From an uncultured Oscillospiraceae bacterium (lineage in GTDB: Bacteria; Bacillota; Clostridia; Oscillospirales; Oscillospiraceae), in the NCBI GenBank assembly GCA_944385365.1, contig CALWWW010000001.1:62001-126000 (forward strand): DNA of 64,000 nucleotides, in the 5' to 3' direction. Below are positions 1 to 64,000 of the stretch, piece after piece; position 1 is the first letter of the stretch, and every line of letters starts with the position of its first letter. The translations under genes and the position numbers were made by a program. Below the pieces are notes generated by a model that saw nothing but the letters and a program-made list of their open reading frames with translations, was not told the DNA's origin and searched no databases.

Positions 1-528
1 GCCCTGGCGGACCCTTCCATCGATCTGACCATCTACAATCTCCATGAGCTGCCCCAGGAGCTGGACTATCAGATTCTGGGCCAGGAGGAAATTCTGTTGG
101 TGGCGCCGCCGGACCATCCCCTGACGGCCGATGCCCAGCCCCGGCCCGGCTTTGGCCATCCCTGGGTCAGCCTGTCCCGGTTCCGTCAGGAGAAGTTCGT
201 GCTCCTCTACCCCGACCAGAATACCGGCAACGCCGCCATGCAGCTGCTGAACAGCTACCACATGGACCCCGATATCCTCCTGCGGACCCGTAACAGTGAG
301 CTGACCATCCGCCTGGCCATCAACGGCATGGGCATCACCTTTGCCCCGGAGCGGTATTGCCGCTACCTGCTGACGGCGGAGCAGCAGCGCCGCTGCTGCT
401 TCTCCGTGGGCCGGGCAAAGCCTTTCACCAATACCCTGGTGGCCGCCTACCGCCGCCAGCGCTACCTGTCCACCCACGCGCAGGGACTGATCCATATTCT
501 CCAGGAATATTGCAGTTCCGGCCGCTGA
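1..528 (+). CDS. LysR-family transcriptional regulator, C-terminal part (partial)
   Basis: Truncated by the window edge: frame 1 is open from base 1 and ends at TGA 526-528, leaving 175 residues. The readable part has the look of the periplasmic-binding-protein-like effector domain of LysR regulators: a strand with 'DLTIYNLHELP', the hinge-crossing segment 'EEILLVAPPDHPL', and the second lobe with 'NGMGITFAPERY'. The N-terminal winged helix that binds DNA is outside the window, so neither the start nor the divergently placed target gene can be seen. LysR proteins act as tetrameric activators or repressors that respond to a small ligand; the ligand here is unknown. About 280 bases without a gene follow before the tRNA unit on the other strand. 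Family assignment is fairly safe, specific role open. Confidence 0.8.
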   Translation, partial: ALADPSIDLTIYNLHELPQELDYQILGQEEILLVAPPDHPLTADAQPRPGFGHPWVSLSRFRQEKFVLLYPDQNTGNAAMQLLNSYHMDPDILLRTRNSELTIRLAINGMGITFAPERYCRYLLTAEQQRRCCFSVGRAKPFTNTLVAAYRRQRYLSTHAQGLIHILQEYCSSGR

Positions 529-636
529 GCAGGCAGGACCCCGGCTAAGCCTAATTTCATTATTATATGCACTCCAAAGCAGCCGCCTCCGGGAGAAAGA
601 CCAGGAAACAGCGCAGAGTGTCAAAAAACTTTCAAA

Positions 637-677
637 ACACCCCCGTATCTGGTACAGGACATCAGATACGGGGGTGT
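637..677 (-). terminator. 15-bp inverted repeat, probable terminator-like hairpin
   Basis: ACACCCCCGTATCTG (637-651) is perfectly complementary to 663-677, with an 11-nt loop. On the minus strand it is followed by a T-rich tract (GTTTTGAAAGTTTTTT); on the plus strand there is no T run. It therefore looks like a terminator for minus-strand transcription that passes the tRNA unit, or the end of a small unannotated RNA between 678 and 776. I see no convincing protein gene in 529-809. Confidence 0.45.
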
Positions 678-775
678 GTGATATGGAGCAGTAGAGAAAG
701 GAGTTAAGGAACGAAGTCGTAGCGACAGACCCGAAAACATTGGTACCCGGAGATCATGATTGCTGAAAAAGCAAG

Positions 776-810
776 AAAAACACCTGATTTCCAAAGAAAT
801 CAGGTGTTTT
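776..810 (-). terminator. Rho-independent terminator of the tRNA-Thr/tRNA-Tyr unit
   Basis: An 11-bp perfect stem CACCTGATTTC/GAAATCAGGTG (781-791 and 796-806), extended by A/T pairs to both sides, starts directly after the CCA end of tRNA-Tyr on the minus strand and is followed by a T run. Classic intrinsic terminator placed with no spacer after the tRNA. Confidence 0.85.
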
Positions 811-894
811 GGTGGGGGATGGTGGATTCGAACCACCGAAGGCATAGCCAGCAGATTTACAGTCTGTCCCCTTTGGCCACTCGGGAAATCCCCC
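810..894 (-). tRNA. tRNA-Tyr (anticodon GTA)
   Basis: Read on the minus strand, the acceptor GGGGGAT (894-888) pairs with ATCCCCC, followed by discriminator A and an encoded CCA (812-810). The anticodon stem and loop hold CTGTAAA, anticodon GTA, tyrosine. The long variable arm and the G-purine-rich D region are those of a class II tRNA as expected for bacterial tRNA-Tyr. The T arm GGTGGTTCGAATCCACC is perfect. It lies 29 nt downstream of tRNA-Thr and shares its promoter. Confidence 0.95.
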
Positions 895-923
895 ATATGA
901 ACTTGCTTGAGCTGCCTAGCTTT

Positions 924-999
924 TGGAGCTGGTAGACGGACTCGAACCCCCGACCTGCTGATTACAAATCAGCTGCTCTACCAACTGAGCTATACCAGC
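924..999 (-). tRNA. tRNA-Thr (anticodon TGT)
   Basis: Minus strand: acceptor GCTGGTA (999-993) pairs with TACCAGC, discriminator T, encoded CCA (926-924). Anticodon stem GCTGA/TCAGC encloses TTTGTAA, anticodon TGT, threonine. D loop carries AGTTGGTA. The T stem GGGGG/CCGTC has one G-G mismatch in the middle, otherwise the cloverleaf is complete. First gene of a two-tRNA transcript. Confidence 0.95.
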
Positions 1000-1017
1000 A
1001 ATCTCAAGAGCATGGGT

Positions 1018-1046
1018 ATTATATCGCTTATAGAGCGGATTGTCAA
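1018..1046 (-). promoter_or_regulatory. Consensus sigma-A promoter of the tRNA unit
   Basis: On the minus strand TTGACA (1046-1041), 17 nt, TATAAT (1023-1018): perfect consensus in both boxes and spacing, as is usual for stable RNA genes. Transcription would start just upstream of tRNA-Thr. Confidence 0.9.
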
Positions 1047-1106
1047 TAGCTTTTTTAAAATTTTTCATTTTTATTTTTTTGCCGCATAGAATACCATCGA
1101 AAGGCG

Positions 1107-1742
1107 GTGGTTTTCTTGCCATGTATCTATCTCCATGACCCCTCCCGCTTCCCCAACTATACGGCGGCCCTGGGTCTGGCGGGGCTTTCGGTGGCCGCCA
1201 CTCCAGACAAGGCCGACGGCCTGCTGCTGCCCGGCGGCGGCGATCTGGCCCCGGAGCGGCTGGGCTGTGACAGCGCCCTCTGCCGGGACGTGGACCGGGA
1301 CCGGGATGAGCGGGAACTGCAACTCTGTGACCAGTTTCTAACGCAAAACAAGCCCATCCTGGGCATTTGCCGTGGAGCCCAGGTGCTGGCCGTGGCCCTG
1401 GGCGGCAGCCTGACGCCCCATGTGGACGGCCACGGCGGCAATGACGACGGCAGCGACCGGTTCCACGACACCCGGACCGCCGGACTGCTGACGTCCCTTT
1501 ACGGTCCCTGCTGCGTCGTCAACACCCATCACCATCAAGCCGTGGCCGCGCTTCCCGAGGACTGCTCCATTTTACAGGTGTCTCTGGACGGCGTGGTGGA
1601 AGCCTTCGGCCACCGGCAAAAACCGGTATTGGCCGTCCAATGGCATCCCGAGCGGCTCTGCGGCCCCTATGCACGGGCTGACGCCGCCGACGGCGCCCTG
1701 ATTTTCGGCTGGTTACGATCAGTCTGTGGAGGTACCGTATGA
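1107..1742 (+). CDS. Gamma-glutamyl-gamma-aminobutyrate hydrolase family (class I glutamine amidotransferase, peptidase C26)
   Basis: 211 residues with the class I amidotransferase fold. Visible motifs: 'LLLPGGGD' (oxyanion region, about 39-46), the nucleophile elbow 'GICRGAQ' with Cys88, 'NTHHHQAV' (about 139-146), and 'QWHPE' with His180 and Glu182 completing the triad. This is the PuuD/peptidase C26 group, which hydrolyses gamma-glutamyl bonds; the substrate is not evident. The start is uncertain: GTG 1107 lies too close to the AAAGG at 1100-1104, and TTG 1116 would be better spaced, removing three residues. Its stop overlaps the next ATG (ATGA at 1739-1742), so it is translationally coupled to the dipeptidase, suggesting the two act in sequence on small gamma-glutamyl or peptide compounds (inference). 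Confidence 0.82.
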   Translation: MVFLPCIYLHDPSRFPNYTAALGLAGLSVAATPDKADGLLLPGGGDLAPERLGCDSALCRDVDRDRDERELQLCDQFLTQNKPILGICRGAQVLAVALGGSLTPHVDGHGGNDDGSDRFHDTRTAGLLTSLYGPCCVVNTHHHQAVAALPEDCSILQVSLDGVVEAFGHRQKPVLAVQWHPERLCGPYARADAADGALIFGWLRSVCGGTV

Positions 1743-2770
1743 GAGCTGCGATTTCCCATGATGATTTCCCGGCGGTGCTGGCGCTGCACCGGGCCGCCGG
1801 AGACTGCGGGTTTCTCCGCTCCTATTATCTGCCCCGGTTCCGCCATGCCGGGGTGGAACTGGTGGTCGGCGCTGTATTTGTCCACCCATTCACACCGCCG
1901 GGGGCGGCTTTGGAGAACGCATTGGAACAGCTGGCCGCTGTGGAAGCCGAGGTGGCGGTATGCGGCGGCGCGTTCGCCCTGGTGACTACGGCGGAGGAGT
2001 TGGAAGATGCCCGGCGTCGAGGGCAGATTGCCCTGGTGCTGTCTTTGGAGGGTGCGGCCCCCCTGGGCACCACGTCCGTTCTGCTGCCCATGCTGCACCG
2101 GCTGGGAATCCGGCTGCTGGGGCTGACGTGGAACGGCCGCAATGCCTTTGCCGACGGCTGCATGGAATCCGGCGGACTGACGGCGGCGGGGCGGAACCTG
2201 GTCCGCCATGCCTGGGACCTGGGAATGGCCGTGGATGTGAGCCACCTCAGCGACGCCGGGTTCCGGGAGGTGTTGGCCTTGGGCCAAGGGCCGGTGCTGG
2301 CCTCCCATTCCAACTGCCGGTCCCTCTGCCCCCACAATCGGAATCTCACCGACGGCCAGTTGACAGCCCTGGGGCGGCGGAACGGTGTGGTGGGGCTCAA
2401 TCAGGTGTCCTTTCTGGCCCGGCGGCCCCACAGCCGCGACGGTCTCGACGATCTCTGCGCCCATCTGCTCCACCTTTGGGACCGCACCGGCGGCCGGGCC
2501 TGTCTCGGCCTGGACTTTGCACGGGAGTATGCGGAAGCCATGTCCCGCCGCCGTTCGTACTGGCTCCACTGGGACCCGTCCCAGGAAGATGTGCTGGACG
2601 GCTGGGGCGGCCTTGCCGCTCTGGAAGACCGTCTGCGGGAACGGGGCTTCCCGCCGGAAGCCCTGGAGGCGGTTTTTTACGGGAACCTATGGAATTTTTT
2701 ACATAGGGTTCTGCCAAGTAAGCCGGTTCCGGCCAGCGGACTGCGTCCGACCCATGGTTCCATACTTTAA
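1739..2770 (+). CDS. Membrane dipeptidase family (peptidase M19, renal dipeptidase-like)
   Basis: 343 residues, the usual M19 length. Amidohydrolase metal-ligand positions can be followed: His7-x-Asp9 in 'ISHDDF', Glu104 in 'LSLEGAAP', His169 in 'VDVSHLSD', His190 in 'ASHSN', and Asp259 in 'GLDF'. The C-terminal 'YGNLWNF' matches the family's usual GGN-x-x-R region only loosely. M19 enzymes split dipeptides, including those with a D-residue at the second position, using two zinc ions. No signal peptide is seen, so the enzyme is predicted to be cytoplasmic. Coupled by a 4-bp ATGA overlap to the upstream amidotransferase, which makes a small peptide-degrading operon. Confidence 0.88.
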   Translation: MRAAISHDDFPAVLALHRAAGDCGFLRSYYLPRFRHAGVELVVGAVFVHPFTPPGAALENALEQLAAVEAEVAVCGGAFALVTTAEELEDARRRGQIALVLSLEGAAPLGTTSVLLPMLHRLGIRLLGLTWNGRNAFADGCMESGGLTAAGRNLVRHAWDLGMAVDVSHLSDAGFREVLALGQGPVLASHSNCRSLCPHNRNLTDGQLTALGRRNGVVGLNQVSFLARRPHSRDGLDDLCAHLLHLWDRTGGRACLGLDFAREYAEAMSRRRSYWLHWDPSQEDVLDGWGGLAALEDRLRERGFPPEALEAVFYGNLWNFLHRVLPSKPVPASGLRPTHGSIL

Positions 2771-2785
2771 CATGGTAAAAAAGTA

Positions 2786-2813
2786 TTGCAAATAGTACAA
2801 TCCCTGTTATAAT
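2786..2813 (+). promoter_or_regulatory. Predicted sigma-A promoter for the thr/ser exporter operon
   Basis: TTGCAA (2786-2791), 16 nt, TATAAT (2808-2813). The start point would fall around 2820, inside the hairpin at 2816-2843, an unusual arrangement described in the findings. Confidence 0.6.
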
Positions 2814-2815
2814 CA

Positions 2816-2847
2816 ATATCCGCAGGCACTTGTCTGCGGATATTTTT
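2816..2847 (+). terminator. Rho-independent terminator after the dipeptidase gene
   Basis: Stem ATATCCGCAG/CTGCGGATAT (2816-2825 and 2834-2843) followed by a run of five T. Most simply it ends the 1107-2770 transcript; because the promoter at 2786-2813 lies just before it, it could also attenuate the next operon. Confidence 0.7.
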
Positions 2848-2872
2848 GTATGAATAGATAGGGAGCGTTGCT

Positions 2873-3643
2873 ATGGCTCTTTCGTATCACCGGCTGCTCC
2901 ATGCCATTCTGGACATTGGCGAGGCCATGCAGAACAGCGGCGCGGAAATCAGCCGCGTGGAAGACAGCATCAACCGCATGTGTATGGCCTACGGCGTCCG
3001 CCGGGTCAATTCGTTTACCATCACCGCCAATATGTTGGTCTCTCTGGAAGTGGACGACGACACCGTCATCACCCAAACGCGGCGGCTGCACCAGGTCTCC
3101 ACCGATATGACGCGGCTGGACCGGCTCAACGACCTGTCCCGCTATATCTGCGCCCACAAGCCGCCGGTGGAGGAAATCCAGCGGCGGTATGCGGAAATTC
3201 AGAATCTCCCCCGGCTGTCCAAGCTCATGACGTATGTGGGCGGCGTGCTGACGGCGGCGGGTTTTACCGTGTTCTTCGGCGGCAACCTTTGGGACGCGCT
3301 GGCGGCTTCCCTGCTGGCCCTGCTGGTGGAATCCATGATGCTGCTGCCCATCCGGCGGCAGATGAATCCCCTGTTCTACCTCTTCGGCACGGCTTTCTGT
3401 ACGGGCCTGGGGGCCTTGATTCTCTACAGCATGGGCTTGGGCAATCACCTGGACGCCGTGCTCATTGGCTGTATTATGTTGACCATCCCCGGATTGGCCA
3501 TTACCAATGCCGTCCGGGACCTGCTCAGCGGTGACACCTTTTCGGGCCTGTCCCGTCTGTGTGAATCGCTGCTGCAGGCCGGCGGCATCGCCTGCGGCTT
3601 CGCCCTGGCCATCTATCTGCTGGGAAGGGGGATTTACGGATGA
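2873..3643 (+). CDS. Threonine/serine exporter family, ThrE N-terminal half (DUF1212)
   Basis: 256 residues. The N-terminal soluble region (about 1-110) holds the conserved DUF1212 pattern 'AEISRVEDSINRMC' and 'VNSFTITANMLVSL', followed by about five hydrophobic segments from residue 115 on ('LMTYVGGVLTAAGFTVFFGG', 'LLLPIRRQMNPLF' region, 'GLGALILYSMGLG', 'VLIGCIMLTIPGLAITNA', 'GGIACGFALAIYLLG'). In ThrE of Corynebacterium both halves are one polypeptide that exports threonine and serine driven by the proton gradient; here, as in many Firmicutes, the second half is the next gene, with which it overlaps by ATGA (3640-3643). Start ATG 2873 follows GGGAG at a normal distance. Confidence 0.88.
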   Translation: MALSYHRLLHAILDIGEAMQNSGAEISRVEDSINRMCMAYGVRRVNSFTITANMLVSLEVDDDTVITQTRRLHQVSTDMTRLDRLNDLSRYICAHKPPVEEIQRRYAEIQNLPRLSKLMTYVGGVLTAAGFTVFFGGNLWDALAASLLALLVESMMLLPIRRQMNPLFYLFGTAFCTGLGALILYSMGLGNHLDAVLIGCIMLTIPGLAITNAVRDLLSGDTFSGLSRLCESLLQAGGIACGFALAIYLLGRGIYG

Positions 3644-4101
3644 CGGGTATGGAACTGTTCTGGCAGCTGGCTTCCGCCTTCCTCGGCTCCTTCGGCTTCG
3701 CCATTCTCTTTCACGTGCGGGGGCTGAAACTGTTTGTGGCCGGTCTGGGCGGCATGGCCACCTGGGGGTTCTACCTGCTGATGCACGCCCACATGGAATC
3801 CCTGCTGGTGGCCAATCTGTTTGCTGCCCTGTTTGGCGGTCTTTTCGCGGAGATCATGGCCCGGCTGCTGCGGGCTCCGGCCACAGTGTTCGCGGCCCCG
3901 GCCGTCATCACCATGGTTCCCGGCGGCTCCTTGTATTACACCCTCTATAATGCCATCGCTGGCAACGCTGAAGCGGCGTCGGAATACGGTCAAACCACCT
4001 GGGATGTGGCCGTGGGCATCGCCATCGGATTGGCTGCCGTCACCAGCGTGTTCCATCTGCTGACGGTGCTGCGTCGGAAATATCAGCCCAAACCGCAATG
4101 A
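3640..4101 (+). CDS. Threonine/serine exporter family, ThrE C-terminal half (DUF3815)
   Basis: 153 residues, almost entirely hydrophobic with about five membrane segments. The motif 'VITMVPGGSLYYTLY' is the signature of the DUF3815 half of ThrE-type exporters. Together with the protein encoded just upstream (4-bp overlap) it forms a two-subunit exporter in the cytoplasmic membrane. Followed at once by a bidirectional terminator shared with proC. Substrate specificity for threonine/serine is by family only. Confidence 0.87.
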   Translation: MTGMELFWQLASAFLGSFGFAILFHVRGLKLFVAGLGGMATWGFYLLMHAHMESLLVANLFAALFGGLFAEIMARLLRAPATVFAAPAVITMVPGGSLYYTLYNAIAGNAEAASEYGQTTWDVAVGIAIGLAAVTSVFHLLTVLRRKYQPKPQ

Positions 4102-4140
4102 AAAAATCGGGAGCGCAAGTGCTCCCGATTTTTTGTTTTT
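4101..4140. terminator. Bidirectional terminator between the exporter and proC
   Basis: AAAAAATCGGGAGC, loop GCAAGT region, GCTCCCGATTTTTT: a perfect stem with A tract on one side and T tract on the other, so it serves both converging transcripts. It overlaps the stop codon of the exporter gene and the last codon of proC. Confidence 0.9.
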
Positions 4141-4945
4141 AATCGCCCAAGGCTTTCGTCTTTTCGTAGGCCGCCACCACGGCTTCAAAGGTCGCCGAGC
4201 GGAAGCCACCCCGCTCCAGGGCCCGGACACCCTGAATGGTGCTGCCCGCCGGGGAGCAGACCTCATCCTTGAGGACGCCGGGGTGTTTGCCGGTTTCCAG
4301 CATCAGCTTGGCCGTACCGATGACCATTTGGGCCGCGTACAGCAGCGCTTTCTGCCGGGGCAGACCGCAGGCCACACCGCCGTCGGCCAGGGCTTCCAGG
4401 AACATATTGCAGAACGCGCCGCCGCAGCCCGCCACCGCCGTGCCGGAGTCCAGCATGGGTTCCGGCAGCCGGTCCAGCATACCGCCGGCGGCCAGAATGG
4501 TGCAGAAGTCCTGGACCTCCTCCTCGGTCATCTGGTGGTTGGGGGTATAGAAGATCATACCCTCGCCGATGGCCGCCGGAGTATTGGGCATAATCCGCAG
4601 AATCGGATAGTCCTCCCCCACCATCTGCGCCAGCGTTTCCAGCCGCAGGCCCGCCGCCATGCTGACGAGGATGAACCGGTCCTGACGGGCCGCCAGCACC
4701 GGGGCGATTTCCCGCAGAACACCGGCCATCATCTGGGGTTTGACCCCCAGGAAAATCCACTTGGCATTCTGGGCCACCTGGCTGTTGGAGGTGGTCACCT
4801 GACAGCCCAGCCGCTGGGCCAGCACCTCCGCCTTTGCGGCGGTGCGGTTGGTCAGCAGAATGGCCGCCGGGTCCACGGTCTTACAGGCGGCTTCCACCAG
4901 GGCGCCCGCCATATTTCCGGTACCGATAAATCCCAACTGATACAT
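4139..4945 (-). CDS. proC: Pyrroline-5-carboxylate reductase
   Basis: 268 residues, normal for ProC. The N-terminal Rossmann motif 'LGFIGTGNMAGALVEA' binds NAD(P)H; the C-terminal dimerisation domain has 'AGSTIQGVRALERGGFRSA', matching the family's proline-site signature (S-P-G-G-x-T in most members, here 'CSPAGSTIQ'). It makes the last step of proline synthesis, reducing 1-pyrroline-5-carboxylate. Third gene of proB-proA-proC, 14 nt after proA. The three genes together form a complete glutamate-to-proline pathway. Confidence 0.95.
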   Translation of the reverse strand: MYQLGFIGTGNMAGALVEAACKTVDPAAILLTNRTAAKAEVLAQRLGCQVTTSNSQVAQNAKWIFLGVKPQMMAGVLREIAPVLAARQDRFILVSMAAGLRLETLAQMVGEDYPILRIMPNTPAAIGEGMIFYTPNHQMTEEEVQDFCTILAAGGMLDRLPEPMLDSGTAVAGCGGAFCNMFLEALADGGVACGLPRQKALLYAAQMVIGTAKLMLETGKHPGVLKDEVCSPAGSTIQGVRALERGGFRSATFEAVVAAYEKTKALGD

Positions 4946-4959
4946 TCTATCGTTCCTCC

Positions 4960-6216
4960 TTATCGAATTTGTCCGTTGCCGCGGATAATATATTTATACG
5001 ATGTCAGCTCCCGCAGGCCCATGGGGCCTCTGGCGTGGAGCTTCTGTGTGGAAATGCCCATCTCACAGCCCAGGCCGAACTCTCCGCCGTCGGTGAACCG
5101 GGTGGAGGCGTTAACGTAGACGGCGGCACTGTCCACCAGGGCCGTAAACAGCCGGGCGTTCTCCTCGCTTTCGGTGAGGATGGCTTCCGAATGGCCTGTG
5201 GAGTGGGCGGCGATATGGCCGATGGCCGCGTCCACGCTGTCCACCACGGCCACGGCCAAGATATAGTCGAGGAACTCCGTATCAAAGTCCCTGGGACCGG
5301 CCACCATGCCGTCCAGAACGGCGGCGGCCCGCCGGTCACAGCGCAGCTCCACCGGCTGCAAGCCCCGCCGCACCCGGTCCCGCTCCAGACGGAACCGCAG
5401 CTTGGGCAGAAATTCGGCGGCGATCTTCCGATGGACCAGCAGCACCTCGGCGGCATTGCAGACGGAGGGGCGGCTGGTTTTGGCGTTTTCGATGATGTTC
5501 AGCGCCATGTCCTGGTCAGCGCTTTCATCCACATAGATATGGCAGATGCCGGTACCGGTCTGGATGCAGGGCACCAGGGCATTCTGGACGCAGGCGTTGA
5601 TGAGGCCGGGACCGCCCCGGGGAATCAGCAAATCCACCAGGCCCACGGCCTTCATCAGCACATTGACGCTGTCGCGGGTGGTGTCCTGAATCATACTCAC
5701 ACAGTCCTGGGGCAGTCCTGCCGCCGCCAATCCCTCCCGCAAAGCGTTGGTGATGGCGTTGGCCGTGGCGAAAGCCTCCTTGCCGCCCCGGAGAATGCAG
5801 ACATTGCCGCTCTTCAAGGCCAATGCCGCCGCGTCGGAGGTGACATTGGGGCGGCTCTCGTAGACGATGGCCACCACGCCCATGGGGACGGTGGTCTTTT
5901 CAATGCGCAAGCCGTTGGGCCGCTCGACGGTTTCCAAAACCTGCCCCACCGGGTCCGGCAGCTTCGCCACCTGGCGGATGCCCTCCACCATGCCGTCGAT
6001 GCGGGACGGGTCCAGACGCAGCCGGTCCATCATCACCTCAGACACGGTCCCTCTGGCGGCGGCCATGTCCTTTTGGTTGGCCATCAGAATGTCCGCCTCA
6101 TGGTGCAGCAGCGCGTCGGCCATGGCGGAAAGGGCCTGATTCTTCTGTTCCGTGGTGGCCCGCAGCAGGGCCGGACAAGCGGCCTTGGCGGCCTTTAATT
6201 GGTCCAAAGTGGTCAT
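4960..6216 (-). CDS. proA: Gamma-glutamyl phosphate reductase (glutamate-5-semialdehyde dehydrogenase)
   Basis: 418 residues, typical length. An aldehyde-dehydrogenase-fold protein: '[29 protein letters not shown]' region (read at about residues 115-143) and the catalytic cysteine in '[15 protein letters not shown]' (about 250-264). It reduces gamma-glutamyl phosphate to glutamate semialdehyde with NADPH. Its ATG overlaps the proB stop by ATGA (6213-6216), so ProA is translated in step with its partner ProB, with which it forms a channeling complex in other bacteria. Confidence 0.96.
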
Positions 6217-6989
6217 TTGTTTCGCTCCTTTGCCACAAATCGGGTGCCGACGGCGTTTCCGTCGGCAATCTCATACAGCAGTTCCGGGTGCTGGCCGTTG
6301 GCGATGATCATATCGGTCCCGGCCTCCGTGGCCAGCTTGGCCGCCGACAGTTTGGTGGCCATGCCGCCGGTACCCAATGCCGACCCCTTGCCACCGGCCA
6401 ATGCTTCGATCTCCGGCGTGATGGTTTCCACCCGGTCAATGAGCCGGGCGTCGGGGTGTTTGTGGGGGTCCGCCGTGTACAGGCCGTCGATATCCGACAG
6501 CAGCACCAGCAAATCCGCCGCCACGCTGACGGCCACCACGGCCCCCAGGGTGTCATTGTCGCCCACGGCGATTTCGTCGGTGACAACGGTATCGTTCTCA
6601 TTGACAATGGGCAGCGCCCCCAACTCCAGCAGCCGGAACATGGTGTTCCGGAAATTGTCATGGCGCTGGGGGTTCTCCACGTCGGAACCGGTCAGCAAAA
6701 TCTGGGCCACCGTGTGGTGGTACTCAGAAAATAATTTGTCGTAGACGTACATGAGCTCGCACTGGCCCACGGCGGCGGCGGCCTGTTTGGTGGGCATATC
6801 CGTGGGGCGGCTGGTCAGCATCAGCTTGCCTACGCCCATGCCGATGGCGCCGGAGGACACCAGAATGATCTCATGGCCCGCGTTTTTCAGGTCCGACAGA
6901 ACCTTGCAGAGGGCTTCCACCCGGCGGATGTTCAGCCGCCCCGTGGCGTGGGTCAGGGTGGAAGTGCCCACTTTGACGACAATGCGCAT
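6213..6989 (-). CDS. proB: Glutamate 5-kinase, short form without PUA domain
   Basis: 258 residues covering only the amino acid kinase domain: '[11 protein letters not shown]' at the N-terminus, '[14 protein letters not shown]', 'IVNENDTVV' and 'FGDNDTLGA'-type loop (here '[13 protein letters not shown]'), and '[14 protein letters not shown]'. The RNA-binding-like PUA domain (about 100 residues) of the E. coli enzyme is absent, a recognised short form. It phosphorylates glutamate, the feedback-controlled entry to proline synthesis; loss of PUA can alter that control. First gene of the proBAC operon. No T-box leader is visible upstream. Confidence 0.94.
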
Positions 6990-7026
6990 GGTATCGTCTC
7001 CTTGTTTGATTTAATTGATTACTGTA

Positions 7027-8076
7027 TTATATCACAGTTTCCATCAAAATGGTATGGAGTTTTTGGAGATTGTCGGCGGAGTGCTCCACCTGACGGCTGT
7101 AGCGGTGGAGCAGGTCCATGCGGGTTTCCACACTCCATCCATGGTGTGCAAATTGGGCCAGTTCCATGCGCCGCAGCCACAGAACGCTGTACACTGCCAG
7201 CCGGATTCTGGGCAGCACATGCCGGTCGTTGACGGCTTTGAGGACATACCGGTAGAGGAAGTACATTAAAAGGTGTTCCCATTGGTAGTCCCAGGATGCC
7301 GTAGCCTGATGATATGCGGTTTCCACTTCCTCTGTGGGGACAAAGGCCCTGGTCTGCCGCCACAGGGTGTTCCACGTGTCGTTGATGGGTTCCAAAGTGT
7401 CCAGCAGGGACCAGTCCGGCGTGTTCAGAGACAGATGGTTGGGATACCGGCCCTCGGCATACCGCCGGATCACGCCGTCCAGCCGGGACAGACGGTGCTG
7501 GTCCAGATTCCGCTGGTAGGCTTCCGCCAGGGCCAGAAGCCGGGCCGCCCGGGTCTGCCAATCCACCGACCGGTCCTGCACGATACCATAGGCCGTCTTC
7601 CGCAGAGACACCAGAGAGAAAAAGAGACGCGGGTCCAGATCGTTGCAGCCGGACACCGGTTCGTCGGTCTGTTCCTCCACAAAGGTCACCGGGGCCGGGT
7701 CCGACAGCAGGAGCCGGGCCGCCTCGGGGCAGGCCATGGACACCACCCATTCCCGCAGGGAACCGTATTCCTCGGCAAAGCGGGGGTGCAGGTCACAGGA
7801 GCGGCTCAGATGTTCCTCGCCCAGTTCCAGCTGAATGCGGCACAGGCCCTTTTCATTGAGCAGGGGGCAAAGCCCATCCTTGAGATAAAAGCAGGGCTCG
7901 CCGTCCAGTTCCGTCATGGAAGCACGCAATAAATCGCCCAGTTCTCCCGGTACGGTTCGATAAAAGGCGGCGCTCTCCTCATCCAGCACCACTTCCCAGT
8001 CCCGACAGCAGGTGTCGGGACAGTCGCCGCCGATACAGTGGAACTTTGTCATATAGAACGGTCTGCGCTCCCGCAT
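7027..8076 (-). CDS. FliB-like protein (flagellin lysine-N-methylase family)
   Basis: 349 residues from ATG 8076, which has AAGGAGG at a proper distance; an in-frame extension upstream runs into repeat-like DNA and lacks a binding site. The N-terminal 'FHCIGGDCPDTCCRDW' (about 13-28) is the cysteine cluster of the FliB family (C-x-G-x-C-x-x-T-C-C-x-x-W), likely a metal or iron-sulfur site, followed by further cysteines in 'CFYLKDGLCPLLNEKGLC'. The rest is helical without a recognisable SAM motif, as usual for FliB. In Salmonella FliB methylates flagellin lysines. No flagellar gene occurs in this window, so the true substrate is uncertain. It lies 37 nt upstream of... the proB side: its stop faces the proB promoter region and both genes run leftward. 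Confidence 0.75.
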   Translation of the reverse strand: MRERRPFYMTKFHCIGGDCPDTCCRDWEVVLDEESAAFYRTVPGELGDLLRASMTELDGEPCFYLKDGLCPLLNEKGLCRIQLELGEEHLSRSCDLHPRFAEEYGSLREWVVSMACPEAARLLLSDPAPVTFVEEQTDEPVSGCNDLDPRLFFSLVSLRKTAYGIVQDRSVDWQTRAARLLALAEAYQRNLDQHRLSRLDGVIRRYAEGRYPNHLSLNTPDWSLLDTLEPINDTWNTLWRQTRAFVPTEEVETAYHQATASWDYQWEHLLMYFLYRYVLKAVNDRHVLPRIRLAVYSVLWLRRMELAQFAHHGWSVETRMDLLHRYSRQVEHSADNLQKLHTILMETVI

Positions 8077-8185
8077 AGAAATTCCTCCTTCTTCGTTGTT
8101 TCTACCATACCACGGAGGCGGCGGTTTGACAAGGAAAAAGGGGGTATCGGAGTTTGTCCGTATAACGGTACTGGGAAAAACAGAT

Positions 8186-8361
8186 AAAAGTTTTACTCGA
8201 TTTTTTTCAAAAAATCGCGGGGTCCAGGGGCAGAGCCCCGGTCGCGCCGCGCACGGCGCGAAATCTCCAAGCGTCCAAAGCGCCATCCGCAGATGGCGCA
8301 ATCCCCGGCCAATGGCCATGGTCCCCGCCGCCGCCCCCGTGGGGTGGATGGCGGGGACCAT
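8186..8361 (+). repeat. Structured hairpin element, copy 1 (plus orientation)
   Basis: Begins with the shared end AAAAGTTTTACTCG (8186-8199) and the hairpin CGATTTTTTT/AAAAAATCG, then CCAGGGG-CAGAG-CCCCGG (8224-8241), TCGCGCC-6-GGCGCGA (8242-8261), a spacer, GCGCCAT-6-ATGGCGC (8280-8299), and a distal long hairpin GGTCCCCGCC...GGCGGGGACC (8318-8361). Same order as the copies at 8605-8836, 22541-22721 and 47461-47665. No coding potential recognised. Together with the next two features it accounts for the 835-base gap 8077-8911. Confidence 0.8.
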
Positions 8362-8401
8362 CTGCTAACCCACGAACACAAACGCACCAACAACAACGGA
8401 C

Positions 8402-8592
8402 GTAGGGCGGGACCTGCATGTCCCGCCGCAGTGCCGCACTGCCGACCACCACCAGCGCAGGGGCCGGCATCCTTGACGGCCCCGGATGGGGTGCAGTTTG
8501 GGCGCGTCAGGGATGCCGCGCCCTACGAACGATAATCAGAAAACCGATTGGTTCCACCCTGTAGGGCGGGGGCTTGCCCCCGCCGCCGATAG
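8402..8592. repeat. Cluster of GTAGGG hairpin repeats
   Basis: Three units lie in a row. First, GTAGGGCGGGAC-CTGCAT-GTCCCGCC (8402-8427). Second, a facing pair with conserved loop GCATCCTTGA or its complement (8459-8526): GGGGCCG...CGGCCCC and GGGCGCG...CGCGCCC, ending CCCTAC. Third, GTAGGGCGGGGGC-TTG-CCCCCGCC (8562-8585). The same family occurs at 22439-22505, 44714-44782, 44838-44916 and 55524-55594. It sits between two facing copies of the larger hairpin element. Confidence 0.75.
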
Positions 8593-8604
8593 AGGGTACG
8601 CAAG

Positions 8605-8836
8605 AAGGCCACCGCCCGCCACCCGCATAGGGGTGGGGGCGGTGGCCTTACGGCTTGCGCCCTGGGGATTGCGCCCGTTGCGACGGGCGCTTGGGAACGA
8701 TGGGGATTTTCGCGCCGTGCGCGGCGCGGGTGTTTCGCTGGCTGCGGCCAGCGGGTGTTTCGCCCGCTGCGGCGGGCGACCAAAGGCGCTGCCTTTGGAA
8801 ACCGCGATTTTTTGAAAAAAATCGAGTAAAACTTTT
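8605..8836 (-). repeat. Structured hairpin element, copy 2 (minus orientation)
   Basis: Read from right to left it has the same order as copy 1: end sequence and T-tract hairpin (8836-8801), CCAAAGG-5-CCTTTGG (8780-8798), then three consecutive TCGC...GCGA-type hairpins (8760-8779, 8735-8754, 8710-8729), the hairpin GCGCCCG-6-CGGGCGC (8671-8690), and the distal hairpin AAGGCCACCGCCC...GGTGGCCTT (8605-8649). Stems differ from the other copies but stay paired. Confidence 0.8.
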
Positions 8837-8872
8837 CAATTTTTGTTCCTGGAACTGCCACACTGGGACAAA

Positions 8873-8908
8873 AACCGGGGCCTGCCGCTTTAGCGGCAAG
8901 CCCCGGTT
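8873..8908 (-). terminator. Terminator of the WG/SLH protein gene
   Basis: ACCGGGGC-T-TGCCGC stem with its complement around a TTTA loop (8874-8907); on the minus strand it starts 4 nt after the TTA stop region at 8912 and runs into GTTTTTG. Intrinsic terminator. Confidence 0.8.
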
Positions 8909-8911
8909 CTC

Positions 8912-10801
8912 TTATTGCAATGCTTCGTACAGGCGGCAGACGGTCAGATACGCCTGCTGCCGGGTATAATTGCCCAGCGGGGAGAACGTATTGGCAGAAG
9001 TTCCGTTCATAACCCCCATGGCGCTGACATAGTCCACACCGGCCTGGGCATATCCGGCGATGGCATCCCGGTCGGTGAACGCCGCGGCGGTACCGCCGCT
9101 CTCCGTCTTGCCCAAATACTGGCCGGTCCGCAGAAGCATAACGGCGGCGTCCTGCCGGGTCAGCAGACCGTAGGGGTCAAACGTACCGTTGCCCTTGCCG
9201 TTGATGATGCCCAGGGCATTGGCCACCAAAACGTCCTCGCTGTTGGCGTCGGTGAACGGATAGGCGGTCACCAGGTCCGTCATGGTCTTGCCGGTGGCTT
9301 CCATTACCAGCTCTTCGGCAGTTTTTCCGGTCTCGGTGGTAATCAGTTCCACGGCCAGGGCGGCAAATTCAGCCCGCGTGATATTGGCCTGATACTGATT
9401 TTGCAGGTCCATGGGGATCAGACCGGCCTCAATGGCCCGGACGACTTCCCCATAGGCCCAGCTGTCCATTTCCGACGGCTGGGGCAGGTCGGCGGTGTAG
9501 TCCATGGTCATAAACCCATAGTTTCCATCCTGTTCCACTACTACGATGCGTTCCGGCGTAAAGACCGCCAGACTGTCCGTACCCTCGGGGAAATAGATGG
9601 AGGTATCCACGCTGTCGGAGCCGGGGACCTCGTTGCCGTACCGGTCAATGCAGAAAGCGCGGCCATTTTTCACCGCCACGCACAGGCCCTCGTTGTAGCC
9701 GCTGAGGGTGTCGTATTGGAACGGAACCACCACACGGTTGGCTGTGTCGATAACGCCCCATTTGCCCCCCTGCTTGGCCGCAGCCAATCCCTCATGGAAG
9801 AGCCGCAGGGAATCATAGGCAAAGGGAATCACCGTAGCGCCGTTTTTGTTGATGCCGCCCCACTTGCCGTCCATGCTCTGCACCACGGCGATGCCGTCGT
9901 TGAACACCTTGTATTCCGTCAGGGGGCCGCCGACATAAAAATCCTTGTATTGGGCGGGAATCACCATTTTGCCGCTGCGGTCCATAAAGCCCCACGCGCC
10001 GGCGAAATTCAGCGCTTCCGGATAGCACAGGGCCGGGGCCATGCCCTGGTTGAAGGGCCGGAGGGCGGCCACCTGGTAGTTGTCCTCGCTGCTGAGCACC
10101 ACTTTGCCGGTGGCGTCCAGCACACAGAATCCAGCCGCGCCCTCGGTATATCCCACAAATACGCCCTCATTATAGGCCAGGCTGGCCATATTCCATCCGA
10201 AATCCAGGCGGTTGCCCTGGCGGTCATAGACCAGGTTCTCCGGTTCCTCCAGATGGACATAGCCTTCCAAATTCAGATAGCCGTTGTAATAGCAGGCCTC
10301 GAAGAGCTGCTGATCGACGGAACTGCAAAGGCCGAAGGCGGGCTGTTCCTCGTAGCCGCCCTCCTGGGTCTCCTCGTCGTAGACATAGGCGGGAGCCATC
10401 AGAGGTGTCTCGTTGCCCTCAGCGTCGATGATGTACCACACATAGACGTCGGCAGGACCGTCCTCATAGACACGGTTGCCCCCCTGGTCCAGTTCACCGG
10501 TGGGGTGCCACACATCCCGCTGCTCTTGCTTGCCCACCAGGGCCAGCCCCTCCCGGAACAGGTACGCTTTATCGTACTGGAACGGAATCACCGTCTCGCC
10601 GGTCTCGTCGATATATCCCCACTTGCCGTTCTCCTTGACGGCGGCCAATCCCTCATTGAACTGTCCGGCATCCTCATATTGGGCCTCGATGAGGGTGGTG
10701 AAAGTCACCTGGGACGCCGACACCGGCAGGACCGACGCTGCCAGCGTCCCCACAGCCAGCAGCAATCCCAAAAGTTTGCGGAGGAGTTTTTGGTTGCGCA
10801 T
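8912..10801 (-). CDS. Secreted WG-repeat protein with C-terminal SLH domains
   Basis: 629 residues from ATG 10801, preceded by AAAGGTGG. The N-terminus 'MRNQKLLRKLLGLLLAVG' continues to 'PVSASQ', a clear Sec signal peptide with cleavage after SAS. Residues about 40-440 contain WG (KWG) repeats: 'FNEGLAAVKENGKWGYID', 'AWGFMDRSGKMVIP', 'MDGKWGGINKNGATVIP', 'QGGKWGVIDTANRVVVP', with 'NEGLCVAV'-like linkers. The last 180 residues hold about three S-layer homology units ('ITRAEFAALAVELI', 'GKGNGTFDPYGLLTRQDAA', 'ANTFSPLGNYTRQQAYLTV') that bind secondary cell wall polymer. Surface-exposed, probably ligand-binding or structural; no catalytic motif seen. Divergent from the ATPase gene across a 176-bp region with a perfect dyad. 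Confidence 0.85.
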   Translation of the reverse strand: MRNQKLLRKLLGLLLAVGTLAASVLPVSASQVTFTTLIEAQYEDAGQFNEGLAAVKENGKWGYIDETGETVIPFQYDKAYLFREGLALVGKQEQRDVWHPTGELDQGGNRVYEDGPADVYVWYIIDAEGNETPLMAPAYVYDEETQEGGYEEQPAFGLCSSVDQQLFEACYYNGYLNLEGYVHLEEPENLVYDRQGNRLDFGWNMASLAYNEGVFVGYTEGAAGFCVLDATGKVVLSSEDNYQVAALRPFNQGMAPALCYPEALNFAGAWGFMDRSGKMVIPAQYKDFYVGGPLTEYKVFNDGIAVVQSMDGKWGGINKNGATVIPFAYDSLRLFHEGLAAAKQGGKWGVIDTANRVVVPFQYDTLSGYNEGLCVAVKNGRAFCIDRYGNEVPGSDSVDTSIYFPEGTDSLAVFTPERIVVVEQDGNYGFMTMDYTADLPQPSEMDSWAYGEVVRAIEAGLIPMDLQNQYQANITRAEFAALAVELITTETGKTAEELVMEATGKTMTDLVTAYPFTDANSEDVLVANALGIINGKGNGTFDPYGLLTRQDAAVMLLRTGQYLGKTESGGTAAAFTDRDAIAGYAQAGVDYVSAMGVMNGTSANTFSPLGNYTRQQAYLTVCRLYEALQ

Positions 10802-10871
10802 CAAAATTCCACCTTTCCATTTCTTTTTCAAAGTTCCAACGTGCAGAACCCATACGCTGTGGCAGCGCTCA

Positions 10872-10892
10872 ATATAGTATATGATACTATAT
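10872..10892. promoter_or_regulatory. Perfect 21-bp dyad, candidate operator between divergent genes
   Basis: ATATAGTAT (10872-10880), 3-nt centre ATG, ATACTATAT (10884-10892): a perfect 9+9 inverted repeat in the 176-bp gap between the WG/SLH gene and the calcium-ATPase gene. The size and symmetry fit a dimeric repressor site; which regulator is unknown and none is encoded nearby. Confidence 0.55.
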
Positions 10893-10977
10893 GCACGGTC
10901 CCGGCGCAATCCCTACGGCATACTTGTCCCACCGTGTGCATAGGCTGTTGCAAACACCTTTCGGGGAGGTACTGTCT

Positions 10978-13626
10978 ATGGAAATGAGTTCGCGGCCGGG
11001 ACTGAGCCGCGCCCAGGTGGAGGCCGCCCGGCGGCGGTACGGCTCCAACGCCTTTACGCGGCAAAACCGCAAAACGTTTTTCACCCGGTTTTTTGAGAGT
11101 TTTTCCGATCCCATCATCCGTATTTTGCTGGTGGCCCTGGGGCTGAATCTGCTGGTTTCCCTGGGGGAAGGCTCCTGGGCCGAACCGGTGGGCATTGCCG
11201 TAGCGGTGTTCCTGTCCACGTTTGTCTCCACCGTATCCGAATGCGGCAGCGAACGGGCCTTCGCCCGTTTGCAGCAGGAGGCCGACGCTGCCGTCTGCCG
11301 CGTCAAACGGGCCGAGGGCGTCCGGCTCCTGCCTGTTGCCGACGTGGTGGTGGGCGATCTGGTACTGCTCCAGGCCGGGGAGCGGATTCCCGCCGACGGC
11401 ATTCTGCTGTCGGGCAGTCTGCGGGTGGATCAGTCGCCCCTCAACGGCGAGAGCAAGGAGGCGCGCAAGGTCCCCGCCGGGGACGCCGCCCCCAGGGATT
11501 GGTCGCCGTCGGTAAAAAATCAACTGCTGCGGGGCACGGTCATCACCGAGGGTCACGGTATTCTTCTGGTGTGCCGGGTGGGAGACCACACCCTCTACGG
11601 CACGTTGGCCAAGGAGCTCCAGGCCGACGCGCTGGAAAGTCCCATGAAGGCCCGATTGGGGCAGCTGGCCCGCTCCATCAGCCGTCTGGGCTATACGGCG
11701 GCGGGGCTGATTGCCTTTGCCGACCTGTTCAACGCCATTCTGCTGGACAACAATTTTTATATGCCCGCCATTGTCTCCTGTTTGCAGGACCCGGCCTTTG
11801 TCCTGTCCCGACTGTTCCATGCGGCGCTGCTGGCCATCGCCATTGTGGTGGTGGCCGTACCGGAGGGGCTGCCCATGATGATCGCCGTGGTGCTGTCGGC
11901 CAATATGCTGCGGATGAAGCGGGACAACGTCATGGTCCGGAAACTGGTGGGTATCGAGACGGCAGGCAGCATGAACATTCTCTTTACCGACAAAACCGGC
12001 ACCCTCACCGCCGGAACCATGGCCGTGGACGCCTTTTACGCCGCCGACGGCCACAGCAGTGCCCGTCTGTCGGACATTGCCGACGGCGGCCTGCGGCAGC
12101 TGGCCGCCCAGATCTGTGCCGGATGCAATGAAGCGATGCTGGTCCAGGGCCGTCCCACCGGCGGCAACAGCACAGACCGGGCCGTGCTGGCCTTTGCCGC
12201 CGACGGGGCCGGGACCGTCAAGGCGGAGCCGGTTCTGGCCTTTGACAGCAGCCGGAAATATGCCTGCGCCCGGCTCAGCGGGCCCCGCCCCCTGCTGCTC
12301 TACAAGGGCGCGCCGGAGGTGCTGCTGCCCCGGTGCCGGGAGTATTACGACCGGCGGGGCCGCCGGTGCGGCGGCGTTCCCGGCTCCCTGTCCCGGACCA
12401 TGGAACGGCTGACGGACCGGGCCATGCGGGTGCTGCTGCTGGCTGTGGGGTCCGGGGACCCGGAGACATGCCCCCTGACGCTGGTGGGCCTGCTGGCCAT
12501 CCGGGACCCCCTGCGGCCCGGCGTCCGGGAGGCCGTGGCCCAGGTCCGAGGCGCAGGCATCCAGACCGTCATGATCACCGGCGACAACCGCCGGACCGCC
12601 CGGGCCGTGGCCATGGAGGCGGGCATTGCTCAGGAGGGTGATCTCATTCTTACCAGTGAAGAGCTGGGCCGTCTCAGCGACGAAAGGCTCCGCGCTGCCC
12701 TGCCGAGACTGCGGGTGGTGGCCCGGGCGCTGCCGTCGGACAAGAGCCGTCTCGTCCGGGCGGCCCAGGACCTGGGGCTGGTGGCCGGTATGACCGGCGA
12801 CGGCATCAACGACGCCCCGGCCCTGAAGCTGGCCGACGTGGGCTTTGCCATGGGCAGCGGCACCGAAGTGGCCCGGGAAGCGGGCGACATCGTCATTCTG
12901 GACGACAATTTCGCTTCCATCGCCAAGGCCGTCCGCTATGGCCGGACCATCTTCAAGAGCATCCGGAAATTCCTCACCTTCCAGCTGACCATGAACCTCT
13001 GCGCTGTGGGCGTGTCTCTTTTGGCCCCCTTTATCGGCATCGACACGCCGGTGACCGTCACCCAAATGCTTTGGGTCAACCTGATTATGGACACGTTGGG
13101 CGGTCTGGCCTTTGCCGGGGAACCGCCCCTGGAACGGTATATGCAGGAGCCGCCCAAGGGCCGCGACGAGCCCATTCTCACCCGTGCCATGATGGGCCAC
13201 ATTCTCACCACGGGGCTCTATACGGTGCTGCTGTGTACGGTCTTTCTGCGCCACCCCTGGTTCCGGCTGCGGTTCGGCTATCTGGACAGCTATGTGGGCT
13301 ATCTGACGGCCTTTTTCACCCTGTTTATCTTCTGCGGCATCTTCAACGCCTTCAACGCCCGGACCACCCGGCGGTATCTCCTTTCCAATCTGCGGCGCAA
13401 TCCGGCCTTTGTGGGGATTTTCGCCGCCGTGTCGGTGATTCAGCTACTGCTGGTGTTCTTCGGCGGTACTGTCTTCCGCACCACGCCCCTGCCCTGGCAG
13501 GACCTGGCCGCCGTCATCCTCCTGGCCGCCACGGTGATTCCCTTTGACCTGGTGCGCAAGTGCTTCCGCAGCGCGCCCAAGCCCGCCGCCGCCCTGCCGG
13601 ACGCAAAAACCGGGCGCACCGCGTAA
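10978..13626 (+). CDS. P2-type cation-transporting ATPase (calcium ATPase, PMCA-like)
   Basis: 882 residues from ATG 10978, chosen because GGGGAGG precedes it by 8 nt. Domains in order: short N-terminal cation ATPase domain (1-60), two membrane segments, actuator domain with 'DQSPLNGESKEA' (TGES-type loop), M4 with 'VVAVPEGLPMMIAV' (PEGLP, calcium-site signature), phosphorylation motif 'DKTGTLT' with Asp338, nucleotide-binding domain with 'LYKGAPEVLLPRC', hinge 'MTGDGINDAPALKLADVG', then six C-terminal membrane segments with 'NLCAVGVSL' and 'QMLWVNLIMDTLGGLAFA' (M6 N-x-x-D). This is the P2B-like set found in bacterial 'PMCA-type' calcium pumps. It would expel Ca2+ from the cytoplasm at the cost of ATP. 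The terminator stem at 13610-13640 overlaps its last codons. Confidence 0.9.
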   Translation: MEMSSRPGLSRAQVEAARRRYGSNAFTRQNRKTFFTRFFESFSDPIIRILLVALGLNLLVSLGEGSWAEPVGIAVAVFLSTFVSTVSECGSERAFARLQQEADAAVCRVKRAEGVRLLPVADVVVGDLVLLQAGERIPADGILLSGSLRVDQSPLNGESKEARKVPAGDAAPRDWSPSVKNQLLRGTVITEGHGILLVCRVGDHTLYGTLAKELQADALESPMKARLGQLARSISRLGYTAAGLIAFADLFNAILLDNNFYMPAIVSCLQDPAFVLSRLFHAALLAIAIVVVAVPEGLPMMIAVVLSANMLRMKRDNVMVRKLVGIETAGSMNILFTDKTGTLTAGTMAVDAFYAADGHSSARLSDIADGGLRQLAAQICAGCNEAMLVQGRPTGGNSTDRAVLAFAADGAGTVKAEPVLAFDSSRKYACARLSGPRPLLLYKGAPEVLLPRCREYYDRRGRRCGGVPGSLSRTMERLTDRAMRVLLLAVGSGDPETCPLTLVGLLAIRDPLRPGVREAVAQVRGAGIQTVMITGDNRRTARAVAMEAGIAQEGDLILTSEELGRLSDERLRAALPRLRVVARALPSDKSRLVRAAQDLGLVAGMTGDGINDAPALKLADVGFAMGSGTEVAREAGDIVILDDNFASIAKAVRYGRTIFKSIRKFLTFQLTMNLCAVGVSLLAPFIGIDTPVTVTQMLWVNLIMDTLGGLAFAGEPPLERYMQEPPKGRDEPILTRAMMGHILTTGLYTVLLCTVFLRHPWFRLRFGYLDSYVGYLTAFFTLFIFCGIFNAFNARTTRRYLLSNLRRNPAFVGIFAAVSVIQLLLVFFGGTVFRTTPLPWQDLAAVILLAATVIPFDLVRKCFRSAPKPAAALPDAKTGRTA

Positions 13627-13641
13627 CACGGTGCGCCCGGC
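13605..13641 (-). terminator. Terminator of the UroD-like gene, overlapping the ATPase 3' end
   Basis: CCGGGCGCACC (13610-13620) pairs with GGTGCGCCCGG (13630-13640); on the minus strand a TTTTTG tract follows. The stem contains the last codons and the stop of the plus-strand ATPase gene, so coding and termination sequences are shared. Confidence 0.75.
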
Positions 13642-13665
13642 ATAGGGTCACGGTTTGCTGGATGC

Positions 13666-14655
13666 TCAGTGGAACATCTCTTTGCTCATCTTGTCGATTT
13701 CCTCCGTCACAGCCTCGTAGACGCCGGGGAAGGTGCTCATGGCGCCGCCCTGGGAGGTGTTGGGGATGTAGAACTTGGTGCCGAACTTCTCGCAGGCCTC
13801 CCGGACCTTCTCGTTGACGATCTCACGGGTCCAGCCGGGGAAGTCCACGGTGGCGCTGTCGATGCCGCCCATGAAGGTGATCTTACCGCCGTACTTCTCG
13901 ATCAGCTCGGGAATGTTGTTGCTCTGCATGACACCCTGCCAGATGTCGATGCCCATGTCGATCATGGCGGGCACCAGGGTGGCGGCGTAGGAGTCGGAGT
14001 GGTGGCAGATGACCTCCACGCCGTTGGCCTTGTAGTAGCCGTACAGCTTCTTGTAGGCGGGGGCGTAGAACTCCTCAAACATGGCCGGAGACAGGAAGGT
14101 GGAAATCTGGCTGCCCCAGTCATCGTGGTGGAACACGGCATCGGGATGCAGGTGCTTGACCAGCTGCTCGGCGTAGCGCAGCTCCCACTCGGTCAGGTAG
14201 TCGATGAGCTCGTGCATGGCCTCGGGCTCCTCGTAGAAGTTCACCAGGCAGTCCTCCATGCCCATGAGGTAGTGGCACTGCTCAAAGATGCCGGGAATCA
14301 TGCTGACGGTGACGAAATACTCGTTGCGGTCGATCTGGTTGGCCGCCTCCACAAAGGGAGCCCAGGCCTCGTCGGAGAACTCCACGCTGGGAGCCTTCAC
14401 ATAGTTCCGCCACTCGGTGATGTCCTTGCACACCGTGTGCCGGGCGTCATGGATGGGGAACGGGCCGGGGGTGCCTTCGGGCCAGGACCGGGTGACGCCC
14501 CACAGGTTGGTCACCATCTCCTGGCCCGGCTTGGGGGCGGGGTTGGTGGCCACAAAGGGATTGCCCACCATGGCGAAGGCTTCAAACTGGTTGACATAGC
14601 GGTCGGGCTTGCCGCCGCGAAGGGTTTCCAAAAGGTTTTGACGTTTGCTCAGCAT
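13666..14655 (-). CDS. Uroporphyrinogen decarboxylase-fold methyltransferase of a corrinoid system
   Basis: 329 residues from ATG 14655 (an in-frame ATG at 14688 would add 11 residues). The fold signature of the UroD superfamily is clear: 'RQNLLETLRGGKPDRYV' at the start, 'FHHDDWGSQISTFLSP' in the middle (about 180-195), 'HHSDSYAATLVPAMIDMGID' and 'MGGIDSATVDFP' near the C-terminus. In this superfamily true heme enzymes are longer conserved elsewhere; proteins lying beside corrinoid proteins (MtaA, MtbA, CmuA relatives) transfer methyl groups to or from a corrinoid. The neighbourhood (RACo, DUF2284, methyl-H4folate methyltransferase, corrinoid protein) supports that role. The thiol-type zinc motif H-x-C is not intact: where relatives have HSCG this protein reads HSDS. 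Likely the substrate-side methyltransferase; substrate unknown. Confidence 0.78.
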   Translation of the reverse strand: MLSKRQNLLETLRGGKPDRYVNQFEAFAMVGNPFVATNPAPKPGQEMVTNLWGVTRSWPEGTPGPFPIHDARHTVCKDITEWRNYVKAPSVEFSDEAWAPFVEAANQIDRNEYFVTVSMIPGIFEQCHYLMGMEDCLVNFYEEPEAMHELIDYLTEWELRYAEQLVKHLHPDAVFHHDDWGSQISTFLSPAMFEEFYAPAYKKLYGYYKANGVEVICHHSDSYAATLVPAMIDMGIDIWQGVMQSNNIPELIEKYGGKITFMGGIDSATVDFPGWTREIVNEKVREACEKFGTKFYIPNTSQGGAMSTFPGVYEAVTEEIDKMSKEMFH

Positions 14656-14891
14656 GGGATCAAAACCGCCTTTCTCTGTAAATTCCACCGGGCAGCTGCT
14701 GCACCGCGGCTTGTTTTATTGTACCGCTTTTTTCGACCGGGTGCAACAGGCAACATGAAACTTTATACATATTTTATCACATTCCGGTTCCCGCCCTCCG
14801 ACGGATGATGGTTGCATCTTCCTGTTTCCCGCAGTACAATGGTAGTCAAAGAACAACGCCATTGAGAAACCTGCAAAGGAGGAATCCCATT

Positions 14892-16463
14892 TTGGATGAG
14901 CAACGGTATTGTGTGACCTTTCCCGAGGACGCCGTCTCCATCTCCGTCACCGCCGGGACCACGGTGCTGGCGGCGGCCATTGCCGCCGGACTGAAACCCG
15001 ACGCCCCCTGCGGCGGCCGCGGCACCTGCGGCAAATGTCTGGTACGCATCACTGCCGGACGGGACCATCTGACCATGGCCGGCGGTCCGGTACCCGGCGA
15101 CGAGCTGCTGCCCGCCTGTCAGCTGATGGTGGGCGGCGACGTGTCCGCCGTCTTCCCCCGCCACGGGGAAAACCGCATTCTCACCGGCGGCATTTCCATG
15201 GCCGACACCGCAGCCGCCGCAGACGGTGAGTTTTTCGCCATGGCGGCTTTCGACGTGGGCACCACTTCCCTGGTGGGCTATCTGCTGGACGGCCGCACCG
15301 GCGGCCAGCTGGCCGTGGACAGCCGCCTCAATCCCCAGACCCAGTTCGGTGCCGACGTGGTGGCCCGCGGCAGCTACGCCATGGAGCACGGTGTGGAACC
15401 CCTGACGGCGGCCATCCGGGAGGCCCTCAATGAAATGCTGGGCAACCTCTGCCACACGGCCCATTGCCGCCGGGAAGACGTGCGGCTGATCTCCGCCGTT
15501 GGCAACACCTGTATGCACCATCTGCTGCTGGGCTACTCCCCGGCTCCCCTGATGGTGGCCCCCTATATGCCCCAGCACCGGGCCGCGGAGGTCCGGCCCG
15601 GCAAGGAACTGGGCTTCCACATGGCCCCCGACGGACGGGTGCGGATTCTGCCCTGTATCGCCGGGTTTGTGGGCGCGGACACGGTGGGCTGTCTGCTGGC
15701 CTGCGGCTGGGACCACCGGGACCCCCTGACGCTGATGATCGACATCGGCACCAACGGCGAAATGGTCCTGGGTAACCGCCGCCGGTCCGTCACCTGCTCC
15801 ACAGCGGCGGGCCCCGCCTTTGAGGGCGCGAAAATCCGCTTTGGTATGCGGGGCGCCGACGGGGCCATTGACCACGTCTTCACCGGCGCCGACGGTTCCA
15901 TCGGCTACAGCGTCGTGGGCGGCGGCGAGGCCCAGGGCATCTGCGGTTCCGGTCTTCTCGACGCCGTGGCCGTGCTGCTGGAGCTGGGCGTGGTGGACGA
16001 GACGGGCCGCTTTGACCCGGACGGTCCCGCCGCCCTGGGTCTGGCCGACGGCAAGCCCGCCTACTATTTTAATGATACGGTCTGTCTGACCCAATCGGAT
16101 ATCCGGGAAGTCCAGCTGGCCAAGGCCGCCATTGCCGCCGGCATCCGGCTCCTGTGCGACCGGCTGGGCGTGGCAATCGGAGACATTGAACAGGTGCTCA
16201 TTGCCGGTGCCTTCGGCAACTATATGTCCCCCGACAGTGCCTGTGCCATCGGCCTGCTGCCGAAGATTCTGCGGGAGAAGATCATTCCCGTGGGCAACGC
16301 CGCCGGAGAAGGGGCCAAGCTGGCCGTCCGGGAGGACTTCCAGTTTGAACTGGCCAGCCGTCTAGCCGGTGAGGTGGAATTTCTGGAGCTGGCCAATGAC
16401 CCCCGCTTCCAGGATATTTTTGTGGACGAGCTGTCCTTTGACAGCGACGAAGAGGAGGACTGA
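14892..16463 (+). CDS. RACo-type ATP-dependent reductive activator of corrinoid protein (DUF4445)
   Basis: 523 residues. The start is a TTG at 14892 placed 9 nt after AAAGGAGG; the ATG at 14896 is out of frame. Residues 1-90 are a plant-type 2Fe-2S ferredoxin domain with Cys40, Cys46, Cys49 and Cys76 ('CGGRGTCGKC' and 'PACQ'). From about 105 the actin-like ASKHA fold begins: 'AAFDVGTTSLVGYLLD', 'DIGTNGEMVLGN' (phosphate loops), 'GSGLLDAVAVLLELG' and 'IAGAFGNYMSPDSACAIGL'. RACo proteins use ATP hydrolysis to push an electron onto the inactive Co(II) corrinoid and restore Co(I). Two nucleotides separate it from the DUF2284 gene, so these form an operon in the corrinoid cluster. Confidence 0.92.
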   Translation: MDEQRYCVTFPEDAVSISVTAGTTVLAAAIAAGLKPDAPCGGRGTCGKCLVRITAGRDHLTMAGGPVPGDELLPACQLMVGGDVSAVFPRHGENRILTGGISMADTAAAADGEFFAMAAFDVGTTSLVGYLLDGRTGGQLAVDSRLNPQTQFGADVVARGSYAMEHGVEPLTAAIREALNEMLGNLCHTAHCRREDVRLISAVGNTCMHHLLLGYSPAPLMVAPYMPQHRAAEVRPGKELGFHMAPDGRVRILPCIAGFVGADTVGCLLACGWDHRDPLTLMIDIGTNGEMVLGNRRRSVTCSTAAGPAFEGAKIRFGMRGADGAIDHVFTGADGSIGYSVVGGGEAQGICGSGLLDAVAVLLELGVVDETGRFDPDGPAALGLADGKPAYYFNDTVCLTQSDIREVQLAKAAIAAGIRLLCDRLGVAIGDIEQVLIAGAFGNYMSPDSACAIGLLPKILREKIIPVGNAAGEGAKLAVREDFQFELASRLAGEVEFLELANDPRFQDIFVDELSFDSDEEED

Positions 16464-16465
16464 CC

Positions 16466-16999
16466 ATGAATAACGAAGCCCTTGTGGCCTTGGCTCTGGA
16501 AGCCGGGTTCACCCATGCCGCCGTGGCCGACGCGGCCATTCTGAAACCCATGCAGGAGGTCCGGGACATGTGCGCCGCCAACACCTGCCACCGTTACGGC
16601 GTGTGCTGGTCCTGCCCGCCGGCCTGCGGCGAGCTTTCGGAATGCGCGGAAAAGCTCTCCCACTACAGCCACACCCTGGTGGTGCAGACCGTGGGAGAGC
16701 TGGAGGATAGCTGGGATTATGAATCCATCCGGGACACGGAGGACCGGCAGAAGGAGTCCCAGCAGAAGCTGCTGCCCATTCTGCGGGAAAAGCTGGGGGA
16801 CGTCATGCCCCTGGGCGTGGGCAGCTGCCGCCAATGTGAAACCTGTTCCTATCCCGACGCCCCCTGCCGGTTCCCCGACAAGGCGTTCTCGTCCATGGAG
16901 GCCTACGGCCTGCTGGTAAGCCAGGTCTGCACCGACAGCGGCCTCAAGTACAACTACGGCCCCAACACCATCGCCTATACGGGATGTTTTTTGTTCTGA
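16466..16999 (+). CDS. DUF2284 cysteine-rich metal-binding protein
   Basis: 177 residues with many cysteines in the DUF2284 pattern: 'MCAANTCHRYGVCWSCPPAC' (about 32-51) and 'GSCRQCETCSYPDAPCRFP' (about 115-133), plus Cys near the C-terminal 'SQVCTDSGLKYNYG'. The arrangement suggests an iron-sulfur or other metal centre. The function of DUF2284 is not established, but the family is often found beside corrinoid methyltransferases and reactivators, as here, where it follows RACo with 2 nt between; an electron donor or cobalamin-handling role is a guess. Its last 25 bases overlap the 3' end of the convergent regulator gene. Confidence 0.85.
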   Translation: MNNEALVALALEAGFTHAAVADAAILKPMQEVRDMCAANTCHRYGVCWSCPPACGELSECAEKLSHYSHTLVVQTVGELEDSWDYESIRDTEDRQKESQQKLLPILREKLGDVMPLGVGSCRQCETCSYPDAPCRFPDKAFSSMEAYGLLVSQVCTDSGLKYNYGPNTIAYTGCFLF

Positions 17000-18534
17000 C
17001 TGGCGGGCGGTCCGGCGGGCCGCATGGGGTCCGCCGGTGTCTCCCGTTCCATGAGCCGGAAAGACAGCATCAGGTATAGGATTTCGTCCGGGTCCGTCAG
17101 ATCAGTGCCCAGCACCGCCTTGATGCGTTCCAGACGATAGAGGAAGGTACTGCGGTGGATGAACAGCTCCCGGGCCGTCTGCACCGCGTTTAAATGATTG
17201 TCCAGATACAGGCGCAGAGTACGCAGGTACTCTGTGCCGTTTTCTTCGTCGCCGTATTTCAGCCGCAGGAGCCGTTCGTGGCTCAGCATATAGCCCGGCA
17301 GCTTCCGGGTGGCCTGCTCCAGAATGTAGTCAAAGGCGATATCGTTGAACCGGTGAATCCAGAAGGACGGATTCCGCCGGGTGCCCACCTCCAGGGCAAT
17401 GGAAGCCTGATCGTACTGGCGGCGGAAATTGAAATGGCCCAGAAGCACCCGGCTGTAACCGGCTTTCAGCAGGCTGTCGCGGACAAAGCAGCTTAGCCGG
17501 GACGAGATATCCGTCTGACTCATGGAGGACAGGGTCAAATCCACAAACACCACAATATCGTCCTTATATTGGAAGGCGCAGGAGCCGGACAGGATGTTCT
17601 CAATATAACTGCAAATGGCGTGAATGGTCAGGTTTTTCTGGTCCAGATAAGACAGCTGCAAGACAATACACAGATATTCATGGCTGCTGTGCCAGCCGCA
17701 GCCGTCCAGCCGCTGGCTGATGGTCACATAGTCCGCCGTCCGGTCGCTGATGGCCGTGTGGAGGATGGTGCGGATGGCGTGGCTGCCGCCGGACACGGGG
17801 GCCGTGTTGTGCAGCAGGGCGTGCTCCACCATGGCCGCCAGATGTTCCAGCAGAAAGCCGTACACGGGCTCCTGCTGCTCCTCCGTGTCGAACATCATCA
17901 GCCGGTAGGTGGTCTGGCCGTATTTTTTGATGTTGACACACATGCAGCTGCCCATTTCCTCTTCAGAATAGAAGTGGAACCAGCCGTCCAGCTGCCGCAC
18001 GGCCTCATATTTTCCGCTGTGCTTCAAGGTGGTCAGCACGTCGTAGGTATCCTCCGTGGCGCCGAACATACCCCTGGCCATGCCATGGGATTCGCCCTCC
18101 ACCGAGGCGATCACCGAAAAGTCCATGCCAATGACCACCAGGGGCTTGCCCAACAAGTTGTGGCTCAGTTCCAGCAGCGTCTGGATGGACTGGCCCTGGA
18201 GCCGGGAGTCGCTGAGGTCGCTGTACCAGCCGTCGTAGCGGTCGAACACCGCCTGGATGGCGTTGTACACGGCGGCGGTGGAGGGGGCGTCCACCACGGC
18301 CTGCCGTCCCCGCGGCGCGCCGCTGCCCACGGTCAGCACCAGGCCCGCCCGGTCGGCGGCGGCGCTCCAGTCCTCCCCGGCCGGCGCCACACAGAGGGCC
18401 CCTTCGGCGGGAGCGGCACCCGGTTCCAGCAGCTGGGGCCGGGTCAGAACCGGCTCCACAGACAGGGGGCCGTCGGTGGAGACGGGATACAGCTTGGAGA
18501 GCTCCCGGCACAGCAGAGCGGGGCTGAGTTTCAT
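16975..18534 (-). CDS. PucR-type transcriptional regulator (CdaR-like, C-terminal HTH)
   Basis: 519 residues from ATG 18534. An ATG two codons earlier lies only 2 nt from GGGAGG, so the second ATG, 8 nt away, is preferred. The C-terminus holds the PucR helix-turn-helix: 'LRLYLDNHLNAVQTARELF' then 'IHRSTFLYRLERIKAVLG' (about 440-480). The middle (about 120-400) is a GAF/GGDEF-like sensory region without an obvious catalytic motif. It sits within the corrinoid cluster and divergently from the methyl-H4folate methyltransferase gene, so it most likely controls that operon in response to the methyl donor or its product. A sigma-A-like promoter containing a perfect dyad lies upstream, which suggests self-control. 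It overlaps the DUF2284 gene tail to tail. Confidence 0.82.
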   Translation of the reverse strand: MKLSPALLCRELSKLYPVSTDGPLSVEPVLTRPQLLEPGAAPAEGALCVAPAGEDWSAAADRAGLVLTVGSGAPRGRQAVVDAPSTAAVYNAIQAVFDRYDGWYSDLSDSRLQGQSIQTLLELSHNLLGKPLVVIGMDFSVIASVEGESHGMARGMFGATEDTYDVLTTLKHSGKYEAVRQLDGWFHFYSEEEMGSCMCVNIKKYGQTTYRLMMFDTEEQQEPVYGFLLEHLAAMVEHALLHNTAPVSGGSHAIRTILHTAISDRTADYVTISQRLDGCGWHSSHEYLCIVLQLSYLDQKNLTIHAICSYIENILSGSCAFQYKDDIVVFVDLTLSSMSQTDISSRLSCFVRDSLLKAGYSRVLLGHFNFRRQYDQASIALEVGTRRNPSFWIHRFNDIAFDYILEQATRKLPGYMLSHERLLRLKYGDEENGTEYLRTLRLYLDNHLNAVQTARELFIHRSTFLYRLERIKAVLGTDLTDPDEILYLMLSFRLMERETPADPMRPAGPPASQNKKHPV

Positions 18535-18610
18535 GGTCATGACCTCCCAGATAATACGAAAATCGCACCGCAAGTCGATGCTAAAATTTTCTCTTTATTC
18601 ATCATACATA

Positions 18611-18640
18611 TTGTAGGAAAAATCATGATGATTTGTCAAT
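18611..18640 (-). promoter_or_regulatory. Promoter of the PucR-type gene with a 15-bp dyad in its spacer
   Basis: Minus strand TTGACA (18640-18635), 18 nt, TACAAT (18616-18611). The spacer holds AAATCAT-G-ATGATTT (18621-18635), a perfect inverted repeat that would block RNA polymerase if bound. Probable autoregulatory or cluster operator. Confidence 0.6.
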
Positions 18641-18746
18641 AGGTTGCTGGATTTAAAACCATAGAGATTTGAGATATAATACCAATATCGTAGAAAAAAC
18701 ATTACGTTTTTCAGCAATATGCACAAAACGAGGAGGTCGCTTTTCA

Positions 18747-19598
18747 TTGATTATCATTGGTGAGAAGATCAACGGTGCCATTCCTGTAGTGGCCAAGGCC
18801 ATCGCCGAGCGCGATGCCGAATTCATTCGTGAGCGCGCCAAGGCACAGATTGCCGCCGCCCAGGACGAGGACTATTTTGAGGAGCCCGTGCCCCTGTACA
18901 TCGACGTGTGCGCCTCCACCGATCCCGCCGTTGAGGTGGAAACCCTAAAGTGGATGATCGAGGAAGTGGAGTCTGTCATTCCCGACGAGCTGGAGAATGT
19001 GGCCATCGCCGTCGACAGCCCCAGCGCCGCCGTCTGTGCCGAAGCCTTCAAGTTCTGCAAGCGCACCGGTATCGTCAACTCCGTCTCCATGGAGAAAGAT
19101 GAGCAGGGCCGCGTGAAGACCGACATCGTCTTCCCCGCCATTGCCGACACCGATTGGGGCTGCATCGCCCTGCTGTGCGAGAGCGGCATCCCCCAGAGCG
19201 TGGAGGACCGCATGGCCGTGTTTGAGAAGATCATGGCCAAGGCCAAGGAGTACGGCATCGCTCCCAACCGTCTGTACATCGATCCCCTGGTCGAGGCTGC
19301 CGCCACCAACCAGGCCGCCTTTACCCTGTTCTCTGAATGCTGCCGCCGCATCAAGGCCCAGTACCCCGAGATCCACATCACCAGTGGTCTGAGCAACATC
19401 TCCTTTGGTTTCCCCGGCTTCCGCAAGCCGCTGAATATGGCCTTTATGGCCCTGGCCATGCAGGCCGGTATGGACAGCGCCATTGTGGACCCCACCAACA
19501 AGGATATGGTGGGCCTCATGTACGCCACCGAGCTGCTGACCGAGCAGGATGAGGACTGCATGAATTACATCGCCGCCCACAGACAGGGCCTGCTGTAA
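18747..19598 (+). CDS. Methyltetrahydrofolate:corrinoid methyltransferase (MtrH/MeTr-like, pterin-binding fold)
   Basis: 283 residues. The start is TTG 18747, 10 nt after AGGAGG; the next in-frame codons give 'MIIIGEKINGAIPVVAKA', the standard N-terminus of this family. It is a dihydropteroate-synthase-fold barrel with 'VPLYIDVCAS' (pterin-site Asp), 'NVAIAVDSPSAAV', 'NSVSMEK' and 'ITSGLSNISFGFPGFRKPLN' (N and S that bind the pterin ring). Such enzymes move the methyl group between methyl-corrinoid protein and tetrahydrofolate; here it most likely accepts the methyl from the corrinoid protein encoded 56 nt downstream and passes it to H4folate for the Wood-Ljungdahl methyl branch or for one-carbon metabolism. 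Confidence 0.9.
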   Translation: MIIIGEKINGAIPVVAKAIAERDAEFIRERAKAQIAAAQDEDYFEEPVPLYIDVCASTDPAVEVETLKWMIEEVESVIPDELENVAIAVDSPSAAVCAEAFKFCKRTGIVNSVSMEKDEQGRVKTDIVFPAIADTDWGCIALLCESGIPQSVEDRMAVFEKIMAKAKEYGIAPNRLYIDPLVEAAATNQAAFTLFSECCRRIKAQYPEIHITSGLSNISFGFPGFRKPLNMAFMALAMQAGMDSAIVDPTNKDMVGLMYATELLTEQDEDCMNYIAAHRQGLL

Positions 19599-19654
19599 TC
19601 CATTGCCTGTAAAATGCAAACCATTTCAATATCATTTTTTAGGAGGTTTTTCCC

Positions 19655-20296
19655 ATGAACGAGAAGATTCAGGAAGTATTTGCCGCTGTTGAGGCCGGTA
19701 AGGCCAAGAAGGTTCCCACTGCTGTGCAGGAGGCTCTCGACGCCGGCTGCGATCCCACCGCCATCCTGAACGAGGGCATGATCGCCGCCATGGATTCCGT
19801 CGGCGCCAAGTTCAAGGCCGGCGAGATCTTCGTTCCTGAGATGCTGGTTGCCGCCCGTGCCATGAAGAAGGGCGTGGACGTTCTGAAGCCCCATCTGGCC
19901 TCCGGCGAGACCAACGCCGCCGGCAAGATCATCATCGGCACCGTCGCCGGTGACCTGCACGACATCGGCAAGAACCTGGTCGCCATGATGATGGAGTCCG
20001 CCGGCTTCGAGATCATCGACCTGGGCGTCGACGTTCCCAAGGAGAAGTTCGTGGAGATGGTCGAGGCCAACCCCGACACCAAGATCGTGGCTTGCTCCGC
20101 TCTGCTGACCACCACCATGCCTTCCCTGAAGGAGACCGTGGCTGCCCTGAACGCTGCTCCTTTCCGCAGCAACATCAAGGTCATGGTTGGCGGCGCCCCC
20201 ATCACCCAGGCTTTTGCTGACGAGATCGGCGCCGACGCTTACACCGAGGATGCCGCTTCCGCCGCTCAGAAGGCCAAGGAGCTGGCCGGCGTGTAA
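19655..20296 (+). CDS. Corrinoid (cobalamin-binding) protein of a methyltransferase system (MtaC/MtbC/MtgC family)
   Basis: 213 residues, the family length. Residues 1-85 form the helical cap ('IQEVFAAVEAGKAKKVPTAV'); from 90 the Rossmann-like B12 domain has the lower-ligand motif 'GDLHDIGKNLV' with Asp100-x-His102-x-x-Gly105, then 'GFEIIDLGVDVPKEKF', 'SALLTTTMPSLKETV' and 'VMVGGAPITQAFADEIGADAY'. It carries the methyl group as methyl-Co(III) between the substrate methyltransferase and the H4folate methyltransferase encoded just upstream. A strong GGAGG precedes the ATG, and codon usage looks optimised for high expression. Terminator follows directly. Confidence 0.94.
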   Translation: MNEKIQEVFAAVEAGKAKKVPTAVQEALDAGCDPTAILNEGMIAAMDSVGAKFKAGEIFVPEMLVAARAMKKGVDVLKPHLASGETNAAGKIIIGTVAGDLHDIGKNLVAMMMESAGFEIIDLGVDVPKEKFVEMVEANPDTKIVACSALLTTTMPSLKETVAALNAAPFRSNIKVMVGGAPITQAFADEIGADAYTEDAASAAQKAKELAGV

Positions 20297-20325
20297 TCGC
20301 GGGATACTTCCTACATAACCAAACC

Positions 20326-20359
20326 GCCCGCCCCGAACGCGTTCGGGGCGGGCTTTTTT
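20326..20359 (+). terminator. Terminator of the corrinoid operon
   Basis: GCCCGCCCCGAAC / GTTCGGGGCGGGC with a 2-nt GC loop region (20326-20353) followed by six T. Very stable intrinsic terminator. Confidence 0.9.
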
Positions 20360-20373
20360 CAGCGTCTTTTGTA

Positions 20374-21432
20374 CTATCGCTGTGCAAGAACTGGGAGAAA
20401 TTCCGGTTCTTCCCAAATTGGCAGCTGCATGGGCTGATCAAAGCCCGCCAATTCCGACAGAGTGACGGAACGAATGGCCGGATTGTCGTAGGTGGTCCAG
20501 CAGAAACGGCCCGTCTGGGCACAGGCTGCCACGGTGTAAATGGTGTAGTCCCAGGGCTGAATATTCTGGTCCAGTTCCGTGGCTTCACCGGGCTGGCTGA
20601 CCCGCACCATGCCCAGGGGAAACGCCGCGCTGCCCATGATGCGCAGGAGCCGGGCAATGCCCTGTTTTTCGTCCTTGCCCCGAACGGCGAACTTCCGCAA
20701 ATAGGCCAGACGGACAAAGCGGGACGGGGCGCTCCAATCGCCGGGCAATCCCTGGGCACCGCTGCCGGAAAAGCACTGTTCCAGCCGTTCGCCGCCCATC
20801 TCCACCGTGTCGTAGTCCAGGTCCCGGATGGCGGCGTAGTTGAGCAGATTGGTCCGGTGCCAGTCATAGGACGGGCTGTTGGTCATGACGCCCACGGTGT
20901 TGCGGTAGATGTGCAGGCCGTTGGCGTCAGATTCCACCACCATGACCTCGCCGGTGCGGTCGGAGAAGGACCAGTGCAGCGGCGAAACGGCCCCCAGCAA
21001 AGGCGTATTGACCAGGGTGAACTCCCGCTCCAGCGCCTGGGCCACCTGGTCCAGGGTGGCGCATTGGCTCAGCATCCACCCCACCAGCAGCGGCGGCTGC
21101 ATGGGCTGTTTTCCCGGCTCGGGGCCGTCGGCGTATCGGGCCAGACCCCGGAAGTAGAGCTGGCCGCCCATGAGCCCTGCCTCGTTGACGCCGTCATAGA
21201 GCAAGGGCAGGCCGGTCACGGCCAGCAATCCCATACCCACGGCGGCGTATTTGGCCGGGGCCGTCACCCCCTCCGCCGCCGTCATCACGGTGCCCTTGGG
21301 CAGATACGTCGGCGCGCTGCCCGCCGCCATGCGGTTAAAATCCATGTTGCGGGCCCATAAGGCGCTGCCGTCCTCGGTCTGCCATCCTACGGCGCTGCAT
21401 CCGCCCCGCAGCATCTCCAGTCTCTGATCCAT
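20374..21432 (-). CDS. Choloylglycine hydrolase family protein (bile salt hydrolase / penicillin V acylase-like)
   Basis: 352 residues from ATG 21432 (AAGGAGG 4-10 nt upstream). An Ntn hydrolase: the nucleophile is Cys12 in 'RGGCSAVGW', and Arg28 and Asp31 in 'WARNMDF' lie at +16 and +19, exactly as Cys2/Arg18/Asp21 in bile salt hydrolases. Further on, 'YDGVNEAGLMGGQL', 'GVMTNSPSYDWHRTNLLNY' (Asn that builds the oxyanion hole) and 'PGDWSAPSRFVRLAY' (conserved Arg) complete the active site. The eleven residues before Cys12 must be removed to free its amino group; there is no signal peptide, so the enzyme is cytoplasmic. The substrate (conjugated bile acids, penicillin V or N-acyl amides) cannot be fixed from sequence. 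A TATACT box at 21464-21469 (minus) may be its promoter. Confidence 0.88.
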   Translation of the reverse strand: MDQRLEMLRGGCSAVGWQTEDGSALWARNMDFNRMAAGSAPTYLPKGTVMTAAEGVTAPAKYAAVGMGLLAVTGLPLLYDGVNEAGLMGGQLYFRGLARYADGPEPGKQPMQPPLLVGWMLSQCATLDQVAQALEREFTLVNTPLLGAVSPLHWSFSDRTGEVMVVESDANGLHIYRNTVGVMTNSPSYDWHRTNLLNYAAIRDLDYDTVEMGGERLEQCFSGSGAQGLPGDWSAPSRFVRLAYLRKFAVRGKDEKQGIARLLRIMGSAAFPLGMVRVSQPGEATELDQNIQPWDYTIYTVAACAQTGRFCWTTYDNPAIRSVTLSELAGFDQPMQLPIWEEPEFLPVLAQR

Positions 21433-21549
21433 GGTCGGTACCTCCTTGATTGAAGTTATCTGTAGTATACCCGGTTTTTTCCCAAAGGGAAAGACTGTGG
21501 CCCCCGTTTCGCCCACTGTTTACACATTGTTTCCATTCTCCGCCCGGTC

Positions 21550-21578
21550 TTGACACCCTTTCCCCAAACTCTTACAAT
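21550..21578 (+). promoter_or_regulatory. Sigma-A promoter for the membrane protein gene
   Basis: TTGACA (21550-21555), 17 nt, TACAAT (21573-21578). Perfect -35, near-perfect -10, ideal spacing; leads to the gene starting at 21653. Confidence 0.75.
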
Positions 21579-21652
21579 ATTCTTATACGATTTGTCTGAA
21601 ACCGGTCCCGACAGCGTCCGCGCCCACGGGACCGCTGCACCAAGGAGGTTCC

Positions 21653-22417
21653 ATGGAGCATTCCACTTCCACCGTGCCCCAGGGACGCGCCCCCATGTCT
21701 CCCATCCGAAAACGGTATTGGATTGAGCTGGTGATCCGCTGTATCATCTTTCTGTTTTGCGTCCTGCTGTGGCTGCGCCACCCGTCATCCTTTGATATTT
21801 TGTACGGTATGCGCTTCTTCTCCCACTTTTCCGTGCTGCATCTGCTGTGGCTGGTGTGGGTCCTGGATATGCTGTGCCAGCTGATTCCCGCCAAGCGGCA
21901 AATCGCCCTGGGGTCCCAAAAGCTGTTCCAGCAGCGATTCCGGCCCATTCGGGAAAAAATCAATCACCAGGCTTTGCGGGATTATATCGTCTCCACCACC
22001 AAATCCGCCTACAAGGTGATGGTGCTGTGGGTGGCCTTCGGCGCAGTCCAGGGGCTGCTGTATCACCTGGGGATTCTCAGCCGCAGTATGATGTTTTTGT
22101 TGTCGGCGGCGTTCTATGTCTGCGACCTGATCTGCGTTCTCATCTGGTGCCCGTTCCGGCTGATGATGAAAAACCGCTGCTGTACCACCTGCCGCATCTT
22201 CAACTGGGACCATCTGATGATGTTTACGCCGCTGTTCTTTGTCCCCAGCTTCTATTCCTGGAGTTTGTGTTTTCTGTCGGTGGTGGTCTTCTGCATGTGG
22301 GAGCTGAGCGTCCTGCTGCACCCGGAACGGTTCTGGGAGCAGTCCAACGAGGCATTGAAGTGTTCCAACTGCACCGATAAACTCTGTACCCAATATTGCC
22401 AAAAGCTGCGAAAGTAA
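21653..22417 (+). CDS. Hypothetical integral membrane protein with cysteine pairs
   Basis: 254 residues; ATG 21653 follows AAGGAGG. I do not recognise the family. Five or six hydrophobic segments are visible: about 24-40 ('LVIRCIIFLFCVLLWL'), 58-76, 118-136 ('MVLWVAFGAVQGLLYHLG'), 142-162 and 195-225. Between the last two lies 'NRCCTTCRIFNWDHLMMFTP', and the C-terminal tail, probably cytoplasmic, has 'KCSNCTDKLCTQYC'. The four-cysteine tail looks like a metal site (C-x2-C-x4-C-x3-C). It has its own strong promoter and stands alone between the bile-salt-hydrolase-like gene and a repeat block. Function unknown. Confidence 0.8.
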   Translation: MEHSTSTVPQGRAPMSPIRKRYWIELVIRCIIFLFCVLLWLRHPSSFDILYGMRFFSHFSVLHLLWLVWVLDMLCQLIPAKRQIALGSQKLFQQRFRPIREKINHQALRDYIVSTTKSAYKVMVLWVAFGAVQGLLYHLGILSRSMMFLLSAAFYVCDLICVLIWCPFRLMMKNRCCTTCRIFNWDHLMMFTPLFFVPSFYSWSLCFLSVVVFCMWELSVLLHPERFWEQSNEALKCSNCTDKLCTQYCQKLRK

Positions 22418-22438
22418 CAAACTCGGCACTGGGCATCC

Positions 22439-22505
22439 GTAGGGTGCGGCATCCTTGACGCGCCCTACGCGCATTCCATCCGGGGCCGTCAGGGATGCCG
22501 GCCCC
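22439..22505. repeat. GTAGGG hairpin repeat pair
   Basis: GTAGGGTGCGGCATCCTTGA then CGCGCCCTAC (22439-22468), and GGGGCCG-TCAGGGATGC-CGGCCCC (22482-22505). Same facing-hairpin family as at 8459-8526, 44714-44782 and 55524-55594. Placed between the membrane protein gene and element copy 3. Confidence 0.75.
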
Positions 22506-22540
22506 GGCAGACTGCAACAGCGGTTAACACACCAAAATAT

Positions 22541-22721
22541 AAAAGTTTTTACTCGATTTTTTTACAAAAAAATCGCAGAATCCAGAGACAGCGTCTCTGG
22601 TCGCCCGTCGCAACGGGCGAAATACCCCATCGTCCCAAACCGCCATCCGCAGATGGCGGAACCCCCGGCAAAGCCGAAGGCCGCCGTCCCCACCCCTACG
22701 CGGGTGGCGGACGGCGGCCTT
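22541..22721 (+). repeat. Structured hairpin element, copy 3 (plus orientation)
   Basis: Shared end AAAAGTTTTTACTCG with T/A hairpin (22541-22577), CCAGAGA-CAGCG-TCTCTGG (22582-22600), TCGCCCG-6-CGGGCGA (22601-22620), CGCCAT-6-ATGGCG (22641-22658), and distal AAGGCCGCCGTCC...GGACGGCGGCCTT (22677-22721). Full length, alone, 15 nt from the carB stop codon. With the preceding repeat it fills the 319-base gap 22418-22736. Confidence 0.8.
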
Positions 22722-22736
22722 TTCCTTTCTGCTGCT

Positions 22737-25700
22737 TTACTGTTCGTCGATGGTGGACACCGAGAAGGAAATCTCCTCCAGGGTCCCCAGGAGCATCCGC
22801 ACCGTGTCCAGGGACGTGAACATGGTCACGTTGTTTTCCACGGCGCAGCGGCGGATGGCATAGCCATCCTGGTAGTGGATACCGGAATTGATGGCGCGGG
22901 TGTTGAGGATATAGCTGGCCTCGCCCCGGCGGATGGTCCGCAAAATCTCGTCGCTGCCCTCGCTGAGCTTGCCCAGGACCCGGACGCGGATGCCGTGGGC
23001 TTTCAGCTTTTCGGCGGTGCCGAAGGTGGCGGCAATATTGTAGCCCAGGTTGTAGAACCGCTTGACCAGGGGCAGAACTTCGTCCTTGTCCTCGTCGGCC
23101 ACGGTGACCACCACGGTGCCGTGGTCCTTGACACTGACACCGCTGGCCTTGAGTGCCTTATACAGGGCGCGGTTCAGGTTCACATCGTAGCCGATGGCCT
23201 CGCCGGTGGACTTCATTTCGGGGGACAGATAGGCGTCGAGACCGGCGATCTTGGAGAAGGAGAACGCCGGGACCTTCACATAATAGCGCTGCTTCTCTCT
23301 CGGATACAACTCCCGGAAGCCCTGCTCCCGGAGACTGTGGCCCAGAATGACCTTGGTGGCGATATCGGCCAGGGAATAGCCGGTGGCTTTGGACAGGAAA
23401 GGAACGGTCCGGGAGGAACGGGGGTTGACCTCGATGACATAGACGTTCTCGTTCTTATCCACAATGAACTGGATATTATACAGGCCCACGATGCCGATGC
23501 CCAGGCCCAGCTTGCGGGTGTAGTCCAGAATGGTGTCCTTGACCTTCTGAGAGATGGAAAAGGTGGGGTACACGCTGATGGAGTCGCCGGAGTGGATGCC
23601 GGTCCGCTCCACCAGTTCCATGATGCCGGGGACAAACACATCGGTACCGTCACAGATGGCGTCCACTTCCAGCTCCTTGCCCACAATATACTTGTCGACC
23701 AGGACCGGCTGTTCCTCGTTGATGGAAACGGCGGTTTGCAGGTACGTCTTCAAATCCTGGTCCTTGGAGACGATCTGCATGGCCCGGCCGCCCAAAACGT
23801 AGCTGGGCCGCACCAGCACCGGATAGCCGATACGGTTGGCCACCCGGATGCCGTCTTCGATATTGGTGACGGCCTCGCCGGTGGGCTGGGGAATCTTCAA
23901 TTCCTGCATGACCCGCTCGAAGGCGTCGCGGTTTTCGGCCTTTTCGATGGCGGCGAAATCGGTGCCGATGATTTTCACGCCCCGCTTCATCAGGGGTTCC
24001 GCCAGATTGATGGCCGTCTGGCCGCCCAGGGAGGCAATGACGCCGATGGGCTGTTCCAGATCGATGACGTTCATCACGTCCTCCACCGTCAGGGGTTCAA
24101 AGTACAGCTTGTCGGAACAGGTGTAATCGGTGGAAACGGTTTCCGGGTTGTTGTTGATGATGATGGCCTCGTAACCGCTGGCCTTGATGGTCTGGACAGC
24201 GTGGACCGTGGAGTAATCGAACTCCACACCCTGGCCGATGCGGATGGGGCCGGAACCCAGGACCACGATCTTCTTGTGGTCGGAGACAATGGACTCGTTC
24301 TCCTGCTCGTAGGTGGAGTAGAAGTACGGCACATAGCTGTCGAACTCGGCGGCGCAGGTGTCGATCATCTTATAGACCGGGACAATACCGGCGGCTTTGC
24401 GCTTTTCGCAGATGTCCAGCTCCGTGGTGTCCCACAGCTTGGCGATATACTTGTCGGAGAAGCCCATGCGCTTGGCGCTCCACAGCACATCCAAATCGCC
24501 CACGTTGGATTTGAGGGCGTGTTCACAGTCGATGATGTTCTTGATCTTGTCCAGGAACAGCATATCGATCTTGGTGGCGTTGCAGATGACGCCCAGGTCG
24601 GTGCCGTGGTAAATCAGCTCGGCAATGGCAAAAATCCGGTCGTCGGTGCCAATCTGGATATAGTCCAGCAGCTCCTGGGGCCCCATGATGTCAAACTTGG
24701 CCATATGCAGATGACACACGCCAGTCTCCAGGGAACGGACGGCCTTGAGCAGGGATTCCTCGATGGTGCGGCCCACGGCCATAACCTCGCCGGTGGCCTT
24801 CATCTGGGTGGACAGGGCGTTGGAGGCGTCGGCGAACTTGTCAAAGGGGAACCGGGGCATCTTGGTGACCACATAGTCCAGGGACGGCTCGAAGCTGGCG
24901 GGGGTGTTGGCCAGCTGAATCTCGTCCAGGTGCATACCCACGGCGATTTTGGCGGAGACCCGAGCGATGGGGTAGCCGCTGGCCTTGGAAGCCAGAGCCG
25001 AGGAACGGGACACGCGGGGGTTGACCTCGATGAGGTAATAGCGGAAGGAAGCCGGGTCCAGGGCAAACTGGACGTTACAGCCGCCCTCGATTTTCAAGGC
25101 GCGAATCAGCTTCAACGCGCTGTCGCGGAGCAGGTGGTATTCCTTGTTGGTCAGGGTCTGGCTGGGGGCCACCACGATGGAGTCGCCGGTGTGGATGCCC
25201 ACGGGGTCGATGTTCTCCATATTACAGATGGTGATGGCCGTGTCGTTGGCGTCGCGGATGACCTCATACTCGATTTCCTTGTAACCCTTGATGCTTTTTT
25301 CCACCAGGACCTGATGGACGGGAGACAGGGACAGGGCGTTTTTCAGGATTTCGCGGCATTCCTCTTCATTGTCGGCAAAGCCGCCGCCGGTGCCGCCCAG
25401 GGTAAAGGCGGGACGCAGCACCACAGGGTAGCCGATTTCCTCGGCGGCTTTCAAGCCCTCGTCCATGGAATTGGCGATAATGGAGGGCAGGACCGGCTCG
25501 CCCAGCTGCTGGCACAGCTCTTTGAACAGCTCCCGGTCCTCTGCCTGACGGATGGAGTCGCTGGACGTACCCAGCATTTCCACGCCGCACTCCTTGAGGA
25601 CGCCCATCTTTTCCAGCTCCATAGCCAGATTCAAACCGGTCTGGCCGCCGATGCCGGGAATCAGGGCGTCGGGCCGCTCCACCCGGATAATGCGGGCGGC

Positions 25701-25919
25701 GTACTCCGCCGTCAGGGGTTCCATATAGACCTTGTCGGCAATGGAGGTGTCGGTCATGATGGTGGCCGGGTTGGAGTTGGCCAGCAAAACCTCATAGCCC
25801 TCCTCTTTCAGGGCAAGGCACGCCTGGGTGCCGGCGTAGTCGAACTCGGCGGCCTGTCCGATGACGATGGGGCCGGAGCCGATGACCATGACTTTGCGAA
25901 TGTCTGTTCTCTTAGGCAT
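22737..25919 (-). CDS. carB: Carbamoyl phosphate synthase large subunit
   Basis: 1060 residues, full length. Two homologous ATP-grasp halves are seen: the first begins '[20 protein letters not shown]', the second at about 550 with '[20 protein letters not shown]'. Each has a '[11 protein letters not shown]' or '[15 protein letters not shown]' nucleotide loop. The C-terminal 130 residues (MGS-like allosteric domain, '[19 protein letters not shown]') bind effectors such as UMP or ornithine. It makes carbamoyl phosphate from bicarbonate, ammonia delivered by CarA, and two ATP, for both pyrimidine and arginine synthesis. Its start overlaps the carA stop by 8 bp. Confidence 0.97.
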
Positions 25920-27009
25920 TGGGCTTGCCCTCCTTCATCATAGTAAGAAACTCATCAAACAGGTAGCCGCTGTCCTGGGGACCGGGGGCGCTTTCCGGGT
26001 GGTACTGGACCGAAAACACCTTGTCCTTGGGGCAGGCCACACCCTCCACGGTGTTGTCCAGCAGATTGATGTGGGTGACCTCCATGCCGGTGCCCTTGAC
26101 GGAATCGGCGTCCACGGCGTAGGAATGGTTCTGGCTGGTGATTTCGATTTTGCCGGTCCGCAGGTTCTTGACCGGATGGTTGCCGCCGCGGTGGCCGAAT
26201 TTCAGCTTGTACGTTTTGGCGCCGTAGGCCAGGGAGATCATCTGGTGGCCCAGGCAGATGCCGCAAATGGGGTATTTGCCCCGCATCTCCTTGACCAGTT
26301 CGATGACCGGCGTCACATCCTCCGGGTCGCCGGGGCCGTTGGACAGGAAAATGCCGTCGGGATTCATACCGGCGATAACCGAAGCCGGGGTGTCGTAGGG
26401 CACCACGGTGACGTTGCAGCCACGGGCATTGAGGGACCGGATAATATTCAGCTTGATGCCGCAGTCCACGGCCACCACGTCAAACTTGGGGTTGGAGGTC
26501 CGGGAGTACCAGCGCTTGCGGCAGCTGACCCGCTTCACCTGATCGTGGGGCAGCTCCGTGGTGTTCAGCAGCTCCAGGGCCGCGCCCAGGGGCAAATCGG
26601 CGTCGCAGAGCAGCACCTTGCGGCTGCCGTGGTCCCGGATGGACCGGGCCAGCAGCCGGGTATCCAAACCCTCGATGGCGGGAATGTGGTTCTCCTCCAG
26701 AATTTCCGACAGCGTCTTGGTATAGCGGAAGTTGGAGGGATTGTCGTTGTACTCCCGGACCACCAGACCGCCGATGGTGGGAATCTTCGTCTCAAAATCG
26801 TCGTCGGCGGTGCCGTAGTTGCCGATGAGAGGGTACGTCATGACCACAATCTGATCGGTGTAGGAGGGGTCGGAGACGATCTCCTGGTAGCCCACCATGG
26901 AGGTGTTGAACACCAGCTCGCAGACACGGGTATCCATGCTGCCGAAGCCCCGGCCATAGTATTCGCTGCCGTCCTCCAAAACGATCTTCCGGTTAAAACC
27001 TTTCGCCAT
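25912..27009 (-). CDS. carA: Carbamoyl phosphate synthase small subunit (glutaminase)
   Basis: 365 residues from ATG 27009 with AAAGGATGG upstream; the reading frame stays open further up but that stretch is the leader. N-terminal domain begins '[17 protein letters not shown]'; the class I amidotransferase domain has '[11 protein letters not shown]', the nucleophile '[17 protein letters not shown]' and '[13 protein letters not shown]' with the catalytic His and Glu. It strips ammonia from glutamine and channels it to CarB. Leads the carAB operon; a terminator hairpin stands 41 nt before its start (attenuator, next feature). Confidence 0.97.
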
Positions 27010-27049
27010 ACTGCCATCCTTTCCTGTCCGTGGGCCGGATTCCGGCCGC

Positions 27050-27123
27050 AAAAAAACGGCTTGCAGGTAGCGTACCCGCAAGCCGATCCGTAAAAGCACT
27101 CCGCCGGGCCGTCTGGTACGCCC
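27050..27123 (-). promoter_or_regulatory. carAB leader attenuator (terminator with competing pairing)
   Basis: Minus strand: CGGCTTGCGGGTA and TACCTGCAAGCCG (27085-27073 and 27069-27057) form a 13-bp stem followed by seven T (27056-27050), an intrinsic terminator inside the leader. Upstream, GCGTACC (27121-27115) is complementary to GGTACGC (27076-27070) in the terminator's 5' arm and loop, so an antiterminator is possible. This fits transcription attenuation, perhaps through PyrR; the regulator itself is not shown. Confidence 0.7.
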
Positions 27124-27460
27124 GACAGCCCTTGTCGTTTCCATTAAGATATCACGTTTTTTTCTTCGGTGCAATAGACGAAGCCCATAAACATCGCCGA
27201 ATTTTGGCATTTTGCATTGTATATCTTGAACATCGCCCATTTGGAACCTAACAAACTTTTAGGGTCTCAAAATTTTATTCGGATTTTCTGAGTAAAAACG
27301 GCGTTTATCCATTGTTCTGCCGTGATATTTCATCAATATACACCCCTTTTTGTATTTGTTGAAAATGACGAATCTATGCATCCTGCATCGTCTTTCCAAA
27401 TGATTCCGTCTGTGATACACTTATAAGTGGAAAAATTAAAAGAAGGAAGTGGCATCCATC
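27124..27460. other. Intergenic region between divergent carA and the SLH glycosidase gene
   Basis: About 340 bases without a gene, much richer in A and T than the surroundings. It must hold the carA promoter (a TATACAAT box is visible on the minus strand near 27217) and the promoter of the gene at 27461 (a weak TTCCAA, 16 nt, TACACT near 27393-27420). No hairpin repeat of the families seen elsewhere is present. Confidence 0.5.
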
Positions 27461-29176
27461 ATGAAACGATTGCTTTCCCTGGCCCTGGCCGCTGCCATGA
27501 CGCTGGCGCTGATTCCGGCGGCCCATGCCGCCAGCGGCGTCACCACCGGCTCCGGCGTGGCATCCGGCGGCAAGCTGGTCTATGTGGACATGACCGGCCG
27601 CACCGGCGACGTGGTCACCGGCGCCAGCGGCCTCCACACCGACACGGCGGCGTCCTCCATGGTCTCCGGCAGCGTGGCCGCAGTCAACGGCGGTTTCTTC
27701 AACTCCTATTACTCCGGCGCGGGCAACGTCTTCCCCTCCAACTGCGCCGAAATCTACGGCGCCCTGGTCCGGGACGGCCAGGTGATTCACGCCGGCGACG
27801 ATAACAACGTCATCGGCTTCACCTATGACGGCAAAGTGGCCATTGACCGGGTGAACATCCAGACCACCGCCGTTATCAGCGGCAAGGGCACGGCCAACGT
27901 CTGGGGCGTCAACAAGCTGTACAACGACTCCACCGGCATCATGCTCATGACCGACGACCTGAAGCTGGCCTATACGGTCCCCGCCTCCTCCAAGGTCTTC
28001 ACCATCAAGGATGACAAGGTGGTATCCGTCAACGGCGGCGGCACCTACACCACCCCCGCCGGATGCAGCGTACTGATCTACAATGCCGGCGCTGTGGCCA
28101 ACGTCAGCCAGTGGAACAGCCTGCCCGCCGTGGGCGATACCATCCGTTTTGCCTACAACTACACCGGCACCCGCACCGGCGACCAGGCCATGTGGGACAA
28201 CATGAAAACCATCGTCACCGGCGGCCGTATGCTGGTGCAGAACAAGCAGAACGTCACCGCCAACAGCACCTATAACTCTCAGTACGACAGCGATCCCAAG
28301 CAGTCCAACACCAGCTCTTCCCTGCGGTCCTTTGCCGCCGTTATGGGCGACGGCCGCCTGCTGCTGGGCACCGCTTCCGGCACCTTCCCCCAGATTGCCA
28401 ACGACCTGATCGGCCTGGGCGCGGTCCACGCCATCAGCCTGGACGGCGGCGCGTCCTCCATGCTCTACGCCGACGGCAGCGGCTTTCTGACCCCGGCGGG
28501 CCGGGAGCTGGCCGTGGTCCTGACCATCGTTCCCCAGGACCCCAACGAAAAGCCCTATGAGAATCCCGAATCCGGCGGCAGCGGCTCCAACGCCATCGAC
28601 CCCGGCGTAGCCGACCCCCATACCCCCTCTTCCTGGGCCGCCGCCGATGTGGAAAAGGCCCGCTCCCTGGGTCTGATTCCCTCCTGGCTCACCTACGGCT
28701 ACAAGGGCCCCATCACCCGCGCCGAGTTTGCCGCCACGGTTTTGCAGCTGTTCCCCGCCTGCCTGGGCAAGAGCGCCGATACGGTGCGCCATGAGATGGG
28801 CATTTACGGCGACGAGTTTAATTCCTACAAATTCACCGATTACGACAATTACAACGTCCAGCTGGCCGCCGCCCTGGGCATCGTCACCGGCTATGAGGAC
28901 GGCACCTTCCGCCCCAACAACTCCATCACCCGTGAGCAGGCCGCCATTATGATTCAGCGGGCTGTGAAGCTCCTGGGCACCGTGACGCCCACCAAGAACC
29001 CCACCTTCACCGACGCCGCCAAGGTGTCCCCCTGGGCCGCCGAGGGCGTCCAGTTCGTCACCTCCTGCGGCATCATGAACGGCAGCAATAACGCCTTCAA
29101 TCCCCAGGGCACCTACACCCGCGAGCAGACCTACATCACCATGCTCAACGTCTACAACGCCCTGAAGGGCAACTGA
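27461..29176 (+). CDS. SLH-anchored phosphodiester glycosidase (NAGPA-domain) protein
   Basis: 571 residues from ATG 27461 (AGAAGGAAG upstream). Signal peptide 'MKRLLSLALAAAMTLALIPA' with cleavage after 'AHA'. Residues about 60-360 form the NAGPA phosphodiester glycosidase domain: 'VAAVNGGFFNSYY' (about 73-85), 'SFAAVMGDGRLLLGTASG' and the conserved 'AISLDGGASSMLYADG'. Members hydrolyse N-acetylglucosamine-1-phosphodiester or similar wall-sugar phosphate links. Residues 395-571 hold three SLH units ('GPITRAEFAATVLQLF', 'EDGTFRPNNSITREQAAIM', 'NAFNPQGTYTREQTYITML'), which anchor it to the cell wall. It probably trims surface glycopolymers. A terminator follows. Confidence 0.87.
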   Translation: MKRLLSLALAAAMTLALIPAAHAASGVTTGSGVASGGKLVYVDMTGRTGDVVTGASGLHTDTAASSMVSGSVAAVNGGFFNSYYSGAGNVFPSNCAEIYGALVRDGQVIHAGDDNNVIGFTYDGKVAIDRVNIQTTAVISGKGTANVWGVNKLYNDSTGIMLMTDDLKLAYTVPASSKVFTIKDDKVVSVNGGGTYTTPAGCSVLIYNAGAVANVSQWNSLPAVGDTIRFAYNYTGTRTGDQAMWDNMKTIVTGGRMLVQNKQNVTANSTYNSQYDSDPKQSNTSSSLRSFAAVMGDGRLLLGTASGTFPQIANDLIGLGAVHAISLDGGASSMLYADGSGFLTPAGRELAVVLTIVPQDPNEKPYENPESGGSGSNAIDPGVADPHTPSSWAAADVEKARSLGLIPSWLTYGYKGPITRAEFAATVLQLFPACLGKSADTVRHEMGIYGDEFNSYKFTDYDNYNVQLAAALGIVTGYEDGTFRPNNSITREQAAIMIQRAVKLLGTVTPTKNPTFTDAAKVSPWAAEGVQFVTSCGIMNGSNNAFNPQGTYTREQTYITMLNVYNALKGN

Positions 29177-29186
29177 CCCGTCATAA

Positions 29187-29233
29187 AAACCCCCTTCCCA
29201 CCATAGGATAACGGTGTGAAGGGGGTTTTTTCC
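29187..29233 (+). terminator. Terminator whose 3' arm carries the next gene's Shine-Dalgarno
   Basis: ACCCCCTTC...GAAGGGGGT stem with an inner CACC/GGTG step, followed by TTTTTT. The AAGGGGG in the 3' arm (29218-29225) is also the only plausible ribosome binding site for the gene starting at 29235. Confidence 0.75.
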
Positions 29234-29234
29234 A

Positions 29235-29723
29235 ATGAATAAAAAACCGTTGCTGTGGGCCTTTGTGCTGTCGTCCCTGGCCGGTACGGCCATGCACTTC
29301 GCCTACAATGTATTGCCCATTCCTCTGGTGGGGCTGCTGGCCCCGGTCAGTGAAAGCGTCTGGGAGCATTTGAAGCTGCTGTACTGGCCCTTTCTGGTGG
29401 CTTCGGCCCTGGTGGCCCGTCGGAAAGCCGACCCGCTGCGCTGGTGGAGCGGCGCGCTGGCGGCGCTGCTGCTCCAGCCCCTGGTGCTGACGGGTCTGTA
29501 TTACCTGCTGAAAACCGGCTTCGGTGTGGAATCCCTGTGGGTGGATATCGGCCTCTACTACGCCGTCATGGCCCTGGGCTTTTTCACGGCTTACCGGCTG
29601 GAACGGACGTGCCGGGCCATGCCCTTTGTGGGACTGCTCATCGTCCTGGCCGCCGTCTACGGCGTCAGTCTCATGGCCTTCTCCCTGGCCGCCCCCAGTC
29701 TGCCTATCTTTACAGCGCCCTGA
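29235..29723 (+). CDS. DUF6512-like small integral membrane protein
   Basis: 162 residues with about five hydrophobic segments. The motif 'PVSESVWEHLKLLYWP' (about 37-52) is the signature I associate with DUF6512 proteins; the rest is strongly hydrophobic ('LLLQPLVLTGLYYLLKTG', 'IGLYYAVMALGFFTAYRL', 'LLIVLAAVYGVSLMAFSL'). Function unknown, located in the cytoplasmic membrane. Its ribosome binding site is folded into the terminator of the preceding gene, so it may be poorly or conditionally translated on read-through transcripts. The last 14 bases overlap the convergent pepD gene. Confidence 0.78.
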   Translation: MNKKPLLWAFVLSSLAGTAMHFAYNVLPIPLVGLLAPVSESVWEHLKLLYWPFLVASALVARRKADPLRWWSGALAALLLQPLVLTGLYYLLKTGFGVESLWVDIGLYYAVMALGFFTAYRLERTCRAMPFVGLLIVLAAVYGVSLMAFSLAAPSLPIFTAP

Positions 29724-31158
29724 GCAGTGCCCGCAGATAGTCCCAGGTCCGGGCTACGGAAGCAATGCTCATGCGCTCCTGGGGCGTATGAACGTCAAAG
29801 AGGTCGGGGCCCAGGCTGACGCAGTCCAGCCCCGGCAGCTTTTTGCTGAGAACGCCGCACTCCAGCCCCGCATGGATGGAAACCACCTGGGGCTCCCGGC
29901 CATACTGCCGGCGGTAGACTTCCACGGCGGTGTCCCGCAGGGGCGACATCTCCCGATACTCCCAGGCGGGGTAATCACCCAGGTCGAAGTACAGTCCGCC
30001 CGCCTGCTGGGCGATGCCCTGGAGCACGGCGGTCAGATACCGCTTGTCCCGCTCCAGGCTGCTGCGGATGGCAAAGGTCAGTTTTACGGTGTCACCGGCC
30101 ACCCGGAGAATGCCCAGGTTCAGCGACGTCTCCACCAGACCGTCCATGGAACGGCTGCGGGACTGGACGCCGTTGGGCACCTCCGTCAGCAGCCGCAGAA
30201 ACCGCTGGGTGCTGGGCCGGTCCCAGATTTCCGCCACGCCGGTGTTGTCGGGCACACAGGTGATGGCCAGCCCCGTTTCCACCGGGTACGCCTCCCGCAG
30301 CTCGGCAGCAAAGGCTTCGGCTGCCGTAGCCAGACTCTGCTCCTTGTCCGCCGGGGCCACAAACAGCGCCTCAGCCTCCCGGGGAATCACGTTGTCCCGG
30401 CCGCCGCCCCGGAGGCTGGCCACCCGCAGGGGCGTCAGATGGTCCAGGAGCCGCAGCGCCTGCCCCAGCAGCAAAATGGCGTTGGCCCGTCCCTTGTCGA
30501 TGTCGCTGCCGGAGTGGCCGCCCAGCAGGCCCGTCACCCGCAGACGGTACAGGTATCCCCCGGCGGGGGCGGTGTCATAGGGCAGGGCGATGGTGGCCGT
30601 GACGCCGCCGGCGCAGCTGACGGTGAAAACACCCTCCTCCTCGGAGTCCAGATTCACCATGCGCCGCCCCTGGAGCAGCGACGGGTCCAGGGCTTCGGCA
30701 CCGGCCATATCCGTCTCCTCGTCGGCAGTCAAAAGCACCTCCAGGGGCGGATGGACGGCGTCGGGGTCGTCCAGCAGGGCCAGGGTATAGGCAATGGCGA
30801 TGCCGTCGTCGCCGCCCAGGGTGGTGCCCTGGGCATAGATTTGGTCGCCGTCCACGGCCAGCCGCAGCCCCTGGGTACGGAAGTCCAGGTCACAGTCCGC
30901 CGTCTTCTCCCAAACCATATCCAGATGGCCCTGGAGAATCACGGTGGGGTGGTCCTCATAGCCGGGGGAAGCGTCCTTGTAAAGGACGACGCTGTTGGTC
31001 CGGTCCCGGCAGCACCGCAGGCCCCGCTGCGCGGCAAAGTCCACGCAGAACTGGCTGATGGCCGCCGTGTGGCCGGACCCTCTGGGGATGGCGCTGATCT
31101 GTTCAAACCAGTGAAAAACCGCCGCCGGTTCCAGACCGGACAGTACGGTGGAAGTCAT
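29710..31158 (-). CDS. pepD: Beta-Ala-His dipeptidase / aminoacyl-histidine dipeptidase (peptidase M20)
   Basis: 482 residues, the usual PepD length. M20 metal ligands are in place: 'VILQGHLDMVWEK' (His and Asp, about 75-87), 'GTTLGGDDGIAIAYTL' (bridging Asp, about 113), 'LTADEETDMAGAEA' (general base Glu and ligand Glu, about 143-156), 'VNLDSEEEG' and the C-terminal 'SIHAGLECGVLSKKLPGLD' (last His ligand). A lid/dimerisation domain is inserted from about 185 to 380. It hydrolyses Xaa-His and other dipeptides in the cytoplasm. An extended -10 (TGGTATAAT) lies about 30 bases upstream. Overlaps the DUF6512 gene by 14 bp at the 3' end. Confidence 0.92.
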   Translation of the reverse strand: MTSTVLSGLEPAAVFHWFEQISAIPRGSGHTAAISQFCVDFAAQRGLRCCRDRTNSVVLYKDASPGYEDHPTVILQGHLDMVWEKTADCDLDFRTQGLRLAVDGDQIYAQGTTLGGDDGIAIAYTLALLDDPDAVHPPLEVLLTADEETDMAGAEALDPSLLQGRRMVNLDSEEEGVFTVSCAGGVTATIALPYDTAPAGGYLYRLRVTGLLGGHSGSDIDKGRANAILLLGQALRLLDHLTPLRVASLRGGGRDNVIPREAEALFVAPADKEQSLATAAEAFAAELREAYPVETGLAITCVPDNTGVAEIWDRPSTQRFLRLLTEVPNGVQSRSRSMDGLVETSLNLGILRVAGDTVKLTFAIRSSLERDKRYLTAVLQGIAQQAGGLYFDLGDYPAWEYREMSPLRDTAVEVYRRQYGREPQVVSIHAGLECGVLSKKLPGLDCVSLGPDLFDVHTPQERMSIASVARTWDYLRALLRAL

Positions 31159-31187
31159 GGAATCATCTCCTGTATCAAGATACAGAG

Positions 31188-31196
31188 ATTATACCA
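31188..31196 (-). promoter_or_regulatory. Extended -10 element for pepD
   Basis: Minus strand TGGTATAAT (31196-31188): consensus -10 with the TG extension. The -35 region is poor, which is tolerated with an extended -10. Confidence 0.5.
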
Positions 31197-31353
31197 TAGG
31201 TACCAAAAGATTGGTGAACTTTTTTCCCGCTGCCTCTTGCCTTTTGACGAAAATTCTGTTATGTTGTGGGAACAAGCAGTCGGGGCATGCCCCGGCTCTT
31301 TTTCCGCCCCGCAAAGAGTACCAGAAACCAGAAAGAGGAGATGACGGCCCGCC

Positions 31354-32718
31354 ATGGGAACCACCGTACAGAATAACAAAATTGTCAACGGCGTCGTCTG
31401 GAAACAGATGCTGCTGTTTTTCTTTCCCATTTTCCTGGGGACGCTGTTCCAGCAGCTGTACTCCATGATCGACGCGGTCATTCTGGGCCGCTTCGTGGGC
31501 AAGGAAGCGCTGGCCGCCGTCGGCGGCACAGACCTGGAAGTGATCAATCTGCTGGTCAACTTCTTTGTGGGTCTGTCCTCCGGCGCGTCGGTGGTCATCT
31601 CCCAGCACTACGGCGCCCGCCACCGCATGGCCCTGCGCTGCGCCGTCTGTACAGCCATTGTGCTGGCCGTGGTCTGCGGCGGTCTGCTGACACTGGTGGG
31701 CGTCTTCGGCTCCCCCACGATTCTCCGGTGGATCAACACCCCCGACGACATTTTCCACTATGCCGAGGACTATATGCGCTTCTACTTCCTGGGCATGATT
31801 CCCTCCATGATCTACAACATGGGCTCCGGCATTTTCCGCGCCGTGGGCGACGCCCGGCGGCCCCTCTATTTCCTGGCCGTCTGCTGCGTCCTCAACATCG
31901 TGCTGGACCTGCTGCTGGTGGTGGTCATTCCCCTGGGCACCGCCGGTGCAGCCATTGCCACGTCCATTGCCCAGGTCATCTGCGCCGTGCTGGTGTTGAT
32001 CTCTCTGTGCCGCACCAAGGACATCTTCCGGCTCCATATGAAGCGGATTTACTTCCAGCCGTCCCTGCTGTCCCACATGCTGCGCATCGGCCTGCCCGCC
32101 GGTGTTCAGTCCTCCATGTACAGCATTTCCAACGTCTTTATCCAGGCGTTTATCAACGGTCTGGGAACCGATTCCATTGCCGCCTGGGCCGCCTTCCGCA
32201 AGGTGGACAGCGTCTACTGGCCCATCAGCTCGGCCCTGGGCATCACCGTCATGACCTTTGTGGGTCAGAACTTCGGCGCCCGCCGCTATGACCGGCTCAA
32301 ATCCACCATCCGCACCGGTTTTATTTTGCAGTTCTCCATCACCGCCGTCATTGTGGCCCTGATGGTGCTGTTCCGCAATCTCCTCATTGCCATTTTCAAC
32401 GAGGACCCCGCCGTGCGGGAAATCGGCGGAGAAATCCTGCTGACCATTACGCCCTACTACTTCCTCTATATCTGCATCGAGATTCTCTCCGGCGCCATGC
32501 GCGGCGTAGGCGAAAGCCTCAAGCCCGCCCTGCTGACCGTCGGCGGCATCTGCGCCCTGCGTCTGGTGTACCTGTTCCTCTTTGTGGGCGACACCCCCAC
32601 CAACAGCGGCATTGCGTTCAGCTATCCTCTGACCTGGGGCGTCACCACCGTTCTGTTCATCATTTACTACCTGCGGGGCCGCTGGCTGCGCCATCACATC
32701 CAGCAGCAAACGGCCTAA
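31354..32718 (+). CDS. MATE family efflux transporter
   Basis: 454 residues with about twelve membrane segments in two related halves, the MATE architecture. N-terminal half: 'FFFPIFLGTLFQQLYSMIDA' and 'ILGRFVGKEALAAVGGTD'; loop 'VGLSSGASVVISQHYGA'; second half: 'MLRIGLPAGVQSSMYSISN' and 'AISSALGITVMTFVGQNFGA'-like segment (here 'PISSALGITVMTFVGQNFGA'). MATE proteins export drugs or metabolites against Na+ or H+. The sequence resembles the DinF/NorM-like group of clostridia; substrate unknown. Ends with a 4-bp overlap with the convergent spoIIP gene. Confidence 0.93.
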   Translation: MGTTVQNNKIVNGVVWKQMLLFFFPIFLGTLFQQLYSMIDAVILGRFVGKEALAAVGGTDLEVINLLVNFFVGLSSGASVVISQHYGARHRMALRCAVCTAIVLAVVCGGLLTLVGVFGSPTILRWINTPDDIFHYAEDYMRFYFLGMIPSMIYNMGSGIFRAVGDARRPLYFLAVCCVLNIVLDLLLVVVIPLGTAGAAIATSIAQVICAVLVLISLCRTKDIFRLHMKRIYFQPSLLSHMLRIGLPAGVQSSMYSISNVFIQAFINGLGTDSIAAWAAFRKVDSVYWPISSALGITVMTFVGQNFGARRYDRLKSTIRTGFILQFSITAVIVALMVLFRNLLIAIFNEDPAVREIGGEILLTITPYYFLYICIEILSGAMRGVGESLKPALLTVGGICALRLVYLFLFVGDTPTNSGIAFSYPLTWGVTTVLFIIYYLRGRWLRHHIQQQTA

Positions 32719-33716
32719 GTCCCTTCGATCAGGTCCGCCAGGCCGTCGGCCAGCAGCTCCGCCGCCGCCAGCGCTTCTTTCAGCGTATTGCCCGAAGAGC
32801 CCACCTCAATGAGCAGAGACCCCGGCGTCATATGCTGATTGAACCGTTCGGTCCGCAAATCCAGATTGCGGCAGAGACCCGGCCATTGGCGTTCCAGTAC
32901 CGCCTGTAATTTCAGCGCCCAGCTCAGATTGTCCTGCCAGTCGGGGTGGCTCAGACCGCCCTGGTCGGTGCCCACCACCAGCATCAGCTGGGCCGTCTCC
33001 ACGCCGTCCAGGGTGACGGCATGGCGAACCGGCGTCCCGTCGGCATTGGCACCGGCGTCCCGGTGAATATCAATGACCATCTGGATGGTCGGATATTCCT
33101 CCACCCACTGCTGAATCTTTTTCAGCGTGGAATTGTAGGCCCCGTTATAACTGGGATAGTCGTTGAAGGACGTGTCGTGGAGCACCGAAATGCCCCGCGC
33201 TTCCAACCCCTCCGCCAAGACCCGCCCCACCCGTACCACGGAGTATTCCGTGTCCTGGGTGCGGGCGGTTTCGTTTTCGTCGTATTCCCATCCGACCTCC
33301 ATGGTGTAGGCTTCGGAGGTGTGGGTGTGGACAATGAGCACCGTGGGGCCGTCCTGGTCAGAGTCCAGGACGCTTTCCCGCTGTAACAGCTCCCAGGGGT
33401 CCACGTCATAGGTACAGGCCCCGCCAATGGTAATGGCCGCCGCGTCCTCCTCGGTAAACACCAGCTTGTCCCCTTCCAGGGATGGCGGGACAGACGGTTC
33501 CTGCTGTGCCGGTTCCGATGCTTTCTGCTCCGGTTCCTGTGTTGGCTCCGGCGCGACAGACGCCATGGCGGCCGCCGGTACCGGCGGCGACAGCCACGCT
33601 TCCAGGGTGCGGGCGGTCCAGTCCTCTACCCCCAGCGCCATCATCAGCCGCAGGGCCAGGGCCATGGTGAGCATGGACGCCGCCCGGCGGCGGACCCTCA
33701 GTTTGTCGCTCTGCAT
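32715..33716 (-). CDS. spoIIP: Stage II sporulation protein P (SpoIIP)
   Basis: 333 residues; ATG 33716 follows GGGAGGG. An N-terminal anchor lies at about 15-32, then a proline/glutamate-rich linker to about 100, then the SpoIIP amidase/endopeptidase domain: 'TVLIVHTHTSEAYTMEVGWE' (metal-binding His), 'MVIDIHRDAG' and 'MTPGSLLIEVGSSGNTLKEA' (catalytic Glu and conserved S-x-N). With SpoIID and SpoIIM it degrades peptidoglycan to drive engulfment of the forespore. Its presence says the organism can sporulate or descends from spore formers. It is not next to gpr here. Overlaps the MATE gene tail to tail by 4 bp. Confidence 0.93.
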   Translation of the reverse strand: MQSDKLRVRRRAASMLTMALALRLMMALGVEDWTARTLEAWLSPPVPAAAMASVAPEPTQEPEQKASEPAQQEPSVPPSLEGDKLVFTEEDAAAITIGGACTYDVDPWELLQRESVLDSDQDGPTVLIVHTHTSEAYTMEVGWEYDENETARTQDTEYSVVRVGRVLAEGLEARGISVLHDTSFNDYPSYNGAYNSTLKKIQQWVEEYPTIQMVIDIHRDAGANADGTPVRHAVTLDGVETAQLMLVVGTDQGGLSHPDWQDNLSWALKLQAVLERQWPGLCRNLDLRTERFNQHMTPGSLLIEVGSSGNTLKEALAAAELLADGLADLIEGT

Positions 33717-33798
33717 GGCAATCCCTCCCTATAAGGTATCCTATGCAGCCGCACCGGTCCTTAGAACGCATATTTTATCAGGTAGGAGCCATACACGC

Positions 33799-33837
33799 AA
33801 AAAAACAGGAGCGCCGCTGTGCAGCGCTCCTGTTTTC
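33799..33837 (-). terminator. Terminator of the VanW-family gene
   Basis: AACAGGAGCGC / GCGCTCCTGTT stem around a short loop; on the minus strand a TTTTTTT run follows. 11 nt after the stop codon at 33848. Confidence 0.88.
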
Positions 33838-33847
33838 GTATTTGAGA

Positions 33848-35899
33848 TTATTCCAGCACGTCGGAACCATTGCCGGGATCGGCGGTCGTGCTGCCGTTGC
33901 CCTGGTCCGTTGTGGTACCGCCAGTGCCAGTATCCGTGCCGCCGGTACCAGTACTACCGCCGGTGCCGGTATCCGTGCCGCCGGTACCGGTACTACCGCC
34001 GGTGCCGGTGTCCGTGCCGCTAGTGCCGGTATCACCGCCGGTGCCGGTGTTCGTGCCGCCGGTACCCGTATCCGTACCGGTGCCCGTGCCGGGCTCGGTC
34101 GGCGTCGTCGGCTCCTCCGGTACCTCTTCCTCCTGCTTGCCGATGACCGTCACACGGTCCCGCTTCTGGTAGGTGCTGTTGGGGAATTGGACCTTCTCCC
34201 AATCGGAGACCGGGTTGCCGTCGGCGTCCAGATACCGCTTATAGGTGACGGTCTTGTAACCGGTGTAAGGCGTGACTGTAACCTGCTTGTAGTCGGCAGG
34301 CTTGGACTCGTCTACCTGGGTCACGTCCTTCCACTGGGTGGTGGAAATCGTTTTGAAATCCAGATCCACCGTGTACTCGCTTTCCTTGGTGCCCACCAGA
34401 CCAATATGCACCTTGCCGTCTTTCAGATAGGCATCGATGCGGATGGGGTTCTGGGTGGAATTGGAGAACTTGAAGTCCACATTGCTGCCCCAGTAGATGG
34501 TGGCATCCATACCCAGCGGCACATAGTCCACGGTGTACATGTGCTCCAGCCGCTCCACAATGTTCAGATCGGCTTTCAGTGCACTATAGTAGATGGTGGA
34601 AGCCACCTGACAGATACCGCCGCCCAGTTCCGGCGTGGAGGTGCCACTGACGAAAGCAATGGCCGGCTGATAGCCCTTGGCTGCCGTCCGCTCACCGACG
34701 ATATCGTTAAAGGAGAACACATCGCCGGGGTTCAGGATGGTGCCGTTGATGGCCTTACAGGCCAAATCCAGGTTGGTGGTACGGCCGGGGTTGTAAGGGT
34801 ACGACGTATCCGCAGAGCCCAGCACGTCATGGAACAATGTCTCCTCCAGCTTGGCCCGTGTGACCTCCGGCTCCACCGCCGACAGGGTGATGGACAAATC
34901 GGTGCCCTCTTCGGCCATGTCCTGCTTCTGCTTGGCGGCAGCCAGGTCGAAGCCGTAGCCCTCCACCTCGTCGACAATTTCCTTTTTGTCCTTGTCGTAG
35001 TAGGCGTCGGCCATGTCGGTGCACATCTCTTCATAGAGGGCGTCCAGGTCCACCTGGGTATAGCGGGTCTCCTCGTAGGTGTACTCCAGGGGTGTGAAAT
35101 CGTTGTTCATATAGGCGGTCATGATGGCGTCATAGAGACCGTCGGCGTCCAGACTTCTATCGCTGGTGCCCACATGGATGATAACCTCCGTGGGGATGGT
35201 CTCTTTGACAGTCTCGCCCTCCTTGCCGTCCTCCGCGGGCTGCTCCACCTCGGACTCCACCACTTCATAGGTGGAATCCTTCCGCTCCGACTTGACTTCT
35301 GCGGCGGTGGCGTCGATGGTGGAGCGGATATACTCCTCGTCGATGCTCAGGGCGCTGCCCATGTCCACCGTGTGCAGCACTTCCGTGGCGGCGGTGAGGG
35401 ACTGTTTCAGCGTCTGGAAAATACCGCCGTCACGGCCGTAGTTCCAGGCGGCTTCCACGGCCTTGTCCACGTCCACGCTGACCTTGGTATCGGCGGGGGC
35501 AAAGGACAGGGTGCGGTCCGGCAGCGTCACCGTCAGCGTCTCGGTACCGTAGGTGGCATCGACAGCCTTCTGGACAGCAGCCTTGGCCTCTTCCCGGCTC
35601 ATGCCGCCCACATCCACACCGGCCACACTGACGCCGGGCAGAATATTGCCGCCGCTGTGGACTGCCAGGGCATAGCCCAAGCCGCACAAAATCACCAGGG
35701 CCACCAGCGTCGCCGCGGTGATGGCGACGATCTTCCCCTTGCCGGCGCCCTGCTTTTTGGCGGGCTTGACAACGGGTTGGGCGGTTCTGTGCGTCTGCGC
35801 GGCTTTGGGTGCTTTGGTCACTTTGGCCGTATGCTTCTGGGCAGCCGTGGGTTTCGATTGGGCAGGTTTTTGATTCCTCGGTTTTTCAAATTTTCCCAT
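33848..35899 (-). CDS. VanW family membrane-anchored wall protein with peptidoglycan-binding and low-complexity tail
   Basis: 683 residues. Residues 1-55 are basic, Lys/Gln/Ala-rich and cytoplasmic; one membrane segment at about 57-80; then extracellular. About 85-330 resembles paired PG_binding_4 domains ('VSVAGVDVGGMSREEAKAAV'). The VanW domain is at about 355-490: 'YNPGRTTNLDLACKAING', 'PGDVFSFNDIVGERTAAKGY', 'ELGGGICQVASTIYYSALKA'. A G5-like segment follows ('KTVTYKRYLDADGNPVSDW'). The last 75 residues are a Gly/Thr-rich tail made of four 13-residue units (G-T-D-T-G-T-G-G-S-T-G-T-G). VanW proteins are of unclear function, some linked to glycopeptide resistance loci. Own promoter at 35949-35977; no sortase signal. 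Confidence 0.88.
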   Translation of the reverse strand: MGKFEKPRNQKPAQSKPTAAQKHTAKVTKAPKAAQTHRTAQPVVKPAKKQGAGKGKIVAITAATLVALVILCGLGYALAVHSGGNILPGVSVAGVDVGGMSREEAKAAVQKAVDATYGTETLTVTLPDRTLSFAPADTKVSVDVDKAVEAAWNYGRDGGIFQTLKQSLTAATEVLHTVDMGSALSIDEEYIRSTIDATAAEVKSERKDSTYEVVESEVEQPAEDGKEGETVKETIPTEVIIHVGTSDRSLDADGLYDAIMTAYMNNDFTPLEYTYEETRYTQVDLDALYEEMCTDMADAYYDKDKKEIVDEVEGYGFDLAAAKQKQDMAEEGTDLSITLSAVEPEVTRAKLEETLFHDVLGSADTSYPYNPGRTTNLDLACKAINGTILNPGDVFSFNDIVGERTAAKGYQPAIAFVSGTSTPELGGGICQVASTIYYSALKADLNIVERLEHMYTVDYVPLGMDATIYWGSNVDFKFSNSTQNPIRIDAYLKDGKVHIGLVGTKESEYTVDLDFKTISTTQWKDVTQVDESKPADYKQVTVTPYTGYKTVTYKRYLDADGNPVSDWEKVQFPNSTYQKRDRVTVIGKQEEEVPEEPTTPTEPGTGTGTDTGTGGTNTGTGGDTGTSGTDTGTGGSTGTGGTDTGTGGSTGTGGTDTGTGGTTTDQGNGSTTADPGNGSDVLE

Positions 35900-35948
35900 G
35901 GTCGTCTCCTAAATACGCAATGTTGTTGGCATTGTAGATTTTTGTCTT

Positions 35949-35977
35949 ATTATATCCCATGACGGCCCCTTTGCCAA
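35949..35977 (-). promoter_or_regulatory. Promoter of the VanW-family gene
   Basis: Minus strand TTGGCA (35977-35972), 17 nt, TATAAT (35954-35949). Shows that the VanW gene can be transcribed separately from mfd. Confidence 0.72.
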
Positions 35978-36019
35978 GGACATTTCTGTTACGGTTTTAT
36001 TACAAATTATCCCCATAAG

Positions 36020-39000
36020 TTACAAAACATTCCCGTTTGAACAAAAACCGGCATATTTTGCCACGAAGTTTTGGGCAACTCGCAATGGGTCATCGGTTTT
36101 GGACAGTTTCCACGTCAGCAGGGGGATGGAACCGGCGGAGAAAAACAGTTTATTGTGGAAAGACGGCTCGGCGCAGATGGCCGACACAGCGGAAAAATCC
36201 AGGCTGGACAGGGTGAAGTTGACCCGTCCGTCCTTCTGGGAAATGTCGATAACGCCCACGGCGGCGGCCCTGGCCCGCAGCAATGCGATGTCCACCAGAT
36301 TCATGACGCCCTTGGGGGGATCGCCGAAGCGGTCCACGATTTCGTCCAGCAGTTCGTCGGCGTCCTCCTGGGTCCGGATGGCCGCCATACGGCGGTACAG
36401 GTCCATGCGCTGCTCCCCGGCGGGGACGTAGTTCTTGTCGATGTTGGCGGTGACGGAGATATCGCAGGAGCATTCGGCCTCCCGCGGCGCCGGTTCGCCC
36501 CGTTCCTCCAGCACGGCCTCTTCCAGCAGCTTCAAATACATATCATAGCCCACGCTCATCAGGTGGCCCGACTGTTCCGCGCCCAGCAGATCGCCCGCGC
36601 CGCGGATTTCCAGGTCCCGCATGGCGATTTTGAAGCCGGAGCCGAAAGCGGCGAAATCCCGGATGGCTGACAATCGCTTATCGGCCACCTCACTGAGCAC
36701 CTTACCCCGCCGGAACGTCAGATAACAGAACGCATGGCGGTTGGACCGGCCCACCCGGCCCCGCAGCTGGTGGAGCTGGCTGAGACCGAACCGGTCGGCG
36801 TTCTCAATAATCAGTGTATTGACGTTGGAGATATCAATGCCGGTTTCGATGATGGTGGTACAGACAAGAATCTGAATCTCACCCTCGTCCATCTGCTGCA
36901 TAACGTCGCCCAGCTGTTCCTGGTTCATCTTGCCGTGGGCCACGGCCACCCGGGCGTCGGGAAACGCCTTCTGCAAATCGGCGGCGCAGCGGTCGATGCT
37001 CTCCACCCGATTGTGGAGGTAAAACACCTGTCCGCCCCGCTCCAGCTCCCGGCGGATGGCCTCATGGATGACGGCGTCGTTGTGCTCCAGGACAAAGGTC
37101 TGGACCGGATAGCGGTTCCGGGGCGGTTCCTCGATGGTGGACATGTCGCGGATGCCGCTGAGGGCCATATTCAGCGTCCGGGGAATGGGCGTGGCGCTGA
37201 GGGTCAGCACGTCCACATTGCCGCACAGTTCCTTGAGCCGCTCCTTGTGGCTGACGCCGAAGCGCTGTTCCTCGTCCACGATCAGCAGGCCCAAATCCTT
37301 GAACGACACGTTCTTTTGCAGCAGCTTGTGGGTGCCGATGAGCATATCCACCTGCCCCGCCGCCGTGCGGCTCAACGTGTCTTTCTGCTGCTGGGCCGTG
37401 CGGAACCGGGAGAGCACGTCGATATTGACGGGAAAACCGCTGAATCGCTTTTTCGCCGTCACATAGTGCTGCCGGGCCAGAACGGTGGTAGGCACCAGCA
37501 CCGCCACCTGTTTGCCGTCCAGCATACACTTCATGGCGGCCCGCAGGGCCACCTCCGTTTTACCGAAGCCCACGTCGCCGCAGAGCAGCCGGTCCATGGG
37601 CTGGGGCGATTCCATATCGCCCTTGATCTCCGCCACGCACCGCAGCTGGTCCTCGGTCTCGGCATAGGGAAACGCGTCCTCAAACTCCGTCTGCCACGGC
37701 GTATCGGCGGAAAAGGCGTAGCCCATGCGCCGCTGGCGCTGGGCGTACAGCTTGATCAGGTCCACGGCCAGCTTTTTCGCCGCCGTCCGGGCCTTGGCTT
37801 TCGTCTTCTGCCACTGCTCGCCGCCCAGCTTGTTGAGCTTCACCGGCGTGTCCTCACCGCCGCCGATGTATTTGCTGACCATGTCCAGCTGGGTGGCCGG
37901 GACATACAGGGCGTCGGTGCCCTGATAGGCGATTTTCACATAGTCTTTCAAGGCCCCGTCCACTTTGATCTGCTCGATGCCCACATACCGGCCAATGCCG
38001 TGGTGCTCGTGAACCACCAGATCACCGGGGTGCAGGTCCGTAAAGGAGTTGAGCTTCTGGCGGTTGGTGGCCTTTTTCTTCTTCTGTTCCGGCGCGGCGG
38101 CAGCCTTGCGCTTCTCCGCCTTCTGGACCAGCAGCTGGCCCTCGGTGAGAATAGCCAGCTGTAACTCCGGATACTCAATGCCCGCAGGCAGCGCCCCGTC
38201 CGTCAGAAAGATCTGGTGGGCCTTGGGCAGGGATTCCGCCGGATAATAGAGACTGGCCTTGATGTCCTGTCCCTGGAGCAGCTCCTGCAAAATCTCGCCC
38301 CGGCGGCGGTTGCCCGTCAGCACCAGAACGCCGTAACCGATGTTCTGATAGTAGCGCAAATCCTGGGCCACCGTATCCAGGCTGGAGCCGTAGGGCGGCA
38401 GCTGCTTGGCCGTCACCGACAGCAGTTCCTGGGGCGGGCGGTTTTTCGGGTAGGAGGTGGCCAGGAAGTTGTCGAGGAACACCACCGGCTGCTCCCGGAA
38501 CCGGTCGAAGACATCCTCGTACTCCGTCACATAGTCGCACAGCTCTCCGGCCACCAGACCGCTCTGGAGCATGCCGTCCAGCTCCATGCCCAGCTGCTCC
38601 TGCCGCAGCCGGGCCGCCCTCTGGAGGTTGCTGTGGTCACAGAAGATCACCAGGGCGTCTTTGGAAATATAGTCCGCGCCGCAGGTCTGGTCCGGGTACA
38701 AAAGAGCCAGATACCGGTCGGCGGCGGCCAGGGGGACGCCGCTTTCCAGCCGGTCCAAATCCCCTTGCAGCGTCTCCACCAAGGCTGTATTGACGGTCTT
38801 CCGGCGCTTCTGTCTGGCGATCATGGCCCGGAGGTCGTCGCACAATCCCGGCAGGCCGCCGGGGTGGAGATGGAGCTGGGCCTCGGCCACCGGCAGAATG
38901 GGGGCCTCGTCGGCGTTTTCCGTCCGCCGCTGGGTCAGCACATCGAAAAAGCCCATAATATCCACTTCGTCACCGAAAAACTCCACCCGCAGGGGGTTTT

Positions 39001-39559
39001 CACAGGCCGGGGAAAACACGTCCACAATGCCGCCCCGCAAGGCGTACTGACCGGGGCCCTCCACCAGAGAGGTCCGGGCATACCCCGCCTGTTCCAGCCG
39101 CCGGGCCAGTTCCTCCGGCTCCAAGTTCATGCCGGGCCGCAGCGTCATGGATGCGCCGCAGAGAGTCGCCTTGGGCATGGTCCGCAGGGTTAGGGCTTCC
39201 AGCGAGGCAATTTGCAGCCGCGTCTTGCCCATGGCCAGATCGTACAGCTGTTTGAGCCGCTTCTGTTCCCAGCCGCGGGACACGGCGGCCGTGTCGCACA
39301 GCGTCAGTTCCCGGGTGGGCAGAATGGGGGCTTCCTCCCCCAGAAAGGCCCGCAGCTCCTCCTGGACCCGGCGGGCAGCCTCGTCGTCCTGACAGACCAC
39401 CACCATGGGCCGGTCACAGTGACGGTACAGGGCGGCAATCCAATGACCGCGGGCCACCTGGCCCGTACCCGACACCGCCGCCGCCCGGTTTGCCGCCACG
39501 GCGGTCACGAGCTTTTCATATTCCGGCAGGCCCCGCAGGGCGGAAAGTAAAACGTCCAT
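36020..39559 (-). CDS. mfd: Transcription-repair coupling factor
   Basis: 1179 residues, full-length Mfd. The N-terminal third is the UvrB-like UvrA-binding module ('GPGQYALRGGIVDVFSP' at about 168-184). The RNA polymerase interaction domain lies around 500-560 ('GDLVVHEHHGIGRYVGIEQI', 'GTDALYVPATQLDMVSKYIG'). The RecG-like helicase motor follows: Walker A 'LLCGDVGFGKTEVALRA', 'LIVDEEQRFGV' (DEEQ box), 'LSATPIPRTLNMAL', 'QLHQLRGRVGRSNRHAF' (motif VI). The C-terminal TRCF domain closes the protein. Mfd pushes stalled RNA polymerase off DNA damage and recruits UvrA. Fourth gene of the conserved glmU-prs-pth-mfd series. Confidence 0.97.
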   Translation of the reverse strand: MDVLLSALRGLPEYEKLVTAVAANRAAAVSGTGQVARGHWIAALYRHCDRPMVVVCQDDEAARRVQEELRAFLGEEAPILPTRELTLCDTAAVSRGWEQKRLKQLYDLAMGKTRLQIASLEALTLRTMPKATLCGASMTLRPGMNLEPEELARRLEQAGYARTSLVEGPGQYALRGGIVDVFSPACENPLRVEFFGDEVDIMGFFDVLTQRRTENADEAPILPVAEAQLHLHPGGLPGLCDDLRAMIARQKRRKTVNTALVETLQGDLDRLESGVPLAAADRYLALLYPDQTCGADYISKDALVIFCDHSNLQRAARLRQEQLGMELDGMLQSGLVAGELCDYVTEYEDVFDRFREQPVVFLDNFLATSYPKNRPPQELLSVTAKQLPPYGSSLDTVAQDLRYYQNIGYGVLVLTGNRRRGEILQELLQGQDIKASLYYPAESLPKAHQIFLTDGALPAGIEYPELQLAILTEGQLLVQKAEKRKAAAAPEQKKKKATNRQKLNSFTDLHPGDLVVHEHHGIGRYVGIEQIKVDGALKDYVKIAYQGTDALYVPATQLDMVSKYIGGGEDTPVKLNKLGGEQWQKTKAKARTAAKKLAVDLIKLYAQRQRRMGYAFSADTPWQTEFEDAFPYAETEDQLRCVAEIKGDMESPQPMDRLLCGDVGFGKTEVALRAAMKCMLDGKQVAVLVPTTVLARQHYVTAKKRFSGFPVNIDVLSRFRTAQQQKDTLSRTAAGQVDMLIGTHKLLQKNVSFKDLGLLIVDEEQRFGVSHKERLKELCGNVDVLTLSATPIPRTLNMALSGIRDMSTIEEPPRNRYPVQTFVLEHNDAVIHEAIRRELERGGQVFYLHNRVESIDRCAADLQKAFPDARVAVAHGKMNQEQLGDVMQQMDEGEIQILVCTTIIETGIDISNVNTLIIENADRFGLSQLHQLRGRVGRSNRHAFCYLTFRRGKVLSEVADKRLSAIRDFAAFGSGFKIAMRDLEIRGAGDLLGAEQSGHLMSVGYDMYLKLLEEAVLEERGEPAPREAECSCDISVTANIDKNYVPAGEQRMDLYRRMAAIRTQEDADELLDEIVDRFGDPPKGVMNLVDIALLRARAAAVGVIDISQKDGRVNFTLSSLDFSAVSAICAEPSFHNKLFFSAGSIPLLTWKLSKTDDPLRVAQNFVAKYAGFCSNGNVL

Positions 39560-39616
39560 GGCTCACCTCTCACAAGACAATGATTGTAAAAAATTGGTAT
39601 CCCATAACGACCGAAG

Positions 39617-39649
39617 GGGCAAAGGGTGACAGTTTGCCCCCCTTTGCCC
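39617..39649. other. 10-bp hairpin between pth and mfd
   Basis: GGGCAAAGGG (39617-39626) pairs with CCCTTTGCCC (39640-39649). There is no T run on either strand, so it is more likely a processing or stability element than a terminator. Confidence 0.4.
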
Positions 39650-39662
39650 TGAAATTCGGCAA

Positions 39663-40253
39663 TTATTTACGGTTAAATTGGGACGATGCCCGCTCGATGC
39701 CCTGGGTGAAGATCACCGGCACGGCTTCGGCGGCGTGTTCGATGGCCGGGTCCAGCAGCTTCTGCTCGGCCAGGGTGAAGCGGCTGAGGACCCAGTCGGC
39801 CAGATCGTAATCGGGATGGGGCTTGGCCCCCACGCCGATTTTAATGCGGGGAAACTCCTGGCTGCCCAGGCTGGAGATGATGGACTTGATGCCGTTGTGA
39901 CCACCGGCGGAGCCGTTTCTGCGGATACGCAGACGGCCCACGTCCAGATCGATGTCATCAAACAGCACCAAAACCCGCTCCGGCGGCACCTTGTAGAAGT
40001 CGGCAGCCTGTTTGACGGCTACGCCGCTGAGGTTCATATACGTCTGGGGCTTCATCAGCAGCACCCGGACGCCGCCCACGGTGGCCTGGGCCGTCAGGGC
40101 CTGGAACTTGGCCCGGTCGATTTTGACACCGGCCTCCTTGGCCAATGCGTCCACGGCCCGAAAGCCCACATTGTGGCGGGTGGCCTCGTACTGGCTGCCG
40201 GGGTTGCCCAGGCCCACCACCAGATATTCACAGGGAGAAGACTTGAACAGCAT
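39663..40253 (-). CDS. pth: Peptidyl-tRNA hydrolase
   Basis: 196 residues from ATG 40253 (AGAGG 5 nt upstream), normal length. Motifs: 'YLVVGLGNPGSQYEATRHNVGF' region with the catalytic His in 'TRHNVGF' (about 25-31), 'LMKPQTYMNLSGVAV' (substrate-binding Asn), 'LVLFDDIDLDVGRLRIR' (catalytic Asp), and 'GSAGGHNGIKSIISSLGS' (second conserved His/Asn). It recycles peptidyl-tRNAs released from ribosomes. It starts 8 nt after the prs stop codon in the glmU-prs-pth-mfd series. Confidence 0.96.
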   Translation of the reverse strand: MLFKSSPCEYLVVGLGNPGSQYEATRHNVGFRAVDALAKEAGVKIDRAKFQALTAQATVGGVRVLLMKPQTYMNLSGVAVKQAADFYKVPPERVLVLFDDIDLDVGRLRIRRNGSAGGHNGIKSIISSLGSQEFPRIKIGVGAKPHPDYDLADWVLSRFTLAEQKLLDPAIEHAAEAVPVIFTQGIERASSQFNRK

Positions 40254-40261
40254 ACAACCTC

Positions 40262-41215
40262 TTAGAACAGGGAGGAGATGGAGACCTCGTCGAAGGTACG
40301 GCGGATGGCCTCGGCAAACAGGGGCGTCACGTCCAGCTGGCGGATCTTGGAACCCTTGGCCTCCTCGGGCAGCGGGATGGTGTTGAGGAGCATCAGCTCT
40401 TCGATGCAGCTGTCCTGGACGCGCTGCACGGCGGGGTTGGACAGAACGCCGTGGGTGGCACAGGCCAGAACACGGGCAGCGCCGCCCACTTCCTTGATGG
40501 CCTTGGCGGCATTGCACAGGGAACCGGCGGTGTCCACCATGTCGTCGAACAGGATGCAGGTCTTGCCCTTGACGTCGCCGATGATATTCATGACCTCGCA
40601 CTGGTTGGCCTTCTGGCGGCGCTTGTCGACGATGGCCAGGCCCATGTGGAGCTTGGCGGAGAAAGCGCGGGCACGGGCCACGCTGCCCACGTCGGGGGAG
40701 ACGACCACCACGTCGTCGGTGTTTTCAAACATGTTGCGGTAGTACTGTACGAATACGGGGTTACCCAGCAGGTTATCCACGGGGATATCGAAGAAGCCCT
40801 GAATCTGGGAAGCGTGGAGGTCCATGGTCAGCACGCGGTCGGCGCCGGCGCAGGTGATCATGTTGGCCACCAGCTTGGCGGAGATGGGATCACGGCTTTT
40901 GGCCTTGCGGTCCTGACGGGCGTAGCCGAAGTAGGGCATCACGGCGGTGATCCGGCCTGCGGAAGCGCGGCGGCAGGCGTCGATGGTCACCAGCAGTTCC
41001 ATCAGGTTGTTGTTGACAGGCTTACAGGTGGGCTGGACGATGAACACATCGCAGCCGCGGACGGTCTCGTTGAGGGTGACGGAGACTTCGCCATCGGCAA
41101 AGGTCGTGACGGTGCCTTCGCCCAGGGGCACGCCCAGAGCGCGGCAGACGCCCTCCGCAAAGGGACGGTTGGCGTTGGCGGCGAACACCTTTACTTCTTT
41201 ACCATGTGTGATCAT
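40262..41215 (-). CDS. prs: Ribose-phosphate pyrophosphokinase
   Basis: 317 residues, class I PRPP synthase length. Visible: 'VFAANANRPFAEGVCRALG' at the start, 'FADGEVSVTLNETVRG' (regulatory loop), 'VMPYFGYARQDRKAKSRDPI' (ATP-binding flexible loop), 'VLTMDLHASQIQGFFDIPVD' (catalytic His region), and the PRPP loop 'CILFDDMVDTAGSLCNAA'. It makes PRPP from ribose-5-phosphate and ATP for nucleotide, histidine, tryptophan and NAD synthesis. The annotated phosphate-site motif is complete, so it is expected to be active and feedback-controlled by ADP. Confidence 0.97.
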   Translation of the reverse strand: MITHGKEVKVFAANANRPFAEGVCRALGVPLGEGTVTTFADGEVSVTLNETVRGCDVFIVQPTCKPVNNNLMELLVTIDACRRASAGRITAVMPYFGYARQDRKAKSRDPISAKLVANMITCAGADRVLTMDLHASQIQGFFDIPVDNLLGNPVFVQYYRNMFENTDDVVVVSPDVGSVARARAFSAKLHMGLAIVDKRRQKANQCEVMNIIGDVKGKTCILFDDMVDTAGSLCNAAKAIKEVGGAARVLACATHGVLSNPAVQRVQDSCIEELMLLNTIPLPEEAKGSKIRQLDVTPLFAEAIRRTFDEVSISSLF

Positions 41216-41287
41216 TTGTACTGTACCTCTCTACACGTTTTATGGTTTTTTATCCTATGAATCAGCACCTGCTGAACGGTTACACGG

Positions 41288-42487
<1,200 letters not shown>

Positions 42488-42601
42488 TCAAAAAAAGATA
42501 AAGCGCCACAGGAGGGCGCACTGTTGGTTTTATATCAGTATAGCAGAAAGACCTCCGTTTGTATAGGGCGTTTCCTGGGTTTTTTCCATCTGTGCGGTAA
42601 A

Positions 42602-42627
42602 GGCGCGCCGCCGGAGGCAGCGCGCCC
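42602..42627 (-). terminator. GC-rich hairpin after the cardiolipin synthase gene
   Basis: GGCGCGCCGCC (42602-42612) and GGCAGCGCGCC (42617-42627) pair with one G-T. On the minus strand only TTT follows, so termination strength is uncertain. It separates the cls and glmU-like transcripts. Confidence 0.5.
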
Positions 42628-42634
42628 AAGGGGA

Positions 42635-44170
42635 TCACATCAGGGGGGAGAACAGCCGCAGAAACGCGCCGGCCAGCCGCCGGTGGAGGGGCCAGGAGCG
42701 GACCTCCGCCAGACTCATGCGGTGGCACAGCTGGAACGTCTCGTCGAAGTCCCTGGCCACAGCGCCCACACAGTCGGCCTTGTAGAGCCAGACGCCGTCC
42801 TCGAAGTGGAGGTACAGGCTGCGGAAATCAAAATTCACCGTACCCACCACGGCGTATTCCCGGTCCACACAGACCACCTTGGCATGGACGAAGCCGGGGC
42901 TGTACTCGTAGATTTTCACGCCCTGGCTCAGCAGGTCCGCGTAATGGGCCCGTGTCACGGCGAAGACCATCTTTTTATCGGGGATGCCCGGCGTGATAAT
43001 CCGCACGTCCACACCGTTTTTGGCGGCCACAGTCAGGGCGGAGATCATCTTGTCGCTGATGATCAGATAGGGTGTCATAATATACACCGACCGCCGGGCC
43101 TTGGTAATCAGGTTGAAAAACACCGTGTCGCCCACCGGCTCATTGTCCAGGGGGCTGTCGGCAAAGGGCTGGACAAAGCCGTGGGGCCGCTTGCTGATGG
43201 CAATGGGCCGGGGCGGCTTGTAGAAGGAAACGGTCTCCTTCCACCCTTTGATCTGGGCCCACATGGCCAGGAACATGACGGTCATGGGCCAGACGGCCTC
43301 GCCTTTCAGGCGGATGACGCAGTCCTTCCAGTAGCCGAAGCGCTCTTCCAGGTTGATATACTCATCGGCCAGATTCATGCCGCCGGTAAAGCCGATTTCT
43401 CCGTCCACAATAAGGAATTTCCGGTGGTCCCGGTTGTTGAGCCGGGAGGACAGCACGGGGACGTAGGGGTTAAAGGGACAGGCCTTGATGCCCACCTTCT
43501 CCAGCTTCCGCCAGTATCCGCCGGGCAGCGTCATAATGCAGCCGAAATCGTCATAGATGATCCGGACATCCACACCGGCAGCGGCCTTCTTCCGCAGAAG
43601 CCGCAACATCTGTTCCCACAGCCGCCCGGTCTGGATGATGAAATACTCCAGGAAAATATACCGTTCGGCCCGGGCGATGGCGTCCAGCATGTCCCCCACC
43701 GCCGCCTCGCCGCAGGCGTAGTAGGTGCTCTCGGTGTTCTCGCAGACGGGGCACCCGGCCACCCGAATCAGGTAATTGGACTGCAAGGCCGCGTCGGGGC
43801 TCAGCGCCTCCTCCCGCTCCAGCACCCGCATGTCCTGGGTCAGGTTGTCCATATGGATTTGCTGCACCGTCTGCATCCGCCGTTTCAGCCGCCGGGACAG
43901 CCGGTTGCCGCCGAAGAGCAGATAAAAGGAGATGCCGAAGAGCGGCAACGCCAGAATGGGAATAATCCAGGCGATTTTGTAGGTGGGTTCCGTGCGGCAG
44001 GACACAATCCAGATGACGGCCAGCCAGGCCACAATATCCATGCCGATGTTGAACCAGACCGAGTAGCCCGACAGGTAGTGTACGCCGAACACCAGCACGC
44101 CCACCTGAATCAACAGGCACAGGGACACGACCACCGCCCGCTGAAACAGCAGCTTGAAATAGCTCTTCAT
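42635..44170 (-). CDS. cls: Cardiolipin synthase (phospholipase D family)
   Basis: 511 residues from ATG 44170 with GGAGG 6 nt upstream. Two or three N-terminal membrane segments ('VVVSLCLLIQVGVLVFGVHY', 'MDIVAWLAVIWIVSC', 'WIIPILALPLFGISFYLLFG') are followed by two PLD domains, each with an HKD motif: 'NRDHRKFLIVDGEIGFTGG' and 'GFVHAKVVCVDREYAVVGT'. It joins two phosphatidylglycerol molecules into cardiolipin and glycerol at the membrane. Length and order match bacterial ClsA/B-type enzymes of Firmicutes. It lies upstream of the glmU-like operon with a hairpin between, so probably has its own transcript. Confidence 0.94.
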   Translation of the reverse strand: MKSYFKLLFQRAVVVSLCLLIQVGVLVFGVHYLSGYSVWFNIGMDIVAWLAVIWIVSCRTEPTYKIAWIIPILALPLFGISFYLLFGGNRLSRRLKRRMQTVQQIHMDNLTQDMRVLEREEALSPDAALQSNYLIRVAGCPVCENTESTYYACGEAAVGDMLDAIARAERYIFLEYFIIQTGRLWEQMLRLLRKKAAAGVDVRIIYDDFGCIMTLPGGYWRKLEKVGIKACPFNPYVPVLSSRLNNRDHRKFLIVDGEIGFTGGMNLADEYINLEERFGYWKDCVIRLKGEAVWPMTVMFLAMWAQIKGWKETVSFYKPPRPIAISKRPHGFVQPFADSPLDNEPVGDTVFFNLITKARRSVYIMTPYLIISDKMISALTVAAKNGVDVRIITPGIPDKKMVFAVTRAHYADLLSQGVKIYEYSPGFVHAKVVCVDREYAVVGTVNFDFRSLYLHFEDGVWLYKADCVGAVARDFDETFQLCHRMSLAEVRSWPLHRRLAGAFLRLFSPLM

Positions 44171-44317
44171 GGGGCACCTCCCCTTCCATGACGATATATG
44201 GGTTTTATTATACTCGCTTTCCCCAACCGGCGCAAGCCCCGCCGGTCTATTCTCCCGGCGGGGGCCATAGACTGTAGCAGCGCCGCGGCGCATACGCAAC
44301 AAAGGAGACGATATACC

Positions 44318-44686
44318 ATGGGAATGCCACAGATTCCACCGGCAGAACACCGGCCATCCTTCCGTCAGGCCCGCATTGACCTGTTGGAGTCGGCGGCCCT
44401 GGAGGCCATGTCGGCCTCCCATATTCTCAACGCCCAGGGCGAACAGACCCAGGCCGTGGTACGGCGGTACGCTGCCGGGGAGATCACCTTTTGTCAGCTG
44501 CTCACCAGCTGCCGCTGCACCCGGGAGCTGCTTCAATCGCTGATTATGAAACAATGGCTCTTGCAGCAGAAGCTGGAAGCCGTGGCGGAGCTGCGCAACA
44601 GTCCCGAGGACTGTATGGGCCGTTCGTCCTGCGGGCCGGACCGGCCGACGGTTCCCGGCTGTCCCTGTGTCCCCCGTCCGGAGTGA
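44318..44686 (+). CDS. Small hypothetical soluble protein
   Basis: 122 residues; ATG 44318 follows AAAGGAG at 7 nt. Not recognised. Residues 15-95 look helical and amphipathic ('RQARIDLLESAALEAMSASH', 'LLQSLIMKQWLLQQKLEAVA'), the C-terminal 25 residues are rich in Cys, Pro and Gly ('SCGPDRPTVPGCPCVPRPE'). It stands alone between divergent cls and a block of GTAGGG repeats, with no operon partner. The good ribosome binding site and codon pattern favour a real gene, but no function can be offered. Confidence 0.6.
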   Translation: MGMPQIPPAEHRPSFRQARIDLLESAALEAMSASHILNAQGEQTQAVVRRYAAGEITFCQLLTSCRCTRELLQSLIMKQWLLQQKLEAVAELRNSPEDCMGRSSCGPDRPTVPGCPCVPRPE

Positions 44687-44713
44687 TGGCAGGAGCCAAC
44701 TGTTCCCATTGGC

Positions 44714-44782
44714 GTAGGGGCCGGCATCCCTGACGGCCCCAGGTGGAATGCGTCCCGGACGCGTCAAGGATGCCGCGTCCTA
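44714..44782. repeat. GTAGGG hairpin repeat pair
   Basis: GTAGGGGCCGGCATCCCTGA then CGGCCCC (44714-44740) faces GGACGCG-TCAAGGATGC-CGCGTCCTAC (44757-44782). Same loops as the copies at 8459-8526 and 55524-55594, but stem bases GGACGCG/CGCGTCC are changed on both arms. Part of the 327-base gene-free gap 44687-45013. Confidence 0.75.
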
Positions 44783-44837
44783 CAAAACGGTTACGGGTTC
44801 GCCCCAAGACAGGTAATCGATTGGACTGTACTGCGCG

Positions 44838-44916
44838 GCGGGACACATAGGTCCCGCCCTACGTCTCTTGTCGGCAGTCCGTTCGTGTTCGTAGGGCGGC
44901 ACCTGCGTGTGCCGCC
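44838..44916. repeat. GTAGGG hairpins with the short-loop type
   Basis: Two facing hairpins: GGCGGGAC-6-GTCCCGCC type (44838-44862, read on minus strand as GTAGGGCGGGAC) and GTAGGGCGGCAC-CTGCGT-GTGCCGCC (44891-44916). Stem C-G/G-C exchanges keep the pairing. Related to 8402-8427. Confidence 0.7.
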
Positions 44917-44967
44917 ATGCATCCGCCATTACAGAGTGCATACCATGCAGCATACGGGCCATTCCAT

Positions 44968-45003
44968 AAAAACGGGCGCGCCGCAGCATGGTGCGGTGCG
45001 CCC
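44968..45003 (-). terminator. Terminator of the rhamnulokinase gene
   Basis: GGGCGCGCCGC and GCGGTGCGCCC (44974-44984, 44993-45003) pair with one mismatch-type wobble; minus strand continues into GTTTTTATGG. 11 nt after the stop codon. Confidence 0.75.
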
Positions 45004-45013
45004 GGATGTTCCA

Positions 45014-46498
45014 TTATGCCTGTACCTTTTCCGCGCTTTCCAGCAGCCGCCCGTAGGCGTCCGCCCAGGCCTGGGTGTGATGGGGCTCATAGGTGACCAC
45101 GGTTTCCGAATTGCGGACCACCTGCCGGACCTCGTCCAGGCCCTTGAGCTCGCCCAGGGCCACGGCCTGCATCAGCAGGTTGCCGATGGCGGCACCCTCA
45201 ATGGGACCGGTGACCACCGGCAGATTGATGGCGTCGGCCACCATCTGATTGAGCAGCTTGTTCTGGATGCCGCCGCCCACAATGTTCAGGGCTTCCAGCT
45301 TGGCACCCTTGATCTCCTCCAGCCGCTCCAGGGCCCAGCGGTATTTGAGGGCCAGGGATTCATAAATACAGCGGGCCACCTGTCCCGGCGTCTCGGGGAT
45401 GGGCTGGCCGCTCTTGCGGCAGTAGTCCCGGATTTTCTCCTCCATGTTGCCGGCGGAGAAGAAGGGGCCGTAGTTGGGGTCGATGACGGAGCGCAGGGGC
45501 TCGGCACCCTTGGCCATCTCCACAATCTCGTCCCAGCTGTATTTCTTGCCCGCCTTGGCCCAGTCCCGGCGGCACTCCTGAATCAGCCACAGGCCCATAA
45601 TGTTCTTCAAAGGCCGGAAACCGCCCTGGACCGTGCCCTCATTGGTAAAGCCCGCATCGCGGACGGCATCGGAGAGAATGGGCTGGTCGGTTTCCACGCC
45701 GAAGAGAGACCAGGTGCCGCTGGAGCAGAACGCGAAGTTGCCCTGGCCGGGAATGGCCGCCACGGCGGACGCTGTATCGTGGCCGCCGACGGCACAGTGG
45801 GCCGCCTGATTGATGCCCACCTCCTCGGCAATGGAGCGCAGCAGATGGCCGCGGACCGTGCCGGGCCGGTCGATCTTGGTAAAAATGCGCCGGGGCAGGC
45901 CCAGCTCGTCGATGGAGGCCCAGTCCCAATCCCCCGTCACCGGGTCATAGAGCATGGTGGTGGTGGTGATGGTGTATTCGCTGGCCTTTTCGCCGCTGAA
46001 GAAATAGCCGATCAGGTCCGGCGTCAGCAGCATGGTCTCCGCCTGTTCCAATGCCACGTCGCCCTCAGCCTGACGGCGGCACAGCTGATAGACGGTGTTG
46101 TAATTCTGGGCGGCAATACCCGTGCGGCGGAACTGGGTTTCAAATGGAACCTTCTGCCAGACCCGCTCCATGTCCGCGTCGCAGCTCATGCGATAGGAAC
46201 GGCTGCTGCCCAGCAGATGGCCGTTTTTATCCAGCAGGCCGTAGTCCACGCCCCAGGTGTCCACGCTGAACGAGGCCAGGTCCCCCAAGCCCGCCCGCTT
46301 GAAGGCATAGAGGGCCTGCTTCGTCTGGTGGAACAGATTGAGACTGTCCCAGTACAGGACGCCGCTGAGGTCGATGTAGTCGTTTTCAAAGCGGTGCAGC
46401 TCCTGCATGGTGATTTTCTCACCGTCAAAGGAACCGAGAATGCCGCGTCCGTTGCTGGCGCCCAGATCAAAGGCCAGCATATGTAAAGGATGTTTCAT
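45014..46498 (-). CDS. rhaB: Rhamnulokinase
   Basis: 494 residues from ATG 46498 with GGAGG upstream. FGGY-family sugar kinase: N-terminal ATP/sugar domain 'MLAFDLGASNGRGILGSFDG' and 'FSVDTWGVDYGLLDKNG'; C-terminal domain 'HCAVGGHDTASAVAAIPG' and 'LNIVGGGIQNKLLNQMVADA' (adenine site). The 'LSGVLYWDSLNLF' and 'QYNTVYQL'-type segments fit RhaB better than xylulokinase or glycerol kinase. It phosphorylates L-rhamnulose in rhamnose catabolism. rhaA and rhaD are not in the window, so the gene is alone here. A GAAACGTTTC palindrome just downstream of its -10 suggests sugar-responsive repression. Confidence 0.9.
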   Translation of the reverse strand: MKHPLHMLAFDLGASNGRGILGSFDGEKITMQELHRFENDYIDLSGVLYWDSLNLFHQTKQALYAFKRAGLGDLASFSVDTWGVDYGLLDKNGHLLGSSRSYRMSCDADMERVWQKVPFETQFRRTGIAAQNYNTVYQLCRRQAEGDVALEQAETMLLTPDLIGYFFSGEKASEYTITTTTMLYDPVTGDWDWASIDELGLPRRIFTKIDRPGTVRGHLLRSIAEEVGINQAAHCAVGGHDTASAVAAIPGQGNFAFCSSGTWSLFGVETDQPILSDAVRDAGFTNEGTVQGGFRPLKNIMGLWLIQECRRDWAKAGKKYSWDEIVEMAKGAEPLRSVIDPNYGPFFSAGNMEEKIRDYCRKSGQPIPETPGQVARCIYESLALKYRWALERLEEIKGAKLEALNIVGGGIQNKLLNQMVADAINLPVVTGPIEGAAIGNLLMQAVALGELKGLDEVRQVVRNSETVVTYEPHHTQAWADAYGRLLESAEKVQA

Positions 46499-46529
46499 GG
46501 CGTAGCCTCCTGTCAATCTCTATGAGAGT

Positions 46530-46555
46530 GAAACGTTTCGTTCTTATATAGTATA
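46530..46555 (-). promoter_or_regulatory. rhaB promoter -10 with LacI/CcpA-type operator
   Basis: GAAACGTTTC (46530-46539) is a perfect 10-bp palindrome with the central CG typical of LacI/GalR-family and catabolite (cre) sites. It lies 10 nt downstream of a TATACT box (46555-46550, minus strand), a blocking position over the transcription start. Confidence 0.6.
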
Positions 46556-46639
46556 GCAGATTCCAGCGGAAAATGCCACGGTTTTTTTCCGCAGGTTAGC
46601 ATTGACTAGCCCCATGCTGCCGTGATATGGTATACAGCA

Positions 46640-46758
46640 GAATTTTGGGAGTAGTCGGCGCGCTGACTGCGTAGCATGGTCAACAGACTGAGGGATGCCC
46701 TCTGGCCATGCTTTCAATGACGAGACGAGTTCGCCTTGGGCGGATTTCGTCTTTTTTT
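46640..46758 (+). ncRNA. yybP-ykoY manganese riboswitch with expression-platform terminator
   Basis: Leader of mntP. The conserved 5' core GGGAGTAG (46647-46654) and the 3' core GACGAGAC (46719-46726), with an internal paired region between, match the yybP-ykoY aptamer. P1 can form from GAATTT (46640-46645) and GAGTTC (46727-46732). The 3' strand of P1 is also part of the terminator AGACGAGTTCGCC...GGCGGATTTCGTCT plus seven T (46723-46758), so ligand-stabilised P1 would prevent termination: an ON switch, turned on by Mn2+ to express the exporter. Confidence 0.85.
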
Positions 46759-46777
46759 GTTGTTTTGGGAGGTACAT

Positions 46778-47338
46778 ATGGGAATCATCGAACTGTTTCT
46801 GATCGCCGTGGGACTGTCCATGGACGCCTTTGCCGTCTCGGTCTGCAAGGGTCTTTCCGCCGGTAAGGTGCGGCTGCGCCACGCCCTGATTGCCGGACTG
46901 TGGTTCGGCGGCTTTCAGGCATTGATGCCCTTTCTGGGCTGGCTGCTGGGCGTCCGCTTTCAATCGCTTATCACCAATGTGGACCACTGGATTGCCTTTG
47001 TGCTGCTGGCCGTCATCGGCATCAATATGATCCGGGAGTCCCGGAAGGACGACGAGGAGTGTGTGGAAGCCGATTTTTCCTGTAAGTCCATGTTTCCCCT
47101 GGCCATTGCCACCAGCATTGACGCCCTGACCGTGGGCATCACCTTTGCCTTTTTGCAGGTGGATATTGTTCCCGCCGTCACCTTTATCGGTGTAACGACC
47201 TTTGTTCTGTCGGCCATCGGCGTACGGGCCGGCGGTATTGTGGGCGAAAAGGGCAAAAGCCGGGCGGAGCTGGCCGGCGGCGTGGTTCTGGTGCTGCTGG
47301 GATGTAAAATTCTTCTGGAGCACCTGGGAATCCTGTAA
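46778..47338 (+). CDS. mntP: Manganese efflux pump MntP
   Basis: 186 residues from ATG 46778 (GGGAGG 7 nt upstream). Six hydrophobic segments; conserved acidic membrane motifs 'GLSMDAFAVSVCKG' (TM1, about 13-26) and 'ATSIDALTVGITFAFL' (TM4, about 108-123), plus 'LIAGLWFGGFQALMPFLGW'. These are the DUF204/MntP signatures. It exports Mn2+ and protects from manganese excess. The yybP-ykoY riboswitch directly upstream confirms the metal. Element copy 4 begins 12 nt after its stop codon. Confidence 0.95.
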   Translation: MGIIELFLIAVGLSMDAFAVSVCKGLSAGKVRLRHALIAGLWFGGFQALMPFLGWLLGVRFQSLITNVDHWIAFVLLAVIGINMIRESRKDDEECVEADFSCKSMFPLAIATSIDALTVGITFAFLQVDIVPAVTFIGVTTFVLSAIGVRAGGIVGEKGKSRAELAGGVVLVLLGCKILLEHLGIL

Positions 47339-47349
47339 GTGCCAAACAT

Positions 47350-47427
47350 AAAAAGTTTTACTCGATTTTTTTCAAAAAATCGCAGGGTCCAGGGGCGGCG
47401 CCCCGGTCGCGCCTCGCAAGGCGCGAA
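47350..47427 (+). repeat. Structured hairpin element, copy 4 (truncated, plus orientation)
   Basis: AAAAGTTTTACTCG end and T/A hairpin, CCAGGGG-CGGCG-CCCCGG type stem (47389-47406) and TCGCGCC-6-GGCGCGA (47407-47426), then the similarity ends. It faces copy 5, giving an inverted-end structure of about 315 bp that fills the gap between mntP and the DMT transporter gene. Confidence 0.75.
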
Positions 47428-47460
47428 ACCCCCACGTTACAATAGATTTTCTGTGCGCAG

Positions 47461-47665
47461 AAGGCCCCCCGGCTGCCACCCGTTTTGGGTGACGCCGGGG
47501 GGCCTTGGCCGTTGGCCGGAGATTCCGCCATCTGCGGATGGCGGTTTGGGACGCTGGGGGATTTCGCTGGCTGCGGCCAGCGGGAATTTCGCCCGCTGCG
47601 GCGGGCGACCAAAGGCTCTGCCTTTGGAAACCGCGATTTTTTGAAAAAAATCGAGTAAAACTTTA
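47461..47665 (-). repeat. Structured hairpin element, copy 5 (minus orientation)
   Basis: Read right to left: end sequence and T/A hairpin (47665-47630), CCAAAGG-CTCTG-CCTTTGG (47609-47627), two TCGC hairpins (47589-47608 and 47564-47583), CGCCAT-6-ATGGCG (about 47526-47543) and distal AAGGCCCCCCGGC...GCCGGGGGGCCTT (47461-47506). The element's outer end overlaps the stop codon of the DMT transporter gene. Confidence 0.8.
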
Positions 47666-48538
47666 ATTTTCCGTTTTTGCAACGCTTTTTCTTGCGCCGA
47701 GCAGCTGCGACACCAGCAGGCCCGCCGCGATGACCAATCCGCCCCGGAACGATGCGGCGGAAGCCGTCTGACCCAATGCCACATCCAGCGCCACACCGGT
47801 AAACACCTGACCCACAAAGGACAGAAGCGTCAGACGGAACGCCGACACCCTGGGTACGGTGATATTGAACAGCAGTACCGTGGTCACGCCCAGCATACCG
47901 CCGCAGTACATCCACGGTTCCATGGTACCCGCCGCCGGTGTGGTCCACTGGCCCACCAGGATCAGCAGGACTGCGCAGATGGGCAAGCCCACCAGATGGT
48001 TGACAAAGGACCCGGCCAAGGGGCTGGTCTCCGACGCCAGACGGGCGTTGACCATCCGGGACAGGACCACCGTCACACCGGCCCCCAGCGACAGCAGCAC
48101 CGCCAGAATCGACTGGCTCACGCTGCCGTCCAGCATCAGGAAAATACCCACAGGGGCGCTGATCAGGGCCACAGCCACCGACCGGTCCACCGGCCGTTTG
48201 GGCGCGCCCAGCCAGCCGAACCGGTCCAGCAGCACCGAGGTGATGGTCTGGCCCAGAAGGCCCAGCGCCACAATGCTGGTCATGGTAATATGGCCGAAAG
48301 CATAGTTATTGAACAAGGTGGACAGCACACCAATCGCGCCGCCCAGGTACGCCCAGAACGGAGCCTTGGCAAACACTTTACACCGTCCCGCCAGACAGAG
48401 GACGCCGGAAAACACCGTACCCACCACATGGATGATGACGGCGGCGGCGTAGTTGCCGTAACCGGCGGTCAGCTGGCCGTTCCACAGAATCATCACGGCG
48501 ATGACCACACCAGTCAGCAGGGAGAGAATGGTATCCAT
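47663..48538 (-). CDS. DMT-superfamily transporter (YdcZ/DUF606 tandem type)
   Basis: 291 residues from ATG 48538 with AGGAGGTG upstream. About ten membrane segments in two similar halves, each opening with a short hydrophobic run and 'GQL'/'NARL' loop: 'LTGVVIAVMILWNGQLTAGY' and 'LLSLGAGVTVVLSRMVNARL'. Segments such as 'GGAIGVLSTLFNNYAFGHIT' and 'GGMLGVTTVLLFNITVPRV' are the DUF606 (YdcZ) pattern. Substrate unknown; family members export small metabolites. It is divergent from a Crp/Fnr-type regulator gene across 114 bp, which probably controls it. Its stop codon touches repeat element copy 5. Confidence 0.85.
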   Translation of the reverse strand: MDTILSLLTGVVIAVMILWNGQLTAGYGNYAAAVIIHVVGTVFSGVLCLAGRCKVFAKAPFWAYLGGAIGVLSTLFNNYAFGHITMTSIVALGLLGQTITSVLLDRFGWLGAPKRPVDRSVAVALISAPVGIFLMLDGSVSQSILAVLLSLGAGVTVVLSRMVNARLASETSPLAGSFVNHLVGLPICAVLLILVGQWTTPAAGTMEPWMYCGGMLGVTTVLLFNITVPRVSAFRLTLLSFVGQVFTGVALDVALGQTASAASFRGGLVIAAGLLVSQLLGARKSVAKTEN

Positions 48539-48601
48539 GACAGCACCTCCTGAGAATTTGGCCCCATTGTACCATAGCCCCGCCGCCGGACAGTAGGACA
48601 C

Positions 48602-48630
48602 TTGTCATATGGCGTCGGGGCGTGTACAAT
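48602..48630 (+). promoter_or_regulatory. Promoter of the Crp/Fnr-type gene
   Basis: TTGTCA (48602-48607), 17 nt, TACAAT (48625-48630). A TACAAT on the minus strand near 48570-48565 is the likely -10 of the divergent transporter gene. Confidence 0.65.
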
Positions 48631-48652
48631 GAAGCCAAAGGAGGGGGACGCC

Positions 48653-49294
48653 ATGCGGGAAATCCAGCAAAAGGCCCACTATGCGGAACGGCTGCGGCCC
48701 TATGATATTGACGCCGCCGACTGCCGCTGTCTGTTTTTTGCCGCCGGGGAGACGTTGATCCGTCAGGGGGAGCCGGTGGAAAGTCTCTATTTTATTGTAG
48801 AGGGCCGGGTGGAAGCCCTGGTCCTCCAGGGCGACGGGCGGCGGCTGGCCCTGTGCTATACCGCCGAGAGCGGCGCGCTGGGGGATGTGGAGCTGATGCA
48901 GGAGTCCGACGGGGCCACGGCCACAGTGGCGGCCCAGACCGATGTGATCTGTCTGGCCTATCCCTATGCCCGCGCCCGGCGGCAGCGGGATGAAAATCTG
49001 GTGTTTCTGCGGCAGGTGGCCCGGGATTTGTCGTTAAAGCTGACCCGCAGCACCGACCGTCTGGTAAGCGCCAGCCTGTCCCCGGCCCGGGAGCAGGTGT
49101 GCCGCCATCTGCTGCAGCACCGGCGGGGCAGCCGCTATTGTGGGACGCTGATGGATATTGCCGCCGCTACCGGCGTCAGTTACCGTCACATCCACCGCAT
49201 TATCCAAAAGCTGTGCGCTGACGGTGTCGTGGAAAAAGCGCCCCAGGGCTTCTACCATCTGGACGTGGAACGTCTGGCAAAATTCTGCCCATAA
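48653..49294 (+). CDS. Crp/Fnr family transcriptional regulator (YeiL-like)
   Basis: 213 residues from ATG 48653 (AAAGGAGG 8 nt upstream). Residues about 20-130 are a cyclic-nucleotide-binding-type beta-barrel ('FAAGETLIRQGEPVESLYFI', 'GALGDVELM'), and 150-205 the winged helix with recognition segment 'TLMDIAAATGVSYRHIHRII' then 'LCADGVVEKAPQGFYHLD'. The cAMP phosphate-binding arginine motif of true CRP is not apparent, and no N-terminal cysteine cluster of FNR is present, so the effector is unknown. Gene arrangement, divergent from the DMT transporter, matches a local regulator. Confidence 0.87.
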   Translation: MREIQQKAHYAERLRPYDIDAADCRCLFFAAGETLIRQGEPVESLYFIVEGRVEALVLQGDGRRLALCYTAESGALGDVELMQESDGATATVAAQTDVICLAYPYARARRQRDENLVFLRQVARDLSLKLTRSTDRLVSASLSPAREQVCRHLLQHRRGSRYCGTLMDIAAATGVSYRHIHRIIQKLCADGVVEKAPQGFYHLDVERLAKFCP

Positions 49295-49311
49295 AGATTG
49301 AAATGACGCAA

Positions 49312-49341
49312 ATGGGCGTACCGCCGCGGCGGTACGCCCAT
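49312..49341. terminator. Bidirectional hairpin terminator between the Crp-type gene and murA
   Basis: ATGGGCGTACCGCCG and CGGCGGTACGCCCAT form a perfect 15-bp stem with no loop spacer beyond the centre. T tracts are weak on both sides, but its place between convergent stops fits termination. Confidence 0.7.
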
Positions 49342-49353
49342 AATTTCGATTCT

Positions 49354-50646
49354 TTAACCGGCGGCATCTGCGCCGTTGTCTTCATACGTTTCAATGCGGC
49401 GAATATCTGCGCCGATGGCCCGGAGTTTGCCGATGATATCCTCGTAGCCCCGTTCGATATAGTGGATATCCTCCACCGTCGTATGACCCTCGGCGGCAAG
49501 ACCCGCGATGACCATGGCCGCACCGGCCCGGAGATCACAGGCTTTGACGCTGCACCCATGGAGGGCCTGCACGCCGTCCACCACAGCAACGCCGCCGTTG
49601 ACCTGAATACTGGCTCCCATGCGCATCAGCTCCGCCGTATAGCGGAACCGGTTGTCGTAGATGCCCTCGGTGATGATACTGGTGCCGTTGGCCAAAGCCA
49701 GACACACGGCAATCTGCGGCTGCATATCCGTGGGGAAACCGGGATAGGGCATGGTCTTCACATTGGCCCGGCGCAGAGGACGCTGGCGGGCAATGCGGAT
49801 GGAGTCGTCGTACTCGGTGACCTGTACGCCGATTTCCCGCAGCTTGGCGGTGATGCAGTCCATGTGCTTGGGGATGATATTTTCCACCAGCACATCACCG
49901 CCCACAGCAGCCACGGCGGCCATATAGGTTCCGGCCTCGATCTGATCGGGAATGATGCAGTAGGTACCGCCCTTGAGCTGGTCCACGCCGCGGATTTTGA
50001 TGACGTCGGTGCCCGCACCGGAGACCTTGGCGCCCATGGCGTTGAGGAAGTTGGCCAGGTCCACAATGTGGGGTTCCTTGGCGCAGTTCTCAATGATGGT
50101 GGTGCCCTTGGCCAGAACGGCGGCAATCATGATGTTCATGGTAGCGCCTACGCTGACCATGTCCAGATACACATGGCCGCCGGTGAGACCGCCGTCGGGG
50201 GCGTCGGCACAGACGTAGCCGTCCAGCTGATCGACACAAGCGCCCAGCGCTTCAAAGCCCTTGATATGCTGGTCAATGGGACGGACGCCGAAGTTGCAGC
50301 CGCCGGGCATGGCCACTTTGGCCTGACCGAACCGGCCCAGCTCCGCGCCGATGAGGTAGTAGGAAGCGCGAATACGGCGCACCAAATCAATGGGCGCCAC
50401 AATATTCCGCACGCGGGTGCAGTCCAGCTCCAGTGTGTGGCGGGACTTTCTGCGGATGGACACGCCCATGTCAGAAAGGATCTGCAGCAGCAGGCGCACA
50501 TCGGAAATATCCGGCACGTTTTCAATACGGCAGGTGCCGCTCACCAGCAGCGCCGCCGGCAGAATGGCCACAGCAGCGTTTTTCGCACCGGAGATGGTCA
50601 CGGTGCCCTGGAGGCGTTTGCCGCCGTTGATCTCATATTTGATCAA
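49354..50646 (-). CDS. murA: UDP-N-acetylglucosamine 1-carboxyvinyltransferase
   Basis: 430 residues. The start is probably TTG 50646, 8 nt after AGAGGG, giving 'MIKYEINGGKRLQGTVTISG', the family N-terminus; another TTG six codons earlier lacks spacing. Motifs: 'SGAKNAAVAILPAALL' (substrate Lys-Asn), 'AMPGGCNFGVRPIDQH' with the fosfomycin-target cysteine, 'SVGATMNIMIAAVLAKG', 'PHIVDLANFLNAMGAKV' and 'LRAGAAMVIAGLAAEG'. It transfers enolpyruvate from PEP to UDP-GlcNAc, the first committed step of peptidoglycan synthesis. It follows the wal genes in the same direction, with 257 bp between. Confidence 0.96.
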   Translation of the reverse strand: MIKYEINGGKRLQGTVTISGAKNAAVAILPAALLVSGTCRIENVPDISDVRLLLQILSDMGVSIRRKSRHTLELDCTRVRNIVAPIDLVRRIRASYYLIGAELGRFGQAKVAMPGGCNFGVRPIDQHIKGFEALGACVDQLDGYVCADAPDGGLTGGHVYLDMVSVGATMNIMIAAVLAKGTTIIENCAKEPHIVDLANFLNAMGAKVSGAGTDVIKIRGVDQLKGGTYCIIPDQIEAGTYMAAVAAVGGDVLVENIIPKHMDCITAKLREIGVQVTEYDDSIRIARQRPLRRANVKTMPYPGFPTDMQPQIAVCLALANGTSIITEGIYDNRFRYTAELMRMGASIQVNGGVAVVDGVQALHGCSVKACDLRAGAAMVIAGLAAEGHTTVEDIHYIERGYEDIIGKLRAIGADIRRIETYEDNGADAAG

Positions 50647-50903
50647 TGTTACAGCCCTCTTCAATACAGGATCGATGCTCCGGAAACGGTCCGGAGCCGG
50701 GAACGGTTCCCGGTACTGTCAGCATGCCCCGTCACGGAAAAACCATACTCCGTGTGGGACCGCAGGAGGCCGACAGGCCGGTTCTGGTTAAAAAGGCAGA
50801 TTCCGGCACACAACAGTATAGCACACCCTCAAGAGAATGTAAAGAAAGTTTTAAGAATTGAAAACAAACGGAAACAAATTTCCTGCCACAATTTCCCTTT
50901 CTG

Positions 50904-51743
50904 TTACCAAACCAGGGGGCTGACCGTCCGGGTGATGCCGTTGACCCAGAAATCGCCGGTGTCGGTATAGATGGCCCAGCCGGGTACCAGCCGCACCACC
51001 GCCGCCGACGCCGTATCGGCCCGGCAATAGCCCTGTTCCACTTCGTTCACCGTAGCGCCCACCCATCCCAGGGTGTCGCGGCTGCCCAGAAACGCCACCA
51101 GGGCATCGGCTGCTGTGCAGCCGATGACGTCGTCGGTGCGGACCAGGCCGGTGGTGTCGAAGTACAGCGTTCCCCCCAATTCCGTGAGAACGTTGTTTTC
51201 ATAGGTGGCTGTGACGGCGGCAGTGAATACCGGCACCTCCAGCAGCTGCTGCACCGCCGTCAGCCGGTAAACGCCGGCCCGGACCCGCTGGGGCGTGGAC
51301 ACCCCGGCCGGTTCCAGTCCCATCCGGACCAGCAGGCCTGACAGGTCCTTGGTCAGATCGGCCACAGGATTCTGGTTCTGGAGCTTTGCCGTCAGCACGC
51401 TGCCCCTGGACAGCTGGCAGGAGCCCGCCGCCGAGGAATAGGTCTGGATATAGCGGGTGGAGTCGTGCTCCATCAGCACCATTTCCCCCAGCAGTGCCTT
51501 CATGGCAGGCAGCGCACCGCTGTCGTCGGGGGTGAACTCCAGAGTATAGAGGGGCCGGGTATCGGGCAGCTGTCCGGCGTTGAGCTGGACACCGGCCTGG
51601 GCAAACAGCGTCTCCAATGATTCCTGGGCCTGGGCCAGCTGCTGCTGGCGCTGGCGGGCCAGGGGAATCAGCAGCACCAACAGCATGATATTGGCCACCA
51701 GGAGAATCAGAATCACAATATTCTTGATCTTGGATATGGGCAT
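50904..51743 (-). CDS. walI: WalI/YycI-family regulatory membrane protein
   Basis: 279 residues; N-terminal membrane anchor at about 8-27 ('NIVILILLVANIMLLVLLI'), then an extracytoplasmic part with YycI-like two-domain repeats ('PLYTLEFTPDDSGALPAMKA', 'TLYFDTTGLVRTDDV'). In Bacillus WalH and WalI sit in the membrane with WalK and restrain it. Last gene of walR-walK-walH-walI, 11 nt after walH. Sequence conservation of this family is low, so position in the operon carries much of the call. Confidence 0.8.
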   Translation of the reverse strand: MPISKIKNIVILILLVANIMLLVLLIPLARQRQQQLAQAQESLETLFAQAGVQLNAGQLPDTRPLYTLEFTPDDSGALPAMKALLGEMVLMEHDSTRYIQTYSSAAGSCQLSRGSVLTAKLQNQNPVADLTKDLSGLLVRMGLEPAGVSTPQRVRAGVYRLTAVQQLLEVPVFTAAVTATYENNVLTELGGTLYFDTTGLVRTDDVIGCTAADALVAFLGSRDTLGWVGATVNEVEQGYCRADTASAAVVRLVPGWAIYTDTGDFWVNGITRTVSPLVW

Positions 51744-51754
51744 GGTTCGCCTCC

Positions 51755-53008
51755 TTAGGAACGGAGCCAGTCGGCCTGCAGGGTGGTTTCCCCCATGTCG
51801 GCGTAGCCAGGCCGCAGCCGGGTCCCCGCCGGGGCGATGGCGGCGGCCTGCCGGGGCGGCAGCAGGGCTTTGGAAGCCGCGGTAACGGTATAGGTCCGCA
51901 GTCGCAGCGTCAGTTCCGTCAGGACATCGCCCTGGAAGCGGGCCTCCACGGCTGGACCGTCGGCCCGCAGGACCTCCAGGCCCTCTACATAACAGGAAAA
52001 CTCCACCGTAGCCGTCTGGCCGTCGGTCTCCATGCCTGTAAACCAGAGACAGCTGTCCCCCAGCTGTCCAGCAGCGATGGTGTCCACCAGGGAGCGAACC
52101 AGCTCAATACGCTGGGCGTCGCTGTCTCCGGCGGCGGCAAACCGCCGGGACAGGCCCGTGTTTTCCAGCTTCAGAACGCCGTCGGCGCTGATGCGCAGGG
52201 AGGCGTCGCTTTCGGTATAGGTGGTGCTGCTGTCATCCCGGTACACGCTGTCGCCATAGGGATTGAACCCCAGCGTTGTGGCAGCGGTCTTGAGGAAGGA
52301 ATCGTTCACAGGGTTGGAGGCCTGGACAACAGGTACCGCCGTATAGGACGGCTGGATAACGGTCATGGGGTCCAGATGGCCGTAGGGCTCGCCGCCCTCG
52401 GCGGCCAGGAACGAGCCGTCGGTCCCCAAGGTCTCCAGGACCTCGCCGAAGGCCGTGCTGTCCACCTCGGTTTCCATGGCCTGATAGACGCCGTCGGCCT
52501 CTACCAGCAGTTCCACGGCGTCGCCGCTGCGGCGCAGGCAGAAAAGATAGCCGCTGCCGGTGCGTTGGCCGCTGGTGGCGTCCAGCCATTGGGCCAGCAC
52601 GTCCAGGGGCACCGCGCCGGGATAGTAGAAGCACAGCTCCGCCTGGGTGGCCCGGCGGAGAAATGCCATGCGGTTCAGCTCTTCCGCCGTTCCCGCTGTG
52701 TCCAGGGCGGCGGCCAGCTGGCCGCCCAGGGCGGCAAAGGCGTTATCCAGCGCTTCCTGACTGCCCAGGTAGCTGATCCGGCCCGCCGGGCCCACCGCAG
52801 AAATAACCACGGGCAGCGCCGCGTCGGTAAAGGTGGGGTCCTCGGTCTTTTTGGGCGGGGCGGACAGTTTTCCCGACAGCGTCTGCATCATGCCGGAAAG
52901 GCCGTCGGCGCCGCTGTACTGAATGGCCGTCAGGGACAGCATCACCACGGAGAGCAGCAGCAGGACAATGAGGATGGACTTGCACACTTCCTTGGTGCGT
53001 GGACGCAC
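51755..53008 (-). CDS. walH: WalH/YycH-family regulatory membrane protein
   Basis: 417 residues from GTG 53008, which lies 7 nt after AAAGGAGG; a GTG at 53026 is inside the ribosome binding site and is rejected. One N-terminal membrane segment (about 14-33, 'ILIVLLLLSVVMLSLTAIQY'), then a large extracytoplasmic region with YycH-like features ('YLFCLRRSGDAVELLVEADG', 'GFNPYGDSVYRDDSSTTYTE'). It is expected to modulate WalK. Third gene of the wal operon, 14 nt after walK. Confidence 0.8.
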   Translation of the reverse strand: MRPRTKEVCKSILIVLLLLSVVMLSLTAIQYSGADGLSGMMQTLSGKLSAPPKKTEDPTFTDAALPVVISAVGPAGRISYLGSQEALDNAFAALGGQLAAALDTAGTAEELNRMAFLRRATQAELCFYYPGAVPLDVLAQWLDATSGQRTGSGYLFCLRRSGDAVELLVEADGVYQAMETEVDSTAFGEVLETLGTDGSFLAAEGGEPYGHLDPMTVIQPSYTAVPVVQASNPVNDSFLKTAATTLGFNPYGDSVYRDDSSTTYTESDASLRISADGVLKLENTGLSRRFAAAGDSDAQRIELVRSLVDTIAAGQLGDSCLWFTGMETDGQTATVEFSCYVEGLEVLRADGPAVEARFQGDVLTELTLRLRTYTVTAASKALLPPRQAAAIAPAGTRLRPGYADMGETTLQADWLRS

Positions 53009-53022
53009 GATGGCTCCTCCTT

Positions 53023-54765
53023 TCACGCTTGGGAATCGGCGGCGGGCAGGGTGACGGTGACGGTGGTACCCTTGCCGTAGACGGAATCAATGGCAATTTC
53101 GCCTTTGTGCTGGCGCAGAATTTCACTGGCAATGGACAGACCCAGTCCCGTGCCGCCGGACTCTCTGGACCGGGCCTTGTCCACCCGGTAGAACCGCTCA
53201 AACAGCCGGGGCAGGTCCTTTTCGGGAATGCCGATGCCGTTGTCCCGGACCTTGGCCCAGACCATTTCCCCGCTGACACCGGCCGTCAGTTCGATGCGGC
53301 CGCCGTCGGGGGTGTATTTGATGGCGTTGGATACCACGTTGATCAGGACCTGCTGGATGCGGTCCCGGTCGCCGTTGACCTCCGGCAGATCGTCGGGGAC
53401 GTCCACCGTCAAGGTGTGGCCGTGGTTGCGGGCGTCCATGGCCACGGCTTCGGCCACGTCCCGGATGGCCCCGGCAAAGGAGAACCGGGAGATGTTCATC
53501 TCCATTTTGCCGTAGTCGAACTTGCTGAGGGTCAGCAGGTCCTGAACAATGCGGGTCATGCGGTCAGCCTCGTTGATGATGACGCCGAGGAATTGCTGCT
53601 GCAATTCCGGCGGCAGATCGCCTCCGGCGTCGGCCATGGTCTCGGCGTAGGATTTGACGTTGGTCAGGGGGGTACGCAGCTCATGGGACACATTGGCCAC
53701 AAATTCCCGGCGGGTCTGCTCGCTCTTGCGCTGTTCGGTGACGTCGTGGATGACGGCGATGACGCCGGCGGGGCTTCCCTCGGTGGTAAAGGGGGCCATA
53801 AACAGTTCCAAACTCCGGTCCCCCACGGTTTTCTCCGTCTCCACAAACTCCGGGCTCTGGAGGGCCAGCACCAAGGGCAGTTGGGTCTCCTGGCCAAAGA
53901 TTTCGTCAAAGCCGCCGGATTTGGCCGGGTCACTGCCCAGCATCTGGACGGCGGCGGGGTTGGCATGGATGACGCGGCCCTGGGCGTCGAAGGCCACCAC
54001 GCCGTCAGTCATGTGCAGAAACAGGGTGGACAACTTGTTGCGCTCGTTTTCGGCGGCGGCCAAGGTGTCCCGGAGGACCCGGGACATGTCGTTGAAGTCC
54101 CGGGTCAGCGCGCCGATTTCATCCCGGGAGGTGACCTCCAGCTTTTCCGAAAAATCCCCGGCGGCCACCCGGCGAGTACCCTTGGACAACGCCCGCAGGG
54201 GTGTAATGAGGATTTGTGCCAGCAGCACCGACAGCACCAGACAGATGCCCATGCCCATGATCAGGGACTGGACAATGATATCCATGACGTTGGCAGTCAA
54301 GTCGTTGACGGTGGATTTGTTGTCCAGCACATAGACGATGTACGAGGCGTTATCCCCTGTGATGGGTACCGCCAAATCCATGTAGGAGCTGGTGATGGAG
54401 CTGTCCTGGCCCACCCGTCCATTGAGGGCCTCCAGCAGATTGCTGGTGGTGGAGACGGCGGCGTTCTGGTCGGAGCCCGCCAGCACGGCGCCGCTGCTGT
54501 CCAGGACATAGACGTTGCGCCCGGTGATATCGATGCCCAGGTCCGCCTTGGACATGAGCAGTTCCTTCATCTCCTCTTCGCCCTCGTCGGCGGTGTCCTG
54601 GAGCTGCCGGATGAACTCCTGTGAGAAGGTGCGGCCCATCTCATCGTAGAACTGATCGATATAGAAATTTCCGACGCCGTTGATAAGGAAGGAGCCGACG
54701 ACGGTCATCAGCGCCAGAATCAGCAGCATCATAATGAGTACCAGTTTTGTGCGGATGGAACCCAT
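53023..54765 (-). CDS. walK: Sensor histidine kinase WalK (VicK/YycG)
   Basis: 580 residues. TM1 about 10-32 ('LIMMLLILALMTVVGSFLIN'), an extracellular sensor region to about 165, TM2 about 170-195, HAMP ('ITPLRALSKGTRRVAAGDFS'), a PAS domain (about 240-345, 'HMTDGVVAFDAQGRVIHANP'), HisKA with phosphorylated His361 in 'FVANVSHELRTPLTNVKSYA', and HATPase with 'NVVSNAIKYTPDGG', 'DNGIGIPEKDLPRLF' and 'GTGLGLSIASEIL'. It is the essential cell-wall homeostasis kinase partnered with WalR (encoded 24 nt upstream). Layout matches low-GC Gram-positive WalK. Confidence 0.94.
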   Translation of the reverse strand: MGSIRTKLVLIMMLLILALMTVVGSFLINGVGNFYIDQFYDEMGRTFSQEFIRQLQDTADEGEEEMKELLMSKADLGIDITGRNVYVLDSSGAVLAGSDQNAAVSTTSNLLEALNGRVGQDSSITSSYMDLAVPITGDNASYIVYVLDNKSTVNDLTANVMDIIVQSLIMGMGICLVLSVLLAQILITPLRALSKGTRRVAAGDFSEKLEVTSRDEIGALTRDFNDMSRVLRDTLAAAENERNKLSTLFLHMTDGVVAFDAQGRVIHANPAAVQMLGSDPAKSGGFDEIFGQETQLPLVLALQSPEFVETEKTVGDRSLELFMAPFTTEGSPAGVIAVIHDVTEQRKSEQTRREFVANVSHELRTPLTNVKSYAETMADAGGDLPPELQQQFLGVIINEADRMTRIVQDLLTLSKFDYGKMEMNISRFSFAGAIRDVAEAVAMDARNHGHTLTVDVPDDLPEVNGDRDRIQQVLINVVSNAIKYTPDGGRIELTAGVSGEMVWAKVRDNGIGIPEKDLPRLFERFYRVDKARSRESGGTGLGLSIASEILRQHKGEIAIDSVYGKGTTVTVTLPAADSQA

Positions 54766-54789
54766 GTTGCACCTCGTTTCCCTGTGCCG

Positions 54790-55482
54790 TTACAGCACGA
54801 AGTAGTAGCCCGCGCCCCGCTTGGTGAGAATGTGGGCGGGCTTGCCGGGGTCGTCCTCGATTTTTTCACGAAGACGGCGCACCGTCACGTCTACCGTGCG
54901 CATATCGCCGTAATAGTCGTAATTCCACACCTTTTCCAGCAGCTCTTCCCGGGTAAATACCTTGTCGGGGGCGGCCATCAGGAAGGAAAGCAGATCGAAT
55001 TCCTTTTGGGTCAGCTCCACCAGAACGCCGTTTTTGCGGGCGGAAAAGCCGTCCGGGTCCAATACCAGCCCCGCGGACGGCGTCTCCTGAGACGGCGCGG
55101 GGGCCTCGGCGGAATCCAGTGTGCGGCGGCGGATGTTGGCCTTGACTCTGGCCATCAGCTCCCGCATGGAAAAGGGCTTGGTGATGTAGTCGTCGGCCCC
55201 GGCTTCCAGGCCGAAGACCTTGTCGTTTTCTTCTTCACGGGCGGTCAGCATGATGATGGGCGTGCTGACGCCGCCCTCCCGCAGCTGGCGGCAGATGGAA
55301 AAACCGTCCAGCTTGGGCAGCATCACGTCCAGCAGAATCAAATCCGGGTCGGCGGTGCGGGCCAGATGCAAACCGGCTTCGCCGTCCAGCGCCTCCAGCG
55401 TTTCATAGCCCTCCCGGGACAGGTTGAATTTGAGAATCTCCACAATGGCCCGTTCATCTTCGACAATCAGGACTTTGGACAT
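54790..55482 (-). CDS. walR: Response regulator WalR (VicR/YycF)
   Basis: 230 residues from ATG 55482 with AAGGAGG upstream. Receiver domain: 'VLIVEDERAIVEILKFNLSR', phospho-acceptor Asp52 in 'LILLDVMLPKLDG', conserved Lys in 'ADDYITKPFSMRELMARVKA'. OmpR/PhoB winged helix at about 135-228 ('LTQKEFDLLSFLMAAPDKVF', 'EKVWNYDYYGDMRTVDVTV'), the VicR/YycF signature. It controls autolysin and cell wall genes. First gene of walR-K-H-I; a GTAGGG repeat pair sits just upstream, and walJ (YycJ) is missing from the usual end of the operon. Confidence 0.95.
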   Translation of the reverse strand: MSKVLIVEDERAIVEILKFNLSREGYETLEALDGEAGLHLARTADPDLILLDVMLPKLDGFSICRQLREGGVSTPIIMLTAREEENDKVFGLEAGADDYITKPFSMRELMARVKANIRRRTLDSAEAPAPSQETPSAGLVLDPDGFSARKNGVLVELTQKEFDLLSFLMAAPDKVFTREELLEKVWNYDYYGDMRTVDVTVRRLREKIEDDPGKPAHILTKRGAGYYFVL

Positions 55483-55523
55483 AAGCACAAACCTCCTTAT
55501 GGATGGGTATGGCACCCTCTCTC

Positions 55524-55594
55524 GTAGGGCGCGGCATCCTTGACGCGCCCTGAATCGTACCCCGGCCGGGGCCGTCAGGGATGCCGGCCCCTAC
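55524..55594. repeat. GTAGGG hairpin repeat pair
   Basis: GTAGGGCGCGGCATCCTTGA then CGCGCCC (55524-55550) faces GGGGCCG-TCAGGGATGC-CGGCCCCTAC (55568-55594). This is the most regular copy of the pair and defines the family: GTAGGG, variable stem, loop GCATCCTTGA, stem, spacer of about 18, and the mirror unit. It lies in the gap between rsmF (stop 55614) and walR (start 55482). Confidence 0.8.
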
Positions 55595-55613
55595 GGCAGC
55601 GGGAATGGACGGA

Positions 55614-57002
55614 TCAGCGGCGCAGCCCCTTGGGATAATGGTTTTTCAATACGCCGCCGCTGCCCTTGGCCCAGCCAAGGGAAAGGCCGTCCACAGTGAT
55701 CAGCGTCCAGCCGGTCTGGGAACCGGGAATCGTCTGGCCCGACAGATAGGCGGCAATCTCCGGGCTGTCCACGGGAAAATCCGCCACAGAGGCGGCGGTT
55801 TTCAGCCACAGGGCCAGGGCGTGGGCCGGTTCAAACCGGTTTTTCAGCAGCTGTCCCAGCTCCAAACCGGGGCGGATGACCTTGAGGCCCCGCAGTTCCG
55901 GCATGGCCTGCGGCGTCAGCCACAGGGATTTTCCAAAGGGCAGCAGCGCCCCCTCCGGCAGGGTGATGTCCAGGGCCGTGAGAAACTCCTCCAATTCCTT
56001 GGGAACGGCGGGGGTAAGTCCCCGCTCCCCACGGCGCGGGTTCGCTCCACTGCGCCGGTCCGATGGATTCTGCACCGCAGGGCGGGAGCTTTCCTCCGCC
56101 AACAGGGCCTCGTCTCCCAGCTTTTCCAAAACAGCAATATAATGCCCCTCGCCCTTCAATTTATGGGGCCACAGGCGGAAGGTCTTTTCAAGGCCGGGGG
56201 CCGGGTCGTCAATCCAGTCGGGACGGCCGGGGGCAAACCAGGGGGCGTCCACCTTTACCACATGGAACTCCGGGTGGGTATGGAGGAACCGGGAGACGGT
56301 GCCCTCGTTTTCCTCCGGAGCAAAGGTACAGGTGGAGTAGACGAGACGGCCGCCGGGCCGCAGCATGACGGCGGCGGATTTCAGAATCTCATCCTGCCGC
56401 CGGGCGCACATCAGCACCGTCTCCACGCTCCAGTCGGCCACAGCGGCGGCCTCCTTGCGGAACATGCCCTCGCCGGAGCAGGGAGCGTCCACCAGAATCC
56501 GGTCAAAATAGCCGGGGAACCGCTCCTCCAGTCGCTTGGGGTGTTCGTTGAGCACCAGGGCGTTGGCGCAGCCCATGCGCTCCAGATTCTGGCCCAAAAC
56601 TCTGGCCCGTTTTGGCTCAATCTCATTGGAGATCAAAAGCCCCTGGCCGTCCAGCAGCGCCGCCAGCTGGGTGGACTTGCCGCCGGGGGCGGCGCACAGG
56701 TCCAGAACGGTCATACCGGGCCGCACATCCAGCAGCCCCGCTGGGGCCATGGCGCTGGCCTCCTGCAAGTAGTATGCCCCCGCGTCGTGGTAGGGAGACA
56801 GGCCGGGGCGGGTGTCGGGATCGTAATAATAGCCGTTCTGCGCCCAGGGCACCGGCTCGCCGCCGGCAATGGCGGGCAGTTTTTTCAGCGTGTTGAACCG
56901 CAGGGCCACGGCACGGGGCCGCTTGGCGGCGTCCAGAAACGCCTCCAGACCTTCCGGCCCGATGAGCCCCTCCATGCGGCTTAAAAATTCCTTGGGAAAC
57001 AT
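55614..57002 (-). CDS. rsmF: RsmF-family 16S rRNA m5C methyltransferase (NOL1/NOP2/Sun)
   Basis: 462 residues from ATG 57002 with AAGGAGGG upstream. N-terminal domain 'RPRAVALRFNTLKKLPAIAG'; SAM-binding methyltransferase core 'VLDLCAAPGGKSTQLAALLD', catalytic cysteines in 'ILVDAPCSGEGMFRKEAAAV' and 'GRLVYSTCTFAPEENEGTV' (two-Cys NSUN mechanism). The C-terminal ~150 residues are an RsmF-type extension ending in a PUA-like strand segment ('VDGLSLGWAKGSGGVLKNHY'). It methylates cytosine C5 in 16S rRNA. Promoter at 57033-57061. Divergent from the rnfC-like gene. Confidence 0.9.
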   Translation of the reverse strand: MFPKEFLSRMEGLIGPEGLEAFLDAAKRPRAVALRFNTLKKLPAIAGGEPVPWAQNGYYYDPDTRPGLSPYHDAGAYYLQEASAMAPAGLLDVRPGMTVLDLCAAPGGKSTQLAALLDGQGLLISNEIEPKRARVLGQNLERMGCANALVLNEHPKRLEERFPGYFDRILVDAPCSGEGMFRKEAAAVADWSVETVLMCARRQDEILKSAAVMLRPGGRLVYSTCTFAPEENEGTVSRFLHTHPEFHVVKVDAPWFAPGRPDWIDDPAPGLEKTFRLWPHKLKGEGHYIAVLEKLGDEALLAEESSRPAVQNPSDRRSGANPRRGERGLTPAVPKELEEFLTALDITLPEGALLPFGKSLWLTPQAMPELRGLKVIRPGLELGQLLKNRFEPAHALALWLKTAASVADFPVDSPEIAAYLSGQTIPGSQTGWTLITVDGLSLGWAKGSGGVLKNHYPKGLRR

Positions 57003-57032
57003 GGGGTTCCCTCCTTGGGGATAGATAAGAGT

Positions 57033-57061
57033 ATTGTACCGCATGGATGAAAAAAATGCAA
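57033..57061 (-). promoter_or_regulatory. Promoter of rsmF
   Basis: Minus strand TTGCAT (57061-57056), 17 nt, TACAAT (57038-57033), 31 nt before the ATG. Confidence 0.65.
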
Positions 57062-57218
57062 AGAAAAACCGCTTTTCCCCGTATTTCCCCGACGGCAGCC
57101 CGGGGGCCGCTCCGCCTATACCAACTTTCGTTCGCAACTTTCGACGGCTGCCGGGAGCCTGCGGGGGCCTTTGCTGCTCTTCCGCCCCCCTCTGCATTTT
57201 CCGACCCCTTCCGGCCAG

Positions 57219-57247
57219 TGGACAAATCCGGCGGCCTCCGCTATGAT
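57219..57247 (+). promoter_or_regulatory. Promoter of the rnfC-like/rnfD-like pair
   Basis: TGGACA (57219-57224), 17 nt, TATGAT (57242-57247), 40 nt before the ATG at 57287. Confidence 0.55.
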
Positions 57248-57286
57248 ATAGCCAAAATTTACCAGATATAGAAGGAGGTCCTATCC

Positions 57287-58417
57287 ATGCTGCCATGGAA
57301 TCGCGGCGTCCCCATGGGCCGGGCGGTCACCACGCCCCCCACCAGTCTGCCGCAGCAAGAACGTATCATTCTACCCCTGCCCCGGGGGGAAACGCCCCTG
57401 GTCCGGGTTGGGGACCCCGTCTCCCGGGGCCAGCGGGTGGCCGACGGCAACGGCGATCCCCTGCCCATTTACGCGCCGGTCTCCGGCACCGTGGCCGCCC
57501 TGGACACCATGGAATTGGCCGCCGGCGGCTCCTGTCTGGCCCTGATTCTCCAAAACGACGGTTTGGACACGGCGGCGGACCCGCTGGAGCTGCCGGATGA
57601 CGAAGACGCCCTGTGGGACAGCGGTGTGCGGCTCCCCGGCGGCCGTCCTCTGGCCCAGGCCGTCACCCAGGCCGCGCCGGGGCTGGATACGCTGATTGTC
57701 TCGGCCATGGACCGGGAGCCGTGGCACTGCACCGAGGACGCGGCCCTCTGTCTCGACGCCGACGCCGTGGCGGCGGGGCTGGCCTTTCTGAACCGGCAGC
57801 TGCATCCCCGGCGCACCCTGCTGGCCGTGGGAGCCGGGCAGCATCAGGCGGCCCAGGCCGCCGCGCCCCTGGACTGCACCGTGATGACGGTGCCCCAGCG
57901 GTATCCCCTGGCCCATCCCCAGCTGTTGGCGGAATCCCTGGGCCGTCTGCCCCCCGGCCAGCCGCCCCAGGAGGGCGACGTGTTGGTGCTGCCCGTCAGC
58001 GCCGTGGCCGCCTTCGGCGCGGCGCTGCAAGGTACGCCGCCCATCCGCCAGCGGGTCAGCGTGGCATGGCGGCGGGGCCACGCCCTCATTGACGCCCCCA
58101 TGGGCGCGCCCCTGTCGGCCATTCTGGAAGCCGCCGCCGCCCCGGACGGGCCCCTGCTGCTGGGCGGACCCATGACCGGCTCCCCCCTGCGTCACGCCGA
58201 CGGTCCCCTGGTCCCCGGCATCACATCCCTGTGCGTCCTGCCGCCCCGCCGCCACCGCAACGGCACCCCCTGCATCCGCTGCGGCCGCTGCGCCGCCGTC
58301 TGCCCCATGGACCGCCAGCCCTGGCTGGGCATCGGTCACTGTCTCCACTGCGGCGCCTGCCGCTACGTCTGTCCCGCCGCCGGGTACACCCCATCCAAAG
58401 AGGAGGTTTTATTATGA
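57287..58417 (+). CDS. RnfC-like protein with degenerate nucleotide-binding region
   Basis: 376 residues, about 60 shorter than RnfC. The N-terminal barrel-sandwich ('LPLPRGETPLVRVGDPVSRG' and 'PIYAPVSGTVAALD', about 26-70) and the two C-terminal 4Fe-4S clusters ('CIRCGRCAAVCPM' and 'CLHCGACRYVCPAA', about 325-365) are those of RnfC. The middle should carry the FMN/NADH motifs G-G-A-x-F-P-T and N-G-A-E-C-E-P; here these read 'LPGGRPLAQAVT' and 'VSAMDREPWHCT'. NADH:ferredoxin electron transfer of the classic kind is therefore doubtful. Translationally coupled (4-bp overlap at 58414-58417) to an RnfD-like gene. No rnfG, E, A or B follows. Confidence 0.8.
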   Translation: MLPWNRGVPMGRAVTTPPTSLPQQERIILPLPRGETPLVRVGDPVSRGQRVADGNGDPLPIYAPVSGTVAALDTMELAAGGSCLALILQNDGLDTAADPLELPDDEDALWDSGVRLPGGRPLAQAVTQAAPGLDTLIVSAMDREPWHCTEDAALCLDADAVAAGLAFLNRQLHPRRTLLAVGAGQHQAAQAAAPLDCTVMTVPQRYPLAHPQLLAESLGRLPPGQPPQEGDVLVLPVSAVAAFGAALQGTPPIRQRVSVAWRRGHALIDAPMGAPLSAILEAAAAPDGPLLLGGPMTGSPLRHADGPLVPGITSLCVLPPRRHRNGTPCIRCGRCAAVCPMDRQPWLGIGHCLHCGACRYVCPAAGYTPSKEEVLL

Positions 58418-59247
58418 ATACCGCACCGTACATCCACTGTGGCCAATCCACAGCCCTGCAAATGCTGGACGCCGCCATTGCCCTGCTGCCTGCGGCGGCA
58501 GGGGCCGTCTGGTTCTTCGGCCTGCGGGCCGCTGCCATGCTGCTGCTGGCCGTGGCTGCCGCCGCCGCCACCCAATTTCTCTGGGACCGCTTCACCGGGC
58601 GGCAGGAGCTGCGAACCCTGACGGTTCTGGTGACGGGCCTGCTGTCGGCTCTGCTGCTGCCCGCCCGGGCCGCCCTGTGGGCCGCGCCCCTGGGGGCCGT
58701 CATCGCCGTGTCGGTCAAGGTTCTTACCGGCGGCATCGGTCAAAATTGGTGGAATCCCGCCGCCCTGGGCCGCGCCGCCCTGCTGCCCCTTTTGTGCCCT
58801 CTGGCCCTGAAAGACTGCCAGGGTACCTTCCTGATGGCTTATCTGGACGGGGCCATAGGGGAGGCGTCCACGCTGCTGCTGTTGGTGGGTGCGGCCTATC
58901 TGGCCATGCGCCATCTGCTGCCCTGGGCCGTGGCGGTCCCCTATCTGTGCGCGTCGTTCCTGACGGCGGCGGTGCTGCCCCACTGTGACCCCATGGCCGT
59001 CCTCTGCTGGGGCGGCACCCTGTTGGGGGCCTGCTTCCTGTCCGCCGACCCGGTAACCACCCCCATGGGGCTGACCTTCCGGGTGCTCTACGGCGTCTTT
59101 ACCGGCGCAGTGTCCACGGTATTTTCTTTTTACGGCTGGGGCATGGGCGGCGTGGTGGTGGCCACCCTGGCCGCCAATACGGCGTTCCGCGCCGCGGAAA
59201 CCATTGCCGCCCGATTACAGAATACCGCAGAATTGGAACAGGTTTGA
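58414..59247 (+). CDS. RnfD-like membrane protein lacking the SGAT flavin-attachment motif
   Basis: 277 residues from ATG 58414 (AGGAGG upstream). About eight membrane segments; 'GGIGQNWWNPAALGRAALLP' (N-x-x-N-P-A), 'GAIGEASTLLLLVGAAYLAM' (G-E-x-S-x-L) and 'CFLSADPVTTPMGLTFRVLY' (A-D-P-V-T-x-P) are RnfD/NqrB family marks. In normal RnfD an S-G-A-T motif, whose threonine carries covalent FMN, stands before the G-E-x-S segment; here the preceding loop is only 'DCQGTFLMAYLDG' with no SGAT. It overlaps the RnfC-like gene by 4 bp and is followed by a palindrome-rich gap. Probably a partner of the RnfC-like protein in a reduced membrane complex, role unknown. Confidence 0.8.
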   Translation: MNTAPYIHCGQSTALQMLDAAIALLPAAAGAVWFFGLRAAAMLLLAVAAAAATQFLWDRFTGRQELRTLTVLVTGLLSALLLPARAALWAAPLGAVIAVSVKVLTGGIGQNWWNPAALGRAALLPLLCPLALKDCQGTFLMAYLDGAIGEASTLLLLVGAAYLAMRHLLPWAVAVPYLCASFLTAAVLPHCDPMAVLCWGGTLLGACFLSADPVTTPMGLTFRVLYGVFTGAVSTVFSFYGWGMGGVVVATLAANTAFRAAETIAARLQNTAELEQV

Positions 59248-59263
59248 ATCCCGCCCATTCTTT

Positions 59264-59298
59264 CCAAGGGGGCGTCGCCTATGGCGGCGCCCCCTTGC
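59264..59298. repeat. CAAGGGGGCG hairpin repeat, copy 1
   Basis: CAAGGGGGCGTCGCC-TAT-GGCGGCGCCCCCTTG: long stem with few mismatches. Nearly the same sequence returns at 59460-59497, so the two bracket about 160 bp. Part of the 310-base gene-free gap 59248-59557. Confidence 0.75.
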
Positions 59299-59300
59299 AG

Positions 59301-59405
59301 GCTTGTCAAAAAAATATTTTTTTGACAAGCTCGCGGCGAACATTCAACTTTTTGAAGTTGAATGTTCGGTTGATTGAAATTGGTGCAGGGGACTTTTTGT
59401 CCCCC
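59301..59405. repeat. Run of perfect palindromes
   Basis: Three hairpins in a row: a perfect 30-bp palindrome with arms GCTTGTCAAAAAAAT (59301-59330); GAACATTCAACTT / AAGTTGAATGTTC with a 4-nt loop (59338-59367); GGGGAC-TTTTT-GTCCCC (59388-59404). The first, with its A/T centre, could terminate the rnfD-like transcript. Confidence 0.65.
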
Positions 59406-59459
59406 GCACACACCCCCTGCTGCTCTGTCGCGGCAGGCTTAACGGTTTTTTTGCAGTCT

Positions 59460-59497
59460 GCAAGGAGGCGTCCGCCTATGGCGGCGCCCCCTTGCAC
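59460..59497. repeat. CAAGGGGGCG hairpin repeat, copy 2
   Basis: GCAAGGAGGCGTCCGCC-TAT-GGCGGCGCCCCCTTGC, close to copy 1 at 59264-59298. Its right end contains the TTGCAC that serves as -35 for mnmG. Confidence 0.75.
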
Positions 59498-59520
59498 TTC
59501 CTTTGGCCAACTGTTACAAT
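59492..59520 (+). promoter_or_regulatory. Promoter of mnmG
   Basis: TTGCAC (59492-59497), 17 nt, TACAAT (59515-59520), 37 nt before the ATG. The -35 lies in repeat copy 2. Confidence 0.65.
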
Positions 59521-59557
59521 ATAGGCTAGAATATTCTGCGCTTGGGAGGAATCCCCC

Positions 59558-61435
59558 ATGGAAACTTACGATATCGCCGTCATCGGCGCCGGTCACGCCG
59601 GCATCGAAGCGGGTCTGGCCGCCGCCCGGCTGGGCCTTAGGACGGTGGTTTTTACCATCAATCTGGACGCCGTGGGCAATATGCCCTGCAATCCCGCCAT
59701 CGGCGGCACCGGCAAGGGCCATCTGGTCCGGGAGCTGGACGCTTTGGGCGGTGAAATGGGCCGGGCCGCCGACGCCTGCTGCATCCAATACCGGATGCTG
59801 AATCTGGGCAAAGGCCCCGCCGTCCACTCCCTCCGGGCCCAGGCCGACCGGCGGCTGTACCAGTCCCATATGAAGCACATTCTGGAGCAGCAGGAAAACC
59901 TCTATCTCCAGCAGGATCAGGTGACGGCCATTGAAGTGGAAAACAACGCCGTCTCCGCCGTGGTGACGCGGCTGGGTCTGCGGTTCCCGGTCCGGGCTGT
60001 GGTTATCGCTTCGGGCACCTATCTGGAAAGCAGCGTCATCACCGGCGACGTATCCTATGATTCCGGTCCCGACGGTATGCATGCCGCCCACGGCCTTTCC
60101 GATTGTCTGCGGAACCTGGGCCTGCGGCTCCAGCGGTTCAAAACCGGTACGCCGCCCCGTCTCAACGCCCGCAGCGTCGATTTCTCCAAAATGGAAATCC
60201 AGACCGGCGACAGCGACCCTCAACCCTTTTCCTTTACCACGGAACACCCTCTGAAAAACCGGGCGGTGTGCTATCTCACCTATACCAATGAGGAGACCCA
60301 CCGGGTCATCCGGGACAACCTCCACCGCTCCCCCCTCTACTCCGGTAAGATCACCGGCATCGGTCCCCGGTACTGTCCCTCCATCGAGGACAAGGTGGTA
60401 CGGTTCGCGGAAAAGCCCCGCCACCAGCTCTTTGTGGAGCCCACGGGTCTTGATACCGACGAACTGTATTTGCAGGGCTTTTCGTCCAGTCTCCCGGTGG
60501 ATGTTCAGTTGGAAATGCTCCACACCATCCCTGGATTGGAGCACGCCGAAATGATGCGGCCCGCCTATGCCATCGAATACGACTGCATCGACCCCACGGA
60601 GCTGCTGCCTACATTAGAAACTAAGAAAATTCGCGGTCTCTACGGTGCGGGCCAGTTCAACGGCTCTTCCGGCTATGAGGAAGCCGCCGTCCAGGGCTTT
60701 GTGGCCGGTGTTAACGCCGCCTTGCAGCTTTTGGGTCGGGAACCCATGGTTCTCAAACGTTCCGACGGCTATATCGGAACGTTAGTGGACGATCTGGTGA
60801 CCAAGGGCACCCAGGAGCCCTACCGCATTATGACCTCCCGCAGCGAATACCGGCTGCTCCACCGGCAGGACAACGCCGACCAGCGTTTGACGGCCATCGG
60901 CCACCGCATTGGTCTGGTGTCGGACGACCGGCTTCGGGCGGTGGAGGAAAAATACGCGGCGGTGGAACAGGAAAAGGCCCGGCTGGAAGCCAAGGGCGTT
61001 CCGGCGTCGCCGGAACTGTCGGCCATGCTGGAGCAGGCCGGAGAGGTGCCGGTGAAATCGTCGGCCCGACTGGCCGATCTGCTGCGCCGTCCCGGCGTCA
61101 CCTATGACATGCTGGCCCCCTTTGACCCGGAACGGCCGGACCTGCCCGCCGCCGTGACGGAACAGGTACAGATACAATTAAAATACGCCGGTTACCTGGA
61201 GCGGCAGGAAAAGCAGGTGGCCGAATTTCAGAAAGCCGAAGCCCGGCTGCTGCCCGCCGATCTGGATTATGACCAGTTGGGCGGCCTGCGGCTGGAGGCC
61301 CGGCAGAAGCTCAACGCCATCCGGCCCCTCAACGTGGGGCAGGCTTCGAGAATTTCCGGCGTCAGCCCCGCCGACGTGGCGGTGCTGCTGATCTGGCTGG
61401 AACAGAACGCAGGAGGAACCGACCATGCTCTTTGA
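59558..61435 (+). CDS. mnmG: tRNA uridine-5-carboxymethylaminomethyl modification enzyme MnmG (GidA)
   Basis: 625 residues, standard length; ATG 59558 has GGGAGGA upstream. FAD-binding Rossmann motif '[20 protein letters not shown]', GidA signatures '[20 protein letters not shown]' (catalytic loop with 'CNPAIGG') and '[20 protein letters not shown]', and the C-terminal helical MnmE-binding domain ('[20 protein letters not shown]'). With MnmE it adds the carboxymethylaminomethyl group to the wobble uridine of several tRNAs. mnmE, usually adjacent, is not in the window. It overlaps tatD by 11 bp. Confidence 0.97.
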
Positions 61436-62189
61436 TACCCATGCCCATTACGACGCCCGCCGCTTTGACAGTGACCGCCACGAATTGCTGGCTTCCATGG
61501 AGCAAAACGGCGTGGGCCGCATTCTGAACGCCGGGTGTGATCTGGAATCCAGCCGGATGGCCATGGAACTGGCCCATCAATACGACTTTATTTATGCCGC
61601 CGTGGGCTCCCACCCCGACGACGCCGACCATGTGGACAGCGCGTTGGTGGATACCTACCGGGAGCTGGCCAAAGACAAGAAAGTGGTGGCCATCGGTGAG
61701 ATTGGCCTGGACTATTATTATGAAGACGTGCCACGGGAGCAGCAAAAAAAGGCCTTTCGGATGCAGATGGAGCTGGCCCGGGAGCTGAACCTGCCGGTCA
61801 TCGTCCACGAGCGGGACGCCCACGGCGACGGTCTGGAAATCGTCAAGGACTTCCCCGATGTCACCGGCGTGTTCCACTGTTATTCCGGCTCCCTGGAAAT
61901 GGCCCGGGAACTGGTGAAGCTGGGCTGGTATGTGGGATTCACCGGCGTTTTAACCTTCAAAAATGCCCGCAAGGCGCTGGAAGTGGCGGAGAATGTGCCG
62001 CTGCACCGCATTGTGCTGGAAACCGATTGCCCCTATATGGCCCCGGAGCCCTACCGGGGCAAGCGCTGCGACTCCACCATGCTGCCCCGCATGGCGGAAA
62101 AGCTGGCCCAGCTGCGGGACAAAACCGTGGAGGAAATCGAACAAATCACCTGGGAAAACGGGTGCCGCCTGTTCCGTCTAGAACCTTGA
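61425..62189 (+). CDS. tatD: TatD family metal-dependent hydrolase
   Basis: 254 residues, full length. Metal ligands: '[13 protein letters not shown]' (His-x-His), Glu in '[16 protein letters not shown]', His in '[15 protein letters not shown]' and '[13 protein letters not shown]', Asp in '[19 protein letters not shown]'. TatD proteins are 3'-5' DNA/RNA exonucleases or deacylases with a TIM barrel and two metals; they may act in DNA repair or RNA turnover. Translationally coupled to mnmG through an 11-bp overlap. The next feature is the tRNA-Gly promoter, so the operon ends here. Confidence 0.95.
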
Positions 62190-62199
62190 CAATTTTCGG

Positions 62200-62228
62200 T
62201 TGAATTTTACACGGGAATCTGCTATACT
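62200..62228 (+). promoter_or_regulatory. Promoter of tRNA-Gly
   Basis: TTGAAT (62200-62205), 17 nt, TATACT (62223-62228), 16 nt before the tRNA. A TTGACA at 62186-62191 is too far from this -10 to pair with it. Confidence 0.7.
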
Positions 62229-62244
62229 AACTCTGCAAGATGAC

Positions 62245-62318
62245 GCAGGGTTAGTACATCGGTAGTGCATCGGCTTCCCAAGCCGAGAAGGCGGGTTCGA
62301 TTCCCGTACCCTGCTCCA
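62245..62318 (+). tRNA. tRNA-Gly (anticodon CCC)
   Basis: Acceptor GCAGGGT / ACCCTGC, discriminator T, encoded CCA (62316-62318). Anticodon stem TCGGC/GCCGA with loop TTCCCAA, anticodon CCC, glycine. T arm GCGGG-TTCGATT-CCCGT. It is followed by a restriction-modification gene of different composition, so it may mark an integration hotspot. Confidence 0.95.
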
Positions 62319-62355
62319 CAAAAAAATGACAGGCTCATAGCCCAATGTCATTACC

Positions 62356-62396
62356 GTTCAGGGTGAAGGCGCCAGCTTTCACCCTGAACTTTTTTT
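62356..62396 (+). terminator. Terminator after tRNA-Gly
   Basis: GTTCAGGGTGAA / TTCACCCTGAAC, 12-bp perfect stem (62356-62367 and 62378-62389), then seven T. Confidence 0.88.
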
Positions 62397-62442
62397 ATAC
62401 CATATACATCTGAAGAATTTGTTTTTGGGGAGGATATACGCC

Positions 62443-64000
62443 ATGACAGATGTGCAGCGGCGGGCAGCCGCCAAAGAGTTTTTGACATACTGGGCGGGCC
62501 GGGGTGATGAAAAACAGGAGACACAGCGCTTTTGGATTGACTTGCTGCGGAATGTCTATGGTGTGGAAGAGCCGGAAAAAGCCATAGAATTTGAGTATCC
62601 CGTGAAGCTGGATCATATCAGCTATATTGATGGCTATATCCGTGAAACCCGCGTTCTGATTGAGCAAAAGAGCATAGACGTTGATCTTCGGCGCGGTTAT
62701 AAGCAGTCTGACGGCTCCATGCTGACACCGTATCAGCAGGCTCGCCGTTATGCCGGATATCTGCCTCATGACATGAATCCCCGGTGGATTGTGGTCTGCA
62801 ATTTCCGGGAATTCCATATTCATGACATGAACCGTCCCAATGACGAGCCGGAAGTGGTGGCACTGGCAGATTTGGAGAAAGAGTACCATCGTTTGAACTT
62901 TCTGGTGGATACGGGAGACGAGAACATTAAAAAGGAAATGGAAATTTCCTTGCAGGCCGGTGAGATCGTCGGTGCCTTGTACGATGCGCTTTTGAAACAG
63001 TATAAAGACCCGGAATCCCCGGATACATTGAAAAGTCTGAATGCCTTATGCGTCCGTCTGGTATTTTGCCTGTATGCCGAGGACTCGGAGGTGTTCGGCG
63101 GCCACGGTAAATTCCATGACTATCTCCAAAACCACCAGCGCGACGCCCGCCGCGCCTTGATTGACCTGTTTCAGGTGTTGGACACAAAGCCGGAAGAACG
63201 CGACCCCTATATGGATGATGACTTGGCGGCTTTCCCCTACGTCAACGGCGGACTGTTTGCCGATGAAAACATTACCATTCCCCGGCTGGATGAAGCCATT
63301 GTGGATTTGATTCTCCAGCGGGCCAGCGCAGATTTTGATTGGTCTTCCATCAGCCCCACGATTTTCGGCGCTGTGTTTGAAAGCACTCTGAACCCGGAAA
63401 CCCGACGTTCCGGCGGAATGCACTATACCAGTATCGAAAATATCCACAAGGTGATCGACCCGCTGTTTCTGGATGACTTAAAAGCGGAACTGTCAGAAAT
63501 CCAGAACATTGCCTTGGAAACGACCCGGAAACGGCGTTTAAAAGAGTTCCAGCATAAACTGGCCGGTTTGAAATTTCTGGACCCTGCCTGTGGTTCCGGC
63601 AATTTCCTGACGGAGACGTATATCTCTCTCCGCAAGCTGGAAAATGAAGTCCTCCGCTCTCTTTCTGATCAGATCACCCTGGGTGACTTTGTCAATCCCA
63701 TTCAAGTCTCCATCGGTCAGTTTTACGGTATTGAGATTAACGATTTCGCGGTAACCGTAGCAAAAACCGCTCTTTGGATTGCGGAAAGCCAGATGATGAA
63801 AGAGACAGAGGATATCATCCATATGTCCCTGGACTTCCTCCCGCTGAAATCCTACGCCAATATCACCGAGGGCAACGCCCTGCGCATGGAGTGGGAGATC
63901 GTCGTGCCGAAACGAGAGTTAAACTACATCATGGGCAACCCGCCGTTTGTGGGGTATTCTCTTCAAAGCAAGGCACAAAAAGATGACATTCTTTCCATCT
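62443..64000 (+). CDS. MmeI-like type IIL restriction-modification enzyme / adenine methyltransferase (partial)
   Basis: Open from ATG 62443 (GGGGAGG upstream) to the window end, 519 codons, no stop, so truncated on the right. The N-terminus has a nuclease-like D-x10-E-x-K pattern: Asp63 in 'YIDGY' and Glu74-x-Lys76 in 'LIEQKS'. After a helical linker ('VRLVFCLYAEDSEVFGGHGK' at about 205-225) comes the N6-adenine methyltransferase core: 'LKFLDPACGSGNFLTETY' (SAM motif, about 377-394) and catalytic 'NPPFVGY' (499-505). This single-chain order, nuclease then methylase then (outside the window) target recognition, is that of MmeI/YeeA-like proteins, which cut foreign DNA and protect their own. 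Base composition is visibly richer in A/T than neighbours, suggesting horizontal transfer beside the tRNA-Gly gene. Confidence 0.85.
   Translation, partial: MTDVQRRAAAKEFLTYWAGRGDEKQETQRFWIDLLRNVYGVEEPEKAIEFEYPVKLDHISYIDGYIRETRVLIEQKSIDVDLRRGYKQSDGSMLTPYQQARRYAGYLPHDMNPRWIVVCNFREFHIHDMNRPNDEPEVVALADLEKEYHRLNFLVDTGDENIKKEMEISLQAGEIVGALYDALLKQYKDPESPDTLKSLNALCVRLVFCLYAEDSEVFGGHGKFHDYLQNHQRDARRALIDLFQVLDTKPEERDPYMDDDLAAFPYVNGGLFADENITIPRLDEAIVDLILQRASADFDWSSISPTIFGAVFESTLNPETRRSGGMHYTSIENIHKVIDPLFLDDLKAELSEIQNIALETTRKRRLKEFQHKLAGLKFLDPACGSGNFLTETYISLRKLENEVLRSLSDQITLGDFVNPIQVSIGQFYGIEINDFAVTVAKTALWIAESQMMKETEDIIHMSLDFLPLKSYANITEGNALRMEWEIVVPKRELNYIMGNPPFVGYSLQSKAQKDDILSI

Follow-up and report, generated by a model that had tools for sequence, protein, structure and literature searches.

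A 64,000-nt stretch of the genome of an uncultured Oscillospiraceae bacterium (the window; its genome is called the source genome, G000) contains five copies of a sequence built from consecutive hairpins, whose stems change from copy to copy and stay paired. The copies raise the question of what keeps the folds while the letters change, and whether the element works as RNA or as folded DNA. The first-pass annotation had located the five copies and read their double changes as a sign of selection on structure; the analysis below extends the comparison to the rest of the genome, to its genus, and to other families of the Oscillospirales.

Anatomy, modules, and distribution of the element

Parts of the element are named from its AT-rich head, which is followed by hairpin 1 (CGATTTTTTTCAAAAAATCG) and hairpin 2 (pattern CCA..GGC-AGA/AGC-GCC..TGG). 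Next come an array of one to five hairpin-3 modules and a spacer, then hairpin 4, in many cases a small GGC..GCC hairpin, and last the distal hairpin. Hairpins 1, 2, and 3 form the core, and an arm is ~80 to 250 nt long. The five window copies lie where the first-pass annotation placed them and make up two pairs with outward-facing heads (8186/8836 and 47351/47664) plus a single arm (Table 1). The stem arms listed there are complementary as described; the RNA fold of 22541-22721 reaches -94.4 kcal/mol (z -10.7) and that of the minus strand of 8605-8836 has a z of -7.6, each being equalled by 0 of 200 shuffles. The copy regarded as truncated, at 47350-47427, is indeed an incomplete arm. The proposed fixed order of hairpins is right in its overall layout, but hairpin 3 is a tandem array of one to three modules in the window arms: a-c-d in the 8605-8836 arm, a-c in the 47461-47665 arm, and a single module in the other three. 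A distal hairpin of the form AAGGCC...GGCCTT had been described as common to the copies, but that of the 8186 arm is of another kind, ATGGTCCCC...GGGGACCAT. Two types of distal hairpin can be distinguished, AAGG (n = 41) and ATGG (n = 12). As for features of intrinsic terminators, the 41 AAGG-type hairpins are followed by 3 to 7 T in 8 nt, of which the first two T pair with the AA of the stem, and a run of 4 to 5 T follows the ATGG type in only 2 of 12.

Table 1. Arms of the hairpin element in the window and the genes next to them
Feature	Position	Strand	Parts and context
Arm 1 of heads-outward pair 1	8186..8361	+	head 8186-8199; hairpin 1 8198-8217; hairpin 2 8224-8241; module d 8243-8260; hairpin 4 8280-8299; distal hairpin (ATGG type) 8318-8361
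Arm 2 of pair 1	8605..8836	-	head 8823-8836; hairpin 1 8805-8824; hairpin 2 8780-8798; modules a 8761-8778, c 8736-8753, d 8711-8728; hairpin 4 8671-8690; distal terminator-like hairpin 8605-8649
WG-repeat/SLH-domain gene	8912..10801	-	pair 1 lies 3' of gene; separate terminator-like hairpin (~8877-8911) between
Convergent gene, no Pfam match	21653..22417	+	3' end faces head of 22541 arm, 123 nt off
Single arm between convergent genes	22541..22721	+	hairpin 1 22554-22575; hairpin 2 22582-22600; module b 22602-22619; hairpin 4 22640-22659; distal terminator-like hairpin 22677-22721, then TTCC
carB-like gene (carbamoyl-phosphate synthase large chain)	22737..25919	-	3' end faces tail of 22541 arm; guide to orthologous sites in genus
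MntP-like gene	46778..47338	+	stop codon ~12 nt before head of pair 2
Arm 1 of pair 2	47351..47427	+	head 47351-47364; hairpin 1 47363-47382; hairpin 2 47389-47406; module f 47408-47425; without hairpin 4 and distal hairpin
Arm 2 of pair 2	47461..47665	-	hairpin 1 47634-47653; hairpin 2 47609-47627; modules a 47590-47607, c 47565-47582; hairpin 4 47525-47544; distal hairpin 47461-47506
YdcZ-like exporter gene	47663..48601	-	stop codon overlaps other head of pair 2

All hairpins 3 and 4 of the five window copies carry a CGCA tetraloop, and the window together with the stretches L009 to L045 contains 166 CGCA hairpins whose arms measure 6 bp or more. Among 61 arms of the source genome, the modules are nearly all exact copies of six CGCA-loop alleles (10 arms have one variant within 2 bases of an allele, and 1 arm is unassigned); one, two, three, four, or five modules are present in 22, 16, 15, 5, and 3 of these arms, respectively. 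Arms with the same modules also occur in records of Candidatus Avoscillospira avistercoris and of the uncultured Oscillospiraceae bin BRZ_KB bin69, and the loop is conserved in 71 of 74 rows of heads from other families. The modules bear AAAnnCC linkers and GAAA, and their centers lie 25 nt apart in 115 of 120 cases over all arms. Identical neighbors are nearly missing. With variants scored as their allele, arms with unassigned modules dropped, and runs cut at irregular spacing, there were 0 of 73 in the source genome against 17.0 expected, a value that none of 20,000 permutations reached, and 1 of 118 across all 116 arms with assigned modules against 27.4 expected. The deficit is weaker two steps apart (4 of 51 against 11.8). 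Such a pattern would arise if tandem units of the same allele were lost by deletion between them, or if mispairing of like hairpins were selected against.

In some heads the loop of hairpin 1 holds a separate, apparently structured sequence of ~170 nt (CTGTGGGGCAACTTACCGCC...GGCGCGTTGCCCAAATCG); it was seen in L012, L013, L016 to L018, L020 (where it is shorter), L022, L023, L031, L038, L040, L044, and L210. A similar sequence stands free near the 3' end of L028, and a deleted remnant lies in L214.

Copies were counted with two covariance models, R1 for the head (built from 39 sequences) and R2 for the tail (42 sequences). In the source genome (2.58 Mb, 64 contigs), R1 found at least 150 head copies and R2 at least 69 matches, and a BLAST-type DNA search returned 93 match rows, many of which are a second match on one copy. 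A covariance-model search of related genomes, as the first-pass annotation had proposed, recovered the core with R1 in 38 of 295 sampled genomes of the order (27 of 149 genera), the source genome included, and in 2 of 299 genomes of a phylum-wide sample, namely, the source genome and one weak match (E 4.6e-4). Ten other bearers gave 26, 32, 68, 129, 88, 63, 35, 55, 86, and 86 matches, and seven genomes of the genus gave at least 150, 119, 117, 21, 17, 0, and 0 with R1. Only this genus bears the element among the sampled members of its own family, on which both models agree; R2 matched 3 of 60 genomes, all of the source genus, and 0 of 30 family members from other genera.

Beyond hairpin 3, copies in other families often continue with variants of a stretch like GCGCAGGAGGGGTGAATT and with another hairpin (e.g., AACAGTCC-GGT-GGACTGTT); this was seen in L231, L233, L236, L237, L239, L243, L245, L246, and L252 to L255. 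The full element in those families may have a conserved tail of its own. Upstream of the head, records of Faecivivens (L098, L100, L106, L108, L111, and others) share ~75 conserved nt (GGAAACGTAAGAATCGGCGCTGGCGTTAAAGTGAC...), and other conserved parts occupy this position in some other genera.

Covariation and the scarcity of G-U pairs

Selection on structure, or its maintenance by other means, is strongly supported by the stems, in line with the first reading of the double changes; judged by shuffled and slid-partner controls and by the Rfam search, neither of the outcomes named there as a refutation appeared. With shuffles and slid partners as controls and relatedness left uncorrected, 98.1% of cells were paired in the head alignment of the source genome (39 rows, 28 distinct) versus 88.7% after shuffling, and 56 cells carried double changes versus 17.9; the tail alignment (42 rows) gave 98.9% versus 91.0% and 68 double-change cells versus 12.3. 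For 84 heads from other families (74 distinct rows), whose alignment was fitted to the model and hence leans towards it, 98.4% of stem cells were paired versus 79.3% shuffled and 39 to 55% with slid partners; double-change cells numbered 356 versus 99.7, and 18 of 22 pairs contained double changes. A smaller set of 31 such heads, fitted in the same way and leaning likewise, had double changes at 20 of 22 pairs. Hairpin 1 is near-constant in the source genome and varies freely elsewhere (e.g., CAAGCTTTTT/AAAAGCTTG and CGGCCTTTTT/AAAAGGCCG). The number of further pair types was no higher than in shuffles for the source-genome heads, the other-family heads, or the hairpin-3 stems of other genera described below. 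The double changes had been noted at four independent stems; within the window they are mostly the re-use of about six ready-made alleles that occur across the genome, so they do not count as independent events, and it is the other families that supply independence.

Of the 69 hairpins that follow 83 heads from other genera, 47 have a CGCA loop; they yield 25 distinct stems, one of which was omitted for its register. The remaining 24 distinct hairpin-3 stems were 97.9% paired versus 71.7% shuffled, with 57 double-change cells versus 16.7 and not a single one-sided standard change. This near-lack of one-sided intermediates is what would be seen if compensatory changes arose without selection, through template switching that copies one arm of a quasi-palindrome from the other and writes both at once, followed by recombination that shuffles finished hairpins. 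The discrete allele set common to many loci fits this account, as does the loss of identical neighbors (0/73 and 1/118), which deletion between tandem identical units would produce. Arm-copying alone gives no explanation for the conservation of loops, hairpin order, and head motif across families, however, and other hairpins of the same genomes, such as tRNA stems and the distal hairpin, do contain G-U pairs. We consider it rather improbable that template switching and recombination account for the stems.

If a single RNA strand were under selection, G-U pairs should be common among the changed pairs. They are nearly absent: hairpins 1 and 3 of the other-family heads contain 3 G-U and 11 unpaired cells of 1,246, alongside 316 double changes, whereas the stems of 21 distinct tRNAs from the same DNA contain 35 G-U of 447 pairs (Fisher p ~8e-18), counting only pairs bracketed by the tRNA finder, so that mismatches may be left out. 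Pairing therefore appears to be kept as it would be on both DNA strands. The remaining mismatches agree with this, since G-T and A-C mismatches on the head-to-tail strand of CGCA hairpins number 4/3, 3/1, and 1/4 in three sets (8 and 8 in total), as expected if both strands count. Hairpin 2 is noisier, with 8 G-U, 12 A-C, and 19 other of 504 cells order-wide and 2, 0, and 15 of 189 in the source genome, partly because a fixed window overruns short stems. The distal hairpin departs from this pattern, having 26 G-U versus 4 A-C on the head-to-tail strand (Fisher p 0.013 against the 8 and 8 of the CGCA hairpins), although nine of the 26 G-U cells fall at one pair and are probably inherited. It thus resembles an RNA terminator used on one strand, in contrast to hairpins 1, 3, and 4, whose palindromes are kept exact. 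Selection on one RNA strand as the sole cause of the pairing was rejected on account of the G-U deficit. Where RNA and folded DNA had both been offered as options, the scarcity of G-U speaks for folded DNA or for RNA made from both strands.

Covariation is usually taken as proof of RNA structure, and here 316 double changes against 3 G-U pairs in hairpins 1 and 3 point to pairing on both strands of DNA. The element is a warning for covariation-based RNA discovery and a test bed for the upkeep of perfect palindromes.

Placement at gene ends and turnover between related genomes

The position of the element relative to genes follows a rule that the earlier annotation did not contain. Genes were called by a simple codon-model caller made for this analysis, and five single-arm units at contig edges were omitted. 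In the source genome, 51 of 57 element ends have the 3' end of a gene on their head side (25 of 27 for single arms and 26 of 30 for pair ends), while a gene 3' end lies at 44% of gap sides in the 230-kb contig (binomial p ~1e-12). Convergent genes flank 27 of 42 units with two called neighbors, compared with 21 of 106 gaps; single arms are divided into 16 convergent, 10 co-directional, and 1 divergent, and pairs into 11 convergent and 4 co-directional. A recount on more copies gave a 3' end on the head side in 55 cases versus 6 in the source genome. The stop codon lies within 40 nt of the head in 43 of 55 cases there and in 11 of 11 in each of the related genomes G006 and G002 (heads less than 250 nt from the start of a stretch being dropped), and in several copies the head itself supplies the TAA stop. 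Nine copies read by eye (class B: L211 to L213, L216 to L219, and two in L220) abut a stop codon with their other side and are read tail to head.

The same placement is found in other families, where matches at E of 1e-8 or below, in stretches picked from the best matches, have a 3' end on the head side in 62 of 82 cases, 29 of those 62 lying within 40 nt of the stop. Single arms there number 25 convergent, 28 co-directional, and 2 divergent, and pairs 9 convergent and 2 co-directional, with 6 edge units left out. Several of the pairs lie 2 to 32 nt from both convergent stop codons, and in genome G143 several fill the entire gap between convergent stops, e.g., at 3 and 20 nt or 19 and 20 nt. 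The 83 heads from other genera chosen by an exact 28-mer are placed more loosely, with a 3' end in 56 of the 76 that have a called gene and a median stop distance of ~108 nt.

These observations lead us to propose, with a confidence just short of even, that the element belongs to an order-wide family of interspersed hairpin cassettes that serve as the transcribed 3' end (untranslated region and terminator) of genes in both directions. A cassette would typically sit directly behind a stop codon, and the RNA would pass hairpins 1 and 2, the variable hairpin-3 array, and hairpin 4 before reaching the terminator-like distal hairpin; class B copies would be read in the opposite direction. One or two arms filling the gap between convergent genes would cause both strands to be transcribed into structured 3' untranslated regions, which would terminate the transcripts and probably protect them against decay from the 3' end. 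Hairpins that must fold in RNA from either strand would retain only Watson-Crick changes, because a G-U on one strand is an A-C on the other, and modules would be gained and lost as whole 25-nt units. The proposal is favored by the short distance to most stop codons, where another terminator would hardly fit, by the terminator-like distal hairpin with its strand bias, by convergent transcription as a possible explanation of the Watson-Crick-only changes, and by the plain terminator-like hairpins that stand in place of the element in relatives at two sites, described below. Against it, many copies are found between co-directional genes, where transcription of one strand would suffice, few ATGG-type distal hairpins are followed by T runs, and the 28-mer-chosen heads of other genera are less close to stops. 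Parasitic repeats that are merely tolerated at convergent 3' ends would be enriched there too, as PMC3049150 argues for pneumococcal repeats.

Comparison with related genomes shows rapid change. The 230-kb contig of the source genome has 13 heads versus 2 in the syntenic contig of G006, most aligned blocks being 90 to 95% identical; of nine units compared, G006 shares two and is without six, the ninth having no syntenic cover. The two shared arms differ in module number, with a-c in the source genome versus a in G006 at 47.5 kb and d-c-a versus d at 201 kb. The pair at 8186-8836 is absent from both G006 and G002, as is the 22541 arm, which is replaced by a plain GC-rich terminator-like hairpin (read by eye). 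The pair at 47351-47665 corresponds to a single arm in G006 and to a bare head-to-head palindrome of ~45 nt in G002; this palindrome (L083, around 1902) consists of two head halves and looks like the result of a deletion between two copies of hairpin 1. Inspection by eye found a clean empty site in G006 for the 132-kb arm, with a near-duplicate of ~20 bp, and a plain terminator-like hairpin, REP-like repeats, and a stretch of a Y1-type gene at the 153-kb site. That stretch, a Y1-type transposase sequence with REP-like repeats on both sides, lies at 75884-76123 of G006 contig 2 (L201). REP-like repeats also occupy the 163- and 208-kb sites in G006. A plain terminator-like hairpin thus stands in place of the element at 2 of the 8 sites compared (22.5 and 153 kb). 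At two compared sites, the right end of the 8186-8836 pair and the left end of the 163-kb pair, the stop codon is set apart from the head by a terminator-like hairpin of its own, so the element is not needed for termination there, which speaks against a general replacement of terminators. By eye, the orthologous sites show no regular target duplication; boundaries differ, and at several sites the relative carries other repeats or a deletion.

The large number of copies and their marked turnover (13 versus 2 heads, with 6 of 8 units absent in G006) would also be seen with a nonautonomous mobile element that moves as folded single-stranded DNA. A putative nuclease recognizing the hairpins by their fixed CGCA loop and fixed flanks would keep the palindromes perfect, gene ends would be tolerated or targeted, and no service to the host would be needed. 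The patchy presence of the element, confined in its own family to one genus among sampled members, the lack of strand bias of G-U in hairpins 3 and 4, and the loop conserved in 71 of 74 rows are consistent with such movement. Features of miniature inverted-repeat elements are mixed: the two heads of a pair are inverted relative to each other but a single arm has just one, and one compared site has a near-duplicate flank (a parent insertion sequence was sought via PF01797 only). No transposase is tied to the element, the Y1 domain (PF01797) being missing from 8 of 12 tested bearers, one with 129 copies; the single near-duplicate of ~20 bp at 132 kb (by eye) is not a regular target duplication; and the tight spacing to stop codons exceeds what tolerance alone predicts. 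Movement as folded DNA is the main rival to the 3'-end cassette, and although we think it on balance unlikely, both can be true together.

A further reading, somewhat less probable still, is an undescribed order-wide element class living at stop codons whose exact palindromes are kept by a DNA-level process (a hairpin-recognizing nuclease or arm-copying), and which replaces native terminators at some sites while spreading, so becoming a standard 3'-end module of many genes in several Oscillospirales families.

If the cassette proposal is correct, many genes of the order end in a repeated, spreading, and unnamed 3'-end cassette, the annotation of terminators and 3' untranslated regions in the order is incomplete, and gene ends change fast between close species.

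Relation to known RNAs and repeats

The first-pass annotation knew of no named family with this layout, and the searches agree with it. Rfam 15 at gathering score found three tRNAs in the window and nothing at the elements; six order-wide loci searched at E up to 0.5 gave two weak and non-credible matches, MicX (29.7 of 75 bits) and Atu_C4 (25.7 of 80 bits). Phage and plasmid collections searched in distant mode, with the L243 head and the first 120 nt of the 22541 arm, respectively, gave no match. Searches of the open-access PMC literature, some of them with element sequences as text, listed no title or abstract that names the family. The stable multi-hairpin fold and massive covariation would suit a trans-acting small RNA or a riboswitch-like regulator present in many copies. 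We regard this as highly improbable, and it was rejected on copy number (26 to at least 150 in the eleven most fully counted bearers) and on placement, which is 3' rather than 5'; the variable number of hairpins, the near-absence of G-U, and the lack of an Rfam family also stand against it.

The source genome contains a second, REP-like repeat family, distinct from the hairpin elements, which starts with GTAGGG (GTAGGGGCCGGCATCC..TGACGGCCCC and GTAGGGCGGGACCTG..CCCGCC). In the window it occurs at 8362-8604 (the center of pair 1), 22437-22511 (near the 22541 arm), 44712-44895, and 55522-55605. Two further repeats of the window are a tandem repeat with a 39-bp period inside long reading frames (33877-34110) and an identical 24-base direct repeat whose copies, 197 bases apart, lie at 59276-59299 and 59473-59496. 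Three matches to PF01797 (Y1 transposase) were found in the source genome, among them locus L208, which has inverted GTAG-type repeats on both sides; its Y1-type gene is RAYT-like.

Inverted DNA uptake sequences of Neisseria and Haemophilus act as terminators, the uptake sequences being ~10 to 12 bp long. They resemble the hairpin element as repeated sequences that double as terminators and differ in size, the element being an array of ~80 to 250 nt per arm. REP/BIME repeats, as the relevant passages of PMC2817692 describe them, likewise consist of small palindromes in mosaics at high copy number, with complementary changes preserved, and are associated with GTAG-type heads and RAYT transposases. 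This likeness, together with the GTAG-type repeats and Y1-type genes in the same genome, could suggest that the hairpin elements are REP/BIME units mobilized by an IS200/IS605-like RAYT. The GTAG-type head at the foot of the palindrome, a REP/BIME hallmark, is absent from the modules, however, and the Y1-type locus L208 is flanked by the other, GTAG-type family. Of 12 genomes that bear the element, 8 lack PF01797, and of 10 genomes with no match to the element models, 5 have it. On these grounds a RAYT or Y1 transposase was rejected as the general mover, and membership in the REP/BIME group has very little to recommend it.

The SPRITE repeat of Streptococcus pneumoniae is similar in being a terminator-like repeat near convergent 3' ends that was possibly co-opted as a terminator, but in the account given in the pertinent section of PMC3049150 it is one 18-bp duplex with a U-rich tract, whereas the element has several ordered hairpins and a conserved head. 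A parallel in layout is the BOX element of S. pneumoniae, a modular repeat of the form boxA-boxBn-boxC that the corresponding section of PMC3049150 places in pneumococcus and some other streptococci. Going by that section, the two share an interspersed distribution, a modular plan in which constant ends enclose a tandem middle of variable length, an RNA fold, array length that differs between strains, and enrichment between convergent genes. The one to five tandem modules give the hairpin element an A-Bn-C-like layout, a likeness of layout only. The element differs in that its core spans families of one order, BOX being streptococcal in the same section of PMC3049150, and in that its middle modules are near-perfect palindromes drawn from an allele set with no identical neighbors and its end abuts stop codons. 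We file the hairpin element among the modular interspersed palindromic repeats, within which it looks like an unnamed family.
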